Position numbers and translations under genes: made by a program
From: Bacteroidota bacterium
GTDB lineage: Bacteria; Bacteroidota; Bacteroidia; AKYH767-A; 2013-40CM-41-45
NCBI GenBank assembly: GCA_004295015.1
Contig: SHNE01000029.1
Location: 1-64,000, forward strand
Length of the DNA stretch: 64,000 nt
Reading direction: 5' to 3'
The notes under the pieces: model-generated
Database searches by the model: none
What the model was told of the DNA's origin: nothing
What the model saw: the letters and a program-made list of their open reading frames with translations, nothing else
Part shown: positions 1-64,000 of the stretch, in pieces
Numbering within the stretch: position 1 is the stretch's first letter
Layout of the letters: the number at the start of each line of letters is the position of its first letter

Positions 1-1
1 C

Positions 2-88
2 GCTTTACACCATTTTTGGATTGAATACCTGTACTACGGCGAAAAAGCCCTGAATCAGAATGGTATGATCCGGAGCTTGCCTGTTTAG
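2..88 (+). CDS. C-terminal end of an unidentified protein (5' truncated by window)
   Basis: An open frame enters from the left edge and ends at a TAG at 86-88, giving 28 residues that finish with MIRSLPV. It is followed directly by a strong hairpin terminator, which supports a real gene end. The fragment is rich in aromatic residues (HHFW, YLYY), but it is too short for me to assign a family. Confidence 0.4.
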   Translation, partial: ALHHFWIEYLYYGEKALNQNGMIRSLPV

Positions 89-107
89 CAGGTGGGATTC
101 AAAAAAA

Positions 108-143
108 AATCAAGATGAAACATTTATTTTTTTCATCTTGATT
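108..143. terminator. Bidirectional hairpin terminator
   Basis: A perfect 13-bp inverted repeat (108-120 with 131-143, arm AATCAAGATGAAA) has a 10-nt AT-rich loop. An A-run lies on the left and a T-rich tract on the right. It sits between convergent genes, one ending at 88 (+) and one ending at 177 (-), and could stop transcription from both sides. Confidence 0.75.
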
Positions 144-176
144 ATTCTTTTGATTGAATGATTTGGCGCTAAGGGT

Positions 177-545
177 TTAGTTTGCGGATTCAACCTCAGC
201 ATCAGCCTGATTTTCCGGTTCATCCTTTGAACTGAAAATGTTCTTGATTTTTTCTACAGCTTTGTTCAGGAAATCAGCCACAAGCGTTTCAAGTTTTAAT
301 TCTGATTTTCTCATTAATGCTTGTGCAATGAATGTCAAGGAAACGAGTGTGCCCTTTTTTAGAAGTTCTGATTTATTCAATGGAATTCCGGTAAGAGAGC
401 TCAGGCTATTAAGAATCATGTTAACCGGAGTGTATCGTTCGCGTAGAGTGTGAACTTTAGCCAACAAATATTGCTCCTGACTTTTTGATTTTTCTTCCAG
501 GCGTTTTATCTCTATACTTAAATCTTCTTGGTTCTTAATTTTCAT
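177..545 (-). CDS. Hypothetical protein, last gene of the YtxH/holin-like operon
   Basis: The protein has 122 residues from the ATG at 545; an upstream in-frame start at 581 would only add a tail inside the preceding gene. The N-terminal half (MKIKNQEDLSIEIKRLEEK) is charged and probably helical or coiled coil. The middle is moderately hydrophobic (GTLVSLTFIAQALM) and the tail is acidic. The start overlaps the end of the holin-like gene by 11 nt, so the two are translationally coupled. I do not recognise the family. Its place after a YtxH protein and a holin-like membrane protein suggests a small envelope-stress operon, which is inference. Confidence 0.7.
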   Translation of the reverse strand: MKIKNQEDLSIEIKRLEEKSKSQEQYLLAKVHTLRERYTPVNMILNSLSSLTGIPLNKSELLKKGTLVSLTFIAQALMRKSELKLETLVADFLNKAVEKIKNIFSSKDEPENQADAEVESAN

Positions 546-894
546 CTTTAGTATCTTTAAAAAAGTCTCTGATAAGTGCATTCACGATTGGTTTGTGAAT
601 CCACGACTCTCTTTTTATGTAGAGTAAGACACCAATGAATAAGTAGAACAATGAAACTGCCAGAAATCCCAGGTAAAATTTGCCCAGAATTTCTGAAAGA
701 GCCAAAGAAGCAGCGATACTTATAAAAAGTAGAAACAATAAGCCAAAGAGGCTTAAGAACACTACCACAGAGATATCCCCTGCAATCTGACTGCCTTTGT
801 CCAAAGCCTTCAGTCTGCCTAATTTGGTACGGGTTTCAAGATAATCTTTTACATCATTTATAAGATTATCTAATTCCTCCTTGTTGCTTTCCAT
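535..894 (-). CDS. Phage-holin-family (holin-X/DUF1469-like) membrane protein
   Basis: The protein has 119 residues. A charged N-terminal helix (about 1-38) is followed by two long hydrophobic segments (about 42-68 and 73-94) and a basic/acidic cytoplasmic tail. This layout is typical of the small chromosomal 'phage holin family' proteins, which are not phage lysis genes. It lies 15 nt downstream of the YtxH gene and overlaps the next gene, so the three form one operon. The function of this family is unknown; co-occurrence with YtxH suggests envelope stress. Confidence 0.75.
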   Translation of the reverse strand: MESNKEELDNLINDVKDYLETRTKLGRLKALDKGSQIAGDISVVVFLSLFGLLFLLFISIAASLALSEILGKFYLGFLAVSLFYLFIGVLLYIKRESWIHKPIVNALIRDFFKDTKDEN

Positions 895-909
895 AAATCG
901 ACTAAGAGT

Positions 910-1134
910 TTATACTAACTCTTCGACTTCCTCTTCAACGCGTTTCTTACCATTCTTCATTTTCTGATAACCTTCAGAAAATTTTTGCTTGGCTTTCTCA
1001 CCGTATTCTTTTGCAGTGTCGGCGATTTTGTGTCGTGTTTCAGATCCTTTGTCAGGAGCGAATAATATACCTAATGCTGCACCAATGGCAGCTCCTCCAA
1101 GGAGGGCGAGAATTACTTTTGAGTTTGAGTTCAT
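910..1134 (-). CDS. YtxH domain-containing protein
   Basis: The protein has 74 residues. It has one N-terminal hydrophobic segment containing [18 protein letters not shown], which is the YtxH signature: a glycine/alanine-rich helix followed by FAPxxG. A lysine- and glutamate-rich helical tail follows. YtxH proteins are small stress-associated membrane proteins of uncertain role. It is the first gene of a three-gene minus-strand operon. Confidence 0.85.
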
Positions 1135-1383
1135 AAAATTTTATTTTAATATTTTAATTTATTTGGATTTCCATAAAGTTACAAAAAAATAATCGTTTTA
1201 AAAAGTAGAATCCAATTTATCTCTACAATTTAATCGGAAATTCATATTGAATTGATTCTTGATATAGGAGAGTGGGGCACTATTTTCCCGGATTATCCTT
1301 CTAGGTCTGAAATAGACTAAAAGACCAGATAAAATTTTGTTCAATTCCTTACACTTTAGCAAAAGCATAGAATTTAATTGATA
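1135..1383. other. Intergenic region without a convincing gene
   Basis: This AT-rich stretch lies between the divergent YtxH operon and the promoter dyads at 1384. A 63-codon minus-strand frame at 1198-1389 lacks a recognisable domain and a start context, and I do not count it as a gene. The part next to 1134 presumably holds the YtxH promoter, but I see no clear box. Confidence 0.5.
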
Positions 1384-1449
1384 TGACACATATCAGTTTT
1401 GTAGTTTGACCTATATCATTATCAATATCAATTCTAACTAATACTTTTA
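1384..1449 (+). promoter_or_regulatory. Tandem FNR-like dyads and -7 box
   Basis: TGACACATATCA lies at 1384-1395 and TGACCTATATCA at 1407-1418, with centres 23 bp apart. TACTTTTA at 1442-1449 matches the Bacteroidota -7 consensus TAnnTTTG at 7 of 8 positions. It begins 29.5 bp after the second dyad centre, so that dyad would sit at about -41.5. The predicted transcript start (about 1454) lies just after the ATG at 1452, which favours the ATG at 1482. Confidence 0.7.
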
Positions 1450-1481
1450 TAATGAAAGCAAAATCGACAGCAATTAGGCTA

Positions 1482-1712
1482 ATGGTAAAATGGACTGTTC
1501 TTATATTTTGTGTTTTTACACAGAAGTTGGGCTATACACAAACCATCAGCGAAGACGTTTCTGAGGCGGGATTCTCTTATAATCCTTATCTGACCGTTTC
1601 ATTGGCACTATTGTTCACTTTCCTTACAGTCTTTGCTATAAGTATGCTGGCAAGATATATCAGGGAAACTAGCGGTGACCAATTTAATGGCTTCGAAGAC
1701 TCTGAACCTTGA
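1482..1712 (+). CDS. Small secreted/membrane protein of unknown function
   Basis: The protein has 76 residues from the ATG at 1482. This start gives a normal signal peptide (MVKWTVLIFCVFTQKLGYTQ) and agrees with the predicted transcript start. An in-frame ATG at 1452 would overlap the promoter. After a short acidic segment comes one transmembrane helix (YLTVSLALLFTFLTVFAISM), then a charged tail with an acidic end. I do not recognise a family. It probably forms an operon with the universal stress protein 49 nt downstream and the DnaJ-type gene after it, under the tandem FNR-like sites. Confidence 0.65.
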   Translation: MVKWTVLIFCVFTQKLGYTQTISEDVSEAGFSYNPYLTVSLALLFTFLTVFAISMLARYIRETSGDQFNGFEDSEP

Positions 1713-1761
1713 TTGAATTCAAGCAGGGTTTATTACTTTTACACCATTAAACCCCAGCTAT

Positions 1762-2616
1762 ATGAATTTGATCCTGTGTCCTACCGATTTTTCTAAGAGT
1801 GCAACGAACGCTGTTCGCTATGCGGCTGCTCTGGCCGAAAGTATCACTGCCAGAGTAATTATTATTCACGTGTATGATAAACCCGTCATGTTTTCTGATG
1901 CGCCTTTAACCCGGATTGCCCATGCGGCAGAACAAATAAAGGCCAATGCTGAAAGCAAGATGAAACAACTTGTTACCCAGTTAAAGCGAAAGTATAAGAG
2001 CGTCAGTTTTGAAATTGTGGCTCGAGATGGTTTTCACGCTGAAACTTTGTTGGAAGTGGCCAATAAACTTTCTGTTGATTTGATCGTGATGGGTTCAACC
2101 GGAACCAGTAAAATAGAACGCCTCCTTATTGGAAGCACAACCTCAAGAATTATTCGCGATTCTCCATGTCCGGTATTAAGCATTCCAAAGAATGCTGAAT
2201 TCAAGGGTGTTAACAAAATTGTCTTTGCCACCGATTTGAATGAAGACAATATCAGCTCTGCCGGTATGATATCCATGTTTGCGAAAAAATTTGATGCTGA
2301 GATCTCTTTTCTGTTTGTGGATGATAAGCATCTATTACATAGTGACGAGCAGATCACGGCCATGACGCAAAAAATTCGTAAGAGGGTTAAGTATGCTAAA
2401 ATTTCAGGCTATATATCCAAGAATACAAATATCATTAAGGGTATAGATTATTTCCTAAAAAAGAAGCCTGCCGATGTTCTTGTAATGTTTACCCATGCCC
2501 GCCATTTTCCGGAAGCAATGTTTAACTCGAGCATTACTAAAATGATGTCTCATCAGGCAAGCATTCCTCTTCTTGCCTTGAAACATACGGATAAGCCATT
2601 ATTGGCAGCCAAATAA
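1762..2616 (+). CDS. Universal stress protein, tandem UspA domains
   Basis: The protein has 284 residues with two UspA-fold halves. The first opens with ILCPTDFSKSATNAVRYA and carries the nucleotide-binding pattern GSTG-(9x)-GS (VMGSTGTSKIERLLIGSTTS, about 111-130), ending CPVLSIP. The second half starts near IVFATDLNEDN and has lost the glycine loop. One intact and one degenerate half is common in Bacteroidota Usps. It is a cytoplasmic ATP-binding stress protein of unknown exact role. It shares an operon with the small membrane protein upstream and the CbpA-like gene 29 nt downstream, and is a paralogue of the Usp gene at 6827. Confidence 0.9.
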   Translation: MNLILCPTDFSKSATNAVRYAAALAESITARVIIIHVYDKPVMFSDAPLTRIAHAAEQIKANAESKMKQLVTQLKRKYKSVSFEIVARDGFHAETLLEVANKLSVDLIVMGSTGTSKIERLLIGSTTSRIIRDSPCPVLSIPKNAEFKGVNKIVFATDLNEDNISSAGMISMFAKKFDAEISFLFVDDKHLLHSDEQITAMTQKIRKRVKYAKISGYISKNTNIIKGIDYFLKKKPADVLVMFTHARHFPEAMFNSSITKMMSHQASIPLLALKHTDKPLLAAK

Positions 2617-2645
2617 TTTATCGGATCAGATCAGCCTCTTAATGT

Positions 2646-3563
2646 ATGGAGTATAAAGATTATTACAAGATTCTTGGCATAGATAAAAGTGCGAAGCCTG
2701 ACCAGATTCGTAAAGCATTTCGTGACCTTGCCAAGAAGTATCATCCGGATAAAAATCCTAATAATAAATCTGCAGAAGACAAATTCAAACAGGTCAATGA
2801 AGCCTATGAGGTGCTAAAAGATCCTGAGAAGAAAAGGAAGTACGACGAATTGGGTGATAGTTGGAAATCTTACTCCAATAATGGGGGAAGGCAGTCTGAT
2901 TTTGACTGGAATCAATGGGCTAATCAATCTCAAAGCAGGTCTTCCGGATCAGGAAATTTTTCCGATTTTTTCGAATCCATATTCGGAGGCAGCTTTGGAG
3001 CCGGTTCCCCTAGATCTCGCAATAACCGTGCTCTCAGGGGCGAGGATTTGCAAGCTACAATGGACCTGACTCTTGAAGAGGTGGTAAATGGAACACAACG
3101 ACTGGTAAATATTGGGGGCCAGCCTATAAAACTTAGTATAAAGGCAGGGGCAAGGAATGAACAGGTTTTAAGGATGAAAGGAAAAGGATCTCCGGGATAT
3201 AATGGTGGGGAACCCGGAGATTTGCATATTAGTCTGCGTATTTTAAAGCATCCCGTTTTTGAAGTGAAAGGAAATGACTTATACATGGATTTTTATGTTG
3301 ACGTGCTAACCGCCGTTCTGGGTGGTAAAGTGACTCTCAATACCCTTGATAAAGCAGTTTCAATTTCTATTCCTCCCGGTACAGATAGTGGGAAGACGCT
3401 GAGGCTTAAAGGTGCCGGCCTTCCTGAATATGGACTGCCTGATAAACGAGGCGAATTGTATGTGAGGATTCTGGTGCAAGTACCTAAAAACCTAAGCGAA
3501 AAGGAACGGGAGCTCTATTTGGCCTTGCAAAAATTAAAAGCAGAACATCAGTATAAATCCTGA
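2646..3563 (+). CDS. cbpA: CbpA-type DnaJ co-chaperone
   Basis: The protein has 305 residues. The N-terminal J domain (about 4-70) contains the HPD motif in KKYHPDKNP, which stimulates DnaK ATPase. It is followed by a Gly/Ser/Phe/Asn-rich linker (about 75-130). The C-terminal beta-sandwich substrate-binding region runs from about 132, with [17 protein letters not shown] near 243. The CxxCxGxG zinc repeats of DnaJ are absent, which makes it CbpA-like rather than canonical DnaJ. It is the third gene of the operon starting at 1482 and is probably co-induced with the Usp under low O2 or NO. Confidence 0.9.
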
Positions 3564-3600
3564 GCTCTTTATTTATAAATGACAAAACGTTTTTAAACGA

Positions 3601-4659
3601 TTAGTTTTTCATCCGCCCCAGTTTTTCGGAGTCAAGGATATGGATATTTTTATCGCGAATGTCTATCAGCTTTTCTTCTTTGAAGTCAGAAAGGGTTCTA
3701 ATCACAGACTCAGTCGCAGTTCCCACCATACTTGCCAAATCTTCTCGTGAAACGGAAAATTTTGTCTCCGGTTCTGATTCAATTTTGTACCGATTATGTA
3801 AAGCGATGAGTGCATCGGCAACACGCTTTCGCACAGAATTATAAGCGAGGTTTATTAACTTTTCTTCGGTTTCCTGAAGATTATTGGACAGCATCTTAAT
3901 AAATTTTGCTGCTACATCCCTATTGGAATAGAGTAGTGCAAAGAAATCTTGCTTAGGAATAACACTGATTTCAACGTCTTCCATTGCCTCCGCAGATTCT
4001 CTGTATTCTGAATTTTCAATCAGGTCAATATACCCGATAAAATCTCCGGATAAATGGAGAGAGGTAATAAACTCTTTTCCATTTTCATTGGTCTTAAATG
4101 TTTTTACCTTTCCTTTATTAATAAAAATTATACCATTTGGTTCATCTCCTTCCATGTAAATCATTTCTTTCTTTTTGAAATGATGCACTTTTCTGTCTTC
4201 GGATAATTTGTGAAGCTCCTCAAGGCCTTTTGCTTGTTCTAAAAAGTCATTCAAGCCTTCAAGATTTTTAGAAAACTCTTTTCTGAAAACTTCATTCTTC
4301 TTGAGTCTCGCTTCAATGGCATTAAGTAGTTCCATCTCCTCAAAGGGTTTCGTCAGATAGTCGTCTGCACCCATACTCATTCCTTTTCGCATATCAGCTT
4401 TTTCAGCTTTTGCCGTAAGAAAAATAAATGGTATTCCGGCTGTGTCAATATTCTTGCTCAATAAATATAAAACACCATAGCCGTCAAGGTCCGGCATCAT
4501 GATATCGCAAATAATTAAATCCGGAATTTCTTTAGCAGCTTTTTCAACCCCTGATCGGCCATTTACAGCGGTAAGAACCTGGTAATTGGCAAGCTCAAGT
4601 ATCTCTGCCGTGTTTTCACGCATTTCATTGTTGTCTTCAATCAATAGAATTTTTTTCAT
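3601..4659 (-). CDS. Response regulator: receiver domain fused to a CRP/FNR-type regulator
   Basis: The protein has 352 residues. The CheY-like receiver (about 1-125) has acidic residues at IEDN, phosphoacceptor Asp52 in IICDIMMPD, and the conserved lysine in LTKPFE. A cyclic-nucleotide-binding-like beta barrel follows (about 150-260, EGDEPNGIIFINKGKVK). The C-terminal winged HTH has SREDLASMVGTATESVIRTL as helix-turn-helix, with Glu and Arg at the CRP/FNR base-contact positions. No N-terminal cysteine cluster is seen. Its start overlaps the stop of the kinase gene by 4 nt, so the kinase at 4656-6548 is its partner. The fusion links phosphorelay input to FNR-type DNA recognition and makes it a candidate reader of the nearby dyads. 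Confidence 0.92.
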   Translation of the reverse strand: MKKILLIEDNNEMRENTAEILELANYQVLTAVNGRSGVEKAAKEIPDLIICDIMMPDLDGYGVLYLLSKNIDTAGIPFIFLTAKAEKADMRKGMSMGADDYLTKPFEEMELLNAIEARLKKNEVFRKEFSKNLEGLNDFLEQAKGLEELHKLSEDRKVHHFKKKEMIYMEGDEPNGIIFINKGKVKTFKTNENGKEFITSLHLSGDFIGYIDLIENSEYRESAEAMEDVEISVIPKQDFFALLYSNRDVAAKFIKMLSNNLQETEEKLINLAYNSVRKRVADALIALHNRYKIESEPETKFSVSREDLASMVGTATESVIRTLSDFKEEKLIDIRDKNIHILDSEKLGRMKN

Positions 4660-6548
4660 AGCAATGAGGTAGGTTCTTTTGGAAAATTGAGGGTAAATGT
4701 TGTTCCTGAATTTACTTCGCTTTCAAATTTAATACTTCCTTTCATTAGTTGTACGTATCGCTTCACAATATTTAGTCCTAGTCCGGTTCCTTGAATAGCA
4801 GTTACATTTGCCGCCCTGAAAAAGCGTTCAAAGAGATGGCTTTGATCTTCTTTTGGAATGCCAATTCCATGATCCTTGACAACCAGTTCTATCGTATCAT
4901 TGATATGGCTCTGTAATTCAATGATGCTGTCCTCAGGAGAATATTTGATAGCGTTATTGAGTAGGTTTATGCATATATTCCTGAGCAGCTGCCTGTCCAT
5001 TGTTACCAGGCGTTCTTCACCCGAGTGAGTATATTCTATCCTTTGGCCTTTTTTTGAAAGGGCCTGAAGCTCTTCATTGAGGTCTTCAGCAAATTTTGGA
5101 AGATCAAAGGTGCTGAGCTTTGTTTCGATCTTACCGGCTTCCAGTTTTTCCAGACTCAGAAAATCATTAAGTATTTCAGTGAGATTTTTTACGGATGATT
5201 TTATTCGGTCAATATGCTTGAGTCGCTTTTCGGTATCTTCGGGATTTTGATATTTATCAATAAGAGTTACGGAGGTAAGTATGGTGCTTAAAGGGGTTCT
5301 GAATTCATGGGAGGCAATAGAAACGAACTTTGACTTCATTTCGTTCAGCGTTCTTTCTTTGTCAAGCGCATGAAGAATTTCGTCGGCAGCTTTTTTTAAC
5401 TCTGTAACATTCTGGATAACCAATAAAATGTCCTTTACAAATCCTTTCATATCAGGTAGAGGTACTGCTATGAGATTATAATAATATTCACGGAATGGCA
5501 TTTCGAAAGCTATACTTTCCCAATTGAATACTTTCACTAACTGATTGGTAATCTCGGCAGGGTCGCTTAGAGGTAGCAGAACCTTGACGGATTTTCCGAT
5601 CAATTCATCCGGCTTCATTCCGAATACCTGTAATTCCTTTCCGTCGATGAATACTATTTCTAATTTTTTATTCAAGACGCAGATTATTCCATTTGGGAAA
5701 TTTCTGGCCATTGTACTGTATAATCGTTCACTGTCTCGCAAGGCTTCCTGTATTATTGCTCTCTCAGCCATCTCTTTTTGTAAATTATCGTTCGATTCAG
5801 CCAACTCACGAGTTCTGGTTTCAACTCTTCCTTCCAGTTGCTCATTAATTTCAGCCACCAGATCTTCTTGTCTTTTTCTTTCCGTGATATCAATGATAAA
5901 ACTGATCACAAAAACCTGGTCCTTGATACTAAATGAACTTAAGCTTATCTCAACAGGAAATTCTGAATCGTCTTTCCGTCTTGCAAACAAACTCATCCCT
6001 CTTCCCATCGACCGGTTTTTGGGATCTTTAAAGTAATGAGTTCGGTGGGAGCCATGAACTGATCCGAATCTTTTCGGAACAAGATCTTCAATACTAAGGC
6101 CCTCAAGTTCTTTTTCTTCATAGCCAAATTGATTTGCAGCTCTGGGATTAGCCATTATTATCAGACCTTTTTTATTACTGATAATAATTCCTTCCGTTGC
6201 GTGCTTGAACATGGCATTCAGATACTCCGTGCTCCGATTTAAATTTTCCTGACTTTGTTTGTATTTAATAATCGAAAAGGTAAAGGCCCATATGAACATG
6301 AGCGGATATAATATGCCGACCAAATCTGAGGCACCCCGAAATGAATTGTTGAGGAAGTAGCCAAGAACAATCAATCCTGACATGGCTACACTTGCATCAA
6401 AAGTACTTCTGTTTCCTTGAATCCAAATTGTAAGAAGTACAATCAGAGAGTATAAAAATTCAAGATGAAAGCTCGCCGGGCTGAAATAGATCAAGCCAAA
6501 GATTAACAGACTTAAAAAAATACCAAGAAACTGAATTCGTTTTTCCAT
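4656..6548 (-). CDS. Membrane PAS-domain sensor histidine kinase
   Basis: The protein has 630 residues. About four hydrophobic helices lie in the first 95 residues. PAS1 (about 105-225) is followed by DITERKR and a coiled coil (about 225-275), then PAS2 (about 275-385). The HisKA domain has phospho-His in SHEFRTPLS, and the HATPase_c domain has N-box NNAIKYSPED, G1 DHGIGIP and G2 GTGLGLNIVKR. It is a complete kinase. It is coupled by a 4-nt overlap to the receiver-CRP regulator. The upstream region (6549-6826) is shared with the divergent usp and holds two FNR-like dyads, though they are better placed for usp. The ligand is unknown; redox or gas sensing through PAS is inference. Confidence 0.93.
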   Translation of the reverse strand: MEKRIQFLGIFLSLLIFGLIYFSPASFHLEFLYSLIVLLTIWIQGNRSTFDASVAMSGLIVLGYFLNNSFRGASDLVGILYPLMFIWAFTFSIIKYKQSQENLNRSTEYLNAMFKHATEGIIISNKKGLIIMANPRAANQFGYEEKELEGLSIEDLVPKRFGSVHGSHRTHYFKDPKNRSMGRGMSLFARRKDDSEFPVEISLSSFSIKDQVFVISFIIDITERKRQEDLVAEINEQLEGRVETRTRELAESNDNLQKEMAERAIIQEALRDSERLYSTMARNFPNGIICVLNKKLEIVFIDGKELQVFGMKPDELIGKSVKVLLPLSDPAEITNQLVKVFNWESIAFEMPFREYYYNLIAVPLPDMKGFVKDILLVIQNVTELKKAADEILHALDKERTLNEMKSKFVSIASHEFRTPLSTILTSVTLIDKYQNPEDTEKRLKHIDRIKSSVKNLTEILNDFLSLEKLEAGKIETKLSTFDLPKFAEDLNEELQALSKKGQRIEYTHSGEERLVTMDRQLLRNICINLLNNAIKYSPEDSIIELQSHINDTIELVVKDHGIGIPKEDQSHLFERFFRAANVTAIQGTGLGLNIVKRYVQLMKGSIKFESEVNSGTTFTLNFPKEPTSLL

Positions 6549-6648
6549 ATAATTCCGGTCCGAACCGTTGCTCTTTGAATGATTTTTTCAAAATTAACAT
6601 TAATTTCATAGCTGGTCTAACTAAAATTATTATTCCATGACTGAAATG

Positions 6649-6713
6649 TGATCTATGTCAAAGTGCATGCTGATCTTTGTCATAAAGGATGGCTTATTTG
6701 TTTTTTACTTTTG
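6649..6713 (+). promoter_or_regulatory. Tandem FNR-like dyads and perfect -7 box
   Basis: TGATCTATGTCA (6649-6660) and TGATCTTTGTCA (6671-6682) have centres 22 bp apart. TACTTTTG (6706-6713) is an exact TAnnTTTG match starting 29.5 bp after the second dyad centre. This is the clearest example of the promoter design in the window. It points rightward to the Usp gene at 6827, with a predicted start near 6718 and a leader of about 110 nt. No matching -7 box was found in the leftward direction toward the kinase. Confidence 0.8.
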
Positions 6714-6826
6714 ATATTAAATGGCTGAATCCGGACTGGCCTTACTAATCGAAAAGCATAGTTTTCACAGTCTGTATTTGTGCCCACAGTGGCTTAACAT
6801 TGACAATCGAATCATTATCAGGTACT

Positions 6827-7705
6827 ATGAAAAAAAGTTTTAATACAAATCCGGTACGGCGGCTTTTGGTTCCGACCGATTTTTCTTCAGATGCCCTAAA
6901 TGCGGTGAGGTATGGGGTGCAGTTCGGAAAGGTTCTGAAAAGCAGAATTACTTTATTTCACGCTACCCACGTTCCGGTTGTGAGCACGGCAGAAATGGCT
7001 ATGGCAGCCTCTATGATAGATGATAAAATGGAGGCTCAGGTTCAACTGGAAAAATTGAAAGCAAAACTGATTGAAGAGTTTGCTTACCCTCATATTGATG
7101 TGTTGATCAGCATGGGTTTCGCCGTTGATGAAATCACTAAGCTTAGTCGGGATGAATCGATGGATATGATTGTTATGGGAACTAAAGGTGCTAGTGGTTT
7201 GGCTGAGGTCCTTATTGGTAGTAATACAGCCGATGTAATTGAAAAGTGCTCCTGTCCGGTACTTGCCGTTCCTTCAGAAAGCGTTTTTAAGAAACCTCAA
7301 AAAATAGTTTTTGCAACAAACTATGCTGATAACGATTTTCAGACCTTATATCTCTTAGCTGAAATGTTTAAACCCTTTAATCCGGAAATCGTTGTTTTGC
7401 ATGTTGAAGTGAATAATGACCATAAAACCGAAAACCGCATGCTGGAATGGTTTAAAGGTCAGGTATTGACGAATATTCCATATGATAATTTTTCGTTTGA
7501 GTTAGCAAAAGGTGATGGTGTAATTAGCACAGTAGAGAACTTTATTGTGGCTAATAATATTGACTTACTTTCTGTCTCTACGCGCAAGCGAAATTTCTTT
7601 GATAAGCTAACCAGTCGCAGCCTGACGAAAAAACTTGCATTTCATATTGACATGCCTCTTTTGGCTTTCCATGCTCATACTGTAAGTTCAACACCGCTGT
7701 TTTAA
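6827..7705 (+). CDS. Universal stress protein, tandem UspA domains
   Basis: The protein has 292 residues from the ATG at 6827; a TTG at 6800 is a weaker alternative. The first UspA half begins LLVPTDFSSDALNAVRYG and keeps the ATP-binding loop GTKG-(9x)-GS (VMGTKGASGLAEVLIGSNTA). The second half begins IVFATNYADNDF and lacks the loop. Length and layout match the Usp at 1762. It lies just upstream of the ric-nor operon but has its own promoter with paired dyads. In many bacteria Usp genes respond to FNR-type regulators under O2 limitation; here that is inferred from the promoter. Confidence 0.9.
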   Translation: MKKSFNTNPVRRLLVPTDFSSDALNAVRYGVQFGKVLKSRITLFHATHVPVVSTAEMAMAASMIDDKMEAQVQLEKLKAKLIEEFAYPHIDVLISMGFAVDEITKLSRDESMDMIVMGTKGASGLAEVLIGSNTADVIEKCSCPVLAVPSESVFKKPQKIVFATNYADNDFQTLYLLAEMFKPFNPEIVVLHVEVNNDHKTENRMLEWFKGQVLTNIPYDNFSFELAKGDGVISTVENFIVANNIDLLSVSTRKRNFFDKLTSRSLTKKLAFHIDMPLLAFHAHTVSSTPLF

Positions 7706-7733
7706 TTATTTTACGATTGCGTAGTTGGTAGTT

Positions 7734-7798
7734 TGATATCTGTCAGCTTACCGGTTGATAATTATCAGTCCTTTACATCTATTTGAATATCACCTTTG
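7734..7798 (+). promoter_or_regulatory. Tandem FNR-like dyads and -7 box of the ric-nor operon
   Basis: TGATATCTGTCA (7734-7745) and TGATAATTATCA (7756-7767) are 22 bp apart. The second, with flanking T and G, nearly matches the FNR/DNR box TTGAT-N4-ATCAA. CACCTTTG (7791-7798) matches TAnnTTTG at 7 of 8 positions and starts 29.5 bp after the second dyad centre. The predicted transcript start near 7803 lies after the ATG at 7799, so translation probably begins at 7823. Confidence 0.8.
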
Positions 7799-7822
7799 AT
7801 GATAAATTTAAACATCGATATT

Positions 7823-8548
7823 ATGATATTTGCCAATAGAAAATTATCTGAAATTGTAACTGATTTTCCATTTGTTGCCGGACTGCTTGAAAGCCATGAT
7901 CTGGACTATTGCTGCAGAGGAAAGCAAACACTTGAAGAAGCTTGTGAGACTAAAGCCAAGCTGGAAACGCTGGAAGAGGAACTTAGCTTCCTTGTAAGGG
8001 AGCAGGAGTCAAACGCAAAAGCAACTAATCCGGAAGTACTATCTAATGCTGAGCTGGTTGATCTTATTGTTAATAAGCATCATGATTACGTTAAAGCAGC
8101 CTTGCCCATTATCAGCGCCCACTTATTCAAAGTATCATCAAAACACGGGTCAAAACATCCCGAGTTACATGAAATCTATTCCATCTTTGAACGTGTTGCA
8201 GAAGAAATGACTGCTCATATGATCAAAGAGGAGCGAATTCTTTTTCCGGCTATTAAGGAAATTCAAAAGCTTGCTGAAACTGGTCTGGATACCCTTGATG
8301 CCCAAAGGTTAAACGCTCCAATGCAGGTAATGGAGATGGAGCATGAGACTGTAGGTGATTTATTGGCTGATATTAAAAAATTGTCAGCACGCTACACTCC
8401 CCCTTCCGATGCATGCATGACTTACAAAATAAGTTTCGAAGAGTTGAAGGAATTTGAAGAAGATCTTCACAGGCATGTCCATTTAGAGAATAATATATTA
8501 TTTCCCCGTGTCAGACAATCTCAATTCTCTGCTCATTCTAATGGATAA
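7823..8548 (+). CDS. ric: Iron-sulfur cluster repair protein RIC (ScdA/YtfE/DnrN family)
   Basis: The protein has 241 residues from the ATG at 7823. An N-terminal ScdA_N/DUF542 segment (LSEIVTDFPFVAGLLESHDL, then DYCCRGKQTLEEAC) carries the family's CC motif. It is followed by a hemerythrin-like four-helix bundle with iron-ligand histidines in NKHHDYV, MTAHMIKEERILFP, MEMEHETVGDLL and HRHVHLENNILFPR. RIC proteins repair Fe-S and di-iron centres damaged by nitric oxide or peroxide. It is the first gene of the operon with norC, 13 nt upstream of it. The paired FNR/DNR-like dyads fit NO or low-O2 induction. An ATG at 7799 is in frame but overlaps the predicted transcript start. Confidence 0.93.
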   Translation: MIFANRKLSEIVTDFPFVAGLLESHDLDYCCRGKQTLEEACETKAKLETLEEELSFLVREQESNAKATNPEVLSNAELVDLIVNKHHDYVKAALPIISAHLFKVSSKHGSKHPELHEIYSIFERVAEEMTAHMIKEERILFPAIKEIQKLAETGLDTLDAQRLNAPMQVMEMEHETVGDLLADIKKLSARYTPPSDACMTYKISFEELKEFEEDLHRHVHLENNILFPRVRQSQFSAHSNG

Positions 8549-8561
8549 ATAAGGGAATGCT

Positions 8562-8948
8562 GTGTCATACAGGATTTATATTGCCATATTTCTTTTTTCA
8601 TCCTACCTGAGTTTTACTCTATGGGTTTATACCTACGGTACTTCAGGCGATCCTGAAAAGCTTATCATGAGCAAGGAAGCTTATCAGGGTAAATTACTTT
8701 ATCAACAAATGAACTGTGCTTCCTGCCATCAGATTTTTGGTTTGGGTGGTTATCTGGGCCCGGAGCTTACTTCGATCATGTCTGATAAAGGAAAGAATCT
8801 TAATTATGTGGCCTCTTTTTTAAAATATGGATCTAAACAGATGCCGGCATTTGATCTCGATAGTCTTCAAGTGAAAGAACTTGTAGCATACTTATCGTAT
8901 GTTGATGCTGCATCCGGAGAAGGAGTGCAGGTTGAAGGCTTGAATTAG
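8562..8948 (+). CDS. norC: NorC-like membrane-anchored cytochrome c
   Basis: The protein has 128 residues and a GTG start 13 nt after ric. One N-terminal transmembrane anchor (IYIAIFLFSSYLSFTLWVY) is followed by a periplasmic class I cytochrome c domain with heme motif CASCH (about residue 52) and a likely axial Met in SKQMPAF. Length and layout match NorC, the small subunit that feeds electrons to NorB. The NorB-like subunit is not adjacent; two lyase genes lie between. It could also donate electrons to another acceptor, since the NorB-like protein lacks usual active-site ligands. Confidence 0.88.
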   Translation: MSYRIYIAIFLFSSYLSFTLWVYTYGTSGDPEKLIMSKEAYQGKLLYQQMNCASCHQIFGLGGYLGPELTSIMSDKGKNLNYVASFLKYGSKQMPAFDLDSLQVKELVAYLSYVDAASGEGVQVEGLN

Positions 8949-10379
<1,431 letters not shown>

Positions 10380-10393
10380 TTTGTCATTTTGCT

Positions 10394-11773
10394 ATGAAAT
10401 TCAATACAATTTTTGAACCCTTTCGAATAAAAAGTGTAGAGCCGATACCTGTTAGTACACAGGAAGAGCGCGAAGAATATTTGAAGGCGGCCTTTTATAA
10501 TCCATTTCTGCTACAGAGTGATCAGGTGCTTATTGATTTTCTGACGGATAGTGGAACTTCGGCTATGAGCAGTAATCAATGGGCCGCAATGATGAATGCC
10601 GATGAATCCTATGCGGGAGCCAGAAGTTGGGATCGTTTTGAGAAGGCTGTTCGAAACCTTACCGGAATGCCTTATATTCTGCCTACACATCAGGGAAGGG
10701 CGGCAGAACGAATTTTATACGGAAGTCTCGGTTCAAAAGGAAAATATTTTTTAAGCAATACACATTTCGATACAACCCGTGCAAATATTGAATTTAGTGG
10801 TGCTAAGGCTGTAGATATTCCAATTGCAGAGTCAAAGGATTTTATCTCTGAATACCCATTCAAAGGAAATCTTGATGTAGATAAATTAAAGGAGCTGATA
10901 CCAAAGTACGGTGCAGAGAATGTTGCAGCAGTGATCCTTACGGTCACAAATAATAGCGGTGGAGGTCAGCCGGTAAGTATGGCAAATGCAAGAGAAGTAA
11001 GCCGCTTGTGTAAGGCGAATAATATTCTTTTCGTGCTTGATGCCTGTCGCATTGCTGAAAATGCATATTTCATATGGAAGCATGAACCGGAGTTCAATTC
11101 GCATAGCTTCCTTGCTATAGCTCAGGAGATGTGTTCATTAGCCGATGCATGTGTGATGAGTGCAAAAAAAGATGCATTAGTTAATATGGGTGGCTTTCTC
11201 AGTTTGCGTGATAAAGCATTGGCAGATTCCTGTACGCAGTTGTTGATAATCACTGAAGGTTATACTACTTATGGTGGCCTCTCAGGAAGGGATATGGAAG
11301 CTGTTGCTGTCGGACTGGAAGAGGTTTTTGATCCGGCGTATTTGAATTACCGTATTCGTAGTACAACCTACCTTGGAAAAGCACTACGTGCACTTGGTGT
11401 TCCGGTGATTTACCCTATAGGTGGCCATGCAGTGTATATTGAATCGAATAAAATGTATCCTCATATTCCGATTGAACAGTACCCCGGACAGTCATTGGTT
11501 TGCAATCTTTACAGAGTAGGTGGAATCAGATCTGTTGAAGTAGGTTCGGTTATGTTTGGAAAGTATGATGAGCGGGGTAAATTAATTCCTTCAGCTATGG
11601 AACTTGTTCGTCTTGCCATACCCAGAAGAGTTTATACCCAAAGCCATATCGATTACGTGGTGGAGGTGTTTGCAGAAATAATTAAAACAAAATCTCTTGC
11701 AAGAGGATTGAAGATTATTTACGAGCCGACTTTCCTTAGGCATTTCACAGCGCGATTTGAAGAGCTGAGTTGA
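10394..11773 (+). CDS. tnaA: Tryptophanase (tryptophan indole-lyase)
   Basis: The protein has 459 residues and belongs to the same fold as the upstream lyase, with PLP lysine Lys259 in [13 protein letters not shown] and Asp216 in VLDACRI. The specificity region reads SVEVG instead of the TPL-type MERG, and SNTHFDTTRANIEFSG resembles tryptophanase. I therefore assign tryptophan to indole, pyruvate and ammonia. The substrate call is weaker than for the upstream gene because only motif comparison was possible. No leader peptide like E. coli TnaC is seen in the 14-nt gap, and no adjacent tryptophan permease is present. It is probably co-transcribed with tpl. Confidence 0.88.
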   Translation: MKFNTIFEPFRIKSVEPIPVSTQEEREEYLKAAFYNPFLLQSDQVLIDFLTDSGTSAMSSNQWAAMMNADESYAGARSWDRFEKAVRNLTGMPYILPTHQGRAAERILYGSLGSKGKYFLSNTHFDTTRANIEFSGAKAVDIPIAESKDFISEYPFKGNLDVDKLKELIPKYGAENVAAVILTVTNNSGGGQPVSMANAREVSRLCKANNILFVLDACRIAENAYFIWKHEPEFNSHSFLAIAQEMCSLADACVMSAKKDALVNMGGFLSLRDKALADSCTQLLIITEGYTTYGGLSGRDMEAVAVGLEEVFDPAYLNYRIRSTTYLGKALRALGVPVIYPIGGHAVYIESNKMYPHIPIEQYPGQSLVCNLYRVGGIRSVEVGSVMFGKYDERGKLIPSAMELVRLAIPRRVYTQSHIDYVVEVFAEIIKTKSLARGLKIIYEPTFLRHFTARFEELS

Positions 11774-11848
11774 AAGTTTACAAAGACGATGGAATTGATT
11801 GCCGGTTTCTGAGTTGAGTGCTATTTTATGTTTTATTGACTTTCAAAT

Positions 11849-13213
11849 ATGGACAAGCCACATCAGATCCAATCACATTCAATGGTTCGGCTCCCGGTAT
11901 TCTTTATCAGCCTGGCACTAGTATTCCTTTTCTTTGGATTATTTTTTGGACTCATTGGTAGTTTTCAGTATGTTTTTCCTGTTTGGCTGAGAGATTCTTT
12001 ACCTTTTTCCAGAATAAGACCCTTGCATGTTAGTCTTGTGATATCCTGGATTTTTACCGCCTCAACCGGAGGGCTATACTTTTATATCCAGGATTATCTT
12101 AAAAGACCTTTGTACTCTGAAAGACTGGGCTGGATGCATTTTATTCTGTTATCTATTGTCTCGCTATTAACCATTTTAACGTATGCTTCAGGTAAATTCG
12201 GAGGTCGTGAATACCTTGAGTTTCCTGCCTTGCTCGGTGTGCCTTTGATATTGTATTGGCTTTTATTCATGATTAATTTTTTTAAAACAGTGAATGTTAA
12301 ACTTAAAGCTGCGCCAATTTATATCTGGATGTGGTCAACAGGCCTTGTTTTTTTTCTGATCACGTTTCTCGAATCTCAACTTTGGCTCTTGAGTTTTTTT
12401 GGTGAGAATTTAATACGCGATACCACAGTTCAATGGAAAGCTTTGGGTTCCATGGTAGGCTCATGGAATATGTTAGTCTATGGAACGGCCTTTTATGTAA
12501 TGGAAAAAATCAGCGGAAATTCAAAGGTGACAAATTCCAATCAAACTTTTTTCTTTTATTTTTTAGGCTTAACTAATTTGATGTTCAACTGGGGACATCA
12601 TACCTATATCGTGCCTGCTTCCCCCTGGATTAAGCACATTGCATATATAATCAGCATGACAGAATTGTTGATTCTGTTTAACATTATTCGGGAATGGAAA
12701 ATTTCATTGGATACCGCAAAGAAAAATTTTCACCTGATTCCTTATCGATTTCTAATTGCTGCTGATTTATGGATTTTTGTCAACCTGATTCTGGCTATTG
12801 CTATGTCTGTTCCGGCCATCAACCGTTACACCCATGGTACGCACATTACTGTAGCCCATGCAATGGGAACAACTATTGGTATTAATACCATGATTTTGTT
12901 TTCGTCGTTGTGCTATTTGTGTGACAGGTTTTCATTGATTAAGTTCAATAGATTCAGACGGCATTTTCATATTGGTTTTTGGATCAGCAATATTTCTCTT
13001 CTGGTTTTCTGGATATCTCTGTTAATCTCCGGGTTTTTTAAGTCTGTGATGAAGGATACTAAGTCTCATCAGGAACTTATGTCTTACATCTCTCCGTATT
13101 TTAAAGTTATTTCTATAGCAGGTATTATAATGTTTATTGGATTTTCAGTGTTGATTTATGCCATACTACATATTACTTTACGAATAATAGTTGAGAAAAA
13201 AAATGGTATTTAG
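11849..13213 (+). CDS. NorB-like heme-copper oxidase superfamily subunit with altered active site
   Basis: The protein has 454 residues and about 12 transmembrane helices. NorB-like landmarks are His60 in RPLHVSL (low-spin heme ligand), GGREYLEFP, His250-His251 in NWGHHTY, and YTHGTHITVAHAMG (His337). Aligned without gaps on recalled P. aeruginosa NorB, the FeB ligands His207 and Glu211 correspond to Leu199 and Val203 (QWKALGSMVGSW). The spacing of 51 residues to the HH pair is identical. The second low-spin heme ligand (His349) is Met339. So one FeB His and the Glu are missing. It may be a divergent NO reductase, a different oxidoreductase or an NO-binding protein. It lies 75 nt after tnaA with no dyad of its own, so it is probably in the ric operon. 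Confidence 0.8.
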   Translation: MDKPHQIQSHSMVRLPVFFISLALVFLFFGLFFGLIGSFQYVFPVWLRDSLPFSRIRPLHVSLVISWIFTASTGGLYFYIQDYLKRPLYSERLGWMHFILLSIVSLLTILTYASGKFGGREYLEFPALLGVPLILYWLLFMINFFKTVNVKLKAAPIYIWMWSTGLVFFLITFLESQLWLLSFFGENLIRDTTVQWKALGSMVGSWNMLVYGTAFYVMEKISGNSKVTNSNQTFFFYFLGLTNLMFNWGHHTYIVPASPWIKHIAYIISMTELLILFNIIREWKISLDTAKKNFHLIPYRFLIAADLWIFVNLILAIAMSVPAINRYTHGTHITVAHAMGTTIGINTMILFSSLCYLCDRFSLIKFNRFRRHFHIGFWISNISLLVFWISLLISGFFKSVMKDTKSHQELMSYISPYFKVISIAGIIMFIGFSVLIYAILHITLRIIVEKKNGI

Positions 13214-13225
13214 TACCCATCTTCA

Positions 13226-13268
13226 TGATCGACGTCATTATTTTAATGGTCTTATTTTATTCTATTTG
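13226..13268 (+). promoter_or_regulatory. FNR-like dyad and -7 box of the mbnP-mbnH pair
   Basis: TGATCGACGTCA lies at 13226-13237. TCTATTTG (13261-13268) matches TAnnTTTG at 7 of 8 positions and starts 29.5 bp after the dyad centre. No second dyad is seen 22 bp upstream. The predicted start near 13273 leaves a leader of about 8-17 nt to the mbnP-like gene. Confidence 0.65.
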
Positions 13269-13289
13269 TAATTAGAAAAAATGTGTTTT

Positions 13290-14015
13290 ATGAAGAAGTA
13301 TATATTAGTTGTTTTAGTATTCGGGCTTCTTTTTTCATGTAAAAAGGATAGTGATGACATTGTGCCGGTTGAAGGGCAGAATTCTCTGCTAATTGATCTT
13401 GCCTATGAAGTTGATGGACAGGCTTTGTCTTTTGATACACTCCTTTATACTAATGATGCAGGGAGTCAATATGGTGTGAGCCGGATGTGGTATTATTTAT
13501 CAAAAATATATTTGATAAAGTCTGATAGTAGTACTGTTTTTTTGAAGGATTATATTTTTGTTGACGCAAAGAATTCAGCTGCAAATCAATTAGAAATATC
13601 TGCCGTTCCTGTTGGAGATTACATAGGAATGAAGTTTAATATCGGACTTGATTCTTCACAGAATATTACAGGAGCATTGCCGGTCACTACCGATAATCTT
13701 AATATGGAATGGCCGGTTCAAATGGGCGGAGGTTACCATTTTATGAAATACGAAGGCCATGCAAGCGATAGTACCGGTAACTATGGTTTTGCTATGCACC
13801 TTGGCTTGAATCCTTACCTGGTTAAATGCGCAATTTGGAATCCAATTGTTGTTACAGCAGGTACAACAAATATTAGATTAGTGATGAACCTAAATGAATG
13901 GTTTCGTAATCCGGAGATCTATGATTTTAACGTGGATGGAAATTATTCCATGGGTGTCATGTCTGCAATGATTAAGTTATCTCAAAACGGATCGGACGTA
14001 TTTACTATACAATGA
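13290..14015 (+). CDS. mbnP: MbnP-family lipoprotein
   Basis: The protein has 241 residues from the ATG at 13290; an ATG at 13281 would add three residues. It has a lipoprotein signal with Cys in LLFSCKK, so it is likely outer-membrane or periplasmic. The domain resembles the MbnP family: MEWPVQMGGGYHFMKYEGH (about 143-161) corresponds to the family's W-rich GY-F-x-x-EG signature. MbnP partners with a MauG-like diheme enzyme (MbnH), which oxidises a tryptophan of MbnP to kynurenine and is linked to copper handling. The next gene encodes such a diheme enzyme with a 4-nt overlap, which strongly supports the call. No methanobactin genes are seen. Confidence 0.78.
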   Translation: MKKYILVVLVFGLLFSCKKDSDDIVPVEGQNSLLIDLAYEVDGQALSFDTLLYTNDAGSQYGVSRMWYYLSKIYLIKSDSSTVFLKDYIFVDAKNSAANQLEISAVPVGDYIGMKFNIGLDSSQNITGALPVTTDNLNMEWPVQMGGGYHFMKYEGHASDSTGNYGFAMHLGLNPYLVKCAIWNPIVVTAGTTNIRLVMNLNEWFRNPEIYDFNVDGNYSMGVMSAMIKLSQNGSDVFTIQ

Positions 14016-15088
14016 AAAATTATAAATTAATTATTATACTTATTCTATCTGTATTATTCATTTTTTCTTGTAAGAAGGATAATGAAGAGCAAATGCAGAT
14101 CGATAATTCCTATGTGCCTACACCGTTGGCTATACGCGTACCTGCAGGTTGGCCACAACCGGTTATTCCCGCATGGAACGAGACCACTTTAGAAGGGGTT
14201 CGATTGGGCCGTATGTTGTTTTATGATCCTATATTATCCAGTAATGGTTTGTCATGCTCTTCTTGTCATCCTCAAAACCAGGCTTTCGCTGTACCATTCA
14301 GGGTGAATTCAGCAGGTGACACAGTGAGTATTCCGCCACTTGTAAACCTTGCATGGAATCCTGATTTCGAATGGTTAGGGCAGGAGCCAATTCTCGAACA
14401 CGTACCATTGGCGGATTTCGGTCCTGAGTTTTTTAATACAAATATGGATACCTTGGTTAAAAGAATTAAGGCGCATCAGAAGTATCCGCAATACTTCCGT
14501 GAGGCCTTTAATATAAACGACGTTTCGACATTGAGTGATGATGAATTACAAAGAAATATTGCCAATGCGATCAGTCAGTTTATTCGAACAATCATTTCTG
14601 ATGGTTCTAAGTTTGACAAAGTATCACGTCATGAAACTGCTTTTACTGCCGAAGAAATGGATGGAGCAAGCATATTTTATACCGAGCGGGGTGATTGCTT
14701 TCATTGTCATGGTACTCCTTTATTTACAAATAACACTTTTAATAATACCGGACTTGATTCTGTTTTAACCGGGCAGAATTTGGGCAGGTATTTGTATACC
14801 GGAATCACAACAGACAAAGGAAAATTCAGTGCACCCAGTCTTAGGAACATTGAACTGACGGCCCCTTACATGCATGATTCCCGATTTCAAACTCTTGAAG
14901 AAGTTGTTGAATTTTATAATTCCGGTGTCCATTGGAATTCACCGAATATTGACCCGATCATGACTAAGCCTTTTAAAGAATATGGACTTCTTCTAAGCGC
15001 CGTTGAAAAGGCTGATTTAGTTGCTTTTTTGAAAACACTAACGGATACCACGCTTCTTTCCAATCCGGCCATTTCCAATCCGCATTAA
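14012..15088 (+). CDS. mbnH: MbnH/MauG-like diheme cytochrome c peroxidase family lipoprotein
   Basis: The protein has 358 residues. It has a lipoprotein signal (LFIFSCKKD) and two heme c motifs, CSSCH (about residue 83) and CFHCH (about 230). The family's C-terminal segment is LRNIELTAPYMHDSRF. The layout is that of bacterial diheme cytochrome c peroxidases and the MauG/MbnH enzymes. It overlaps the MbnP-like gene by 4 nt, so I favour an MbnH role in modifying that partner over general peroxide removal. It would act in the periplasm and needs cytochrome c maturation. It is regulated with mbnP by the dyad at 13226, so it joins the putative low-O2/NO regulon. Confidence 0.85.
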   Translation: MKNYKLIIILILSVLFIFSCKKDNEEQMQIDNSYVPTPLAIRVPAGWPQPVIPAWNETTLEGVRLGRMLFYDPILSSNGLSCSSCHPQNQAFAVPFRVNSAGDTVSIPPLVNLAWNPDFEWLGQEPILEHVPLADFGPEFFNTNMDTLVKRIKAHQKYPQYFREAFNINDVSTLSDDELQRNIANAISQFIRTIISDGSKFDKVSRHETAFTAEEMDGASIFYTERGDCFHCHGTPLFTNNTFNNTGLDSVLTGQNLGRYLYTGITTDKGKFSAPSLRNIELTAPYMHDSRFQTLEEVVEFYNSGVHWNSPNIDPIMTKPFKEYGLLLSAVEKADLVAFLKTLTDTTLLSNPAISNPH

Positions 15089-15289
15089 GTTTCCCGGCGT
15101 TTACCCGATTAATTTACTGAATTATATTCAATTTTTAAACACATTTATCTTGTGATATAAGTTCTTGTTTTCAATGTATGGAATTCGTAACTTAATGTAG
15201 GATTGTATATGTTAAGTACGTTTAGTTAGTTTTTTAGTATTCGTAAAATATTATCATCAATTGATTGTTTATTAATAATTGGAATTGGA

Positions 15290-15332
15290 TGATGTTCATC
15301 ATGTGTCGTTCTTCCTAATTAGAATTTCTTCG
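15290..15332 (+). promoter_or_regulatory. FNR-like dyad upstream of nrdJ
   Basis: TGATGTTCATCA (15290-15301) is a perfect dyad. The expected -7 position (15325-15332) holds TTTCTTCG, only a 6 of 8 match, so the box is weak. The 265-nt intergenic region shows neither a cobalamin riboswitch core nor NrdR boxes. Confidence 0.5.
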
Positions 15333-15353
15333 TTGACATAAATAATAACGAAA

Positions 15354-18300
15354 ATGAATGATAATAAAAATAAAAAGCCTTCTATTGAAGAGGGAAAAGC
15401 CGGGAAAGGCTTAAGGTTTGAAAGATATTTCACTGAAAGTACTTTGTCTCCTTTTGATCAGTTTACCTTTGAGCTCAGGAATTCAATTATCCGTAATCCA
15501 CAAGGGGATATTGTTTTTGAACTCAGGAATGTTGAAGTTCCTTCCTCCTGGTCGCAAGTTGCCACGGATATTCTTGCACAAAAATATTTTCGAAAAACAG
15601 GAGTTCCTTTGGAAGATGGCACACTCGGAGCGGAATCATCAATCAAACAGGTCGTTCATCGAATGGTTTCTTGTTGGACTAATTGGGGGCGTGAGAATGA
15701 ATATTTTTCTTCGCCCGAGGATGCCCAGATTTTTTACGATGAGTTAACATTCATGTTGCTCGGCCAATATGCTGCACCAAATTCTCCTCAATGGTTTAAC
15801 ACAGGATTGTTTTCGGCTTATGGTATCGAAGGAGAAAGCCAGGGTCATTATTATGTTGATCCGGTAACCCAAAGGGTTCACACTTCTACGTCAGCCTATG
15901 AAAGACCTCAGCCGCATGCCTGTTTCATTTTATCGGTAAATGATGATCTGGTTAATCCGGGTGGTATTATGGATTTACTGGTGCGTGAGGCCAGAATCTT
16001 TAAGTATGGAAGTGGTGTTGGAACAAATTATTCTGCGATACGGGGAGCCACGGAAAAATTATCCGGTGGCGGTCATTCATCAGGATTAATGTCATTTTTA
16101 AAAATTGGCGATCGTGCAGCAGGTGCTATAAAGTCCGGTGGTACCACAAGACGTGCGGCTAAAATGGTATGTCTCGATCTGGATCACCCGGAAATTGTAG
16201 AATTTATTAATTGGAAACGAAATGAAGAGAAGAAAGTAGCAGCATTAATTGCAGCAGGTTATCCTTCAGATTATGAAGGAGAGGCATACGCTACTGTTTC
16301 AGGACAGAATTCCAATAATTCTGTTCGCGTACCAAATAGTTTTTTTAAGTGTCTTGATGAAAACGGAAACTGGAATTTGTTAGCCAGAAAAGATGGGAGT
16401 ATTTTGAAATCTGTGCCGGCCAGAAAATTGTGGTCTGATATTGCCGAAGCTGCCTGGTCATGTGCAGATCCCGGATTGCAATTTGATACAACAATTAATG
16501 AATGGCATACCTGCCCTGAAGCCGGACCAATTCGTGCTTCTAACCCTTGCTCTGAATATATGTTCATTGATGATACTGCCTGCAATCTGGCATCAATGAA
16601 TTTGCGTAAGTTTTTTGATGATGAATCCGGTGAATTTAATGTTCAAGCCTTTCGTCATGCATCTCGTTTATGGACTGTCGTGCTGGAAATATCTGTATTG
16701 ATGGCACAGTTTCCTTCTAAAGAAGTTGCAAAGCTAAGTTATGAATACAGGACACTGGGACTTGGATATGCAAACCTGGGTTCAATATTGATGGTTTCAG
16801 GTATTCCTTATGACAGTGATAAAGCCAGGGCAATTGCAGCGTCTGTCACAGCAATTATGACCGGCACTGCATATCTTACTTCTGCTGAAATGGCCGAAGC
16901 TTTGGGGCCATTTAAGGGCTATGAGGCGAATAAAAATCATATGCTTCGTGTGATAAGAAATCATCGTTACGCTGCTTACCAGGCTACTGATGCATATGAG
17001 GGTCTTGAAATTAAACCCGATGGAATTGATGCAGCTAATTGTCCGGACTATCTATTGAAATCGGCTTGTCAGGTTTGGGATGAGGCCTTGCAACAAGGAC
17101 TGAAACACGGTTACAGAAATGCACAGGTAACAGTAATTGCACCTACCGGTACCATTGGATTAGTTATGGATTGTGATACTACAGGCGTTGAACCTGACTA
17201 TGCTTTGGTGAAATATAAAAAATTGTCCGGGGGTGGTTATTTTAAAATTGTTAATGCCGGTGTTGAACAAGCTTTACAGAAGCTGGAATATACACCGGAA
17301 CAAATCAGGGATATTATCACATACGCAAAAGGTAGTGGCAGTTTTGAAAATGCCCCTTTTGTAAACGTACAGTCTCTACGCGCAATAGGTTTCAGCAAGA
17401 AAGATATTCAGGTTCTCGAAGATGCTGCGGAAAAGGCTTTCGATATACGTTTTGTGTTTAACCCATTTACTCTTGGTGAATCCTGTATGCACAATATTGG
17501 AATTGATCGAAAGGTTTACTCATCACCGGATTTTAACATGCTTCAACATCTTGGTTTCACAGAGTCTCAAATTGAAGAGGCTAATCATTTTGTTTGTGGA
17601 GCAATGACAGTTGAAGGGGCACCTCATATTCTGGATCAACATCTTCCTGTTTTTGACTGTGCCAACAAATGTGGAATAGGAAGGAGATTTATTGAAGCCT
17701 CCGGGCATATTCGTATGATGGCTGCTGTTCAGCCTTTTATTTCGGGTGCAATTTCTAAAACGATTAACCTGCCCAACGAAGCTACAGTTGATGATGTCCT
17801 TAAGTGCTATGAGTTAAGTTGGAAGTCCGGACTTAAAGCGAATGCTTTGTACAGAGATGGTTCCAAGTTATCTCAACCATTGTCATCAAAATCGACGAAA
17901 CAAAAGGCAGATAAGCTTGATGAGATAGCGGTAATTGAAAAAAACCTGCAGGAGCACCTTACCGCTGAACAGGTTTTGGATGCAGCAAGAAGATTGATTA
18001 ATCTTTCGGAAGACACAACATTTAAACGGCAGCTCTCAAATATTGTGCACCGCAAAAGATTACCCGAGAAACGACCGGGCTTCACACAGAAATCTAAAGT
18101 AGGAGGTCATACAATTTTTGTTCGTACAGGTGAATATGGTGATGGCACTTTGGGTGAGATTTTCATCGATATGCACAAAGAAGGTGCTTCATTCAGGTCT
18201 TTATTGAATTGCTTCGCGATTTCAGTATCTATTGGCTTGCAATATGGCGTTCCTCTGGAAGAGTTTGTCGAGAAGTTTACGTTCACCAGATTTGAACCTT

Positions 18301-18635
18301 CCGGTCCGGTTGATCATCCGAATATCAAGACATCTACTTCAGTCATTGATTTTATATTTCGATTACTTGCTCTTGAATATTTGCAGAGGACTGATCTCGT
18401 CCAGGTTCAACCTGATCCGGAAGAGCTAAGAAAAAAGGAAGCGAAAGTAACTGAGAAAAGAGAAGGTCGTTTAAGTCCGCAGCATGCTAATATTCCCGCC
18501 AAAGATTCAACACAGGAGTATCTTGGAAGCATGATGGGTGATGCACCTGTATGTAACAGTTGTGGACATATTACTATTCGATCAGGGTCATGTTATAAAT
18601 GCCTGAATTGTGGAACCAGTCTTGGTTGTAGCTAA
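15354..18635 (+). CDS. nrdJ: Vitamin B12-dependent (class II) ribonucleotide reductase
   Basis: The protein has 1093 residues and reduces ribonucleotides to deoxyribonucleotides with adenosylcobalamin, independent of O2. The catalytic barrel contains [13 protein letters not shown], the loop [13 protein letters not shown], the [20 protein letters not shown] region (active-site Asn/Cys/Glu pattern) and [16 protein letters not shown]. A TSCPD-type domain follows near residue 910 onward. The tail has a zinc-ribbon-like CNSC...CYKCLNCG and ends CS, providing the redox cysteines. Length fits the long NrdJ type. An FNR-like dyad lies upstream, and its position among low-O2 genes suggests dNTP supply when an O2-dependent reductase would fail. 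Convergent with the next gene. Confidence 0.96.
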   Translation: [1093 protein letters not shown]

Positions 18636-18672
18636 ATCTTGAGTTATAAGCTTATTAGATATAATGTAGCTC

Positions 18673-20382
18673 TCAACTTTGCATTTCCGGTTTTAGCAAT
18701 ACTTTGGTTAGCTGATTTTGAATCAGTCTGCTTGCTTTAATAAAGTTTAGCTCCGTGTTTTCCGTCTTACTGATTATTAGACTTAGGAGAATTTCTTGTT
18801 CCTTTTTGCCTGACTTGCTTTTTCCGAGGAGAAGGTACAGCAATGGCAGCAATGATTCCAGTGCCTGTTTTTCGGCTCTTGATTTCAAATTGCCGGAGTG
18901 TATGCCGGTTTTTTTTCGGACTTCTTTTCTGAAAAAATCTAGTGCATTTGAACGATCTCCGGAGAATGATTGCGCTATGATACTGCTAATAACCTTTGAA
19001 ACCTTAATACTATCAGGAATATAGGTCTGAATAGATTCTCCCGGTTTATTTGTGTCAAGAAACATAAATGAACAGGCCAGCTTTTTTAGAATTGTTGACG
19101 AAGTCCTGTAGGTTTTACTGATTGAAATTTTGGCAAACTCATCATTTGCCAGCTTGCGAAGGTCTTCTTGATGAGGGCGAAACCCAAGTTTATAGTAAAA
19201 CCAGAATGCACCTGAGGCAATTCCCTCCTGGTTATTTAAGCCGATCTGATATGGCTCTGCTTCGAAATATTTCAGTCCGTATCTTTTCTTGTATAGGCGA
19301 AGAATTTGAGAAAATAAAAATGCTGATTCACCTCCTCTGAAACCTGGAAAAATATTCAAACCGATCTTGCCCTTGTTTCCAAACATCCAGGCTCCGCCAT
19401 AAGCGCAAGGAATTCTGTTTTTATAAATCATATAGCCGACATAGGAGTCAAGTGCATTTCTGCGATCCGGTGGGAGATAGAACAAAGCTATGCTAATGCC
19501 ACGATCAAGATCGAAGACCTCAACACCTTCCGGATGACAATAGCTGACAGGGTCTGTTTCTCTGCTTAGATGCAGTAATGCAAAACGTGCAGTTCGTATA
19601 TAGTCCTCGGTATCCTGTTTACTTAATTTTAATTTTCCGGGAATGTTTTTTTTGAGAATATCCTGTATGTTTATCTTTTTTATCAGTTTGTCCGGATGAT
19701 AGAAATACTCTCCGCGAGGTGACCTTAATAGAGCAATTGAATTGTGTGGATCCCGAATTGTGAAAAGTATATATGCTTGTAATGAATCGAAAATCAAGTC
19801 CCGGAATCTGTGTGGAAGTTCTTGAAGATTCATTGTATTTAAAATCCAGCCTAATGACTTTTTTTTGTTTTTCACCCCCGCAGCTGACATCCATTTATTT
19901 AAAGGTATATCCTGATTTTCCAGAAGCCAGCTTTCAGAAGGAAGAAGCGATAGCCCAAATAGTTCCTGAGCAGATCTTTCTGACTCACCATAGCTGTGAA
20001 AGGAAATACATTCAGGGAATGAATGATATAGCCATTTGCAGATGTCATGACTAAATGACCCAATGAAATAAGATGAGCTGAGGCCGGTACCTGAAAACGT
20101 GTCTTGCTTCGTGTCCTTGGCCTGTTTTAAAAGGCGGTCACTAAGGTCATTTAATCTGATGAGTTCTGCATTGGCTAATGAAAGTACTTCAGTAGAATCA
20201 GGATATGCAGCAAGAAAGAGCAGAATGTGTTGGTATTTATCCATCAACTTTGCTCTCGAAGTTTCTTTTTTACTCAGGATTTTTAATAAGCCTGTTTTTA
20301 TTTTGCATTCCTCACTGCCAAAATTGATTGAATAATTCTGCAGTTTTTTTATGTCTTCGTGACTAAGCCTTTTTTTGACCAT
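18673..20382 (-). CDS. Large protein of unknown function with a GNAT-like C-terminal region
   Basis: The protein has 569 residues from the ATG at 20382; a TTG lies six bases upstream. It has no signal peptide or membrane helix. The N-terminal 250 residues are helical and unrecognised. Around residues 315-410, the run GYMIYKNRIP, NIFPGFRGGESAFLF and SGAFWFYYKLGFRP resembles the acetyl-CoA-binding and C-terminal motifs of GNAT acetyltransferases. The rest is helical. It is divergent from the FNR-like regulator, and the intergenic region holds two dyads. I found no -7 box at the expected spacing in its direction. I do not assign a substrate. Confidence 0.75.
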   Translation of the reverse strand: MVKKRLSHEDIKKLQNYSINFGSEECKIKTGLLKILSKKETSRAKLMDKYQHILLFLAAYPDSTEVLSLANAELIRLNDLSDRLLKQAKDTKQDTFSGTGLSSSYFIGSFSHDICKWLYHSFPECISFHSYGESERSAQELFGLSLLPSESWLLENQDIPLNKWMSAAGVKNKKKSLGWILNTMNLQELPHRFRDLIFDSLQAYILFTIRDPHNSIALLRSPRGEYFYHPDKLIKKINIQDILKKNIPGKLKLSKQDTEDYIRTARFALLHLSRETDPVSYCHPEGVEVFDLDRGISIALFYLPPDRRNALDSYVGYMIYKNRIPCAYGGAWMFGNKGKIGLNIFPGFRGGESAFLFSQILRLYKKRYGLKYFEAEPYQIGLNNQEGIASGAFWFYYKLGFRPHQEDLRKLANDEFAKISISKTYRTSSTILKKLACSFMFLDTNKPGESIQTYIPDSIKVSKVISSIIAQSFSGDRSNALDFFRKEVRKKTGIHSGNLKSRAEKQALESLLPLLYLLLGKSKSGKKEQEILLSLIISKTENTELNFIKASRLIQNQLTKVLLKPEMQS

Positions 20383-20431
20383 AACCAATATATTGATACT
20401 TGATATTGGGGATTATTTAATTGCTATTGGA

Positions 20432-20496
20432 TGATCTGAATCAGAGGCAGGCCTGATAATTATCATCCTTTCTCAACATACTTTTTTGGTATTTTG
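20432..20496 (+). promoter_or_regulatory. Tandem FNR-like dyads upstream of the FNR-like regulator
   Basis: TGATCTGAATCA (20432-20443) and TGATAATTATCA (20454-20465) have centres 22 bp apart. The second is identical to the ric dyad. The expected -7 position (20489-20496) ends in TTTG but lacks the TA at the exact offset (GTATTTTG). The arrangement suggests autoregulation and may also affect the divergent gene ending at 18673. Confidence 0.68.
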
Positions 20497-20551
20497 CTAA
20501 ACTGAGATTCGTGAATTTGCAGTCGTTTTAAAATGAATAAAAAAATATCGA

Positions 20552-21265
20552 ATGAAAAAACCTGTTGCCGGTAGACATACCACCCATTGCGCTAATTGTC
20601 CTACGAAAGATTGTTCTGTTCTAAAAAACTGCACTCCGGATTGTCTTGATCTTATCACCAAATTGAAAAAAGTAGGATATTTTATTGCCGGACAAAGGAT
20701 TTTAATGGAGGGAAGTCACGCAAAGGGAATTTATTTCATCGAAACAGGACAGGTGAAAATATACAAGTCGGACAGTCGAGGCCAGGAAATTATTTTGCGT
20801 TTTGCGAAACCGGGTGATGTCATAGGATTTAGTACTTCAGTTGATACGAATGAATACATGGTTTCTGCCATGGCTTTAACTGATACCACCGTATGTTATC
20901 TCGACTATTCGGCATTCATGGAGCTAACCGAAAGGTTTCCTGAACTTGCAATTCAGTTACTGCAATTCTACCGGTCGGAATTATCAAGTTTGGAACAGAA
21001 ATCGCTCAAGCTGGCCACCATGACCGTTCCTCAAAAAGTAGCAGATGCAATTCTTGTAATGGAGTCGGCATTTGGTAGTTCCGGTGAGAAGAAACCCTTG
21101 AATTTAATTTTATCTCGCCAGGATATTGCCAGCCTTGCCGGTACAACAAAAGAACAAGTAAGCAAAGTTATTTCTGAATTGAATTCTCAACGAATTGTTG
21201 ATACGCAAGGAAAATTAATCAGCATTCTCCAGCCTGAGAAACTCGCCGACCTTGCAAGGATATAA
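20552..21265 (+). CDS. FNR-like transcriptional regulator with N-terminal cysteines
   Basis: The protein has 237 residues. Its N-terminus is cysteine-rich: C13, C16, C21, C27 and C31 in HCANCPTKDCSVLKNCTPDC. This resembles the [4Fe-4S] region of FNR, although spacing differs from E. coli. A cyclic-nucleotide-binding-like barrel (about 38-150, MEGSHAKGIYFIETGQVKIY) is followed by a winged HTH (SRQDIASLAGTTKEQVSKVI). In the recognition helix, Glu and Ser occupy the FNR Glu209/Ser212 positions and Lys replaces Arg213, which fits recognition of TGAT-type half sites. Its own promoter has two such dyads. It is my first candidate for the regulator of the dyad regulon. The sensed signal (O2 or NO) cannot be told from sequence. 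Confidence 0.9.
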   Translation: MKKPVAGRHTTHCANCPTKDCSVLKNCTPDCLDLITKLKKVGYFIAGQRILMEGSHAKGIYFIETGQVKIYKSDSRGQEIILRFAKPGDVIGFSTSVDTNEYMVSAMALTDTTVCYLDYSAFMELTERFPELAIQLLQFYRSELSSLEQKSLKLATMTVPQKVADAILVMESAFGSSGEKKPLNLILSRQDIASLAGTTKEQVSKVISELNSQRIVDTQGKLISILQPEKLADLARI

Positions 21266-21296
21266 ATATAACGCACACACAAACACAAGTATTATT

Positions 21297-21734
21297 ATGG
21301 AGGAACGGATTCGTAAGTTTATTCGGAAACAGAAGTTGATGACATTGGGGACATCAAAGGATGACATACCTTATTGCTGTGTTGTCTTTTATTCATTTGA
21401 TGAAGAAAAAAATGCACTCTACTTTATATCAAATCCTTCCAGCAGACATAGTGAGGAGATTTTTCTTAATCCCATCGTAGGTGGTACTATTACAAAACCG
21501 GAATTAAAAATAGTCAGACTTCAGGGAGTTCAATTCACCGGCTGCTGCAATTTACTTGAGGGAGCAGAAGCAGAAGCTGCAGGAAGACATTACCAGGCAG
21601 CCCATCCGGTTGCCTATTGGTCTAAAGAACGAATTTGGAAGCTTGAACTTGACTGGGTAAAAATGACAGATAATACCTTAGGATTTGCCAAAAAAATTGT
21701 TTGGGAAAAAGTACCATTATTGTCTGGGAAGTAA
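21297..21734 (+). CDS. Pyridoxamine 5'-phosphate oxidase-like flavin/heme-binding family protein
   Basis: The protein has 145 residues from the ATG at 21297; an earlier in-frame start at 21252 lies inside the regulator gene. It is a split-barrel FMN-binding fold: MTLGTSKDDIPYCCVVFYSFDE and YFISNPSSRHSEEIFLNP are typical of small PNPOx-like proteins. No membrane segment is seen. Members of this family include flavin reductases and heme-utilisation proteins, so the substrate is open. It lies 31 nt after the FNR-like regulator and is probably co-transcribed, which suggests a redox role. Confidence 0.8.
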   Translation: MEERIRKFIRKQKLMTLGTSKDDIPYCCVVFYSFDEEKNALYFISNPSSRHSEEIFLNPIVGGTITKPELKIVRLQGVQFTGCCNLLEGAEAEAAGRHYQAAHPVAYWSKERIWKLELDWVKMTDNTLGFAKKIVWEKVPLLSGK

Positions 21735-21816
21735 ATGGGCTTTTTTTAACTTTGAAAATTACATTTTATTATTCTGAATTAAATTAATAAATTGTTCGAT
21801 ATTAATATCGCAAACT

Positions 21817-22293
21817 ATGGATCCGGTACACTTCCACCTATTATTTAACCATGTCGCTATTCTTAGTGCAGTTTTTTCGGTAGTGATTTTTGCCGCCGGA
21901 TTACTGTTTTCAGAAAGAGTGCTGGTTCGGACTGCATTGTTCGGTTTTATTTTTTCGGCCCTTATTTCCATACCTGTTTTTCTTACCGGAGAACCTGCCG
22001 AAGAAACGATTGAAGACATGCCTGGTATAAGTCATGAAATAATCCATTCGCACGAAGAGGCTGCTGAGTTTTCAATTTGGATGATAGAAATATTGGGATT
22101 GATTTCTTTAGTTGCATTATTTGCAGCGGAAAAATTTCAACGAGCTTTAACTACTCTGATTGTAATTTTTGCGATCGTCGCAACTTCAACCTTGATCTAC
22201 ACCGGGATGGAAGGAGGAAAAATCCGTCATTCGGAAATAAGAGGGGATGCTTCCGTTCCTGTATCAGTTTCGCCTGATGATGATGAGCATTGA
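21817..22293 (+). CDS. Four-helix membrane protein (DUF2231-like)
   Basis: The protein has 158 residues and four hydrophobic segments (about 8-30, 35-57, 85-103 and 110-129). The N-terminus MDPVHFHLLFNHVAIL has closely spaced histidines, and HSHEEAAEFS lies before helix 3. The pattern of an N-terminal His pair and four helices resembles DUF2231 proteins, which some propose bind heme. The C-terminus is acidic and histidine-containing (DDDEH). It lies 82 nt after the PNPOx-like gene. A short palindrome CGATATTAATATCG (21798-21811) lies just upstream, with no dyad of the TGAY type. Function unknown. Confidence 0.7.
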   Translation: MDPVHFHLLFNHVAILSAVFSVVIFAAGLLFSERVLVRTALFGFIFSALISIPVFLTGEPAEETIEDMPGISHEIIHSHEEAAEFSIWMIEILGLISLVALFAAEKFQRALTTLIVIFAIVATSTLIYTGMEGGKIRHSEIRGDASVPVSVSPDDDEH

Positions 22294-22403
22294 TGAGGAT
22301 TTACAAATCGATTTTTTCGACTCCTTCCTGATATAGTTGATGTGGAGAATGCTTTCACCTTTTTAAGTTAACATTTTATTTCATGCGATTTTCCTGAAGA
22401 TCA

Positions 22404-22445
22404 TGACTTCTGTCATGTTTCCTCCTCTCTATAGACTTACTTTTG
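22404..22445 (+). promoter_or_regulatory. FNR-like dyad and perfect -7 box of queD-hemN
   Basis: TGACTTCTGTCA (22404-22415) is followed by TACTTTTG (22438-22445), an exact TAnnTTTG match, 28.5 bp after the dyad centre. The predicted start is near 22450. No second dyad is present. Confidence 0.72.
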
Positions 22446-22467
22446 CTATAGATATAAGATAGAAGAA

Positions 22468-22911
22468 TTGAAAGTCAGAATTACCAAGCTCTTTAGTTTT
22501 GAAATGGCACATGCCTTGTTGGGTTATGACGGGCCATGTAAAAATATACACGGACATTCATACCGGCTGGAGATTACCGTATCCGGTGAGCCATTAATGA
22601 AAGAAGGACATCCTAAATTGGGTATGGTGATGGATTTTGGGCAGCTAAAAAGTATTGTGAAGAAAGTTGTCTTGGATGAATTTGATCATAGCACTGTGCT
22701 AAATGAAAAGTCAACCCTGGCGGATAGCCCTGAAATCAATTCGATTTTCGGAAATGTAATTTTGGTTCCTTACCAACCAACTTGCGAGAACCTACTGATA
22801 GATATCAGACACCGAATTTTAAACAAGCTGCCTGAAAATATCAGCTTGGAAAACATTAGGCTCCATGAAACAGCGACCTCTTTCGCGGAAATTATTGAAT
22901 CAGACCTTTGA
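22468..22911 (+). CDS. queD: 6-pyruvoyl-tetrahydropterin synthase / QueD family protein
   Basis: The protein has 147 residues and probably a TTG start at 22468; no in-frame ATG precedes the conserved MAHALLG region. Zinc-binding histidines are in FEMAHAL and IHGHSYR, and a catalytic cysteine is in GPCKNIHGH. The C-terminal Glu-rich HETATSFAEI is also conserved. The family makes 6-carboxy-tetrahydropterin for queuosine or acts on other pterins, and the two roles cannot be separated here. The stop codon lies 2 nt before the hemN start, and both are downstream of the dyad at 22404. Confidence 0.85.
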   Translation: MKVRITKLFSFEMAHALLGYDGPCKNIHGHSYRLEITVSGEPLMKEGHPKLGMVMDFGQLKSIVKKVVLDEFDHSTVLNEKSTLADSPEINSIFGNVILVPYQPTCENLLIDIRHRILNKLPENISLENIRLHETATSFAEIIESDL

Positions 22912-22913
22912 AT

Positions 22914-24269
22914 ATGAATTTCGATTTAATTAAAAAATACAATGTTGCAGGTCCTCGTTACACGAGTTATCCAACTGTTCCTTATTGGGATAACTCACCT
23001 GATGCAAAAACATGGATGAATTTGGTAAAGGATACTTTCCTCTCATCAGGAAATGCCGGGATCAGTTTGTATATTCATCTGCCGTTTTGTGAAAGTCTCT
23101 GTACATATTGTGGTTGTAATACCCGTATCACTGTAAATCATAAGGTTGAGAGACCATACATTCAAACTTTGCTGAAAGAGTGGAAGATGTATACAGATAA
23201 TTTCCCCGGCAGACCTGCTATAAAAGAAATACATCTGGGTGGGGGAACTCCAACTTTTTTTAGTTCTGAGAATCTTAAGATTCTTCTTGAAGGTATTATG
23301 CTGCATGCCGATCTTGCTGATAATTTTGAATTCGGTTTTGAAGGCCATCCAAATTATACAAGCATTGAACAGTTGCAAGCACTTTATGATCTGGGATTCC
23401 GTCGTGTAAGTTTTGGTGTGCAGGACTTTGACCCTAAAGTTCAATACATAATTCATCGTGAACAATCTGTTGCACAAGTTGCCTTGGTAACCGAAGAAGC
23501 GAGAAGGATAGGTTATGCATCTGTTAATTATGATTTAATTTATGGCTTGCCTCTGCAGACACAAGAGAGTATAGTGGACACAATAGAGCACGTAAAAGTG
23601 TTAATGCCGGATCGCATTGCTTTTTATAGTTATGCGCATGTACCTTGGCTTAAACCCGGACAAAGACGCTTCACTGATAAGGATCTTCCTTCCGGAGTTG
23701 AAAAAAGAAAATTGTACGAATTGGGGAGGGCTTTATTGGAGGAAAGTGGTTACATAGAAATTGGAATGGATCACTTCGCTCTAAAGTCAGATTCTTTGTA
23801 TAGCGCATTCGTTGATAAAACATTGCACCGGAATTTTATGGGCTATACAACTAATGATACTAAACTTCTTATCGGTTTAGGTGTCTCCAGTATCGGTGAT
23901 TCCTGGACCGGCTTTGCACAGAATGTGAAAGTGTTTGAACAGTATGTAAAGATGGTGGAAGCAGGCGACTTGCCTGTTTTTAAAGGCCATATTCTAACTG
24001 CTGAAGATTTATATATCAGACAACATATTTTAAATATCATGTGTCATTTTGAAACCACATGGTCGGAATCAGATGAGCATGTTGATTCAGTTTATGCAGC
24101 TCTTGAAAAACTGGAAGAAATGGAGAGGGATGGGCTTGTAGAAAGATCCTCGGGTAAATTGCAGGTTACTGATGCAGGAAAAGCATTTATTCGAAATGTC
24201 TGTATGGCATTTGATGCCAGGCTTTGGCTAAAAGAACCTCAATCTTTAATCTTCAGTTCAACAGTTTAA
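22914..24269 (+). CDS. hemN: Oxygen-independent coproporphyrinogen III oxidase
   Basis: The protein has 451 residues from the ATG at 22914. It is a radical SAM enzyme with CxxxCxxC as CESLCTYCGC (about 58-67), the HemN N-terminal signature NVAGPRYTSYPTVPYW, and GGGTPTFF. The length and N-terminus match true HemN rather than the HemW paralogue. It converts coproporphyrinogen III to protoporphyrinogen IX without O2 and so supports heme supply for cbb3 oxidase and cytochromes at low O2. In many bacteria hemN is under FNR control, which agrees with the dyad upstream of its operon. Convergent with the gene ending at 24274. Confidence 0.95.
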   Translation: MNFDLIKKYNVAGPRYTSYPTVPYWDNSPDAKTWMNLVKDTFLSSGNAGISLYIHLPFCESLCTYCGCNTRITVNHKVERPYIQTLLKEWKMYTDNFPGRPAIKEIHLGGGTPTFFSSENLKILLEGIMLHADLADNFEFGFEGHPNYTSIEQLQALYDLGFRRVSFGVQDFDPKVQYIIHREQSVAQVALVTEEARRIGYASVNYDLIYGLPLQTQESIVDTIEHVKVLMPDRIAFYSYAHVPWLKPGQRRFTDKDLPSGVEKRKLYELGRALLEESGYIEIGMDHFALKSDSLYSAFVDKTLHRNFMGYTTNDTKLLIGLGVSSIGDSWTGFAQNVKVFEQYVKMVEAGDLPVFKGHILTAEDLYIRQHILNIMCHFETTWSESDEHVDSVYAALEKLEEMERDGLVERSSGKLQVTDAGKAFIRNVCMAFDARLWLKEPQSLIFSSTV

Positions 24270-24273
24270 TTAC

Positions 24274-24996
24274 TCAAAAAATAATTCCTTCACTCTCATC
24301 CACAACATAACTTAAAGGAAGAAAATCTTCCAGACGTGGTTGGTCAGATGCCGTTCTGATTTTTGAATACTTAAGGTTTTCCTTTGGATCTTTTTCATCC
24401 CTGATTTCAATTTTCAATTCACCTGTCAAAAGATTGTATTCATACTGATAGGCCTCTCCTTGTCCTTTTCCGTTGGATAAGGCCTGAAATAAATAATAAG
24501 CACCATCGATGTAACGGAAGTGATAAGCTAATCCCCATTCGACAGCGGCACCACCTTTAAAACTGAAGCTGAGTTCATGGTCCTTGATAGTAAGTCCTGT
24601 AAACGGATCGCCAAAATTACCACCTTCATTTTCAGAAAGTATTGCCTGATTTGATTGGCAGGATTTTTTGAAGCTGTTTTCAGCAGTTTTGGAAAGTATA
24701 ATTAATATTCTTGGTCGGTATTCCTCCGTCATTGTATCATCTCCGAGAATTTTACTTAATAAAAGGGTATCGTCTAATTGTATGACTAAAGCAAAATCCA
24801 ATAAGTTGTCATCGTCTAATAGCCCTGAGCTGGAATCGCGAAGACTCCAACCATCGGGTATGAAAGTTTCCAGATTGTCTGCCTGGTCAGGAATCTCAGG
24901 AAAAATAATGAAGGGTTCTTCCTCAACATCCTGTGCACTGATTTTTCCGGGAAAGAAGCTAATTATGGAAAGGGTCAAAAAGATAAATAATTTCAT
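24274..24996 (-). CDS. Secreted protein of unknown function
   Basis: The protein has 240 residues from the ATG at 24996. It has a clear signal peptide (MKLFIFLTLSIISFFPGKISAQ). The mature part is acidic (DVEEEPFIIFPEIPD) and contains LRDSSSGLLDDDNLLDFALVIQ, which resembles the FG-GAP-like Ca-binding loops seen in periplasmic proteins. The later part is beta-rich. I do not recognise a named family. It is a lone minus-strand gene between hemN and the small zinc-ribbon gene. Confidence 0.75.
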   Translation of the reverse strand: MKLFIFLTLSIISFFPGKISAQDVEEEPFIIFPEIPDQADNLETFIPDGWSLRDSSSGLLDDDNLLDFALVIQLDDTLLLSKILGDDTMTEEYRPRILIILSKTAENSFKKSCQSNQAILSENEGGNFGDPFTGLTIKDHELSFSFKGGAAVEWGLAYHFRYIDGAYYLFQALSNGKGQGEAYQYEYNLLTGELKIEIRDEKDPKENLKYSKIRTASDQPRLEDFLPLSYVVDESEGIIF

Positions 24997-25372
24997 GGTC
25001 TTGAAATTTTTCAGGGGAAACGAAATTAGAAAAATATTTCGATCGGCCAAATTATTTCAGCTTAATGGAGCTTGAATTTGCTTGAATTTGACTATTTTAA
25101 AGAGAAAAGTCCATTCTTAATTAAACTCTATCCCGCCCGGACCTAATTCGATTCAGTTTTAATCACATTCGGTATCAGTTATCTTATTTGCAAGCTTACT
25201 ATACCGGTAAATTAAAAAGGCCTGCTTGGATCTGGCAAATAAGTTCGAACATTCCGGACTGTGTAATCCTTTCAATTTTTTTTAAATAGTTTACTCATTG
25301 TGATTCGAAACAATAATTTTCTAATTTGTGATATCTTAATAAATCATATCTGAATCCAGATTATCATTTCGC
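24997..25372. other. Intergenic region between divergent genes
   Basis: 376 nt. It contains the presumed promoters of the secreted protein (leftward) and the zinc-ribbon/DinB pair (rightward). A 10-bp tandem duplication CTTGAATTTG (25071-25090) is visible. No TGAY-N4-RTCA dyad, RNA gene or further ORF was seen. Confidence 0.5.
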
Positions 25373-25528
25373 ATGCAAAGAAAAGAATGCCCTTCCTGTG
25401 CCATGGAGATTGACTCATCCGATAAAATTTGCCCTATTTGTGGTTATGAGTTTCCTGTGCAATCGAAAATTTATATATGGGTGGCAGTCTTACTCCTGAT
25501 AGTCGGATTGTGGTATTTTATTTTCTAA
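25373..25528 (+). CDS. Small zinc-ribbon membrane protein (51 aa)
   Basis: A short frame of 51 residues begins MQRKECPSCAMEIDSSDKIC, continues PICGYEFP, and ends with one transmembrane helix (IYIWVAVLLLIVGLWYFIF). The two CxxC knuckles form a zinc-ribbon, as in small zinc_ribbon_2/DUF proteins of Bacteroidota. It lies 9 nt before the DinB gene and is probably co-transcribed. The function is unknown. Confidence 0.75.
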   Translation: MQRKECPSCAMEIDSSDKICPICGYEFPVQSKIYIWVAVLLLIVGLWYFIF

Positions 25529-25537
25529 TTTTTATCC

Positions 25538-26062
25538 ATGAAATTTTCTTTAGAACAATCTCTACACATATTGGAGAGAATTCCGTCGATACTTCGTACT
25601 CTTTTAGTCAACCTCGATGAAGAATGGATTTATAACAATGAGGGTCCGGAAACATGGAGTCCATTTGATATTGTTGGACATCTCATACATGGTGAGAAAA
25701 CGGATTGGTTGCTGAGAGTAAAAATAATTTTAAAAGGCGGCCCGAATCCCGGCTTTGAGCCTTTTGACCGTTTTGCTCAATTTGATCAGAGTAAAGGAAG
25801 AAGTCTGGAAATCTTATTGCAGGAGTTCGATCAGCTTCGAAGTGCAAATCTTATTGAGCTTAAGCGTTATAATCTCGGTGAAAGTGACTTTGTGAAAATT
25901 GGAATCCATCCTAAGTTTGGTCAGGTTACACTGAAAAATTTAATTTCCTCCTGGGTAGTACATGATTTATCGCACCTGGCGCAGATTTCAAGAGTTATGG
26001 CAAAGCAGTACAGGGTTGAGGTAGGGCCATGGGTGGAATATTTGCCCATTCTCAGCAGTTAA
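25538..26062 (+). CDS. DinB family protein
   Basis: The protein has 174 residues. It is a four-helix bundle with the metal-binding histidine triad of DinB/YfiT-like proteins: His in IVGHLIHGEKTDWL and the pair in VVHDLSHLAQISRVM. Tail GPWVEYLPIL is typical of the family. These proteins act as metal-dependent thiol (for example bacillithiol) transferases or hydrolases in some bacteria. The exact substrate is unknown here. It follows the zinc-ribbon gene. Confidence 0.85.
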   Translation: MKFSLEQSLHILERIPSILRTLLVNLDEEWIYNNEGPETWSPFDIVGHLIHGEKTDWLLRVKIILKGGPNPGFEPFDRFAQFDQSKGRSLEILLQEFDQLRSANLIELKRYNLGESDFVKIGIHPKFGQVTLKNLISSWVVHDLSHLAQISRVMAKQYRVEVGPWVEYLPILSS

Positions 26063-26102
26063 ATCATCATTTTTCAATATTCTGTTGTCTTTCCGGATTA
26101 TC

Positions 26103-26167
26103 TGATATCCATCATCTTTTCTACTGATAAACCTCATCCTTAATCTAAGCACCTTTCACGACTTTTG
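26103..26167 (+). promoter_or_regulatory. Tandem FNR-like dyads (second degenerate) and -7 box upstream of osmC
   Basis: TGATATCCATCA (26103-26114) and a one-mismatch copy TGATAAACCTCA (26125-26136) have centres 22 bp apart. GACTTTTG (26160-26167), 7 of 8 to TAnnTTTG, starts 29.5 bp after the second copy. The degenerate dyad is believable because spacing on both sides matches the other promoters. Confidence 0.62.
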
Positions 26168-26182
26168 ATAAAAATTAGAAAA

Positions 26183-26632
26183 ATGAGCACCTTAGAAAAA
26201 ATTACACATACTTATGATGTGAATCTTGTATGGGATGTTGAGCAGGATCAGGCACTATTACGAGCTGGTAACAGAATGCCAATATTAGTTTCTGCTCCTC
26301 CGGAGTTTAATGGCAGTGATACAGTATGGTCACCTGAGCATTTAATTTTAGCTTCACTTACTTCATGTTATGTTACAACATTCATGTATTTCGCCAAGCT
26401 GTTAAAAGTGAAAATCAGAGATTTAAAAGTTGCCGGAAAAGTTGAAATCGAGAAGGAAGGTAAAGGTATGTTTGAAGCAACAAGATTTGTGCTTCATCCT
26501 ACGATTGATTTTCAAAATGATCCGGGTGCTCATGTCGTTGAGAATTTACTCGATAAAGCAAAACGTTATTGCATTGTGAGCAATTCTGTGAAAGGGGAAG
26601 TGATAGTTGAACCTTCGGTGAGACTTAATTAA
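26183..26632 (+). CDS. OsmC/Ohr family protein
   Basis: The protein has 149 residues from the ATG at 26183; a TTG at 26165 is inside the predicted promoter. OsmC-like fold with the catalytic-type cysteines in LTSCYVTTF (about 62) and RYCIVSNSV (about 131), and PEHLILASL before the first cysteine. Family members remove organic hydroperoxides using thiols. It sits 43 nt before the YwiC-like gene and shares the dyad-controlled promoter with the cco maturation genes that follow. Confidence 0.9.
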   Translation: MSTLEKITHTYDVNLVWDVEQDQALLRAGNRMPILVSAPPEFNGSDTVWSPEHLILASLTSCYVTTFMYFAKLLKVKIRDLKVAGKVEIEKEGKGMFEATRFVLHPTIDFQNDPGAHVVENLLDKAKRYCIVSNSVKGEVIVEPSVRLN

Positions 26633-26675
26633 ATTCTCCGGGTTTGAACCTCCTTATCTAAGTTTTGGCTTGCTG

Positions 26676-27485
26676 ATGAATAACCTGGTCCTGAAAAAGT
26701 CAAGCTACCTTGTTCCCTATTGGTCGAAACAACATGGTGCTTATATCACTCTGATAGTTAGTTGGCTCATTGCTGTACTTCTAAGTCAGGATTTTTCATG
26801 GATGCAGCCGGTCATTTTGATCTTTCTGCTTTCATCTTTAAACCTGACCGAGTTGCTTATTGAGTCAATGATACGCAAATCACCGATGACCGGACGGAAG
26901 AAAGTTTGGATGCTGATTTACTCACTTACGTCAGTTTCTCTGGCAGGATTGCTGGCATATTATCTCAAATCCTTGATATATGTACTGCCGGTACTTTCCG
27001 TGTTTGCCATTGTGTTTATTTTTCTTGCCATCAGAAAGCAACAAAAAAGCATTCTGGCAGAATGGATAACGTTTGCCATGTTTGCCATTGCATCCTTGCT
27101 TGCTTTTAATCCTGAACAAGGAATAGTGGCCACTAAGTTCTTAGTGCTTGGTTTATTGATGAGTGCTTATTTCGGACAAAGTATATTCCTTGTTAAATCT
27201 CGATTAAAGCGCTTGCCGAATTATATGGCTTTAATCTATTCTTTCGCAGTCATTATCATTTTATTTTCCTTATTTGGAATAGATGCTTTTACACTCATGC
27301 TTTCATTTCTGCTAATCGCAAAATCACTGCAAATCCTTATATGGAACGATTGGTATAATAAATTGAAAATAAAATTTGTAGGAATGCTTGAGATGGGATA
27401 TCATTTATTATTTTTAATTTTATTGTTAGTATTTTCGGGTTCAGTACTTGAATATAAAATATTTTTTGACGCTTGTTTTACCTAA
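26676..27485 (+). CDS. YwiC-like family membrane protein
   Basis: The protein has 269 residues from the ATG at 26676. It starts with a polar segment containing YWSKQHGAYITLIVSW, which corresponds to the conserved KQHGA motif of YwiC-like proteins. About eight to nine transmembrane helices follow. In Bacillus ywiC lies beside the FNR-controlled nar/fnr region; the family has no established function. Here it lies between OsmC and the CcoI copper ATPase, again linked to low-O2 genes. Confidence 0.85.
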   Translation: MNNLVLKKSSYLVPYWSKQHGAYITLIVSWLIAVLLSQDFSWMQPVILIFLLSSLNLTELLIESMIRKSPMTGRKKVWMLIYSLTSVSLAGLLAYYLKSLIYVLPVLSVFAIVFIFLAIRKQQKSILAEWITFAMFAIASLLAFNPEQGIVATKFLVLGLLMSAYFGQSIFLVKSRLKRLPNYMALIYSFAVIIILFSLFGIDAFTLMLSFLLIAKSLQILIWNDWYNKLKIKFVGMLEMGYHLLFLILLLVFSGSVLEYKIFFDACFT

Positions 27486-27498
27486 TCTGAATTATACG

Positions 27499-29919
27499 GT
27501 GCAAATTAAAGAGCAACTAGATTTAAAATGCTTTCACTGTGGAGAAGAATGCCGCGAGGATTCTTTATCCTTTAAGGGACATTTGTTTTGTTGTCAGGGT
27601 TGTAAGCTTGTTTTTGAGATTTTGTCTGAAAATAATCTTAATTCATATTATAAGTATAACACATCGCCCGGATTTTCTCCCAAGCCTGATAATTCGGAAG
27701 GCCGTTTTGGTTTTTTAGATAATCATTCGGTTAAAAATAAGATGTTGCAGTTCAGCGATGGTAAAACAGCTGTCGTTACATTTTATATTCCACAAATGCA
27801 TTGCAGCAGCTGTATATGGTTGCTTGAAAATTTAAATAACCTCATACCGGCTGTCATTCGGTCACAGGTCAACTTCGTAAAACGCACTGCATCGATTACT
27901 TTTCAGGAGAATAAATTAAGCCTTCGTGAATTGGTAATGATAATGGCAAAAATAGGGTATGAGCCACATCTTGACATGACTGATTTGGATGGTCGTTCAA
28001 CCAAAGTAAAAGACAGGTCAACTATTTATCGTATTGGTATCGCAGGTTTTGTTTTTGGAAATATAATGCTCTTCAGTTTCCCTGAATATTTTTCCCTGTC
28101 GGACACTACTGACCCCGGTTTCAATAAAGTCTTCAATTTTCTGAATCTTGTACTTTCGATTCCGGTACTCTTTTATTGCAGTGCACCATTTTTTATAAGT
28201 GCATGGCAAAGCCTCTCTCAAAGAATTTTAAATATTGATGTACCTATTGCATTGGGTATAGCCGTAATGTTTATTCGCAGTTTGGTAGAGATTATTTCTG
28301 CCTCCGGTTCCGGTTACCTGGACACTATGGCCGGACTTGTATTTTTTATGTTGATTGGAAGATCGTTTCAGGACAAGACTTACAAGACGATTTCTTTCGA
28401 TCGGAATTATAAATCATTTTTTCCGATATCTGTGATGAGCAGGAAAAATGGCCTGGGTGATGAATATTCAATTCCGGTTTCCGATATTAGTCCGGATGAT
28501 CATATCATTATACGGAATCAGGAGTTAATCCCTGCAGATGCAATCCTGCTTGAAGGCAAGGCCAGAATTGACTACAGTTTTGTAACAGGAGAAGCTTCAT
28601 TACACTCTAAGAATGCAGGCGATCTTGTTTATGCAGGAGGTCGGCATGTTGGTGAGACAATTGAATTGAAAGTAGTGAAGGAAGTTTCACAAAGCTACCT
28701 CACCCAGCTGTGGAACCAGGAATCATTTTCGGAAACAAAGGAAAAGCAATCCTTTCAAAATCTTGTCAACCGAATCAGTCATTATTTTACCATAGCCATT
28801 TTATTAATAGCTCTTTCCGGCTGGACTTATTGGCTTTTCGAGTCAGATATTGCTAAAGCATGGAATGCGTTTACAGCTGTTTTAATCATTGCCTGTCCTT
28901 GCGCCTTGGCTATTTCTTCACCGTTTACCCTGGGAAATATCATTCGTATTTTTGGGAATAGAAAATTCTACCTGAAAAATGTTAACGTGATTGAAAAACT
29001 GGCAAAAGTTGATACAATAGTTTTTGATAAGACCGGTACTCTTACACAACGCAATCTTGATTCTTTGAAATTTGTTGGTCGTTCTCTTTCACAGGAAGAA
29101 GTGAATCTCATCTTTGCAGTAGTGAAAAATTCTTCTCATCCCTTGAGTCGTATGCTAAAAGAAAAGTTGATTCCTGATTCGAGAGTTAATATAACAAATT
29201 TTAAAGAGCTAGCCGGTTCAGGTCTGGAGGCAACAGTACATGGGACAGTTGTAAGGGTTGGTTCGCAGGTTTTTACATGCGGAACAGCTGAGCCTGCTTC
29301 AATCAATAACACAAGAGTGTATATTTCCATTGATTCAGTGGTTCGCGGCTATTTTGATATGGGAAATTCTTATAGAAATGGATTGGAGGAATTGATTTCT
29401 GCACTAAAACAGCGAAGTATACATTTGGAAGTGCTTTCAGGAGATAATTCCGGTGAGAAGGATTTTCTTCTTGGAATCTTTGGTCAAAATGCCAAATTCA
29501 GATTTGATCAATCTCCAATGGATAAGTTAAATGCCATCAAAGAACTTCAAACGGAAGGTAGAAATGTAATGATGGTGGGTGATGGCTTGAATGATTCAGG
29601 GGCTCTTAGACAGAGCAATGTAGGTATTTCTGTATCTGATGATGTCAATAATTTTTCCCCTGCCTCTGATGCGATTTTGTCTTCTGAAAGTTTTGTTAAG
29701 CTGCCTCGCTTTTTATCACTGGCAAGATTAAGCCATCGGATTATTTTAATCAGCTTCTCAATTTCTCTTCTCTACAATGTGATAGGATTGTATTTCGCAT
29801 TGCAAGGAACTCTTTCTCCGGTTATTGCCGCTATTCTTATGCCTATCAGCTCTGTGAGCATCATCGTATTTACCAGTTCAATTACAAATTTAATCGCATC
29901 CCGGAAAAAGTTTAACTGA
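27499..29919 (+). CDS. ccoI: CcoI-type copper-exporting P-type ATPase for cbb3 oxidase assembly
   Basis: The protein has 806 residues from a GTG at 27499, 13 nt after the YwiC-like stop; an in-frame TTG at 27448 would overlap that gene. The N-terminal cysteine-rich metal domain is CFHCGEEC...CCQGCKLVF. The HMA domain has MHCSSCIWLLE. Transport motif CPC (IIACPCALAIS), phosphorylation DKTGTLT, TGEA, and hinge GDGLNDSGAL are all present. CcoI/CopA2 delivers copper for CuB assembly in cbb3 oxidase from the periplasmic side. The cco structural genes follow 123 nt downstream. Confidence 0.95.
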   Translation: MQIKEQLDLKCFHCGEECREDSLSFKGHLFCCQGCKLVFEILSENNLNSYYKYNTSPGFSPKPDNSEGRFGFLDNHSVKNKMLQFSDGKTAVVTFYIPQMHCSSCIWLLENLNNLIPAVIRSQVNFVKRTASITFQENKLSLRELVMIMAKIGYEPHLDMTDLDGRSTKVKDRSTIYRIGIAGFVFGNIMLFSFPEYFSLSDTTDPGFNKVFNFLNLVLSIPVLFYCSAPFFISAWQSLSQRILNIDVPIALGIAVMFIRSLVEIISASGSGYLDTMAGLVFFMLIGRSFQDKTYKTISFDRNYKSFFPISVMSRKNGLGDEYSIPVSDISPDDHIIIRNQELIPADAILLEGKARIDYSFVTGEASLHSKNAGDLVYAGGRHVGETIELKVVKEVSQSYLTQLWNQESFSETKEKQSFQNLVNRISHYFTIAILLIALSGWTYWLFESDIAKAWNAFTAVLIIACPCALAISSPFTLGNIIRIFGNRKFYLKNVNVIEKLAKVDTIVFDKTGTLTQRNLDSLKFVGRSLSQEEVNLIFAVVKNSSHPLSRMLKEKLIPDSRVNITNFKELAGSGLEATVHGTVVRVGSQVFTCGTAEPASINNTRVYISIDSVVRGYFDMGNSYRNGLEELISALKQRSIHLEVLSGDNSGEKDFLLGIFGQNAKFRFDQSPMDKLNAIKELQTEGRNVMMVGDGLNDSGALRQSNVGISVSDDVNNFSPASDAILSSESFVKLPRFLSLARLSHRIILISFSISLLYNVIGLYFALQGTLSPVIAAILMPISSVSIIVFTSSITNLIASRKKFN

Positions 29920-29959
29920 TAGAGGGATATTTAATTATCAGATAATTAGAGATTCTGCA

Positions 29960-30001
29960 TGATAAAAATCATGCTTTTTTCTGAGAGCAATCATAATATT
30001 G
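29960..30001 (+). promoter_or_regulatory. FNR-like dyad and -7 box of the cco operon
   Basis: TGATAAAAATCA (29960-29971) lies within a longer inverted repeat GCATGAT...ATCATGC. TAATATTG (29994-30001), 7 of 8 to TAnnTTTG, starts 28.5 bp after the dyad centre. The predicted start is near 30006, with ccoS at 30043. A second palindrome (AATTATC-A-GATAATT, 29933-29947) lies just upstream. Confidence 0.68.
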
Positions 30002-30042
30002 ACTATGTAATTGAAATATATTTGGCCATTCGTATTTGGTAG

Positions 30043-30234
30043 ATGAGCGTCATATTTCTCCTTATTTTATTTAGTCTTTTATTGGCCATCGGGTTTTTGA
30101 TCGCCTTCATCTGGAGCGTCAGAGATGGCCAGTTTGATGACGACTATACGCCTTCAGTAAGAATTCTATTTGATTCAGAAAATTCAGATTCCACAAAAAC
30201 ATCTTCAACTCCAACTTCAAAAGAGGATTTATGA
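30043..30234 (+). CDS. ccoS: cbb3 oxidase maturation protein CcoS
   Basis: The protein has 63 residues. It has one N-terminal transmembrane helix followed by WSVRDGQFDD, the conserved W-(x)n-GQFDD motif of CcoS. CcoS is required for heme/copper insertion into the CcoN subunit. The stop overlaps the ccoNO start by 4 nt. First gene of the structural operon, under the dyad at 29960. Confidence 0.93.
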   Translation: MSVIFLLILFSLLLAIGFLIAFIWSVRDGQFDDDYTPSVRILFDSENSDSTKTSSTPTSKEDL

Positions 30235-32351
30235 GCATTGAAAAATTTAATTACGATAACCGGACAGTAAAAAATTTCGCTATTGCAACAGTAGCCTGGG
30301 GCATTGTTGGAATGCTGGTCGGTTTAATTGCCGCGCTTGAATTAACTAGTGCCAGTATGAACGTGGCCCCTTGGTTGTCTTTCGGAAGAATTCGACCCTT
30401 GCATACCAACGCAGTTATTTTTGCTTTCGTTGGGAATGGAATTTTTATGGGTGTTTACTATTCTTTGCAGCGATTGTTGAAAGCCAGGATGTACAGCGAT
30501 TTGCTCAGCAAAATACATTTTTGGGGGTGGCAATTAATTATTGTTTGTGCTGCTATAACGCTTCCACTAGGAATTACTACCAGTAAAGAATATGCTGAGT
30601 TAGAATGGCCTATTGATATTATGATTGCTCTTGTCTGGGTAATTTTTGCGATCAATATGTTCGGAACTATTATCAAAAGACGTGAACGTCACCTTTACGT
30701 AGCGATTTGGTTTTATATCGCTACTGTAGTTACAGTTGCTGTCTTACATATTGTAAATTCTCTGGCTTTACCTGTAAGCTTATTAAAAAGTTATTCCATT
30801 TTTGCCGGTGTTCAAGATGCATTGGTGCAGTGGTGGTATGGACACAATGCCGTGGCTTTTTTCCTCACAACCCCATACCTGGGACTTATGTATTATTTTG
30901 TTCCTAAAGCCGCAGATCGACCTGTTTATTCCTATAAACTATCCATAATTCACTTTTGGGCTTTGATTTTCCTTTATATATGGGCTGGACCTCACCACTT
31001 ACTTTATACATCCTTGCCTGACTGGGCTCAGTCTCTTGGTGTAGTCTTTTCCATAATGTTACTGGCTCCATCTTGGGGTGGAATGATAAATGGATTGCTT
31101 ACACTCAGAGGAGCATGGGACAGAGTTCGTGAAAGTGCAGTGTTGAAATTCATGGTTGTGGCGATCACCGCTTATGGTATGTCAACCTTTGAAGGTCCAA
31201 TGTTATCGCTGAAAAATGTTAATGCAGTTGCACATTTTACGGATTGGATCGTTGCCCACGTTCACGTTGGTGGTTTAGGTTGGAATGGAATGCTGACTTT
31301 TGGAATTTTGTATTGGCTGATTCCAAAAATGTATCAGACGAATTTGTTTTCGAAGAAACTTGCAAATTTTCATTTTTGGATTGCGACACTGGGGATAATA
31401 TTTTATGCAATTCCGCTTTACTGGGCCGGTTTTGCACAGTCACTAATGTGGAAGGAATTTACTGCTGATGGAATTTTAAAGTATCCAAATTTTTTAGAGA
31501 CTGTCGTTCAGATTTTACCAATGTATAAACTTCGTGTTGTTGGAGGATCGCTCTATATTATCGGTGCTTTAGTTATGGTTTACAATCTTTGGAAAACCGC
31601 AGCGGCCGGAAAATTTCTTGCCAATGAAGCAGCAGAGGCACCGGCTTTGGTTAAACTCCAGCAAGAACCCAAAGGGCACTGGCATCGTTGGATCGAGAGA
31701 CGCCCTGTACAAATGTTAATGTTGAGTCTTGTTGTTATCCTCATAGGTGGAATCATTGAGATAGTCCCTATGCTCACAATTAAATCCAATATTCCAACAA
31801 TTACCTCTGTAAAACCATACACACCGCTGGAACTTGAGGGCAGAGATATTTATATTAAAGAAGGATGTTACACTTGTCATAGCCAAATGATACGACCATT
31901 CCGTTCAGAGACTGAACGATATGGTGAGTATTCAAAAGCCGGTGAGTTTGTTTATGATCATCCCTTTCAATGGGGTTCCAAAAGAACCGGCCCTGACTTG
32001 GCACGTGTAGGTGGGAAGTATCCAAACTCATGGCACTTCAATCATATGATCGATCCATCCTCTATGTCTCCCGGTTCGATTATGCCATCATATGATTTTA
32101 TGGCTGATGATGATTTGGATGTGTCTTCTACCGGAGCAAAAATTCGTGTGATGCAAAAGTTGGGAGTTCCTTACCCTGAAGGTTATGATCAAATTGCACT
32201 TGATGATTTGAATAAACAGGCAAGGTCTATCGCAGATGATTTAAAGAAGACCGGCATTTCAGTTGATCCTAAAAAAGAAATTATTGCCATGATTGCTTAC
32301 CTGCAAAGGCTTGGCGTTGATATTAAATCGAATAAGGACAAAGTTCAATAA
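30231..32351 (+). CDS. ccoNO: Fused cbb3-type cytochrome c oxidase subunits I and II (CcoN-CcoO)
   Basis: The protein has 706 residues. The N-terminal CcoN (about 1-480) has about 12 helices with all ligands visible: His in RPLHTNAV, QWWYGHNAV, AGPHHLLY, and VAHVHVGGLGW. The C-terminal CcoO (about 500-706) has one helix (MLMLSLVVILIGGIIEIVP) and heme c motif CYTCH in EGCYTCHSQMIRPFRSE. The fusion of N and O is usual for Bacteroidota. The complex is the high-affinity terminal oxidase that pumps protons at low O2. The intact ligand set contrasts with the altered NorB-like protein at 11849. Confidence 0.97.
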   Translation: MSIEKFNYDNRTVKNFAIATVAWGIVGMLVGLIAALELTSASMNVAPWLSFGRIRPLHTNAVIFAFVGNGIFMGVYYSLQRLLKARMYSDLLSKIHFWGWQLIIVCAAITLPLGITTSKEYAELEWPIDIMIALVWVIFAINMFGTIIKRRERHLYVAIWFYIATVVTVAVLHIVNSLALPVSLLKSYSIFAGVQDALVQWWYGHNAVAFFLTTPYLGLMYYFVPKAADRPVYSYKLSIIHFWALIFLYIWAGPHHLLYTSLPDWAQSLGVVFSIMLLAPSWGGMINGLLTLRGAWDRVRESAVLKFMVVAITAYGMSTFEGPMLSLKNVNAVAHFTDWIVAHVHVGGLGWNGMLTFGILYWLIPKMYQTNLFSKKLANFHFWIATLGIIFYAIPLYWAGFAQSLMWKEFTADGILKYPNFLETVVQILPMYKLRVVGGSLYIIGALVMVYNLWKTAAAGKFLANEAAEAPALVKLQQEPKGHWHRWIERRPVQMLMLSLVVILIGGIIEIVPMLTIKSNIPTITSVKPYTPLELEGRDIYIKEGCYTCHSQMIRPFRSETERYGEYSKAGEFVYDHPFQWGSKRTGPDLARVGGKYPNSWHFNHMIDPSSMSPGSIMPSYDFMADDDLDVSSTGAKIRVMQKLGVPYPEGYDQIALDDLNKQARSIADDLKKTGISVDPKKEIIAMIAYLQRLGVDIKSNKDKVQ

Positions 32352-32378
32352 ATAGTTCGAATAATAAATTAAAAAGTC

Positions 32379-32564
32379 ATGTTTAAAAATTATCTCAAAG
32401 GAATTGATGGTATAGCTGACTACCCTATGTTGTCACTTATTGCATTCTTCTTGTTTTTTATTGTCATGTCTATTTGGTTGTATAAGGCTGATAAAAATCA
32501 AATGAATGAACTGGCGCATCTTCCATTTAAGGATGAAAAAGAAAATAAACAGATCATTGAATAA
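32379..32564 (+). CDS. ccoQ: CcoQ-like small cbb3 oxidase subunit
   Basis: The protein has 61 residues. One transmembrane helix (MLSLIAFFLFFIVMSIWLY) is followed by a short charged tail, typical of CcoQ/FixQ. It lies 27 nt after ccoNO and 13 nt before the ccoP start chosen here. It stabilises the oxidase complex in studied bacteria. Confidence 0.82.
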   Translation: MFKNYLKGIDGIADYPMLSLIAFFLFFIVMSIWLYKADKNQMNELAHLPFKDEKENKQIIE

Positions 32565-32577
32565 TCTGATTCAGTAT

Positions 32578-33522
32578 ATGAAAACGTTTAAACATAAAGT
32601 AAAAAATTTCGCCCTTGTTAAGGGATTTTTAATGTTGCCTGTCATGGCCATGGCGCAAGATGTTGCCGTTGAAACCAAGGAAAACCCTCTGGCAAAAGTA
32701 CCGGAGATTTTCTTCGAGCCTACATTCTACCTTTGGCTGTTAATTCTCTCAATTCTTGCAGGTGTTTTTATTGCCATGTCGAAGGCGATCCGTGTGCTTG
32801 GTTTTGTGATTAATAAAAATGTTCCGGACGAAAAGGAAGAAGAGAGTACTGAAAAAGTTGCAAAAGAATCTTCCTGGATGCGCCTTATGCATGCCATGAC
32901 ACGTTCAGTTCCCGTCGAGCAGGAGGCAGATGTGATGCTTGATCATGATTATGATGGTATTCGCGAATTGGATAATAAACTTCCTCCTTGGTGGGTTTGG
33001 GGATTCTATCTGACTATCGTTTTTGCATTTGTCTATCTGATCCATTATCATGTAAGTGGTTCCGGCAGTCTGCAGTTGGAGGAGTATAATCATGAAATGC
33101 GAACAGCCGAATTGGAAAAAGAGAATCGGATGAAAACAGATGCGAATTTTGTGACTGAGTCTAATGTTGTCGCCTCCGATGACCCAATGGCCCTCAGTGA
33201 AGGCCAAAGTATTTATAAGAAAGATTGTGTAGCATGCCATGGTAATGCCGGGCAAGGAGGTGTTGGCCCTAACCTAACCGATGATTTCTGGTTACACGGT
33301 GGTGGTATCAAAAATGTTTTTCGCGTGATTACCAATGGTGTGCCTGACAAAGGAATGATTTCATGGAAGTCACAGTTATCTCCTAAACAGATTCAGTCAG
33401 TATCGAGTTTTATATTAAGTATGCATGGAACAAATCCTCCTGATCCTAAAGATCCACAAGGAGAAAAATGGACAGAACCGATAATTTCGGCCGGAGTTGA
33501 TTCGACAACTAAGGTAAATTGA
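32578..33522 (+). CDS. ccoP: cbb3 oxidase subunit III, CcoP, with a single heme c domain
   Basis: The protein has 314 residues from the ATG at 32578; upstream in-frame ATGs at 32506 and 32533 overlap ccoQ. A cleavable-like hydrophobic segment (ends MAMAQ), one helix near 40-60, the CcoP N-terminal domain with LDNKLPPWWVWGFYLTI, and one cytochrome c domain (CVACH, with axial Met likely in GMISW) follow. CcoP of Proteobacteria has two hemes c; here only one motif is seen, which I believe is common in this phylum. It passes electrons from soluble cytochrome c to CcoO. Confidence 0.93.
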   Translation: MKTFKHKVKNFALVKGFLMLPVMAMAQDVAVETKENPLAKVPEIFFEPTFYLWLLILSILAGVFIAMSKAIRVLGFVINKNVPDEKEEESTEKVAKESSWMRLMHAMTRSVPVEQEADVMLDHDYDGIRELDNKLPPWWVWGFYLTIVFAFVYLIHYHVSGSGSLQLEEYNHEMRTAELEKENRMKTDANFVTESNVVASDDPMALSEGQSIYKKDCVACHGNAGQGGVGPNLTDDFWLHGGGIKNVFRVITNGVPDKGMISWKSQLSPKQIQSVSSFILSMHGTNPPDPKDPQGEKWTEPIISAGVDSTTKVN

Positions 33523-33528
33523 TAAGGA

Positions 33529-34941
33529 GTGGATAACGCAAAGAGCCATATTGACACCAACGAATCATTCAGAGATAGCATCTCAACGATAAGTAAAGAA
33601 GGCAAAAGAAACTGGATTTATCCTAAAAAGCCTAAAGGTAGATTACACAACAAAAGGATAGTTGTAACAATTATTCTCTTGCTTATGTTGTTTAGCGGTC
33701 CTTTTTGGAAATGGAATGGACACGCTATGTTCCTGTTCAATGTTCTTGAAAGGAAATTTATCATTTTTGGTATTCCCTTCTGGCCTCAGGATTTTTTTCT
33801 TTTCGTTTTGGCCATGCTTACCTTTTTTGTTTTCATTATATTATTTACAGCAGTATTCGGCAGAGTATGGTGTGGTTGGGCCTGCCCGCAAACAATTTTT
33901 CTCGAAATGGTATTCAGAAAAATTGAGTACGCTATCGAAGGCGACTACACACGACAAAAAGCTTTAGATAGCAGTCCCTGGACACCGGAAAAAATCAGGA
34001 AAAAAGCATTGAAACATTTTATTTTTTTTCTGATTTCATTTTTAATTGCAAATACATTTTTGGCTTATTTGATTGGCGTAGAGTCTTTAGGTTTATTAGT
34101 CACTGAAGGTCCCGGAAATCATCTCGGTGGTTTCTTTTCTTTAATCGTGTTTACAGGTGTGTTTTACGGTGTCTTTGCCCGTTTCCGTGAACAAGTCTGC
34201 CTGGTGGTTTGCCCATATGGAAGATTGCAAGGTGTATTGCTTGACAGAAATTCAGTAGTAATTGCATATGATTACAATCGAGGTGAGCAGAGAGGTAAAA
34301 TAAGAAAAGGCCTCGAAAGGACGGAAGGAGATTGCATCGACTGTCACCAATGTGTGCACGTTTGTCCCACCGGGATAGATATCAGAAACGGAACACAACT
34401 TGAATGTGTGAACTGCACCGCTTGTGTGGATGCCTGTGATGATGTAATGGATAAAGTAGGTTTTAAAAGGGGATTGATACGTTTTGCGAGTGAGAATAGC
34501 ATAGCGTCTAAAATGAAGTTTAAGGTCACAACAAGGATTATTGGCTATTCAACAATTTTAGTTCTACTCTTGTCTACACTGGTAACATTGCTTGCATTTC
34601 GCAGTGATGTTGAAACAACCGTTTTACGAACGCCCGGTCAGCTGTATCAGGAACAGGATAGTGGCAGAGTCAGCAATTTGTATAATATACAAGTCATCAA
34701 TAAAACTTTTAAAGATTTGCCGATTGAAGTTAAAGTAAAATCTCCGCAAGGGGAGATAAAATATATAGGAAGTCCTATTACTGCAGTTCGCCATGACTCC
34801 TTGGTGGAAGCAGTATTTTTTATTATTTTACCTAAATCTGAAATTCTTAAATTGAAAACTGAAGTACGACTAAGTATTCTTTCAGATGGCAAGGAGATAG
34901 ATGAAATTAAAACTAATTTTTTAGGGCCAAATACACATTGA
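33529..34941 (+). CDS. ccoG: Cytochrome c oxidase accessory protein CcoG (FixG)
   Basis: The protein has 470 residues and probably starts with GTG at 33529, six bases after ccoP; no ATG lies close by. Four to five transmembrane helices and ferredoxin-like cysteine motifs are seen: GWACPQT, VVCPYGR, CIDCHQCVHVCP and CVNCTACVDAC. A C-terminal periplasmic Ig-like IG_FixG domain (from about 360) follows. CcoG reduces copper during cbb3 assembly in studied systems. It is followed one base later by ccoH. Confidence 0.94.
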   Translation: MDNAKSHIDTNESFRDSISTISKEGKRNWIYPKKPKGRLHNKRIVVTIILLLMLFSGPFWKWNGHAMFLFNVLERKFIIFGIPFWPQDFFLFVLAMLTFFVFIILFTAVFGRVWCGWACPQTIFLEMVFRKIEYAIEGDYTRQKALDSSPWTPEKIRKKALKHFIFFLISFLIANTFLAYLIGVESLGLLVTEGPGNHLGGFFSLIVFTGVFYGVFARFREQVCLVVCPYGRLQGVLLDRNSVVIAYDYNRGEQRGKIRKGLERTEGDCIDCHQCVHVCPTGIDIRNGTQLECVNCTACVDACDDVMDKVGFKRGLIRFASENSIASKMKFKVTTRIIGYSTILVLLLSTLVTLLAFRSDVETTVLRTPGQLYQEQDSGRVSNLYNIQVINKTFKDLPIEVKVKSPQGEIKYIGSPITAVRHDSLVEAVFFIILPKSEILKLKTEVRLSILSDGKEIDEIKTNFLGPNTH

Positions 34942-34942
34942 T

Positions 34943-35383
34943 ATGAAGTTTAACTGGGGTTGGGGGATTTTTATTGTGCTGATTTTGTTTGTCCTCTTTA
35001 TTGGGAATCTCGTCTACAAGAGTTCCCAAGTGAAGGTTGAGCTTGTGTCTGATGATTATTATGAAAAGGAGATCAGATACCAGGAACAGATTGAAAGAGA
35101 GAATAACTCACTTTCACTCAAACATGATATTAGTATAATTCAGAATCCTGATTTTGTTGAGATTGTTTACCCATCGGATTTTGAAGCTGAGTATATTTCG
35201 GGCAATATTCAGTTCTTTAAACCGGATGATGCTGCTTCGGATTTCTCGCTCGATGTGCGAGCTTCTGAATTGAATAGACAGATAATCAATACACGCGCAT
35301 TTAAGAGCGGAAGGTGGGAACTTAAAATCAACTGGACGTATCGAAACACAGATTATTATAAATCCGAAAAAATCCTTTTGTAG
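34943..35383 (+). CDS. ccoH: FixH/CcoH family protein
   Basis: The protein has 146 residues. One N-terminal helix (WGIFIVLILFVLFIGNLVY) is followed by a periplasmic domain with DDYYEKEIRYQEQIE, the conserved YY-KE-YQ pattern of FixH proteins. CcoH assists cbb3 oxidase assembly or stability. It lies one base after ccoG and two bases before the SafE-like gene, so the operon is tightly packed. Confidence 0.92.
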   Translation: MKFNWGWGIFIVLILFVLFIGNLVYKSSQVKVELVSDDYYEKEIRYQEQIERENNSLSLKHDISIIQNPDFVEIVYPSDFEAEYISGNIQFFKPDDAASDFSLDVRASELNRQIINTRAFKSGRWELKINWTYRNTDYYKSEKILL

Positions 35384-35385
35384 AT

Positions 35386-36054
35386 ATGGATGCATGGGTG
35401 TACTCAGCCTTTCTGGTTGGCTTTCTTGGCAGCTTTCATTGTGCAGGGATGTGTGGACCTATAGCATTGGCTTTACCCCTGCATACGACATCAAAAAAAA
35501 GTATTGTTGCAGGTCGCTTGCTTTATAATTCCGGTCGCGTAATAACTTATGCCTTTCTTGGACTGATTGTTGGCATTCTTGGTCATACGATCTCCCTTGC
35601 CGGTTTTCAAGGCCCTTTATCTGTCATTTCTGGAATATTAATTTTACTGGTAGTCTTCCTTCCATTTTTATTCAATCGATTTGACGGGCTCACCAGATTT
35701 TCAAATCTCTATTCTGGTAAAATTAAATCAGCGTTCAGGACTTTATTTGGACAAAGGTCTAAACTTACATTGTTAAGTATAGGTCTTGTGAATGGTTTTC
35801 TGCCTTGTGGGTTCGTTTATCTTGCTCTTGCTGCAGCTGTAGCCGGTGGAACAGTCCAGGGAAGCATTCTGTATATGACACTTTTTGGTTTAGGAACGAT
35901 TCCTATGATGCTTGCTCTGTCTTTGCTTGGAAATTTCGGAGGTCCGGGTATAAGTCGCTTTGTAAATAAAGCGAGCCCGATAATTGCAATCACGGTTGCG
36001 ATATTTTTGATTGTCCGAGGTCTAATGATCAGTCCGCATACGTGCTGTCATTGA
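35386..36054 (+). CDS. Sulfite exporter TauE/SafE family protein (CcoI-linked, CcdA-like)
   Basis: The protein has 222 residues and six helices. The N-terminal GSFHCAGMCGPIALALPL motif and a second LVNGFLPCGFVYLALAAAVAGG motif mark the SafE/UPF0126-like group often found at the end of cco operons and thought to handle heavy metals or reductant. It ends with HTCCH. It is the last gene of the tightly packed cco operon. The substrate is unproven. Confidence 0.88.
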   Translation: MDAWVYSAFLVGFLGSFHCAGMCGPIALALPLHTTSKKSIVAGRLLYNSGRVITYAFLGLIVGILGHTISLAGFQGPLSVISGILILLVVFLPFLFNRFDGLTRFSNLYSGKIKSAFRTLFGQRSKLTLLSIGLVNGFLPCGFVYLALAAAVAGGTVQGSILYMTLFGLGTIPMMLALSLLGNFGGPGISRFVNKASPIIAITVAIFLIVRGLMISPHTCCH

Positions 36055-36209
36055 AGAGAGTGGAGGAATAACCTTAGTTCAATATTAAAAGGTGAGGAGG
36101 ATCAGGCGTTTGCCCAATTTCAAATCAAGAATTGATAGCCGAACCAAATTGGACTTAATCATTAGAAAGACTTTGTGTTGTGAGTTTTCTTTGTAATTTC
36201 GTGTTTGAT

Positions 36210-36626
36210 ATGACAGAAACTGAATTCTATAATTCCCTTGCACTTTTCTTGTTGCGGACTGTAACAGGAATTATTTTTTTCTTTCAGGGCTACGATAAAA
36301 TTTTCAACGTGAAAATTAAAAATGTCGTGGAGACCTTTCAAGAGCCGATTGATAAGACATATATCCCGAATTCACTTCTAAAGCCATTTTCCTGGATTAC
36401 CTCTTCATTGGAGATGTTAGGAGGCTTATTGTTAATTTTTGGGGTGCTTAGAGGGATGGGGCTGGTACTGCTAAGTATCGATATGCTTCTGGTCGCATTT
36501 GCTTTTAGCAATATCAAAGCTATGTGGGACATGCAGTACTATTTTCCACGTTTTATTTTTTTATTAATTCTTTTACTGTTGCCTCAAGAATGGGATTTAT
36601 GGAACCTGGATGCATTTCTGAAATAA
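36210..36626 (+). CDS. DoxX family membrane protein
   Basis: The protein has 138 residues from the ATG at 36210. Four helices and the DoxX-type first segment (LLRTVTGIIFFFQGYDKIFNV), plus FSWITSSLEMLGGLLLIFGVLRG, identify it. DoxX proteins are small membrane proteins of uncertain redox role, sometimes linked to thiosulfate oxidation or oxidative stress. It is separated from the cco operon by 155 nt, so it may have its own promoter, though no dyad was seen. Confidence 0.85.
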   Translation: MTETEFYNSLALFLLRTVTGIIFFFQGYDKIFNVKIKNVVETFQEPIDKTYIPNSLLKPFSWITSSLEMLGGLLLIFGVLRGMGLVLLSIDMLLVAFAFSNIKAMWDMQYYFPRFIFLLILLLLPQEWDLWNLDAFLK

Positions 36627-36726
36627 ATTATTCTCCGGAATAGTATGTAATAAAAATCCCCTGCAACAAATTTACGGATTTGTAATGCAAGGAATTCTTC
36701 ATTTCACACACAAATAAATTTAAAAA

Positions 36727-37293
36727 CTACGAGGTTTTCAGAGGCTCATAATTCATATCAACTGAAATGCGAGCTTCCTTGTTTAGTTTGTCCTTCACTA
36801 CCGATGGTACTGCAATATTAAAATCTGCAAGAACTACTTTGAATTCCGATTTGGCTCCAACTATACTTTTATCTTTTACTGTAACCGTCCCATCGGCTTC
36901 GACTTCTTTGGTCACCCCATGTAATGTTAATTTGCCTTTGACTTTCACCGGGTAGACTCCGTCTTTATCCAGGTTAACATCTTTCATGTTTACGATCTCA
37001 CCTTTGAAGTCAGATTTTGGAAACTTGTCTGATTCGACATAGTTTTCGTTAAAATGTTCCTGCATTAATGCTTTTTCGAATAAGAATGCCTTCATTAATA
37101 CGGCGAATTGAATTGCACCGGTTCCAAGATCTATAACACTGCTTGCATTATTATTGGCTGCAGCTATAGTTTCAGGAGATGAGGGAGAGGTAGCATCAAA
37201 CTTAATATTTCCGTTTTTAGTGAAAACTCTTGTTTGACTGAATACCAAACTAGCACTAAACAGAAACGTGAAGAGGAAGATTGTTTTTTTCAT
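36727..37293 (-). CDS. YceI family periplasmic protein
   Basis: The protein has 188 residues from the ATG at 37293. A signal peptide (TIFLFTFLFSASLVFSQ) precedes a YceI-like lipocalin-type barrel with REHFNEN-type motif (MQEHFNENYVESDKFPKS), KGKLTLHGVTKEVE and FKVVLADFNI. YceI proteins bind isoprenoid lipids. It is the last gene of a minus-strand operon with PAS, OB-fold and cytochrome genes. It is a paralogue of the YceI gene at 43308. Confidence 0.92.
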   Translation of the reverse strand: MKKTIFLFTFLFSASLVFSQTRVFTKNGNIKFDATSPSSPETIAAANNNASSVIDLGTGAIQFAVLMKAFLFEKALMQEHFNENYVESDKFPKSDFKGEIVNMKDVNLDKDGVYPVKVKGKLTLHGVTKEVEADGTVTVKDKSIVGAKSEFKVVLADFNIAVPSVVKDKLNKEARISVDMNYEPLKTS

Positions 37294-37309
37294 GATATTT
37301 GTTTTTGAT

Positions 37310-37711
37310 TTAATTATTGATTTGTTCATTTTGAATAGACCTTAGCTCTGTTTTGTATCCATAGATTCCAATGTATCCACCCGCAGGAAAGCCTACAACA
37401 GAAAGATAAAACTTGTGTATGTGTGAACTAATTTCCACAGTTTCATCAGCCAACAGGTTTGTAAGAGAAGGAAATTGGCTAAGAACATCTTGTGGAATAA
37501 TGTTACTTGCATAACAATTCCATTCTTTCAGTAGTGGATATGCTGAACGGTTAGCATAAATAATTCTTCCTTGCGGACTAATTTTAAAAATCGGGAATTG
37601 ATTTGCGTGGTCAGAACCACTTATTTTAGCTTCTCCTTTGATTTGAAATAACACATTTTCCATGCTTTCTTTTTCGGAAGCCCTTGATTTATTCTCTGCT
37701 ATCTGTGTCAT
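37310..37711 (-). CDS. PAS-domain protein (stand-alone)
   Basis: The protein has 133 residues. A single PAS-like domain is visible: FPIFKISPQGRIIYANRSAY, then LLKEWNC, and a sheet near the end (HKFYLSVVGFPAGGYIGIYG). No kinase or output domain follows. It is cytoplasmic, with no signal peptide. It sits between the OB-fold and YceI genes and may be a small sensor or adaptor; function unknown. Confidence 0.72.
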   Translation of the reverse strand: MTQIAENKSRASEKESMENVLFQIKGEAKISGSDHANQFPIFKISPQGRIIYANRSAYPLLKEWNCYASNIIPQDVLSQFPSLTNLLADETVEISSHIHKFYLSVVGFPAGGYIGIYGYKTELRSIQNEQINN

Positions 37712-37723
37712 GATCAGTTAAGT

Positions 37724-38137
37724 TTATCCGTTAATAACGCAATCGACAAGCACTACATCAATTAAAATACCTGTGCAAATTCCTTTAACAATCACGCTTT
37801 GTCCGGTAGTTAATTTGTTTGATTTTGAATTTTTACTATTTTCAAATTGGCAACCAACTCCTGCCAGGTCACCGCCACGTAAAGTAATACTGAGGATTCC
37901 TTTTTCGTCGATGTTGCTGGCGTCAACTATACCTGTCACTTCAATAACCTTGCCGAGATATTTTTCATTCGATTTTGCTTCATCTTGTTCAAATTCAGAA
38001 ACCAGGGTGGATGCACTTAATCGATAGGCCGGTTCAATGTCCATCACACTCTGGCGTGGCTTGTTGAAAAGATAGGCTCCGCCGGCCAGTCCTCCGGCGA
38101 TTAGTATCAGTGTTATAATTATTATTTTCTTCTTCAT
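37724..38137 (-). CDS. Membrane-anchored OB-fold (tRNA_anti-like) protein
   Basis: The protein has 137 residues from the ATG at 38137. One N-terminal helix (IIIITLILIAGGLAGGAYLF) is followed by an OB-fold domain: LVSEFEQDEAKSNEKYLGKVIEVTGIV and GQSVIVKGICTGIL. This fits the tRNA_anti-like family common in Bacteroidota, whose role is unknown. It is found with YceI and cytochrome lipoproteins in this phylum, which suggests an envelope job. Confidence 0.78.
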   Translation of the reverse strand: MKKKIIIITLILIAGGLAGGAYLFNKPRQSVMDIEPAYRLSASTLVSEFEQDEAKSNEKYLGKVIEVTGIVDASNIDEKGILSITLRGGDLAGVGCQFENSKNSKSNKLTTGQSVIVKGICTGILIDVVLVDCVING

Positions 38138-38155
38138 AATATTCATTTTTTATTC

Positions 38156-38533
38156 CTAATTATTTGGAGCGCCTTCACGAACCCAGATTTTTATTTTAGT
38201 GATATTGCAATCGCTAAATTTAGTGCCTCCTTTTGGCATAGGAGAGAAACCTGCATCATGATCAACTGATCCAATCAAAGATCCATCTGCGATGTAAGCT
38301 TGCAAGTTCGCAAATCCCTCCAATGTAACATTTCCTAGCCCAATCCCGGTACCATGGCATGAGTAACATGCGCTCTGAAGCATTGGCTGTATGTCTTTTG
38401 CATAAGTAATATTCGAAGTGTCACATGAATTCGCAGAGTAAGCGGGATACAGCTCTTCTTCAATATCGTAATAGCATGAACTCAGACTAAAAGCCACTAT
38501 GCTCAACAAGACTATAGAAAATAAGTTCTTCAT
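38156..38533 (-). CDS. Monoheme c-type cytochrome lipoprotein
   Basis: The protein has 125 residues. A lipoprotein signal (SLSSCYYD) is followed by a small cytochrome c-like domain with CYSCH in QSACYSCHGTGIGLG and a possible Met ligand in FSPMPKGG. The C-terminus IKIWVREGAPNN matches the end of the next protein upstream, so the two are related and probably arose by duplication. Confidence 0.82.
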   Translation of the reverse strand: MKNLFSIVLLSIVAFSLSSCYYDIEEELYPAYSANSCDTSNITYAKDIQPMLQSACYSCHGTGIGLGNVTLEGFANLQAYIADGSLIGSVDHDAGFSPMPKGGTKFSDCNITKIKIWVREGAPNN

Positions 38534-38535
38534 GG

Positions 38536-39312
38536 TTAATTATTTGGAGCACCATTTCTGATCCAGGTTCTTACCAATGCGATTTCGCAGTCACTTAGCA
38601 TTGGACTGCCTTTTGGCATTGGGAAATAGCCATTGGCATGCGTTATTGAACCTAAAAGACTTCCTGATTGAGCATATATATTCACATTGGCATGGCCAAA
38701 GAGGTTTACTTGTCCGCTTGCTAAATTATTATTATGACATCCAATACATTTTGACTGTAGAATGGGATTGACTCCGGAAGAAAAAGTTACATTGCTGCTA
38801 TCGCAATTTCCATCACTGCAATTGTTATTATTGGCTCCCTGACTGATCCATGCGGCGATAAGGTCTATATCACTTTGAGCAAGTGCTGAGAATGGAGGGG
38901 GTGGCATTATCTTGTCAGGATCATTTTCAGTGATGACTTCATACAAATCACTACTGCCCGGATTTCCCGGCCGAATATCCCCATGGTTCATAATATTTTG
39001 ATAATTGTCGAGTACGATACCATCCTCATGACTCAGGGCGTCATGACAACCACTTTTGGCACAACTGGATACCAGTAATGGAAGAATTGTTTTTTGGAAG
39101 TAGATCGAATCCGGATCACATGTGCTGACTTGATTGCCATTTCCATTACCATTTCCGGATGAACCATTGTCTGTCATAGTGGTTTTGTCAGGTAGGATTT
39201 GAGGCTCGTGTTTACAGGATGTCGTAAACAGTAAGAGTAAAGTGAGTAAAAAAACCAGACTCAACATCAATAAATCTATGCTTACTGCCGGTCTTTTTGA
39301 TTTTGTTTTCAT
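38536..39312 (-). CDS. Diheme c-type cytochrome lipoprotein
   Basis: The protein has 258 residues from the ATG at 39312. A lipoprotein signal (TTSCKHE) is followed by a Gly/Asn-rich linker. The first domain has CAKSGCH, a CX4CH heme motif, and PPPPFSALAQSD. The second has CIGCH, YFPMPKGSP and the tail VRTWIRNGAPNN, shared with the 125-residue cytochrome 2 nt downstream. It resembles the planctomycete-type cytochrome domains. First gene of the operon, downstream of the LytTR-type direct repeats. Confidence 0.82.
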   Translation of the reverse strand: MKTKSKRPAVSIDLLMLSLVFLLTLLLLFTTSCKHEPQILPDKTTMTDNGSSGNGNGNGNQVSTCDPDSIYFQKTILPLLVSSCAKSGCHDALSHEDGIVLDNYQNIMNHGDIRPGNPGSSDLYEVITENDPDKIMPPPPFSALAQSDIDLIAAWISQGANNNNCSDGNCDSSNVTFSSGVNPILQSKCIGCHNNNLASGQVNLFGHANVNIYAQSGSLLGSITHANGYFPMPKGSPMLSDCEIALVRTWIRNGAPNN

Positions 39313-39344
39313 CTTTTGATTTTGGAGTATCATGTATGATAGGA

Positions 39345-39419
39345 TAAAGGTATGAGTGATTGAAGCCGTATCGTAATGAAACTTGCTGAATGGGAATTAG
39401 TTCAACTTGAATGGGAATT
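39345..39419 (-). promoter_or_regulatory. Direct repeats (LytTR-type candidate) and -7 box of the cytochrome operon
   Basis: TGAATGGGAATT occurs at 39387-39398 and 39408-39419 (21-bp period). On the minus strand, TACCTTTA (39352 down to 39345), 7 of 8 to TAnnTTTG, lies between the repeats and the cytochrome start at 39312. Same-face direct repeats at about one 21-bp period are how LytTR regulators bind, and the LytTR gene ends at 39630. The rest of 39313-39629 holds no gene; a 64-codon plus-strand frame there is not convincing. Confidence 0.6.
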
Positions 39420-39629
39420 CGCAGTTCCTTGAACGTAAATAACTAAAGGAAATTAGAATTGAGATGAATGCCGATAGAATCCGGGTTTCAACTTTTTGGT
39501 ACAAAAAATTGCAAGTGCTGATGATTTCTCCGGCGAATCACTATTTGGCCTCTCAAATCTTTTCGATTCTGACAAAAAATCGGAGTAATATTGGAGCAAT
39601 TTTTCAGATTGCTAACTTATTTCCACTGT

Positions 39630-40394
39630 CTAGGACTCATCGCCGAGCCAGGCCTTAAAATGTGGTGACCGATCTGTACTTACTATAGTTTCGATGTCAA
39701 TTGATGGTTTTAGTTTAATTTTTACTCTTGATTTAGAAAACGCAAACATTTGTTCAATGGAATCTATTCCTATAATAAATTGACGATTGATTCTGAAGTA
39801 CTTTTCCGGATCCATAGTTTTTTCAATCGTATCTAAATTGTACTCTATCGGATAGGACTGCCCTGCAGTTGTTCTCAGGTAATTTATTTTGTCCTGCGTG
39901 TAAAAATAGGCAACTTCATTTATATCTACTTTTTTGATGTGATCAGCATATCGAATAAGAAATCTGCTTTTGTATTTTTTTTCAGCGCCTTTAAGAGTTG
40001 CTATTAAATCTTCAAGATCAGGTGGAGTTGTAGCTGAGTTCTTCAGTTTCTTAAACTTATTGATGGCTTTGATTAAGTCTTCTTTTTTTAAAGGTTTTAA
40101 TAAATAGTCGATGCTGTTTACTTTGAAGGCTTGTATGGCATACTCATCAAACGCAGTGGTAAAAATAATTGGTGATTGTACATCAACCTGATTGAAAATC
40201 TCAAAACTTATCCCGTCTGCTAATTGAATGTCCTGGAAAATAAGTGCAGGTGCCGGATTTGTTTTCAGCCAACTTACTGCAGAACGTATGCTCACAATAA
40301 CAGCTGCAATCCTGGCTTCAGGTTCTATCTCCAGTATCATGCGCTTCAATCGTGCTGCTGCAGGTTCTTCGTCTTCTATTATAAGTATATTCAT
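39630..40394 (-). CDS. LytTR-family response regulator
   Basis: The protein has 254 residues from the ATG at 40394, one base after the kinase stop; an ATG at 40403 is also possible. Receiver domain: IIEDEEPAAARLKRMI, phospho-Asp in ALIFQDIQLADG, and lysine in LLKPLKKED. C-terminal LytTR DNA-binding domain (about 155-250) has FLIRYADHIKKVDINEVAYF and YFRINRQFIIGIDSI. Partner of the kinase at 40396. Likely target: the repeats upstream of 39312 (inference). Confidence 0.93.
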   Translation of the reverse strand: MNILIIEDEEPAAARLKRMILEIEPEARIAAVIVSIRSAVSWLKTNPAPALIFQDIQLADGISFEIFNQVDVQSPIIFTTAFDEYAIQAFKVNSIDYLLKPLKKEDLIKAINKFKKLKNSATTPPDLEDLIATLKGAEKKYKSRFLIRYADHIKKVDINEVAYFYTQDKINYLRTTAGQSYPIEYNLDTIEKTMDPEKYFRINRQFIIGIDSIEQMFAFSKSRVKIKLKPSIDIETIVSTDRSPHFKAWLGDES

Positions 40395-40395
40395 T

Positions 40396-43311
40396 TTAGT
40401 CATTTGTGAGTATTGGTACCGAAACACTAAAATATTCCCGGTCTTCTACGATTTTAACCGATTTGTCGCTCAGGATTTTGTATCGGTTTTTAATATTTTG
40501 CAAACCAATCCCTGTAGATTCTTCATGATGGTATTTTGGGTTGATATTATTTCTCATCACAAGATAATCGTCTTTTATGAATAGTTCAATGATTAGCGGG
40601 CTCTCATGTGAAACTGCATTATGTTTTAGTGCATTTTCGGCTAACAGCTGTAGTGTAAGAGGTGGAATGAAAGCCTTGTCATCAAAGCGATCTTTGGTTT
40701 TGTTGAGAAAGGATAAACTGTTGCCATATCGCTTTGATTGAATGAAAATATAATTTTCCAGCAGCCCGATTTCTTCTTCAAGAGATATTACTTCCACATC
40801 TTTGTAGCTCACTATACTCCTGAAAAATTGAGAAAGGTTCTCTACATATTCAATAGCTAATTTCGGATCATTTTCAATAACGGTGATAAGTGTGTTAAAA
40901 CTGTTGAACAGAAAGTGTGGGTTTACCTGATTTCGTAATGTCTCAAATTTAAATTCTATTTTTTCTTTTTCTGTTTTTTCTGCGGTTCTTAATCTAAATT
41001 CTCTCCGACGCATGATGAGTCCTATGATCAGTAATATGCACAGAGATATTAAGAGTCTGAACCAAATGCTTTGCCAAAATGGAGCTTTTATTTCAAACTC
41101 AAAGCTCGATTCAGAAGAAGGTGAATAATTATCATTGAGTGAAGCACGTACCCTGAAGGTATATTTCCCGGGCGGTAGTTTTGGATAGTTAATGGAATGA
41201 TCTCTTGTGCCTTGCCACTTTTGAGAAAAGCCATCTAATTGATAAGAATAAGTTAGTCTGTTTGGATCAGAATACCAGGGAGCATTAAAATTGAATGTAA
41301 TATTATTTTGATCATATGAAAATTTCATCTTACCCGACTGCCCCAATGGTTCCAGGAATAAAAGGACCGATGTTATTTCAGCACGGGGTTGGTGCCAGGA
41401 TAGTGTCGCCGCCGGACTAAAATTGAATATCCCTCTCTCTGTACCAAACCATATGGCTCCATCCGGACTTTTGCTTATTGAATTTAAATCCGGATTGATT
41501 TCTCCCAGGCCGCTCTCTGCGGAATAGTACTGAAATGTTTTACTGACAGGATCGAGTAAATCAATACCATTTGAATTTACAATTACAACATGATTATTTC
41601 TGTCAATTGAAATTGATACAGGGGAAAGGTCACTTAAACCGTCTGCAATTGATATGTTTTCGAATTTATTTCCGTCAAAAAAAGAAATTCCTCCTCCTTG
41701 TGTGGCAAGCCAAATATTCCCATTTGAGTCGGATGTTATAGATTGCACAGTCATTGATGGCAGGCCATCAGCCAGCGTAAAATATCTCAGTTTATTTCCA
41801 CTGTATCGAATAAGTCCGCTTTCATCTGTTCCTATCCAGGTTTCCTGCTTTTTATTTGTGTGAATGGAATAGACATAGATATTTTTTAATGGTTTTAGTA
41901 TTTCATTTTCAATTTCGTCCAGTATGTAATTTCCGGATTTCTTATCATAAGTTTTTTTGAAATCATGGATTCCTCCGAAACCTCCTACTAATATTTCATC
42001 GCCCAGTTCTTCGATGGACATTACGTTGCCGCTTTGGATAAAAGGATGTTTGCCCGGTTTGTAGATTTTTTCTCGCTTGGTATCCATTACAAAAATGCCT
42101 TCTCCCAGAGTTCCTATCCATATATTATTCTGTTCGTCTTCGACTAGCGTTACGATATCTGTTAATGCCTCAGGTTTGGTGACGTGGTATTTTTTAAATT
42201 CATACGTTCCATTGTTTCGTTTTCTTGCACAATACAGCTGCTGATCAGGACTGAACCAAATATTGCCTGCGTGATCAACCAGGATACGGTGCACATAGGG
42301 AAATATATTTCCTGATGCATCCTGCAATTTGGTCCAACGATTTCCGCTGGATCTGATCAACTGATTTCCACCTGCGATCCAAACATGACCTTCCGGATCA
42401 CTGAGCATGGATTTTACAGCATTGTTTTTAATCCCTGACGGGAGCTCATCATAAGTGTTTTTCTTTTCGTTGTATTCCAGGCGAATTACCCCTGAATTTT
42501 CAGTCCCAACCCAAATCTCCTCGCCAACAGGAATCGTAGTATTCACCTGTCCATATTTCCAATGAATGGAGTGAAAGACAATTTTGGATTTCTCTTCCAA
42601 GGGATTCATCACACAAAATCCTTTATCCTGTAAGCTGATTAATAAATTATTTTGCTTGTCAAGCATCATATTTCTTACAATATTATCAGGAAGTCCGTGT
42701 TCAGAGTTTAGTTTGGTGACGGAAAAAGTATTGCCATTAAATTTTATAAAATTAATTCCCTGATCTGTTGCAACACAAAGCCGATGATCCGGCAGAAGGA
42801 GAATTTTGTAGCAGTAGTTATCGCTTAAATCATTCTTGTCATTGATCTTGTGAACAATGCCCTTGTATACATAAAATATACCTTCACCAAGAGTCGAATA
42901 AAACAACCTTCCTGTTAAACTGTCTTCAGCAAAAGAGGTAACCGGACTTGTCGGGAAGGGAATGTCTTGTTTGAGCCATGAAAATTTTGAATCTTGTATG
43001 AATCCGATCCTTCCATTTTTATAGCCTACCCAGATTCTTGAATTGTGTCCTTTGTAAAGAGATTGGATTTCGTGATTAGAACCGGAGTCGTTTTCAAAGG
43101 CTTCTTGAAACTCAATTCCATTAAATTTCATAAGTCCTCTACCGGTACCACAAATTAAATTCCCTTGATGGTCAAGAAGGATCGATTGAAGTTTGAACGA
43201 ATTTCCATTGAATTTAGTGTCGAAGGACCTTGAAAGCGGTTCCTGGCATAGACCAGGAAGAGAAGAAATTAGAAAAAGAAGTAGTTGAAAAAAGATGCTG
43301 CGGTCAATCAT
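40396..43311 (-). CDS. Propeller-type membrane sensor kinase (LytS/His_kinase family)
   Basis: The protein has 971 residues. It has a signal peptide; two-component regulator propeller repeats (many WIG/WLAT blades, about 40-640); a Y_Y_Y domain (about 650-725, LTYSYQLDGFSQKWQGT); one helix (LLISLCILLIIGLIM); and a His_kinase domain with RNQVNPHFLFNSFNTLI (phospho-His) and a HATPase end (STGIGLQNIKNRY). The architecture is hybrid-free and pairs with LytTR regulators. The start overlaps the YceI stop by 4 nt, so YceI, kinase and regulator are one operon. A periplasmic ligand is expected but unknown. Confidence 0.94.
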   Translation of the reverse strand: MIDRSIFFQLLLFLISSLPGLCQEPLSRSFDTKFNGNSFKLQSILLDHQGNLICGTGRGLMKFNGIEFQEAFENDSGSNHEIQSLYKGHNSRIWVGYKNGRIGFIQDSKFSWLKQDIPFPTSPVTSFAEDSLTGRLFYSTLGEGIFYVYKGIVHKINDKNDLSDNYCYKILLLPDHRLCVATDQGINFIKFNGNTFSVTKLNSEHGLPDNIVRNMMLDKQNNLLISLQDKGFCVMNPLEEKSKIVFHSIHWKYGQVNTTIPVGEEIWVGTENSGVIRLEYNEKKNTYDELPSGIKNNAVKSMLSDPEGHVWIAGGNQLIRSSGNRWTKLQDASGNIFPYVHRILVDHAGNIWFSPDQQLYCARKRNNGTYEFKKYHVTKPEALTDIVTLVEDEQNNIWIGTLGEGIFVMDTKREKIYKPGKHPFIQSGNVMSIEELGDEILVGGFGGIHDFKKTYDKKSGNYILDEIENEILKPLKNIYVYSIHTNKKQETWIGTDESGLIRYSGNKLRYFTLADGLPSMTVQSITSDSNGNIWLATQGGGISFFDGNKFENISIADGLSDLSPVSISIDRNNHVVIVNSNGIDLLDPVSKTFQYYSAESGLGEINPDLNSISKSPDGAIWFGTERGIFNFSPAATLSWHQPRAEITSVLLFLEPLGQSGKMKFSYDQNNITFNFNAPWYSDPNRLTYSYQLDGFSQKWQGTRDHSINYPKLPPGKYTFRVRASLNDNYSPSSESSFEFEIKAPFWQSIWFRLLISLCILLIIGLIMRRREFRLRTAEKTEKEKIEFKFETLRNQVNPHFLFNSFNTLITVIENDPKLAIEYVENLSQFFRSIVSYKDVEVISLEEEIGLLENYIFIQSKRYGNSLSFLNKTKDRFDDKAFIPPLTLQLLAENALKHNAVSHESPLIIELFIKDDYLVMRNNINPKYHHEESTGIGLQNIKNRYKILSDKSVKIVEDREYFSVSVPILTND

Positions 43312-43868
43312 TCCTGAAGGATTTTCTTTTTAAGGATTCCTTCCACATCAACGCTGATTTCTGAAGCTATCTTCTCGTGAACGACTTTAGGTACCTTTAT
43401 GTTAAAGTCTGCAAGCAGTACGGTGAACTTCGAGGAAAACACTATTTCGCCTCCCTTTATTGTTAGTTCTGTTTTAATGATTCGCTCTTGCTCTACACCA
43501 TGAATAATGAGTTTACCTTTTGCCCGGATTGTGTAGGTTCCCGGTGTATCAAAATTAATATCTTCAATAATTTTTCCTGTGAATAATGCTTCAGGATACT
43601 TTTCGGATTCTAAAAATTTTTCATTAAAATGTTCCCTTTGCAAAGCACTGTTGAATCCGGTAAAAGTTCTGATAAGCACTTTGTAAACGAATGTTTTTTT
43701 TTCAACATCTATCAGACCTCGCAAGGAATTGGAGCTGGCTTTAATCAGCTCCTGAGGGGCGTCGGAATTGAAGTTTACTTTTGCAGTGTTGGTGTAATAA
43801 TAGGCAGTGCCACTTTGAGGAGTGGTTTGATAAGTAAGAAGCACGAACAAAAAAAGTAACTTGATCAT
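43308..43868 (-). CDS. YceI family protein
   Basis: The protein has 186 residues. A signal-like N-terminus (MIKLLFLFVLLTYQTTPQSG) precedes a YceI-type barrel: LQREHFNEKFLESEKYPEAL, AKGKLIIHGVEQER, FTVLLADFNIKVP. It is divergent from the YceI at 36727 but has the same landmarks. It is translationally coupled to the kinase gene, an unusual partner. Whether it presents a lipid or quinone-like ligand to the propeller sensor is speculation. Confidence 0.9.
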   Translation of the reverse strand: MIKLLFLFVLLTYQTTPQSGTAYYYTNTAKVNFNSDAPQELIKASSNSLRGLIDVEKKTFVYKVLIRTFTGFNSALQREHFNEKFLESEKYPEALFTGKIIEDINFDTPGTYTIRAKGKLIIHGVEQERIIKTELTIKGGEIVFSSKFTVLLADFNIKVPKVVHEKIASEISVDVEGILKKKILQE

Positions 43869-43967
43869 TGGTTATGCTATATTGTAAAGTTCATAAACCT
43901 AATTGAATTCGCCAAATGAATTTATTGCTTCAAATTTCTTCACCGATTGGACTGGCTTTAATATTTA

Positions 43968-45230
43968 CTAAGGCTTTTTTGCATTGTGAAGCTGGCTCAT
44001 TATTTTATCAGTGGCTCCGCTGTTGATTTGCACATAATCGCCTGCTGCCTTGCCTGCTCCTTTTTTAAGTGTAATTTGTTTTGATATTGTACTAAGAATT
44101 AGTGCAAATTCATCCTCGTTATGGACGCAAAAGGCAGCTCCGGCTTTGATCAGTCCTGAAGCCTCTCGAAATTTTTCATGTTTAGGTCCAAAGAGAACCG
44201 GTATTCCAAATGCTGCAGCTTCCAATGTGTTATGAATTCCTTTGTTAAACCCACCACCAATATAGGCTACAGTTGCATACCCATATGCATTTGACAATTG
44301 CCCGATGCTGTCGAGAATCAATATTTTGCAATCGTGTAAGCGGTTTTTGTCTGCTGTAGAAAAAAATTGTACGGATGTAGCATCTGTTTTTATTTCAGCT
44401 AATTTTTTTAATTCAAGCACACGGGGTTTATCAATAGTATGTGGTGCGATGAGTAGCTTTAGTTTTGGATCTTTCAATCTATTGAATACATCAAGAATGA
44501 TTTTTTCATCATCAGGCCATGTGCTGCCGCAAACCAATAAATCAGAGTTTTCTTTAAATTGCTCAAGCGTTGGAATTGCAAATTTATTCCTTGCAGAGTA
44601 AGAAACTCTGTCGAAACGTGTATCGCCGCTGATGCTGAAAGATTCAATGCCTATACTTTTCAGCAGGTCGCCGGAATATTGATCCTGGAGAAAGAAGTGA
44701 CTGATGTTTCGTAGCATTTCGCGAAAAAAACCACCATACCATTTAAAGAAATGTTGATTCTTTCTAAAGATGCCTGACACGATATATACGGGTATGTTTT
44801 CTTTCCTTAATGCAGAAAGGTAGTGGTACCAGTAATCATACTTGATAAACAAGACCATGTCAGGTTTTATTATATCTAAAAATGTTTTAGCATTTTTTCT
44901 TCCGTCCGGTGGAAGATATATCACGAGGTCTGCATGAGGATAGTTTTTTCTGACTTCAAAGCCGGAAGGTGAAAAGAAACTAAGTATAATGTTTGCTGAA
45001 GGATAGGTCTCTCTTATAGTTTCAAGTAGGGGTCTTCCTTGCTCGAATTCTCCCAGGGATGAGCAATGGATCCAATACGTAGCTCCTGATTTTTTTTGGT
45101 AGGAGTGAAGCCTTTGTTTCCAGCCTCTTCTGCCATTAATCCATAAGCTTGCTTTTTCATTCCCCAGAAATGCGGCTATTCGTATACCGAGTTGAAATAT
45201 AAATAGTCCGGAGTTATATAAGAAGAGCAT
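43968..45230 (-). CDS. waaA: 3-deoxy-D-manno-octulosonic acid (Kdo) transferase
   Basis: The protein has 420 residues. GT30 family: an N-terminal membrane anchor, IHCSSLGEFEQGRPLLE, ILSFFSPSGFEVRK, LFIKYDYWYHYL, and the C-terminal nucleotide-sugar part with YIGGGFNKGIHNTLEAAAFG and VLFGPKHEKF. It adds Kdo from CMP-Kdo to lipid A precursor at the inner membrane. It sits 12 nt downstream of the beta-barrel gene at 45243 and is probably co-transcribed. Confidence 0.95.
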   Translation of the reverse strand: MLFLYNSGLFIFQLGIRIAAFLGNEKASLWINGRRGWKQRLHSYQKKSGATYWIHCSSLGEFEQGRPLLETIRETYPSANIILSFFSPSGFEVRKNYPHADLVIYLPPDGRKNAKTFLDIIKPDMVLFIKYDYWYHYLSALRKENIPVYIVSGIFRKNQHFFKWYGGFFREMLRNISHFFLQDQYSGDLLKSIGIESFSISGDTRFDRVSYSARNKFAIPTLEQFKENSDLLVCGSTWPDDEKIILDVFNRLKDPKLKLLIAPHTIDKPRVLELKKLAEIKTDATSVQFFSTADKNRLHDCKILILDSIGQLSNAYGYATVAYIGGGFNKGIHNTLEAAAFGIPVLFGPKHEKFREASGLIKAGAAFCVHNEDEFALILSTISKQITLKKGAGKAAGDYVQINSGATDKIMSQLHNAKKP

Positions 45231-45242
45231 TACCGGTTAAAA

Positions 45243-45995
45243 TCAATTGTAATAAAATTCTTTTGGCACCCTCTTGTAAATTGGAATAAGCCATGCTACC
45301 CGAATTCCTATTAAAAGATCATTTCGCTTTTTTGAGTCTTGAATTCGACTGTCATAATTAAAAGATCGGCGATTTTGTGTGAAACCTTGAGTCAGCTCCA
45401 CTCCGGCATAAAAGTTTACCAATCTTTTATTTCCAAAATTCATATAGCCTGCAAAAGCAGTAAGACTTAGTCCGTTTGTTAAACGGTCATAGCCTTTTTT
45501 ATAATCGTCTTCAATAGCAGGGATTGAGCTTCCCTGATTTTCTATTCTGATTTTATGCTGTATAACGCCTGCACCAATGCTGGTAAATAGTCCTGAATTT
45601 TTGTTCGGACCGAAAATGGGAAATACTTTCCCAAGCTTTAGTTCAAATTTTAATCCTCGCTCATACAAAATGACGTCTGCAAAATCCCCCTGTGATGAAA
45701 TGATCCCGCCTTGGCTGGTTGCAAGGGAATCAAGTATGGTGTTTTCTTTGACCTTATTTCCAAAAATAAATTGGCCATCAAGACCGAATACATAATTCTT
45801 CTTGGTTTTCCATTGAAAGACTCCGCCGATATTAAAATTATTGCCAAACCGTTGAGCCAGATCAGCACCAGGCATTTGATACGCTGCCGCTGCACCTATC
45901 ATCGGGAAAGCTATTGCAGAGTCTTTGATATTTTGTTGAGAGAATACCGCGAACGGCAAGCATATAAGAAAAAATATCGCTATTGATTTTACCAT
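45243..45995 (-). CDS. Outer-membrane beta-barrel protein of unknown function
   Basis: The protein has 250 residues. A signal peptide (IAIFFLICLPFAVFSQ) is followed by beta strands with alternating aromatics and glycines (NIGGVFQWKTKKNYVFGLDG, LVNFYAGVELTQGF), and ends with an aromatic residue region (KEFYYN). It looks like a conserved Bacteroidota barrel often next to waaA. The role is not known; a link to lipopolysaccharide is inferred from position only. Confidence 0.78.
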   Translation of the reverse strand: MVKSIAIFFLICLPFAVFSQQNIKDSAIAFPMIGAAAAYQMPGADLAQRFGNNFNIGGVFQWKTKKNYVFGLDGQFIFGNKVKENTILDSLATSQGGIISSQGDFADVILYERGLKFELKLGKVFPIFGPNKNSGLFTSIGAGVIQHKIRIENQGSSIPAIEDDYKKGYDRLTNGLSLTAFAGYMNFGNKRLVNFYAGVELTQGFTQNRRSFNYDSRIQDSKKRNDLLIGIRVAWLIPIYKRVPKEFYYN

Positions 45996-46108
45996 TGAAA
46001 TGTACCGGTCTTGATTATTCTTCTACTTGTAATGTTATTTCCTTTCAATTCTGAGATCAGTGGTTAAAAAACTACCGGATCAGCTCGCTTAAATGGAGCA
46101 AATATTTT

Positions 46109-46606
46109 TCAGGATGTTTTAACCTTCAGGTCTTCTGCAGTAAATTGATATGGTAGAAATTGTTTTATAGTATCGGCAACTAATACCTTTCCTGTCTCAC
46201 CCACGAGAATTAAGCGAATATTACCATGATACCTGTGTTCGTATTCTGCAATCGCCTGACGACAAGCGCCACATGGTGTAATAGGCTTGTCGATTAAAAA
46301 TTGATCAGACAAAGCAGTTACAGCTATTGCCCTGATTTTCACTCCGGGATAATTTGCGCCCGCTGCAAAAATAGCCACCCTTTCAGCACAAAGACCGATG
46401 GGATAACTGGCGTTCTCCTGGTTGTTTCCACGCATAATCACCCCATTTTCAAGGGAAACTGCAGCTCCAACCTGAAATCTGGAATAGGGAGCATAGGCCT
46501 TGCTAACACTTTGTCGTGCAGCTACTACCAGCTTCTGATCTTCTTCAGAAAGTTCATTTACATCTTCGTATTCAATGAACTGGGATATAATCTCAACTTT
46601 TTTCAT
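46109..46606 (-). CDS. cdd: Cytidine deaminase
   Basis: The protein has 165 residues from the ATG at 46606. The zinc deaminase motif is present: CAERVAIFAA (Cys-Ala-Glu) and PCGACRQAIAEY. Substrate-binding YAPYSRFQVGAAV and NNQENASYPIGLCAER are typical. It converts cytidine and deoxycytidine to uridine forms in pyrimidine salvage. A lone minus-strand gene. Confidence 0.95.
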   Translation of the reverse strand: MKKVEIISQFIEYEDVNELSEEDQKLVVAARQSVSKAYAPYSRFQVGAAVSLENGVIMRGNNQENASYPIGLCAERVAIFAAGANYPGVKIRAIAVTALSDQFLIDKPITPCGACRQAIAEYEHRYHGNIRLILVGETGKVLVADTIKQFLPYQFTAEDLKVKTS

Positions 46607-46941
46607 AATTTGAATGTGCCTCAAGGTACATATAATATACAATTTCAGACGAAATGCCTCGTTATGGCTTTAAACTTCCATGAAACACTGTCTTTTGTAT
46701 AAGTCATTGATAATTAGAGAGAAGGGTGGATGTTTTCATGGCATCGAATCCATAATAATTTTTTTTGGCCCAATGATTGATTTTGGGAAACCCGATTCAG
46801 TAAAAATTGCCGGATTATTGACAAATTAAACACAACTTTTTAGACTAAAATCCCGTAACAGATTCCTCCAGCAAACCAATTAACCTTCTGCAAGGAAAAA
46901 TTATTACGATCTTTGCAAAAAAATTAAGCACATCCAAAGCA
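46607..46941. other. Intergenic region between divergent genes
   Basis: 335 nt. GATCTTTG at 46908-46915 is a 7 of 8 match to TAnnTTTG and would give a transcript start close to 46920, just before the lipoprotein gene. No FNR-like dyad and no RNA gene were seen. Confidence 0.5.
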
Positions 46942-47388
46942 ATGAAAAATTTCAAGAGCATTTTCTTTTTGGTTCTCACCGTTTTGATGGTGGCCGGAAT
47001 TACATCATGTAAAAAAGATGCCGGTGAAGGCGGGACTTCTACTATTACCGGTAAAGTAACCGTATATAATTATAATGATAATGCCTTCACTTATTTGGAA
47101 GATACATTCCCTGCACGTGATCAGGATGTATTTATAATCTATGGAGCTGAATCAACAACATTTGACAACGATGTGAAAACATCCTATGACGGAACTTATG
47201 AATTTAAATATTTACAAAAAGGAAAATATAGAATATTTGCTTACTCAGAAGATTCAACAGGACGAGCAAATGGTACAGCCGGATCTATTTTCAGACCGGA
47301 CGTTCCGGTTTTTGTTGATGTTGAAATAACATCGAAAAATCAAACAGTAGTAGGCCCTGAAATTTTCATACTTACAACAAAACAATAA
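46942..47388 (+). CDS. Lipoprotein of unknown function
   Basis: The protein has 148 residues. A lipoprotein signal (VAGITSCKKDAG) is followed by a beta-rich domain: STITGKVTVYNYND, TSYDGTYEFKYLQKGKYRIFAYSED. This resembles a carboxypeptidase-regulatory-like (prealbumin-like) fold. It overlaps the next gene's ATG by one base, and the two are probably translationally coupled. It starts a five-gene operon ending at 50093. Confidence 0.75.
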   Translation: MKNFKSIFFLVLTVLMVAGITSCKKDAGEGGTSTITGKVTVYNYNDNAFTYLEDTFPARDQDVFIIYGAESTTFDNDVKTSYDGTYEFKYLQKGKYRIFAYSEDSTGRANGTAGSIFRPDVPVFVDVEITSKNQTVVGPEIFILTTKQ

Positions 47389-47960
47389 TGACGAAAAAAC
47401 GAATTGTATTATTTTTAATTGCTTGTTTGTTTACCACATTTAATGGTTTTGCTCAAAGCAAAAAAGATATCAAAAAGAATAAGGTAAAATCTGTGAAGGT
47501 CACCATGATCACAGTCAAAGAAGGGACTGAAGTCGCCGTACCGGAATCATTTGAGCGTTATGACGAGAATGGCAAACTGATTGAGATTATTGACTATGAT
47601 AAAGAGGGGAAAGTAAAGTTGCATGAAAGCTATGTCTTAAATAAAAATGGAGACGTGGTTGAGCAAATAGAATATTCAGCCACCGGAAAAGTCCAGAAAA
47701 AGAGTATTGCCAAATATAATGCATTAGGTGATAAAACGGAAGAAAGCAGGTATGATGGAAATGGAGTATTGATCAACAAGGAGATCTATACATACAATGC
47801 ACAAGGCGAACGTACAACAGAAGTAACACTTGATCCTAAAAATAACGTTATTAAAAAGGACTTCTTGCTTTATGACAAGAAGGGAATGAAAATTGAAAGA
47901 AGAACTACTGATCCTAACGGAAAAGTTCTGGAGGTGAGAAAATACACTTACGAATATTGA
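47388..47960 (+). CDS. Secreted YD/RHS-like repeat protein
   Basis: The protein has 190 residues. A signal peptide (IVLFLIACLFTTFNGFAQ) is followed by short repeats of about 22-26 residues: YDENGKLIEIIDYDKEGKV, LNKNGDVVEQIEYSATGKV, YNALGDKTEESRYDGNGVL, YNAQGERTTEVTLDPKNNV. These are YD-like or MORN-like beta hairpins, and the protein is likely periplasmic or surface. Its stop overlaps the VTC gene start (TGATG). Function unknown. Confidence 0.78.
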   Translation: MTKKRIVLFLIACLFTTFNGFAQSKKDIKKNKVKSVKVTMITVKEGTEVAVPESFERYDENGKLIEIIDYDKEGKVKLHESYVLNKNGDVVEQIEYSATGKVQKKSIAKYNALGDKTEESRYDGNGVLINKEIYTYNAQGERTTEVTLDPKNNVIKKDFLLYDKKGMKIERRTTDPNGKVLEVRKYTYEY

Positions 47961-48721
47961 TGGTTTCAACTGAACTTAATTCTTTACTTGAAAAATTTGA
48001 TCCCATTTCTCTGAAAGAAATGGATAGCGTTAAATTGCAGGACAGGGTAGACACCAAGTTTATGTTCAGCGATGCTGTTTTACCGGCATTGTTTGAAAAA
48101 ATGGTTCCACATTATCGTGTGCTGAAGATCGAGGAGCATAGGTTTAATCATTATGAGACTTTGTATTTTGATACCGAGAAATTCGATCTCTACGTAAAGC
48201 ATCACAATGGTAAACTGAACAGGTATAAATTCAGGTCCAGAAGGTATGTTGAATCTGAATTGAATTTCTTTGAAGTCAAATTTAAAAATAACAAAGGTCG
48301 AACTATAAAGGACAGAATTAAAAGACCTGAAATTGTGAAGGTCATTGCCGATAAGTCGAGTGATTTGGTTCGTAGTATTTCGAATATTGATCCTTCAACT
48401 TTGCGCCCTAAGCTTTGGGTCAATTATATTCGGATCACCTTCGTAAGTAAAAGTTCTCAGGAGAGATTGACTGTGGATACTCAGCTCACTTTTAAAGACG
48501 ACACTCAATGTCTGAACTATAATGGTTTGGTTATCGCTGAAGTGAAGAGAGCCAGTGCTAAGGATAAAAGCCAATTCGTTGAATTGATGAAGGCATTCTC
48601 CATAAACCAAAAATCAATCAGTAAATATTGTCTGGGTGTAATTACACTGAACCCTGACATAAAGAAAAATGTATTTAAACCTACCTTATTATACTTGAAC
48701 AAACTTCTAAAAGCATCATGA
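47960..48721 (+). CDS. Polyphosphate polymerase VTC-domain protein
   Basis: The protein has 253 residues from the ATG at 47960. VTC/CYTH-fold features: LQDRVDTKFMF, YETLYFDTEKFDLY, NRYKFRSRRY, FFEVKFKNNKGRTIKDR, IAEVKRA and KSISKYCLGV, with the basic and acidic residues that line the tunnel in yeast Vtc4. Bacterial versions are linked with DUF4956 and CotH genes; enzyme activity is not proved for most. It is followed by DUF4956 with a 4-nt overlap. Confidence 0.85.
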   Translation: MVSTELNSLLEKFDPISLKEMDSVKLQDRVDTKFMFSDAVLPALFEKMVPHYRVLKIEEHRFNHYETLYFDTEKFDLYVKHHNGKLNRYKFRSRRYVESELNFFEVKFKNNKGRTIKDRIKRPEIVKVIADKSSDLVRSISNIDPSTLRPKLWVNYIRITFVSKSSQERLTVDTQLTFKDDTQCLNYNGLVIAEVKRASAKDKSQFVELMKAFSINQKSISKYCLGVITLNPDIKKNVFKPTLLYLNKLLKAS

Positions 48722-49392
48722 ACGACTTTGCAGGAATTGAATTATTTGACAAATTATCTGATAAATTTTTCTGGCGACTTTTAATCGACATCTGTTCGAT
48801 GTTGATTATTGTGAGACTTATTTATTTCAGAATTTACAGGAAAAAGGATTATCTGTTTACTTTCTTCCTCTTTAATATAATAATTTTCATTATCACCTAC
48901 CTGCTAAACAAGGTAGATATGTCCATGGGTGCTGCATTCGGACTCTTTGCAGTTTTCTCCATGCTGCGATATCGTACAGAGGGAATAAGTACAAAGGATA
49001 TGACCTACCTGTTCATCGTAATTGCAATGGGACTAATTTCTGCAGTCAGTAAGGGAACGTATTTCGAATTGATAATAATAAATCTGATCCTGATCATCTG
49101 TACTTATATGCTGGATGGAAACTGGCTGGTTAGAAACGAAATGGTGAAGTCCATCCTTTATGAAAATATCGAGATGATCAGACCGGAAAATTATTCTGCA
49201 TTAATGGAAGATCTCAGAACCAGAACCGGCTTGGATATTCATAAAGTCAGCGTAGACAAGATCGATTTTCTTAAAGACGTTGCCTCCGTGAAAGTGTACT
49301 ATTATGAGGATACAACGCTTAGAGGAGCTTCTGTGAAGGTTGAAGGTGATCAACCCGGAGAAAACTGGTCTGATGGTGGCAATAATGCTTAA
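48718..49392 (+). CDS. DUF4956 membrane protein
   Basis: The protein has 224 residues. About four helices in the first 130 residues contain the conserved SMGAAFGLFAVFSMLRYRTEGISTKDMTYLF-type core (about 62-92; key residues Gly, Phe-Ala-Val-Phe-Ser-Met-Leu-Arg-Tyr-Arg-Thr). A cytoplasmic C-terminal domain (LEDLRTRTGLDIHKVSVDKID-like region) follows. DUF4956 commonly partners VTC proteins. The family function is unknown. Confidence 0.88.
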   Translation: MNDFAGIELFDKLSDKFFWRLLIDICSMLIIVRLIYFRIYRKKDYLFTFFLFNIIIFIITYLLNKVDMSMGAAFGLFAVFSMLRYRTEGISTKDMTYLFIVIAMGLISAVSKGTYFELIIINLILIICTYMLDGNWLVRNEMVKSILYENIEMIRPENYSALMEDLRTRTGLDIHKVSVDKIDFLKDVASVKVYYYEDTTLRGASVKVEGDQPGENWSDGGNNA

Positions 49393-49400
49393 TTTCTTTA

Positions 49401-50093
49401 ATGTCAGTTAGCTTGCGGTCTCTATTCACTCGTATTCTCTTGCTATGCATTTTCACTGCAGGGATAATTCCGACTATTCATGCACAACAGGATGATGCAG
49501 GCTTATGGGCCAGTGTTTCTGTAAAACATCAGGTGACAAGACGAATGTCAGTTGGAATCAGTGAGCAAATTAGATTGTATCAGAATGTATCTGAAGTTGA
49601 TCAGTTTTTTACTGACATTGGCATTGATTATGATCTTTTGTCTTCCTTAAAAGTATCAGTCAGTTACCGACTCACGTCAAAGAATCAATTGACTTATTAT
49701 CAAACTCGCCATAGAGGATATATTGATCTTACTTACAAGAAAAAGTTAAAGCCGCTCTCATTATCTTTTCGCCAACGCTTACAGAGTCAGGTGGAGGCTG
49801 TTAATTCCAGTAATAATGGTAAAGTTCCGGAATGGTACACGCGTAGTAAGTTAACTGTTAAACTTGATCTTGATAAAAAGTACTCTCCCTATTTGGCTAC
49901 CGAGTATTATTACTTAGTTGATAACCTTAAAGAAAGTGATCATGTATTTGATAAGGCTCGTTATGAAATCGGAATAGATTATGACTTCAACCGTCGTAGC
50001 AGTTTGAATCTTTTTTACCTGATCCAAAAGGATCTGCTTGAAAAGAAAACAAGAGATTTTGTATCAGGAATAGGATATTCATATTCCTTTTAA
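49401..50093 (+). CDS. DUF2490 outer-membrane beta-barrel protein
   Basis: The protein has 230 residues. A signal peptide (LLLCIFTAGIIPTIHAQ) is followed by DAGLWASVSVKHQVTRRMSV and a run of amphipathic strands, ending FVSGIGYSYSF with terminal Phe. This is the DUF2490 porin-like barrel. It is the last gene of the VTC operon, 8 nt after DUF4956, which suggests that the system has an outer-membrane component. Confidence 0.85.
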   Translation: MSVSLRSLFTRILLLCIFTAGIIPTIHAQQDDAGLWASVSVKHQVTRRMSVGISEQIRLYQNVSEVDQFFTDIGIDYDLLSSLKVSVSYRLTSKNQLTYYQTRHRGYIDLTYKKKLKPLSLSFRQRLQSQVEAVNSSNNGKVPEWYTRSKLTVKLDLDKKYSPYLATEYYYLVDNLKESDHVFDKARYEIGIDYDFNRRSSLNLFYLIQKDLLEKKTRDFVSGIGYSYSF

Positions 50094-50175
50094 TCATACT
50101 CCTTTAAGTTCCTGAAGCATTAAGTCAGGTTGTTCAGTCTTCTGCTTTTTATTGAATTACCCGGACTTATGCTTG

Positions 50176-50646
50176 TCATTTTACAATTAATGCTACTGCA
50201 TAGCAACTAACTCCTTCTTCCCGTCCGACAAATCCGAGTTTTTCTGTTGTTGTTGCTTTTATAGATAAGTCATCTTCAGAAATCTCCATTACGGCACACA
50301 AAACTTTTCGCATTTCAGGGATGTAGGGCGCTATTTTTGGTTGTTGGAGGCACAGCGTAACATCGAGGTTTCCTATAGAGTAGGAGTTGTGCTTTAATAA
50401 ATCACAAACTCTTTTTAGCAATATTTTACTGTCTATGTCCTTGAATTCACCCGATGTGTCCGGAAAATGTTTGCCTATATCACCAAGGTTGGCAGCACCC
50501 AGAAGTGCATCACAAATAGCATGTATCATTACATCGGCATCTGAATGACCAAGACCGCCTTTTTCGTGCTCTACTTCAATACCACCCAGGTAGAATTTCT
50601 TTCCCTTAACAAGTTGATGCACATCAAATCCAAATCCTATACGCAT
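50176..50646 (-). CDS. ispF: 2-C-methyl-D-erythritol 2,4-cyclodiphosphate synthase
   Basis: The protein has 156 residues. IspF hallmarks: FDVHQL and GLGHSDADVMIHAICDALLGA (zinc Asp/His ligands), IGKHFPDT, and ATTTEKLGFVGR near the C-terminus. It catalyses the cyclisation step of the methylerythritol phosphate isoprenoid pathway. A lone gene on the minus strand, convergent with the DUF2490 gene. Confidence 0.97.
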   Translation of the reverse strand: MRIGFGFDVHQLVKGKKFYLGGIEVEHEKGGLGHSDADVMIHAICDALLGAANLGDIGKHFPDTSGEFKDIDSKILLKRVCDLLKHNSYSIGNLDVTLCLQQPKIAPYIPEMRKVLCAVMEISEDDLSIKATTTEKLGFVGREEGVSCYAVALIVK

Positions 50647-50763
50647 GTTAATTTTTTAAATTAATATTCCTGAGCCAAATGATGAAATTAATGCCGGAAT
50701 TCGCACCGGATATTTTTACAGCTCATGCAAAGAAACATAAATCAATTTGATTGGGACAAAAAA

Positions 50764-50788
50764 AAACGGATGATTCGCTCATCCGTTT
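50764..50788 (-). terminator. Hairpin terminator of the porU-porV operon
   Basis: Inverted repeat AAACGGATGA (50764-50773) and TCATCCGTTT (50779-50788) with a 5-nt loop. On the minus strand the hairpin is followed by a T-run (the A-run at about 50758-50766), 65 nt after the porV stop. Confidence 0.75.
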
Positions 50789-50852
50789 CTTTCTAAATAG
50801 CTTGGTTTTTAAAGTTTCAATGATGGAACCATCGAAAACGTTTAATCAATCC

Positions 50853-52088
50853 TTATTCGTCAGAATTATTAGTCTCTTTTTTCAAACCTTCAAAGTCAAA
50901 GGTCAGAGTGAAACGCAAGGTGTTTTCCAGTGGGTTTCTTTGAGATGCTATGAGATATGCAAAATCTAATCCAAATACATTGTAACGAAGTCCTGCCCCG
51001 AGTGTAAAGAATTTTCTGTTTCCTTTTGTAGCAGCCTCATGGAAATATCCGGCGCGAATGGCAAATTGTTTGTCATACCAGTATTCTGCACCGATGGAAT
51101 AAGTGAATTCTTTTAATTCCTCACTGAATCCTGCCGGAGCATCGCCCCAAGAACTTATCATAGCAGATGGAACAGAAATATTTGTGGGATCTTTTCCTTC
51201 ACGAACAACCTTCGTTCCACTGCTGGAAAGACTGTCGGCGCCAATTGAATTTTTCCAGTATACGGGTGGAGTAGGGACCAATAGTTTATTGATATCAGCT
51301 CCGAATGAAATGCTATTATAATCATCCAAGTCTACCTTAAGGTTTGTACCCAATCGGAAATTTGTGGGGATAAAATCTTTTGACTTGGTATCCGTGTAAG
51401 AAATTTTACCTCCGATATTGGAGATATTTAATCCAAATGCTAATTCAGCATCTTTATTCGAAAGTTCGATCGGTGTCTTATAATAACCGCTTATGTCAGC
51501 CGCAACAGTTTTTCCCGCATGCGTATTGATTGTATTGTTTATTGTTTGATTTCCTGTGAGATTGGAATAGATATAACGTAGAGCTATTCCACCGCTAAAT
51601 TTTTCTCCGAGCTTTCTTGAATAGGCAACATCAAATGCCCATTCGTTCGGATTAAAGGACCCTGCAGGTTCAGCATTTTCGGTAGTAAAGTCAATATTTC
51701 CTAATGAGAAATAAAGCAATGAAGCGGCTATAGCTTGTTCGTCGTTGATTTTCTTATATCCTGAGATATATGCAAGGTTGATATCATTCACAAGTGCTCG
51801 AAGCCAGGGAGTATAGGAAATAGCAAAGCCAAAACCTTTTTCTGCAAAGGCAAGTTTGGCCGGATTCCAGTGAATGGAATTCACATCCGGACTTGTAGCC
51901 ACGCCATAATCGCCCATTCCACCTGCTCTTGAATCAGGAGCAATTTGGAGAAAGGGGACGGCCGTAGTGATTGTATTAATTTGTCCCAGCAGTGAGTCCC
52001 TGAAGGAACTGACCTGTGCTGTACTGTAAAATGAAGCCCCGAGAATACAAGCGGCGCTTAAATAGACTTTTTTGAAGTTAAAATGCAT
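50853..52088 (-). CDS. porV: Type IX secretion outer-membrane shuttle protein PorV
   Basis: The protein has 411 residues from the ATG at 52088. Signal peptide (AACILGASFYSTAQ), then a FadL-like 14-strand barrel: FLQIAPDSRAGGMGDYGVATSPD (about residues 39-60), WNPAKLAFAEKGFG and the final LRFTLTFDFEGL. The N-terminal PDARAGGMG-like motif is the PorV/LptO signature. PorV carries cargo from the SprA translocon to the PorU sortase. It lies 56 nt downstream of porU. Confidence 0.94.
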   Translation of the reverse strand: MHFNFKKVYLSAACILGASFYSTAQVSSFRDSLLGQINTITTAVPFLQIAPDSRAGGMGDYGVATSPDVNSIHWNPAKLAFAEKGFGFAISYTPWLRALVNDINLAYISGYKKINDEQAIAASLLYFSLGNIDFTTENAEPAGSFNPNEWAFDVAYSRKLGEKFSGGIALRYIYSNLTGNQTINNTINTHAGKTVAADISGYYKTPIELSNKDAELAFGLNISNIGGKISYTDTKSKDFIPTNFRLGTNLKVDLDDYNSISFGADINKLLVPTPPVYWKNSIGADSLSSSGTKVVREGKDPTNISVPSAMISSWGDAPAGFSEELKEFTYSIGAEYWYDKQFAIRAGYFHEAATKGNRKFFTLGAGLRYNVFGLDFAYLIASQRNPLENTLRFTLTFDFEGLKKETNNSDE

Positions 52089-52144
52089 GTTTTTTCTTAA
52101 ATGAAGGATGCCCAATATACGGGATTAAATAAAAATAGTTTGGT

Positions 52145-55100
52145 TTATCGAAGAATCACTAGTTTTTCAAATTTGTCTGCATATTCTCCATTTGGGGCTT
52201 TTACACGTAATTTATAGATGTAAACGCCCTTTCCGATCTTATCGCCAAAATCATCAAGGCCATTCCATTCCAGGTCATCTGAACGATATCCTTCGGAAAA
52301 TATTTGACCGCTGATCGTTTTTACAAGTTTTCCTGAAACGGTAAATACCTGGACTCGAACATCAAGTTGGCTGAAGGGCCTGTTATGTTCGAACATAAAG
52401 GTGGTGTGGGTGGTAAAAGGATTCGGGTAATTTAGTACATGATCCAGAGCCAATTCGGCTGACTCGGCAACAACAAATTCAGTGCTCGCCTCGCCGGAAT
52501 TATTATGCACGTCCCACACTTTAAAGCGTAAAGTGTGCGGCCCGGCTGCAAGATCTTTGAATTGATACTTTACTCGGCCTTGTTGATAGCTGTTAAGATC
52601 ATTTTCGAAATAATCATTAAGGACAACGGCCTTTCCTGCAGCTTTATCCAATTCACCGGTCATATCATGACCAATTCCCGTTCCCACTGTGTTTATCCCA
52701 CTTGAGTCGGTTACTATTGCATATAAATATGGATCCTTATCTGTCATACCACCTTTAACAAATTTCTCGTCGTTCATATATAATTTGATCTCCGGACCTT
52801 GATTATCCGGTGTGACAGCTTCATTGTATCCTCCTACAACTGCTCCGAAGTAGTATCCTGCGGCATCAATGTTCCCGTTCTCGGCATAATAACTGAGCTT
52901 TCCATTTCCGTAAGCAAACTGAATGTCTTTGGGAACAACAAATGTGAAACTAAATTCTCCGTTGCTAACAGTAGCTTTTCCTCGGTAGATGTTGTTTTTC
53001 TGTAATACAAAAGGAACTGCATAAGAGGGGTCACCTCCCTGATCATTCCCTAATGTGAAATAGGTTCCTTTTTTATCAAATACAGTAGGGTAAATCACAC
53101 CATTAAAATTACTCAGCTTCTGATTGTTTTCATCCTGAACCTCTCCTGTGATGGTAATTTTGCTAAGAGCTTTCAAAGTATCAGTTGCCTGATTTATGCT
53201 TACTCCATTAATTGTATTCGTTTTAACGAGATACTTCGGATAGGCAAGCTTTAAAGCCGGGTCGCCAATTAAAATAAAGTTCCTTACATATTGATCTGCA
53301 TAAACTTCAATTTTGGTTCTCTCAAATACTTCGCCGATTGTTGGCATTTGGCCATTCACTTCCTCTGAGACATGTGTAAAAAATTTCTGAGAAAGTCCGA
53401 AGTTAGAACTTGCAAATGCAAGACGCGAGGTGGTGAAAAGGCAAATTCCACCGCCATTTGGATTTAAGAATACCATTTCACCAGCAGAAGTTCTTCCCGG
53501 ATCATCAACACGGGTAAATTCACATGTGGCAGTAAGAAAGGCCGGTAAACGGTTTAGGTTACTCCAATTATTTATATCAGCGACTTCGAGTACATGTTCA
53601 TGTGCCCAGCCAACTTCATTTCCATGGCCCGTATATGTTACCAGTAGTGTGCCTCTTTGCACCCGGTCAATTATAGCTGTGTGCGCGTCCGGGTATCGCT
53701 GACCACCCGGTGTGCTTGTCTGATTGTAGGCATCCAGATATATCTTCTCAATGTTCAAATTAGGGTTGTATGCTTGTAGACGGTTTGCGAGGGTATCTGA
53801 TTGTCTGAAATGTACATTCCCATCCTGATCATCAGCGATAAAAGTTGCAATATTTCTCCAGTCACCAAGTGAATTTGATGCATTCGAAAGTGAAGGACTT
53901 TGACTCAAAGACTGACCATTGCCATAAATTAAAATTTTTCTGACAATTGCATCTGCTTCCGCCGTCGACTTAACAGGAATTCGCCCAACACTTAAATCAA
54001 CAATTTCACTGCTTGTCCAAAGACCTTCATTATCGTCCAGCAAGGCAAAGAAGTCATCAGACATATAGGTCTGAGTTTGATTCAGTGAACCGGGAGATTG
54101 ATAGGATGTTACATAATTTGTGTTTCCGGAAGTACGGTATTTATGGTCATAGGAAGCATCGCCCATCAACAGTAAAAATTTTGGAAGTTCTGTAGATGAA
54201 AGTGCCCTGTCATAAAACATTTTTACAAAATCACGGATGGCGCAAACATCTTGTGAGCCGGAGGCAAACTCATTGAATATTTGCTGTGTCGTTGCAACAA
54301 TTACACTGAGATTATCTTTTTGCCTGTGGAACTCCGCAATTTCATTTGATTGACTTAGGAAGGCCGGGTTTGTGACAATGATCATATTGGCATTTGCCAA
54401 TCCATGCAGGTTCTGATTTTCCACAAGCGTGCTAAAACTCGGGGTGTAAAAAGAATTGTTGCTAAACGCGATATACTCTTTGAGGTCATCTGCCGGTGCT
54501 GTAAATTTCAGGTCTGAGCCGGTCAATTGTGTAGAGCGAGCGCTAACATTAGTTCTGTCTGTAATGTCCCATACAATAGTGGAGCTGTTCGAATTTCTGA
54601 TCAGGTACTCAGCCAGATTTCCAGGGCCGACAGAACGTGTGTCACGAAACTCAAGCTGGCTTCCGGTTCCTGCAAAGTCAAGATAGCGACGGGCATTTAG
54701 TTCAATGTAATTTACCCATCCTAATCCGTTTGGATCAGGTGATGTGAATTGAATACCGACAGGAATCAAAGCGGCAGGCGGATTAAAAGATGTGCTATAA
54801 AAAGCGGAGTTGGCAAAATGATCCTGAGCAGAAGGGCCGACTATGGAGAATGGCTGACTCACTTGTGCTAAATTGGCGATGGAAAGTCTGAAAGCATTAG
54901 TTCCTGTACCAACCATGGATCTCCCTAATAAACTTATCTTTATAAACGCAGTATCTGATGTGATGATATTAGGAAATGAAAAACTAAAGGTTCGGCTATT
55001 GCTAAGGTTGTCAAAATTTTCTCCGTACCATTCACGACCGGACTTTAACAGATTGACCAGTTCTGCCTCGTGAAATTGTCTGTCATCAAATGAGCTGACA

Positions 55101-56008
55101 AAAATATTTGCTGATCCGGAACTATATGTTTGAATTCTTTTTCCTGTTCCTAAATCGCTGGTAAGAAAATAATAGCTTGTGTCTGAGAATCCATTAAGCT
55201 GGTGACTGAATTTACTGTTGACCGGATCTATGGTCCATTTGGTTTGATCAGTACCGTAAAAGAGAATGAAGTCTGTTGAATTAAAGACGCCATCATTTTC
55301 TCCAGAAACCTGAATAGCATTTTCAAGCAGATCATCAGCACGGGGGACATTATTTGCATAAGGTAGCTGACCTCCGCCATTGCCGTATAGTCGTATGCTT
55401 CGCGGATCGATGTTGTCTACATCTACTCCCATATCCTTTAATTGTTGATAGGATATTTTATGAACTCCATTTTGAACGACACCAAGTTTATACCAGGTTC
55501 CGCTTGATAAAACACTGCTTCTGGTCTGGAGTCTAGGGGCGACCCTCGATAATGTTCCTGGTACCGGAGTGCTGTTTAAGTCAAAGGACACAAGTTTTTC
55601 AAAAGAGCTTCCATTTTTTCGGATTGGAACAATTGTAACAGATACTGATGAAGATTTTCTTCTGCTCACGATTTGTGTGCTCACTTTGAAATCAGTGCCA
55701 ATATTTTCAGGTTTAAATACAAGTTCCGAATTACTAAGTGTTTCTGTTTGGACATTGACCAATTCAACATTGATATCTTGCGCACCCGGAGGCAGGGGAA
55801 GGGTTTCAACAAAAACCGGAATTAAATCTTCATTGAATGAAGCTCCTTCAAAATCGAGAGATCTGAATGTCAGTTCACCGGGTATTTTGTTCTCATAAAC
55901 CGGCTTCCAGGAAATTTTTTTATCTGCCCCGGCGACACTTTTATTTTGGGCGTTCGCACTTATGGAGAAAAAGAAAAAAAGAAATGCAATTAAGTTGAGT
56001 CGATTCAT
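52145..56008 (-). CDS. porU: Type IX secretion system sortase PorU
   Basis: The protein has 1287 residues from the ATG at 56008; longer in-frame extension to 56104 has no signal peptide. Gingipain-like C25 peptidase domain (about 510-900) contains VTYTGHGNEVGWAHEHVL (catalytic His) and LTATCEFTRVDDPGRTSAGE (catalytic Cys). An Ig-like region follows, and a C-terminal sorting-like domain with NYPNPFTTHTTFMFEHN and YIYKLRVK. PorU removes the C-terminal signal of type IX cargo and attaches the cargo to the surface. Order porU-porV matches known type IX loci. Confidence 0.95.
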   Translation of the reverse strand: MNRLNLIAFLFFFFSISANAQNKSVAGADKKISWKPVYENKIPGELTFRSLDFEGASFNEDLIPVFVETLPLPPGAQDINVELVNVQTETLSNSELVFKPENIGTDFKVSTQIVSRRKSSSVSVTIVPIRKNGSSFEKLVSFDLNSTPVPGTLSRVAPRLQTRSSVLSSGTWYKLGVVQNGVHKISYQQLKDMGVDVDNIDPRSIRLYGNGGGQLPYANNVPRADDLLENAIQVSGENDGVFNSTDFILFYGTDQTKWTIDPVNSKFSHQLNGFSDTSYYFLTSDLGTGKRIQTYSSGSANIFVSSFDDRQFHEAELVNLLKSGREWYGENFDNLSNSRTFSFSFPNIITSDTAFIKISLLGRSMVGTGTNAFRLSIANLAQVSQPFSIVGPSAQDHFANSAFYSTSFNPPAALIPVGIQFTSPDPNGLGWVNYIELNARRYLDFAGTGSQLEFRDTRSVGPGNLAEYLIRNSNSSTIVWDITDRTNVSARSTQLTGSDLKFTAPADDLKEYIAFSNNSFYTPSFSTLVENQNLHGLANANMIIVTNPAFLSQSNEIAEFHRQKDNLSVIVATTQQIFNEFASGSQDVCAIRDFVKMFYDRALSSTELPKFLLLMGDASYDHKYRTSGNTNYVTSYQSPGSLNQTQTYMSDDFFALLDDNEGLWTSSEIVDLSVGRIPVKSTAEADAIVRKILIYGNGQSLSQSPSLSNASNSLGDWRNIATFIADDQDGNVHFRQSDTLANRLQAYNPNLNIEKIYLDAYNQTSTPGGQRYPDAHTAIIDRVQRGTLLVTYTGHGNEVGWAHEHVLEVADINNWSNLNRLPAFLTATCEFTRVDDPGRTSAGEMVFLNPNGGGICLFTTSRLAFASSNFGLSQKFFTHVSEEVNGQMPTIGEVFERTKIEVYADQYVRNFILIGDPALKLAYPKYLVKTNTINGVSINQATDTLKALSKITITGEVQDENNQKLSNFNGVIYPTVFDKKGTYFTLGNDQGGDPSYAVPFVLQKNNIYRGKATVSNGEFSFTFVVPKDIQFAYGNGKLSYYAENGNIDAAGYYFGAVVGGYNEAVTPDNQGPEIKLYMNDEKFVKGGMTDKDPYLYAIVTDSSGINTVGTGIGHDMTGELDKAAGKAVVLNDYFENDLNSYQQGRVKYQFKDLAAGPHTLRFKVWDVHNNSGEASTEFVVAESAELALDHVLNYPNPFTTHTTFMFEHNRPFSQLDVRVQVFTVSGKLVKTISGQIFSEGYRSDDLEWNGLDDFGDKIGKGVYIYKLRVKAPNGEYADKFEKLVILR

Positions 56009-56389
56009 TGAATGCTTTGGATAGTGGAGTGAAGAAAATGGTATCAAGAACGCATACCGTAACGAAGATTTCTTCCGGATATTGTACAAAACAAAATTAA
56101 CCATAAATTAGTTATGACCTGATGGCATTATTTTTCATTTTTCTTTTCGTTCAAAACTCTTATCTTTCAAAAAAAAATAGAGAGACTGCGACAAACATAA
56201 TTTTAGCAATGACCTTGAGGATCACCAATTTTGTTAAAATCTTTTCGTTTTGATCGACTCATTGGTAAAAATGATTAAAATTGTGTCCAAAATCTTACAA
56301 TTCGTTGATATAAAGCGATTCGTCAAAAATATACTAACGAAACAATGTATCTTCACTCTCGTAAGACGAGAACTTAAATCAGATTCAGG
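56009..56389. other. Intergenic promoter region between porU and porP
   Basis: 381 nt of AT-rich DNA between divergent type IX genes. An A-tract lies at about 56170. No gene, dyad or RNA is recognised; no convincing TAnnTTTG box was found. Confidence 0.45.
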
Positions 56390-57346
56390 ATGTTGAGGAA
56401 GTTGATCATTTTATTCATGATTGCACATTGCGGCGTTGTTTCAGGCCAGGACCCGGAGTTTACGCAGTTCTATGCAAATCCTCTTTATCTGAACCCTGCT
56501 TTTGCAGGTACGGCCAGATGTCCCAGGGTAAATTTAAATTACAGAAATCAATGGCCTGCATTGACAGGAACTTTTGTTACCTATTCCGCTTCGTATGATC
56601 AACACGTGGAAGCATTGGGTGGGGGAGTCGGTTTGTTGGTGTTGAACGATAAAGCCGGTGAGAACACTTTAAACACAACAAATATCAGTGGTATTTATTC
56701 ATATCAACTCAATGTGACCCGGGAATTTTCAATTAAGTTTGGATTGCAGGGAACATATGTTCAGAAAAAGCTGGATTGGGATAAGCTCACTTTTGGCGAC
56801 ATGATTGATCCACGCTATGGTTTTATATACGAAACTCAGGAGTTGAGGCCAAACACAAACAAAGGATTTTGGGATTTCTCAGCAGGAATTTTAGGTTATA
56901 GTAATCGTGTTTATGGCGGCGTGGCAGTTAATCATATTACTGAGCCTGAAGAATACTATATAAGAGCAGCTCCCGGCAGTAAATTGCCGATGAAAATCAC
57001 AGGTCACGTCGGTGCGATTTTGCCGATTGGAAACAGCCGGGATGCAACAACCTATATTTCACCCAACTTTCTTTATCAGAAGCAACGTGATTTTGAACAA
57101 TACAACATCGGTGTTTATTTTGCCAAGGCTCCATTGGTAGGAGGTATCTGGTACCGCGGCGGTGACTCATTTATTGTTCTTGTTGGTTTGCAACAAGGAA
57201 TCTTCAAATTTGGCTACAGCTACGATGTAACCGTTTCAAAACTTGCAAATGCCTCAGCCGGCTCACATGAGCTGTCCGTAGGCCTTCAATTTCCATGTCA
57301 TCCGAAAAAGAAGCGGTTTAGGACTATTAAATGTCCAGCTTTTTAG
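56390..57346 (+). CDS. porP: PorP/SprF family type IX secretion protein
   Basis: The protein has 318 residues. Signal peptide (LIILFMIAHCGVVSGQ), then DPEFTQFYANPLYLNPAFAG, the PorP/SprF N-terminal signature, and a beta barrel with NYRNQWPAL and ending near LSVGLQFPC. PorP-type proteins sit in the outer membrane and link the type IX core or surface adhesins. Here it precedes gldJ rather than gldK-N, so it may be a SprF-like accessory copy. Confidence 0.9.
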   Translation: MLRKLIILFMIAHCGVVSGQDPEFTQFYANPLYLNPAFAGTARCPRVNLNYRNQWPALTGTFVTYSASYDQHVEALGGGVGLLVLNDKAGENTLNTTNISGIYSYQLNVTREFSIKFGLQGTYVQKKLDWDKLTFGDMIDPRYGFIYETQELRPNTNKGFWDFSAGILGYSNRVYGGVAVNHITEPEEYYIRAAPGSKLPMKITGHVGAILPIGNSRDATTYISPNFLYQKQRDFEQYNIGVYFAKAPLVGGIWYRGGDSFIVLVGLQQGIFKFGYSYDVTVSKLANASAGSHELSVGLQFPCHPKKKRFRTIKCPAF

Positions 57347-57403
57347 AAATTTAAAATAAAATAAATACATTTGGCACTCGTTAGCATTAACAAAATCGCC
57401 CCA

Positions 57404-58852
57404 ATGAAAAGAATCATTTGGAATAGCCTCGGCTTAGCCGCTGTGGCATTAGTCTTTGCCTCTTGTGGAAGAGAAAAATCATCTGTCACAGGTTGGAATT
57501 ACAATGATCCTAAAAATGGAGGATTTGAGGTCGTCCCTTATGATGAACAAGAAACCGGCCCCGGTCTCGTGCTTATTGAAGGAGGTACCTTTACAATGGG
57601 TAGGACAGAGCAGGACATCACACAGGATTGGAACAATATTCCACGCCGTGTTACCGTCTCTTCATTCTATATGGATGAGACTGAAGTGGCCAACGTACAC
57701 TATCTTGAATACTTGTACTGGATTTCACGCGTATTCGGAACTGATTACCCTGAGGTTTTTAAGAAAGCCTTACCCGACACCTTGGTATGGCGTGACAAAC
57801 TAGCTTATAATGAGCCATTTGTTGAACTTTACTTGCGTCATCCGGCTTATCAGCAATATCCCGTTGTTGGAATTAACTGGTTACAGGCCACAGACTTCTG
57901 TGCCTGGAGAACAGACCGTGTAAATGAGCAAATATTGATTCGTGAAGGGGTTTTACGCGTTAATCCGAATCAGATTAACGAAGATAATTTTAACACAGAA
58001 GCTTATCTGGCAGGTCAGTACGAAGGATTGGTGAAAAGCGACCTGATGGACCTTAACCCTAGTTCCGGTGCAAATGGATCAAGAAAAGTGCGTATGGAAG
58101 ATGGAATCTTTCTTCCGGAATACCGTCTGCCTACAGAAGCAGAGTGGGAATATGCTGCCTTGTCCCAAATTGGAAATACGATTTATGAGAGGGTTACAGA
58201 TCGTCGCTTATATCCTTGGAATGGTCACATTACCCGCAATAAAGACGAGAAGTATAAAGGCGCCATGATGGCCAACTTTAAGCGTGGACGAGGTGATAAT
58301 ATGGGAACTGCAGGATTCTTAAATGATAATGCTGATATCCCTGCTCCGGTTCATTCCTTTTGGCCAAATGATTACGGTTTATATAATATGGCAGGAAACG
58401 TGAACGAGTGGGTGAAGGATGTTTACCGTCCACTTTCTCCGGAAGATAAGGCTGACTTTAACCCATACCGTGGTAACGTTTTTGAGACTCAGCAACGTGA
58501 TGAAGAAGGTGAGATTGTTGAAAAGGATAGTTTAGGTCGCATACCTTATCGTGGAGTTACACCTGAGGAAAATGTTGACCGTCGTAACTATACCTTCTCT
58601 GATAATATTAACTTCCTTGATGGTGATGAGGAAGAGATTAAATATGATTTCGGCGCTACTTCATTAATCAATGACCGTGCACGCGTTTATAAAGGTGGTT
58701 CTTGGAGAGATAGAGCATATTGGTTATCGCCGGGTACTCGTCGCTTTACAGATGAGAATCAATCTACAAATGACCTTGGTTTCCGCTGTGCAATGACTCG
58801 TGTCGGAAGTCCGGTTGGTTTGGGTACTAAGCCTAAAACTAAAATCAGATAA
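57404..58852 (+). CDS. gldJ: Gliding/type IX lipoprotein GldJ
   Basis: The protein has 482 residues from the ATG at 57404. Lipoprotein signal (VALVFASCGRE). The FGE/SUMF1-like domain has TGWNYNDPKNGGF, ETGPGLVLIEGGTFTMG, DETEVANVHYLEYL, PVVGINWLQATDFCAWRTD, LPTEAEWEYAA and the C-terminal KGGSWRDRAYWLSPGTRRF. The start TGW..NGGF and link with porU/porV match GldJ more than GldK. GldJ stabilises other Gld proteins and is needed for secretion. Confidence 0.92.
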   Translation: MKRIIWNSLGLAAVALVFASCGREKSSVTGWNYNDPKNGGFEVVPYDEQETGPGLVLIEGGTFTMGRTEQDITQDWNNIPRRVTVSSFYMDETEVANVHYLEYLYWISRVFGTDYPEVFKKALPDTLVWRDKLAYNEPFVELYLRHPAYQQYPVVGINWLQATDFCAWRTDRVNEQILIREGVLRVNPNQINEDNFNTEAYLAGQYEGLVKSDLMDLNPSSGANGSRKVRMEDGIFLPEYRLPTEAEWEYAALSQIGNTIYERVTDRRLYPWNGHITRNKDEKYKGAMMANFKRGRGDNMGTAGFLNDNADIPAPVHSFWPNDYGLYNMAGNVNEWVKDVYRPLSPEDKADFNPYRGNVFETQQRDEEGEIVEKDSLGRIPYRGVTPEENVDRRNYTFSDNINFLDGDEEEIKYDFGATSLINDRARVYKGGSWRDRAYWLSPGTRRFTDENQSTNDLGFRCAMTRVGSPVGLGTKPKTKIR

Positions 58853-58870
58853 GACATTTAATTACTATGA

Positions 58871-58904
58871 AAAGCCCTTGATGAACCCATCAGGGGCTTT
58901 TTTT
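58871..58904 (+). terminator. Strong rho-independent terminator after gldJ
   Basis: A 13-bp stem (58871-58883 with 58888-58900, one G-T wobble; AAAGCCC...GGGCTTT) has a 4-nt loop and a T-run to 58904. It lies 18 nt after the gldJ stop. Confidence 0.9.
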
Positions 58905-59011
58905 ATGTCTATCCGTTCCTGCAGAATGAGAACTGAAGATTAAGGTAAAGCGGACATTTAGATTTCATATCTAAAGGACGAGGTCTGAATGACAGATGTG
59001 TGTGACGTGTA

Positions 59012-59158
59012 ATGTCATCCGGAATATGCCGGTCATTTACCGATTATCCTGAAGAAGCAGTTGATAATTCACGCTTCGAAATAGACTATAAACAAGCTGT
59101 CAGATTACTAAAAAATCTAAGGGAGAAGAAGAGCAGGTTCCTGTCTGCTGAATTCTGA
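59012..59158 (+). CDS. Doubtful 48-codon ORF in a gene-poor stretch
   Basis: The 352-nt stretch 58905-59256 has no clear gene. It holds one frame of 48 residues whose end is charged and helix-like (FEIDYKQAVRLLKNLREKK). There is no recognisable start signal or family. It may be a gene remnant or noise. The rest of the stretch shows only the terminator at 59201. Confidence 0.2.
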   Translation: MSSGICRSFTDYPEEAVDNSRFEIDYKQAVRLLKNLREKKSRFLSAEF

Positions 59159-59200
59159 ACGCAGGATTCGATGAGTGAACTTTCCTTGTGTATATAAAAA

Positions 59201-59238
59201 AATCCATGGAGATCAGTTTTTGAATATCTCCATGGATT
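59201..59238. terminator. Hairpin terminator of the type IX cargo gene
   Basis: Perfect 13-bp stem (59201-59213 with 59226-59238, arm AATCCATGGAGAT) and 12-nt loop, with an A-run before it (T-run on the minus strand). It lies just beyond the stop of the minus-strand gene at 59257. Confidence 0.82.
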
Positions 59239-59256
59239 ATAAAATGGACTTGTAGT

Positions 59257-59961
59257 TTATTTGTGTGCTACAATCAGTTTTCTTGCAGGAGATGATTTAC
59301 CATTCGAAAGAATGGAATAGTAATAGATTCCCGATTCAAATCCGTTAGTGGAAAGTATTAATGTGCTCTTTGAGTCTGTAAGGTTAATCTCCTTCACTAC
59401 AGAACCTAAAAGGTTATAAAAAACAAGTTTTCCATTTTGAGCGGATTTCAAGTCATAGGATATCTTAGTTATGTTGTTTGCCGGATTTGGATAAGCTTGA
59501 GAAATATCAATTTTATTCGACAATTCATCGATGCCTGTGGTGATATCATATAAAAATGTCACACTTACAGAATCACTTTCATCAGCAACATCAAAGAAGT
59601 TGTAAGTCACCTGTGAAACGCCTGCATAGCCGGCAGGATTCAGGTATCCGATAAACGAAGTTGCCGTATCGCCGGGAGCCATTGATACCGGATCAGTTGA
59701 TACAGTTACGGTAGGTGGATAGCAAATTATCCCCCAGCAGAAATAGGTAATGTGGTTCGGGTCAGCGTTCAGATTGTCCATCGAAACCTTTATGTCCATG
59801 GAGCTGCTTCCGGTATTAATGATTTTCACATTTGCATGCTGCAGAGTCGCAGGCCCGCTAACCACATAGGTAGCATCAAACTCTTGCAGATTCGATTGGG
59901 CTATAAGGTCTGAGCCCGAAAATATGTAAATACCTATAAGGAGGGGTAGAATTTTCTTCAT
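59257..59961 (-). CDS. Secreted protein with type IX C-terminal sorting domain
   Basis: The protein has 234 residues. Signal peptide (LLIGIYIFSGSDLIAQ), a beta-sandwich region with cysteines in YFCWGIICYPPTV, and a type A sorting domain: ISQAYPNPANNITKISYDL, FYNLLGSVVKEI, GIYYYSILSNGK and terminal KLIVAHK. It is therefore a likely type IX cargo. The middle resembles adhesin-like Ig repeats; function unknown. Confidence 0.85.
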   Translation of the reverse strand: MKKILPLLIGIYIFSGSDLIAQSNLQEFDATYVVSGPATLQHANVKIINTGSSSMDIKVSMDNLNADPNHITYFCWGIICYPPTVTVSTDPVSMAPGDTATSFIGYLNPAGYAGVSQVTYNFFDVADESDSVSVTFLYDITTGIDELSNKIDISQAYPNPANNITKISYDLKSAQNGKLVFYNLLGSVVKEINLTDSKSTLILSTNGFESGIYYYSILSNGKSSPARKLIVAHK

Positions 59962-60118
59962 TTTGTGCTTTTTTTATTAACGAAGTAAATATACAGAAAA
60001 ATTAACCAATTTAATCTTGTCCGGGTTAACTAAAAGTGGTTTTTATGAAGAATTGTTTTATACCTTAGCAATTATAATTTTGTGAAAAAGAAGTACTAAC
60101 CCCCAAAAAAACATATAA

Positions 60119-62260
60119 ATGTTAAAAAAAACTACTCTGCTCTTAGCATTGTTGTTGTGTAATGTAATTGCATTTTCCCAATACGTAAATGTGAAATATA
60201 CCTGCGACAATCAGAATCCCGGTAACCTGAATAAAGGTATTGATGATCTTGGCCTTGTTGCGAGAGGTTGGAATGTCGTTAGAGGCGGATCTGCTACACC
60301 TGTATGGTCCGGCGTTCAAACAATTCCTTTTGCTTTTAATCTTAACGGAACAAATTTTACTCAGTACAAAGTATCCACGACAGGAATTGTAACTTTTGAT
60401 CTTGCTGCAACTGCTGTACCAGATTCAAACAATGTTGCTTTGCCTTCAAGTTTAATTCCTGACAATTCAGTTTGTGTATGGGGTATGACGGCACGTGCAG
60501 GTTCAAACGATTCAATTGGTAACAGAACTTTTGGCACGGCTCCAAATCGTCAACATTGGGTATGGTTCAGTTCTATGTCACCTCCGGGCGGCGGTTCAGG
60601 TTTTAGCTACTGGGGAATTGTATTCGAAGAGACCACCAATAATATATTTATAGTGGATGCCCGTACACAACCAGCAGGTTTATTCACCTTCACATTAGGA
60701 ATTCAAATTGATAACGCAACTGCCTACCAGGTGTTTGGATCGCCTAACATTGCTTCAAGTGTAATAACTACGAATACAGGAGTCACTGATGCCAGCGATC
60801 AGGTTTATTACAAGTTCAATACAAGCCTTAGTCAGTATGATGTTCGTCCAAAAACTTTTTCTCTTAAGAATGAGTTTCCTTACCGTAATTATAATGCAGG
60901 CCCTTATGCAATCAATGGATCCCTTGCAAATCTGGGATCACAGACTCTTACCAGTTTGGTGTTAAACTACTCTGTAGATGGAGGTGCACCGATTAGCACA
61001 GCTGCTCTCACCGTAAATATAGCGGGAGGTGCTTGTTTCAATTATAATCATCCTACTGCATGAAGTCCTTCCTCACCCGGCTGGCACACAGTAAAATTTT
61101 GGGCCAGCAATCTGAATGGAAATTCAGATGAAGACATGAGCAATGATACGATCACTGCTAAAATATTTACCTATGATAATGTTCCGGATGTTCACAAAGT
61201 AACTGTAGAAGAAGCTACCGGAACCTGGTGTGGTTGGTGCCCTCGTGGTACAGTTTACATGGATTCTTTATCAAAAGTTCATCCAAACACAACAGTCCTG
61301 ATTGCAGTACATGGCGGTTCAGCATCTGAGCCAATGCTGCTTTCGGATTATGCAAGCGGAATGAGTTCTAAAATTGAAGGCTATCCTGAAGTTCTTGTTA
61401 ACCGGACTTATGTGAATGATCCTTCATCTGCATTCTCTTTGTACAATGCACATATCAATGACTTTGGTTTGGCTGATGTAGGTTTAGCAGTGAATTATAA
61501 TACCAGCAATCGTCAGGCTGTGACAACAGCTACAATTACTTCTGCTGTCAACATTGACGGAGATTATCGTCTTGCCTGTGTGTATACAGAGGACGACGTT
61601 ACCGGCACCGGTAATGGCACCAATACCATTACGGGTGACTATGATCAGGTAAACTATTATTCAGTAGCCTGGAATAACGCGAATGGCTATACCCCACCGG
61701 GACCACTTAGCGGAGGTGGGCATGATTGGGCAGCTTCCGCTAACCCTGTGCCTGCTACAATTATGGAGTATGACTTCGTTGCTCGTGTAATTCAAGGTGG
61801 TTTTATCGGCCAGACAGGTAGCTTGCCTTCAAGCATGACTGCTGCAGGCGTTTATACCTACAGTTTCCCGGCATATACGCTACCTGCAAATTATGATCCT
61901 GAAAAAATGAAGGCACATATTCTTCTTATCGATGCTACAAATGGAATCATCATGAATGGAAACAGCATGGCCTTAATTACTGTCGGAATCAGTGACCCTG
62001 CCTCCGGAAAATACAGCATTTCTCTGTCACCTAATCCTGCTGTCGACCAGATTTATGTTAACCTTAATTTCAAGGACCGTGATAATGTGAAGCTCGTAAT
62101 TACGGATATACTCGGTAAAGTTTGTTACAGCAATGATATGGGAACAATACTTTCAGGCGAGCATCGCCTTCCTGTAGACATCAGCAAACTTTCTTCAGGA
62201 ACTTATTTCATGACTCTTGTCGGAAATAACGGAACGGCTACGTCCAAGTTTGTTAAGTAA
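60119..62260 (+). pseudogene. Omp28-like type IX cargo gene interrupted by one in-frame TGA
   Basis: Two parts in the same frame are separated only by a TGA at 61061-61063 (NHPTA-stop-SPSSPGWHTVKFW). The first part has a signal peptide (LLLALLLCNVIAFSQ) and beta domains. The second has EEATGTWCGWCPRGTVYMD, a thioredoxin-like CxxC typical of Omp28 proteins, and a type IX sorting domain (LSPNPAVDQIYVNLNF, GTYFMTLVGN). Joined, they give about 713 residues. A change of one base from TGG (Trp) to TGA would explain it, or a sequencing error. TGA is a normal stop elsewhere here. A restart at the ATG 61136 would lack a signal peptide. Confidence 0.8.
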
Positions 62261-62284
62261 TATTTAGAGAACAGAACACAAATG

Positions 62285-62324
62285 AAAGGGGAGATGGCCG
62301 TGTTGGCACATCTCCCCTTTTTTT
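62285..62324 (+). terminator. Rho-independent terminator after the Omp28-like gene
   Basis: Stem AAAGGGGAGATG (62285-62296) with CATCTCCCCTTT (62309-62320), inner GCC/GGC pairing and a T-run to 62324. It lies 25 nt after the stop. Confidence 0.9.
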
Positions 62325-62355
62325 ATAAAATATTTTCCGGGATATCTTAAACGGT

Positions 62356-63741
62356 TTATTGATTTATCACATGCTTATTCGTCTTTTTAAATACATAATA
62401 AACCGGGATTCCAAGTAATATAATGATCAAACCATACATACTAAATTCGCTCTGGTAGATGAGCATATTCAATGCAACAAGAGCTGCAAGTAAAATGTAA
62501 ACTGCAGGAAGTACAGGATATCCAAAAGCTTTATATGGTCGTTCCATTTCGGGACGTTTTACTCTTAACACAAAAAGTCCGCTGATCGTAAGTACATAGA
62601 AGATCATTACGGCAAACATGATGTAGTTTAATAAGTCGTTATACGTTCCTGAAAAGCAGAGAAGGCAAGCCCACACACATTGCATGGTAAGTGAATTAGC
62701 CGGCACATGATTTTTATTTAGGACACCTGCCTTTTTGAAAAAGAACCCATCTTTGGCCATGGCGTAATAAACCCTTGCGGCAGTTAAAATGATTCCGTTT
62801 AGGCATCCAAAGGTTGAAATCATAATCATTGCCGCCATAAAAAATCGCCCCTTATCTCCGAGAACAGTGTTCATCATTAATGTGGCAACACGGCCATTCT
62901 CAGCGTTTTTTATCTGATCAATTGGAAGTACATAGATGTAAGCAATATTGGCAAGAAGGTATAAGACGATAACCGTACTCGTGCCCAGTAATAATGAAAG
63001 AGGCAAGTTTCTTTGTGGATTTTTTACTTCTCCGGCAGTATATGTGATATTGTTCCAGGCGTCTGCCGAAAACAATGATCCTGTCATAGCTGCTCCAAAT
63101 ATGCCCAGGGTGGTTAAGGTGAATATATCGGGGAAGGCAGGCTTAAAATTTTCCAAACTTCCGACGCCCTTGTAACCAAAATATAATCCAAGGATCACCA
63201 ACAACAATAGTGCAGCGACTTTTGTGATAGTGAAAATATTTTGAAGAATAGCACCTGCTTTGACTTCCCGGTAATTGTAGATACTCAACAGGATAATAAT
63301 ACTAATGGCAAGTAGTTGTTGAGTGCTGATTGAAAAGCTTCCAATACTAACAATTGCATTAGTACCTGAAATTTCAGGTATAAAAACTCCTGTGAACTTT
63401 GCAAAAGCAACGGCAACTGCTGCGATGGTTCCGGTTTGTATAACTGCAAATAAGGTCCAGCCATATAAGAATCCATACAAAGGCCCGAACGCTTCTTTTA
63501 AATATACATACTGGCCACCGGCCTTTGGCATGGCAGAGGCAAGTTCACCATAACTCAATGCTCCCAGAATAGTGATGACTCCTGTGACAACCCAGGCCAT
63601 TAGAAGCATACCCGGTGTTTCAACCTTTGAGGCTATTTCAGCTGATACGATAAAAATACCGGAGCCAATCATGGAACCTATGATGATGGCGGTTGAATCC
63701 AAAAGAGATAATTGCTTCGATAAACCTGTGTCTTTGGCCAT
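62356..63741 (-). CDS. APC-family amino acid permease
   Basis: The protein has 461 residues and 12 predicted helices. The first helix motif GSMIGSGIFIVSAEIA is the APC substrate-binding signature, followed by GALSYGELASAMPKAGGQYVYL. The layout resembles LAT/YfnA-type transporters for neutral or cationic amino acids; the substrate is not determined. It is a lone gene, divergent from pyrF. Confidence 0.93.
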   Translation of the reverse strand: MAKDTGLSKQLSLLDSTAIIIGSMIGSGIFIVSAEIASKVETPGMLLMAWVVTGVITILGALSYGELASAMPKAGGQYVYLKEAFGPLYGFLYGWTLFAVIQTGTIAAVAVAFAKFTGVFIPEISGTNAIVSIGSFSISTQQLLAISIIILLSIYNYREVKAGAILQNIFTITKVAALLLLVILGLYFGYKGVGSLENFKPAFPDIFTLTTLGIFGAAMTGSLFSADAWNNITYTAGEVKNPQRNLPLSLLLGTSTVIVLYLLANIAYIYVLPIDQIKNAENGRVATLMMNTVLGDKGRFFMAAMIMISTFGCLNGIILTAARVYYAMAKDGFFFKKAGVLNKNHVPANSLTMQCVWACLLCFSGTYNDLLNYIMFAVMIFYVLTISGLFVLRVKRPEMERPYKAFGYPVLPAVYILLAALVALNMLIYQSEFSMYGLIIILLGIPVYYVFKKTNKHVINQ

Positions 63742-63809
63742 ACTATGAAGATTAGATCAAATTTTCCTCCAATAAACGAATTTCGTTTTACAAATTGTAA
63801 TTTCGCAGC

Positions 63810-64000
63810 ATGACACGCTTACAATTATATGAACAGATCACGTTGAAGGGATCTTATTTGTGTATTGGACTTGATACTGATATCACAAAGATTCCTAAGC
63901 ATCTGTTAAAGTATGAGGACCCTGTCTTCGAATTCAACAGGCAAATTATCGACGCAACTAAAGAGTATTGCGTCGCATATAAGCCCAATCTGGCTTTTTA
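63810..64000 (+). CDS. pyrF: Orotidine 5'-phosphate decarboxylase (N-terminal part, cut by window)
   Basis: The first 63 codons are seen. The frame begins [20 protein letters not shown], continues [12 protein letters not shown], and reaches [11 protein letters not shown] at the edge, where the substrate Lys lies. This matches long-type (type 2) PyrF. It makes UMP from OMP. The rest lies outside the window. Confidence 0.88.

Follow-up and report, generated by a model that had tools for sequence, protein, structure and literature searches.

The window, by which we mean the whole stretch of 64,000 nucleotides analysed here, encodes a homologue of the nitric oxide reductase subunit NorB that seems to lack the His and the Glu that bind the metal FeB. 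This raises the questions of whether the loss is real, and of what such a protein might do without its second metal. A sequence-only reading had suggested either a new NOR-related subfamily or a non-catalytic NO/haem sensor. The gene, its diagnostic codons, and its neighbours are listed in Table 1.

Table 1. Features of the NorB-like locus, with positions in the window
Feature	Position	Strand	Evidence
RIC/ScdA/YtfE-type protein for the repair of iron-sulfur clusters, linked to NO stress	7796..8548	+	TIGR03652 E=3e-66, over cut-off
NorC-like cytochrome c with one haem and a membrane anchor, partner subunit	8562..8948	+	CxxCH, cytochrome c Pfam matches
Tyrosine phenol-lyase	8988-10379	+	TIGR02618 763 bits, over cut-off
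Tryptophanase-like gene	10394-11773	+	PRK13238 662 bits
FeB-less NorB-like subunit, 454 aa (P0001)	11849..13213	+	Intact ORF; Pfam COX1, 3o0r_B, cNOR profile, AlphaFold
His60 codon, kept low-spin haem ligand	12026..12028	+	Invariant wherever covered
Q195-W-K-x-x-G200 codons, family motif; G200 opposite FeB ligand His207	12431..12448	+	Q, W, K, G invariant in 62 sequences and L109
Asn207 codon, opposite cNOR Glu215	12467..12469	+	Invariant
His250-His251 codons, two remaining FeB ligands	12596..12601	+	Invariant
Glu272 codon, equivalent of cNOR Glu280; candidate replacement metal ligand	12662..12664	+	Invariant
His337-Ala-Met339 codons; haem b3 ligand kept, Met for second low-spin haem His	12857..12865	+	H337, M339 invariant in 63 sequences
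MbnP-like gene	13281-14015	+	PF20243 4e-29
MbnH-like di-haem gene	14012-15088	+	PF03150 3e-31

Loss of the FeB ligands in a conserved protein family

The product of the NorB-like gene was assigned to subunit I of the haem-copper oxidoreductase superfamily on the basis of the Pfam COX1 profile (E=9e-35, 121 bits versus a cut-off of 34.8) and a 12-helix fold. Its best solved homologue is NorB of P. aeruginosa (3o0r_B, E=2e-16), NorB of R. denitrificans was found as well, and a profile-profile alignment in which 53 homologues were set against six cNORs yielded E=4e-33. An AlphaFold model built on the family alignment (mean pLDDT 91) had a TM score of 0.83 to 3o0r_B, and a VIA structural comparison of the model gave Z values of 40-42 to cNOR and cbb3. 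The protein is thus predicted to have the whole NOR/cbb3 fold.

The roles of the P. aeruginosa NorB residues, e.g. His207, Glu211, and His349, are those established by the known cNOR structure. In the profile-profile alignment, His207 was opposite Gly200, Glu211 was opposite a one-residue gap, and Glu215 was opposite Asn207; MAFFT paired these residues in the same way. The gapless register that had placed Leu199 and Val203 at the positions of the FeB His and Glu was therefore off by one, but the claimed absence of the ligands holds in either register. Residue 199 is variable in the family (N, L, M, or Y), whereas Gly200 is invariant. Misalignment of helix VI was considered and rejected, because neither MAFFT, nor the profile-profile alignment, nor the gapless register placed a His or a Glu at the FeB positions. 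His207 and Glu211 are absent in 62 of 62 homologues, none of which has a His at the helix-VI FeB positions. The expectation that no other His or Glu would take their place was borne out within helix VI, where none is conserved, but less so outside of it, as the invariant Glu272 might reach the metal.

The remaining ligands fared differently. The His258-His259 pair of cNOR (residues 250-251), Glu280 (272), Glu135 (121), His347 (337), and His60 are all retained, and His60, His250, His251, and His337 had been correctly recognized. The second ligand of the low-spin haem, His349, is replaced by Met339 in all 62 homologues, as had been noted for the single sequence; the low-spin haem b would thus be ligated by His60 and Met339 instead of two His. 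Invariant across the 62 homologues are QWK 195-197, G200, G204, N207, Y211, HH 250-251, E272, H337, and M339, and H60 is invariant wherever it is covered. All ligands are present in four canonical cNORs (L071-L074) that other genomes of the class encode, and alignment verified the same for the CcoN of the window (30231-32351).

The pattern QWKxxG...N, HH, Glu, and H-x-M recurs in a Sulfidibacter homologue (L069) and in an Acidobacteriota homologue that is only 32% identical (L109). The dN/dS values between close pairs were 0.01-0.12. Because the traits occur in 62 of 62 homologues and in a 32%-identical relative, and because dN/dS is so low, the loss of the FeB ligands is real and general, and not the result of decay or error. 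Two of the homologues found contain a premature stop, which would fit a pseudogene, a sequencing error, or an alignment artefact. However, such an explanation is hardly credible in view of the match to the cNOR profile and the confidence of the model, and it is refuted by the conservation of the signature and the dN/dS values.

Known relatives and the machinery of FeB insertion

In a maximum-likelihood tree, which was a quick search rooted on CcoN and carries a long-branch warning, the NorB-like family formed one clade (SH-aLRT 99) to which neither cNOR nor qNOR, NOD, or CcoN belonged; its branch is long and adjoins cNOR+(qNOR+NOD), and cNOR formed a separate clade (97). Together with an invariant motif of its own in 63 sequences, this supports the proposed new NOR-related subfamily. 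When the family profile was compared with the PDB at E<=10, only cNOR and cbb3 were listed, and no B-family oxidase.

The family resembles cNOR (P. aeruginosa 3o0r, R. denitrificans 4xyd) in fold, in length, in the NorC-type cytochrome c partner, and in the retained residues described above. It differs from it in the lack of His207, Glu211, and Glu215, in the Met for His349, in the lack of norQ/norD, in not being located beside nir, and in its separate clade, with about 20-25% identity. The NOR-type fold is also common to qNOR and NOD, and the FeB site of NOD is altered as well. However, each of these is one fused protein of 750-880 aa in which the helix-VI His and Glu have been kept. The hallmark of NOD is that HH has become HN and Glu has become Gln, and its set of changes is thus the opposite of that in the NorB-like family, which has kept HH and Glu. 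CcoN of the cbb3 oxidases shares the fold and the RPLH and QW motifs, but has kept the helix-VI CuB His and H-x-H where the NorB-like protein has Gly200; the NorB-like protein scored 65 bits with the ccoN model, versus a cut-off of 583.

Non-canonical active-site residues are also present in other NOR-type members of the superfamily. eNOR, sNOR, gNOR, nNOR, and bNOR are relatives of the B-family oxidases (PMC11388526). The active-site residue is Q, N, D, and N in eNOR, sNOR, gNOR, and CuANOR, respectively (PMC8756737 Table A4), and sNOR, gNOR, and eNOR have a cupredoxin subunit (PMC8756737). Going by these descriptions, one active-site residue is changed in these enzymes, whereas the NorB-like family has a haem c subunit and has additionally lost the helix-VI His. 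Searches of the literature on NorB proteins that lack the FeB ligands, and on nor genes adjacent to nosZ of clade II in Bacteroidota, retrieved no description, in agreement with the assumption that the subfamily had not been characterised as an active NOR; Murali et al. 2024 was outside these searches, and an earlier mention is possible. To all appearances, this widespread and conserved lineage has not been described before.

cNOR does not receive its FeB without NorQ and NorD, and NorCB produced without NorQDEF is stable and carries all its haems, but contains no FeB and is inactive (Kahle et al. 2023, PMC9976466). The NorB-like family appears to be by nature what this P. denitrificans protein is in the laboratory, with the difference that the latter still has the ligands, which are merely unfilled (PMC9976466). 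In our survey of 247 Bacteroidia genomes, each at least 90% complete, norD was present in exactly the 12 genomes with a cNOR, at a distance of 0.9-4.2 kb from the cNOR gene. NorD was not found in any of the 50 genomes in which the NorB-like protein is the only cNOR-type subunit. In P. denitrificans NorB, Glu222 is needed for FeB insertion and has been taken as the docking site of NorD (PMC9976466). At this position, all six cNORs have a Glu, whereas at least 60 of the 63 NorB-like members have a non-acidic residue; in the Asp220 column, 16 of the 63 have an acidic one. FeB ligands, the chaperone NorD, and the docking residue have therefore been lost together in this lineage, which independently supports that FeB is missing. 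The absence of NorD is by itself no proof of the absence of FeB, because qNOR obtains FeB without NorQD (PMC9976466).

Gene neighbourhood and co-occurrence with nosZ

In the window, the genes for RIC, the NorC-like protein, tyrosine phenol-lyase, the tryptophanase-like protein, the NorB-like protein, MbnP, and MbnH are arranged on one strand. The gaps are 13-75 bp, with 13 bp between RIC and the NorC-like gene, and the last two genes overlap by 4 bp. To judge from this arrangement, the run from RIC to MbnH probably forms an operon. In nearly all loci, the NorC-like gene is directly upstream of the NorB-like gene. The NorC-like sequences carry CxxCH and a distal Met-Pro motif, and a NorC haem c partner is thus present. 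The two lyase genes separate the NorC-like from the NorB-like gene only in close relatives, and the insertion was also seen in L032, L033, and L075. The MbnP/MbnH-like genes are associated with the NorB-like gene only in some relatives; this pair of a copper-related protein and a di-haem MauG-type enzyme adjoins an FeB-less norB elsewhere, e.g. at L085:5276-7058. The distant Acidobacteriota member (L109, 4335 bp) has a NorC-like neighbour in which CxxCH occurs twice, i.e. a di-haem form.

In other genomes, the norC-norB-like pair is located beside nosZ-nosD-nosF-nosY, RIC, Rrf2, and CRP/FNR genes. Between the CRP/FNR-type and the NorC-like gene, several loci encode a membrane protein (about 415 aa) in which the motif HGHSHFAFSGW is conserved (L050:6347-7591, also L052, L054, L056, L062, L063, and L066-L068), and for which no match was found in Pfam, NCBIfam, or the PDB. 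The missing second metal and the CRP/FNR and Rrf2 regulators that adjoin in several genomes would be compatible with a membrane sensor of NO or O2 that reports to a partner. However, the regulators are not constant neighbours, the electron-donating NorC-like subunit is conserved, a signalling domain is absent, and the electron path has kept its haem ligands, one of them as Met. These features point to a redox complex, and the sensor that had been suggested from the sequence is therefore very improbable.

The NorB-like family was present in 54 of the 247 Bacteroidia genomes and could be cleanly separated from true cNOR (E-values of 1e-78 versus 1e-27). For comparison, cNOR was found in 12 genomes, qNOR in 4, a NOD-type protein in 7, clade II NosZ in 87, and NirK or NirS in 23, with three weak NirK-like matches left out. 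The counts separate qNOR from NOD, because seven of the eleven genomes with fused NOR-like matches contained the NOD type rather than qNOR. Outside Bacteroidia the family is rare: among 149 genomes from the phylum that includes Sulfidibacter, it was found in 2, of which one is the distant L109, and it was also found in one genome of another class of the phylum.

nosZ was present in 45 of the 54 genomes with the family, but only in 42 of the 193 genomes without it (OR 18). At the genus level, the numbers were 30 of 34 versus 26 of 108 (OR 24). As species are not independent samples, the P values of co-occurrence are indicative only. Both genes were located within 20 kb of each other in 9 of the 45 genomes, compared with an expectation of 0.5. 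Canonical NORs, in contrast, track nir (14 of 16 genomes, OR 173; within 20 kb in 6 of the 14), whereas the NorB-like gene was within 20 kb of nir in none of 11 genomes, and 43 of the 54 genomes with the family have no nir. The genomic ties of the family are thus to NO-stress genes and the N2O reductase of clade II, and not to nitrite reductase.

The association with nosZ and the repeated linkage to nos clusters might indicate a module that transfers electrons in the N2O respiration of clade II, in which the NorCB scaffold would serve as a haem relay to or from the nos chain without any gas chemistry, and a His/Met haem b would suit such a relay. We regard this as unlikely, because HH and Glu272 of the haem b3 pocket are invariant and would be needless for a mere relay; in addition, 9 of the 54 family genomes lack nosZ and 42 nosZ genomes lack the family.

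Five of the seven genomes with a NOD, which represent only two genera, carry a NorB-like gene, always 4-18 kb from the NOD gene. Several Bacteroidia encode NOD-type proteins whose FeB site has HN and Gln (L085:578-2905, L088:375-2678, L090:120-2771, L091:435-2798, and L093:1512-3878).

Possible functions

The genome of the window encodes a NirK with a C-terminal cytochrome c domain (L095:5643-7124 on contig C10; TIGR02376 over cut-off) and a clade II NosZ (contig C6, L096), and no NOR-like protein was found in it apart from the one described here. Nine nir genomes of the survey lack a canonical NOR, and six of these, including that of the window, carry the NorB-like family. This suggests that the NorB-like protein may perform NO reduction in these six genomes. 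The situation is not confined to our sample, as 9% of the Bacteroidota with denitrification genes are reported to have nir and nosZ without nor (PMC12569097). In such Bacteroidota, either the NorB-like protein is the missing reductase, or the NO step still lacks an explanation.

These genomes are the main argument for a true NO reductase, in which an iron would be bound by a rebuilt site of two His and one carboxylate (His250, His251, and Glu272). The invariance of these three residues in 63 sequences and the retained NorC partner are consistent with it. However, two ligands and the second-sphere Glu have been lost, NorD is missing, the gene is never near nir and mostly occurs in genomes without it, and the NO reductase activity reported for a Cloacibacterium isolate, which is discussed below, was minor (PMC11168931). 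A rebuilt site is therefore doubtful.

We favour, with a probability of about one half, the interpretation that the gene encodes the large subunit of a membrane haem complex that is derived from NorC-NorB, lacks FeB, and gives protection by binding NO and slowly consuming it, instead of serving as a respiratory NOR. Electrons would pass from a periplasmic cytochrome c via haem c and the His/Met haem b to haem b3, where NO (or O2) would bind in a pocket that Gly200 and Gly204 make wider. Two NO molecules would not be coupled efficiently without a second metal, and N-N coupling would be slow or would not occur at all; the complex might thus handle NO protectively in N2O-respiring cells rather than support respiration. 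This interpretation is supported by the ligand loss under purifying selection within a whole NOR fold, the identity of the NorD and cNOR genome sets, the lost docking Glu222, the linkage to nosZ, and the distance from nir, as well as by the RIC, Rrf2, and CRP/FNR neighbours, the five co-resident NOD genes, and the findings on Cloacibacterium described below. Against it stand the nir genomes that have no other NOR and the invariance of His250, His251, and Glu272, as if a metal were still bound. Somewhat more tentatively, the protein may be seen as a natural NorCB without a dinuclear metal centre, which has lost FeB, chaperone, and docking site, has acquired a His/Met haem b, and has come to serve clade II N2O respiration as a redox partner or by handling NO.

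The lineage offers a natural test of what a haem-copper protein does without its second metal, and the joint loss of FeB ligands, NorD, and docking residue offers one of FeB installation. It also matters for annotation, because members of the family can be mistaken for cNOR. As the residues that bind the metal for NO reduction have been lost, some N2O-consuming bacteria may have been wrongly annotated as N2O-making, and would thus look like N2O producers.

A probable case is the farmland inoculant Cloacibacterium CB-01. It was reported to carry a 'cNor' and shows 'minor NO reductase activity' (Hiis et al., PMC11168931), and the prediction from its genome was NO to N2O to N2 (mBio 2022, PMC9239227). 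In five of seven genomes of Cloacibacterium species, a member of the NorB-like family is the only cNOR/qNOR-like gene, and in the other two no cNOR/qNOR-like gene was found. The simplest explanation, judging from these genomes, is that the 'cNor' of CB-01 is probably the FeB-less homologue.
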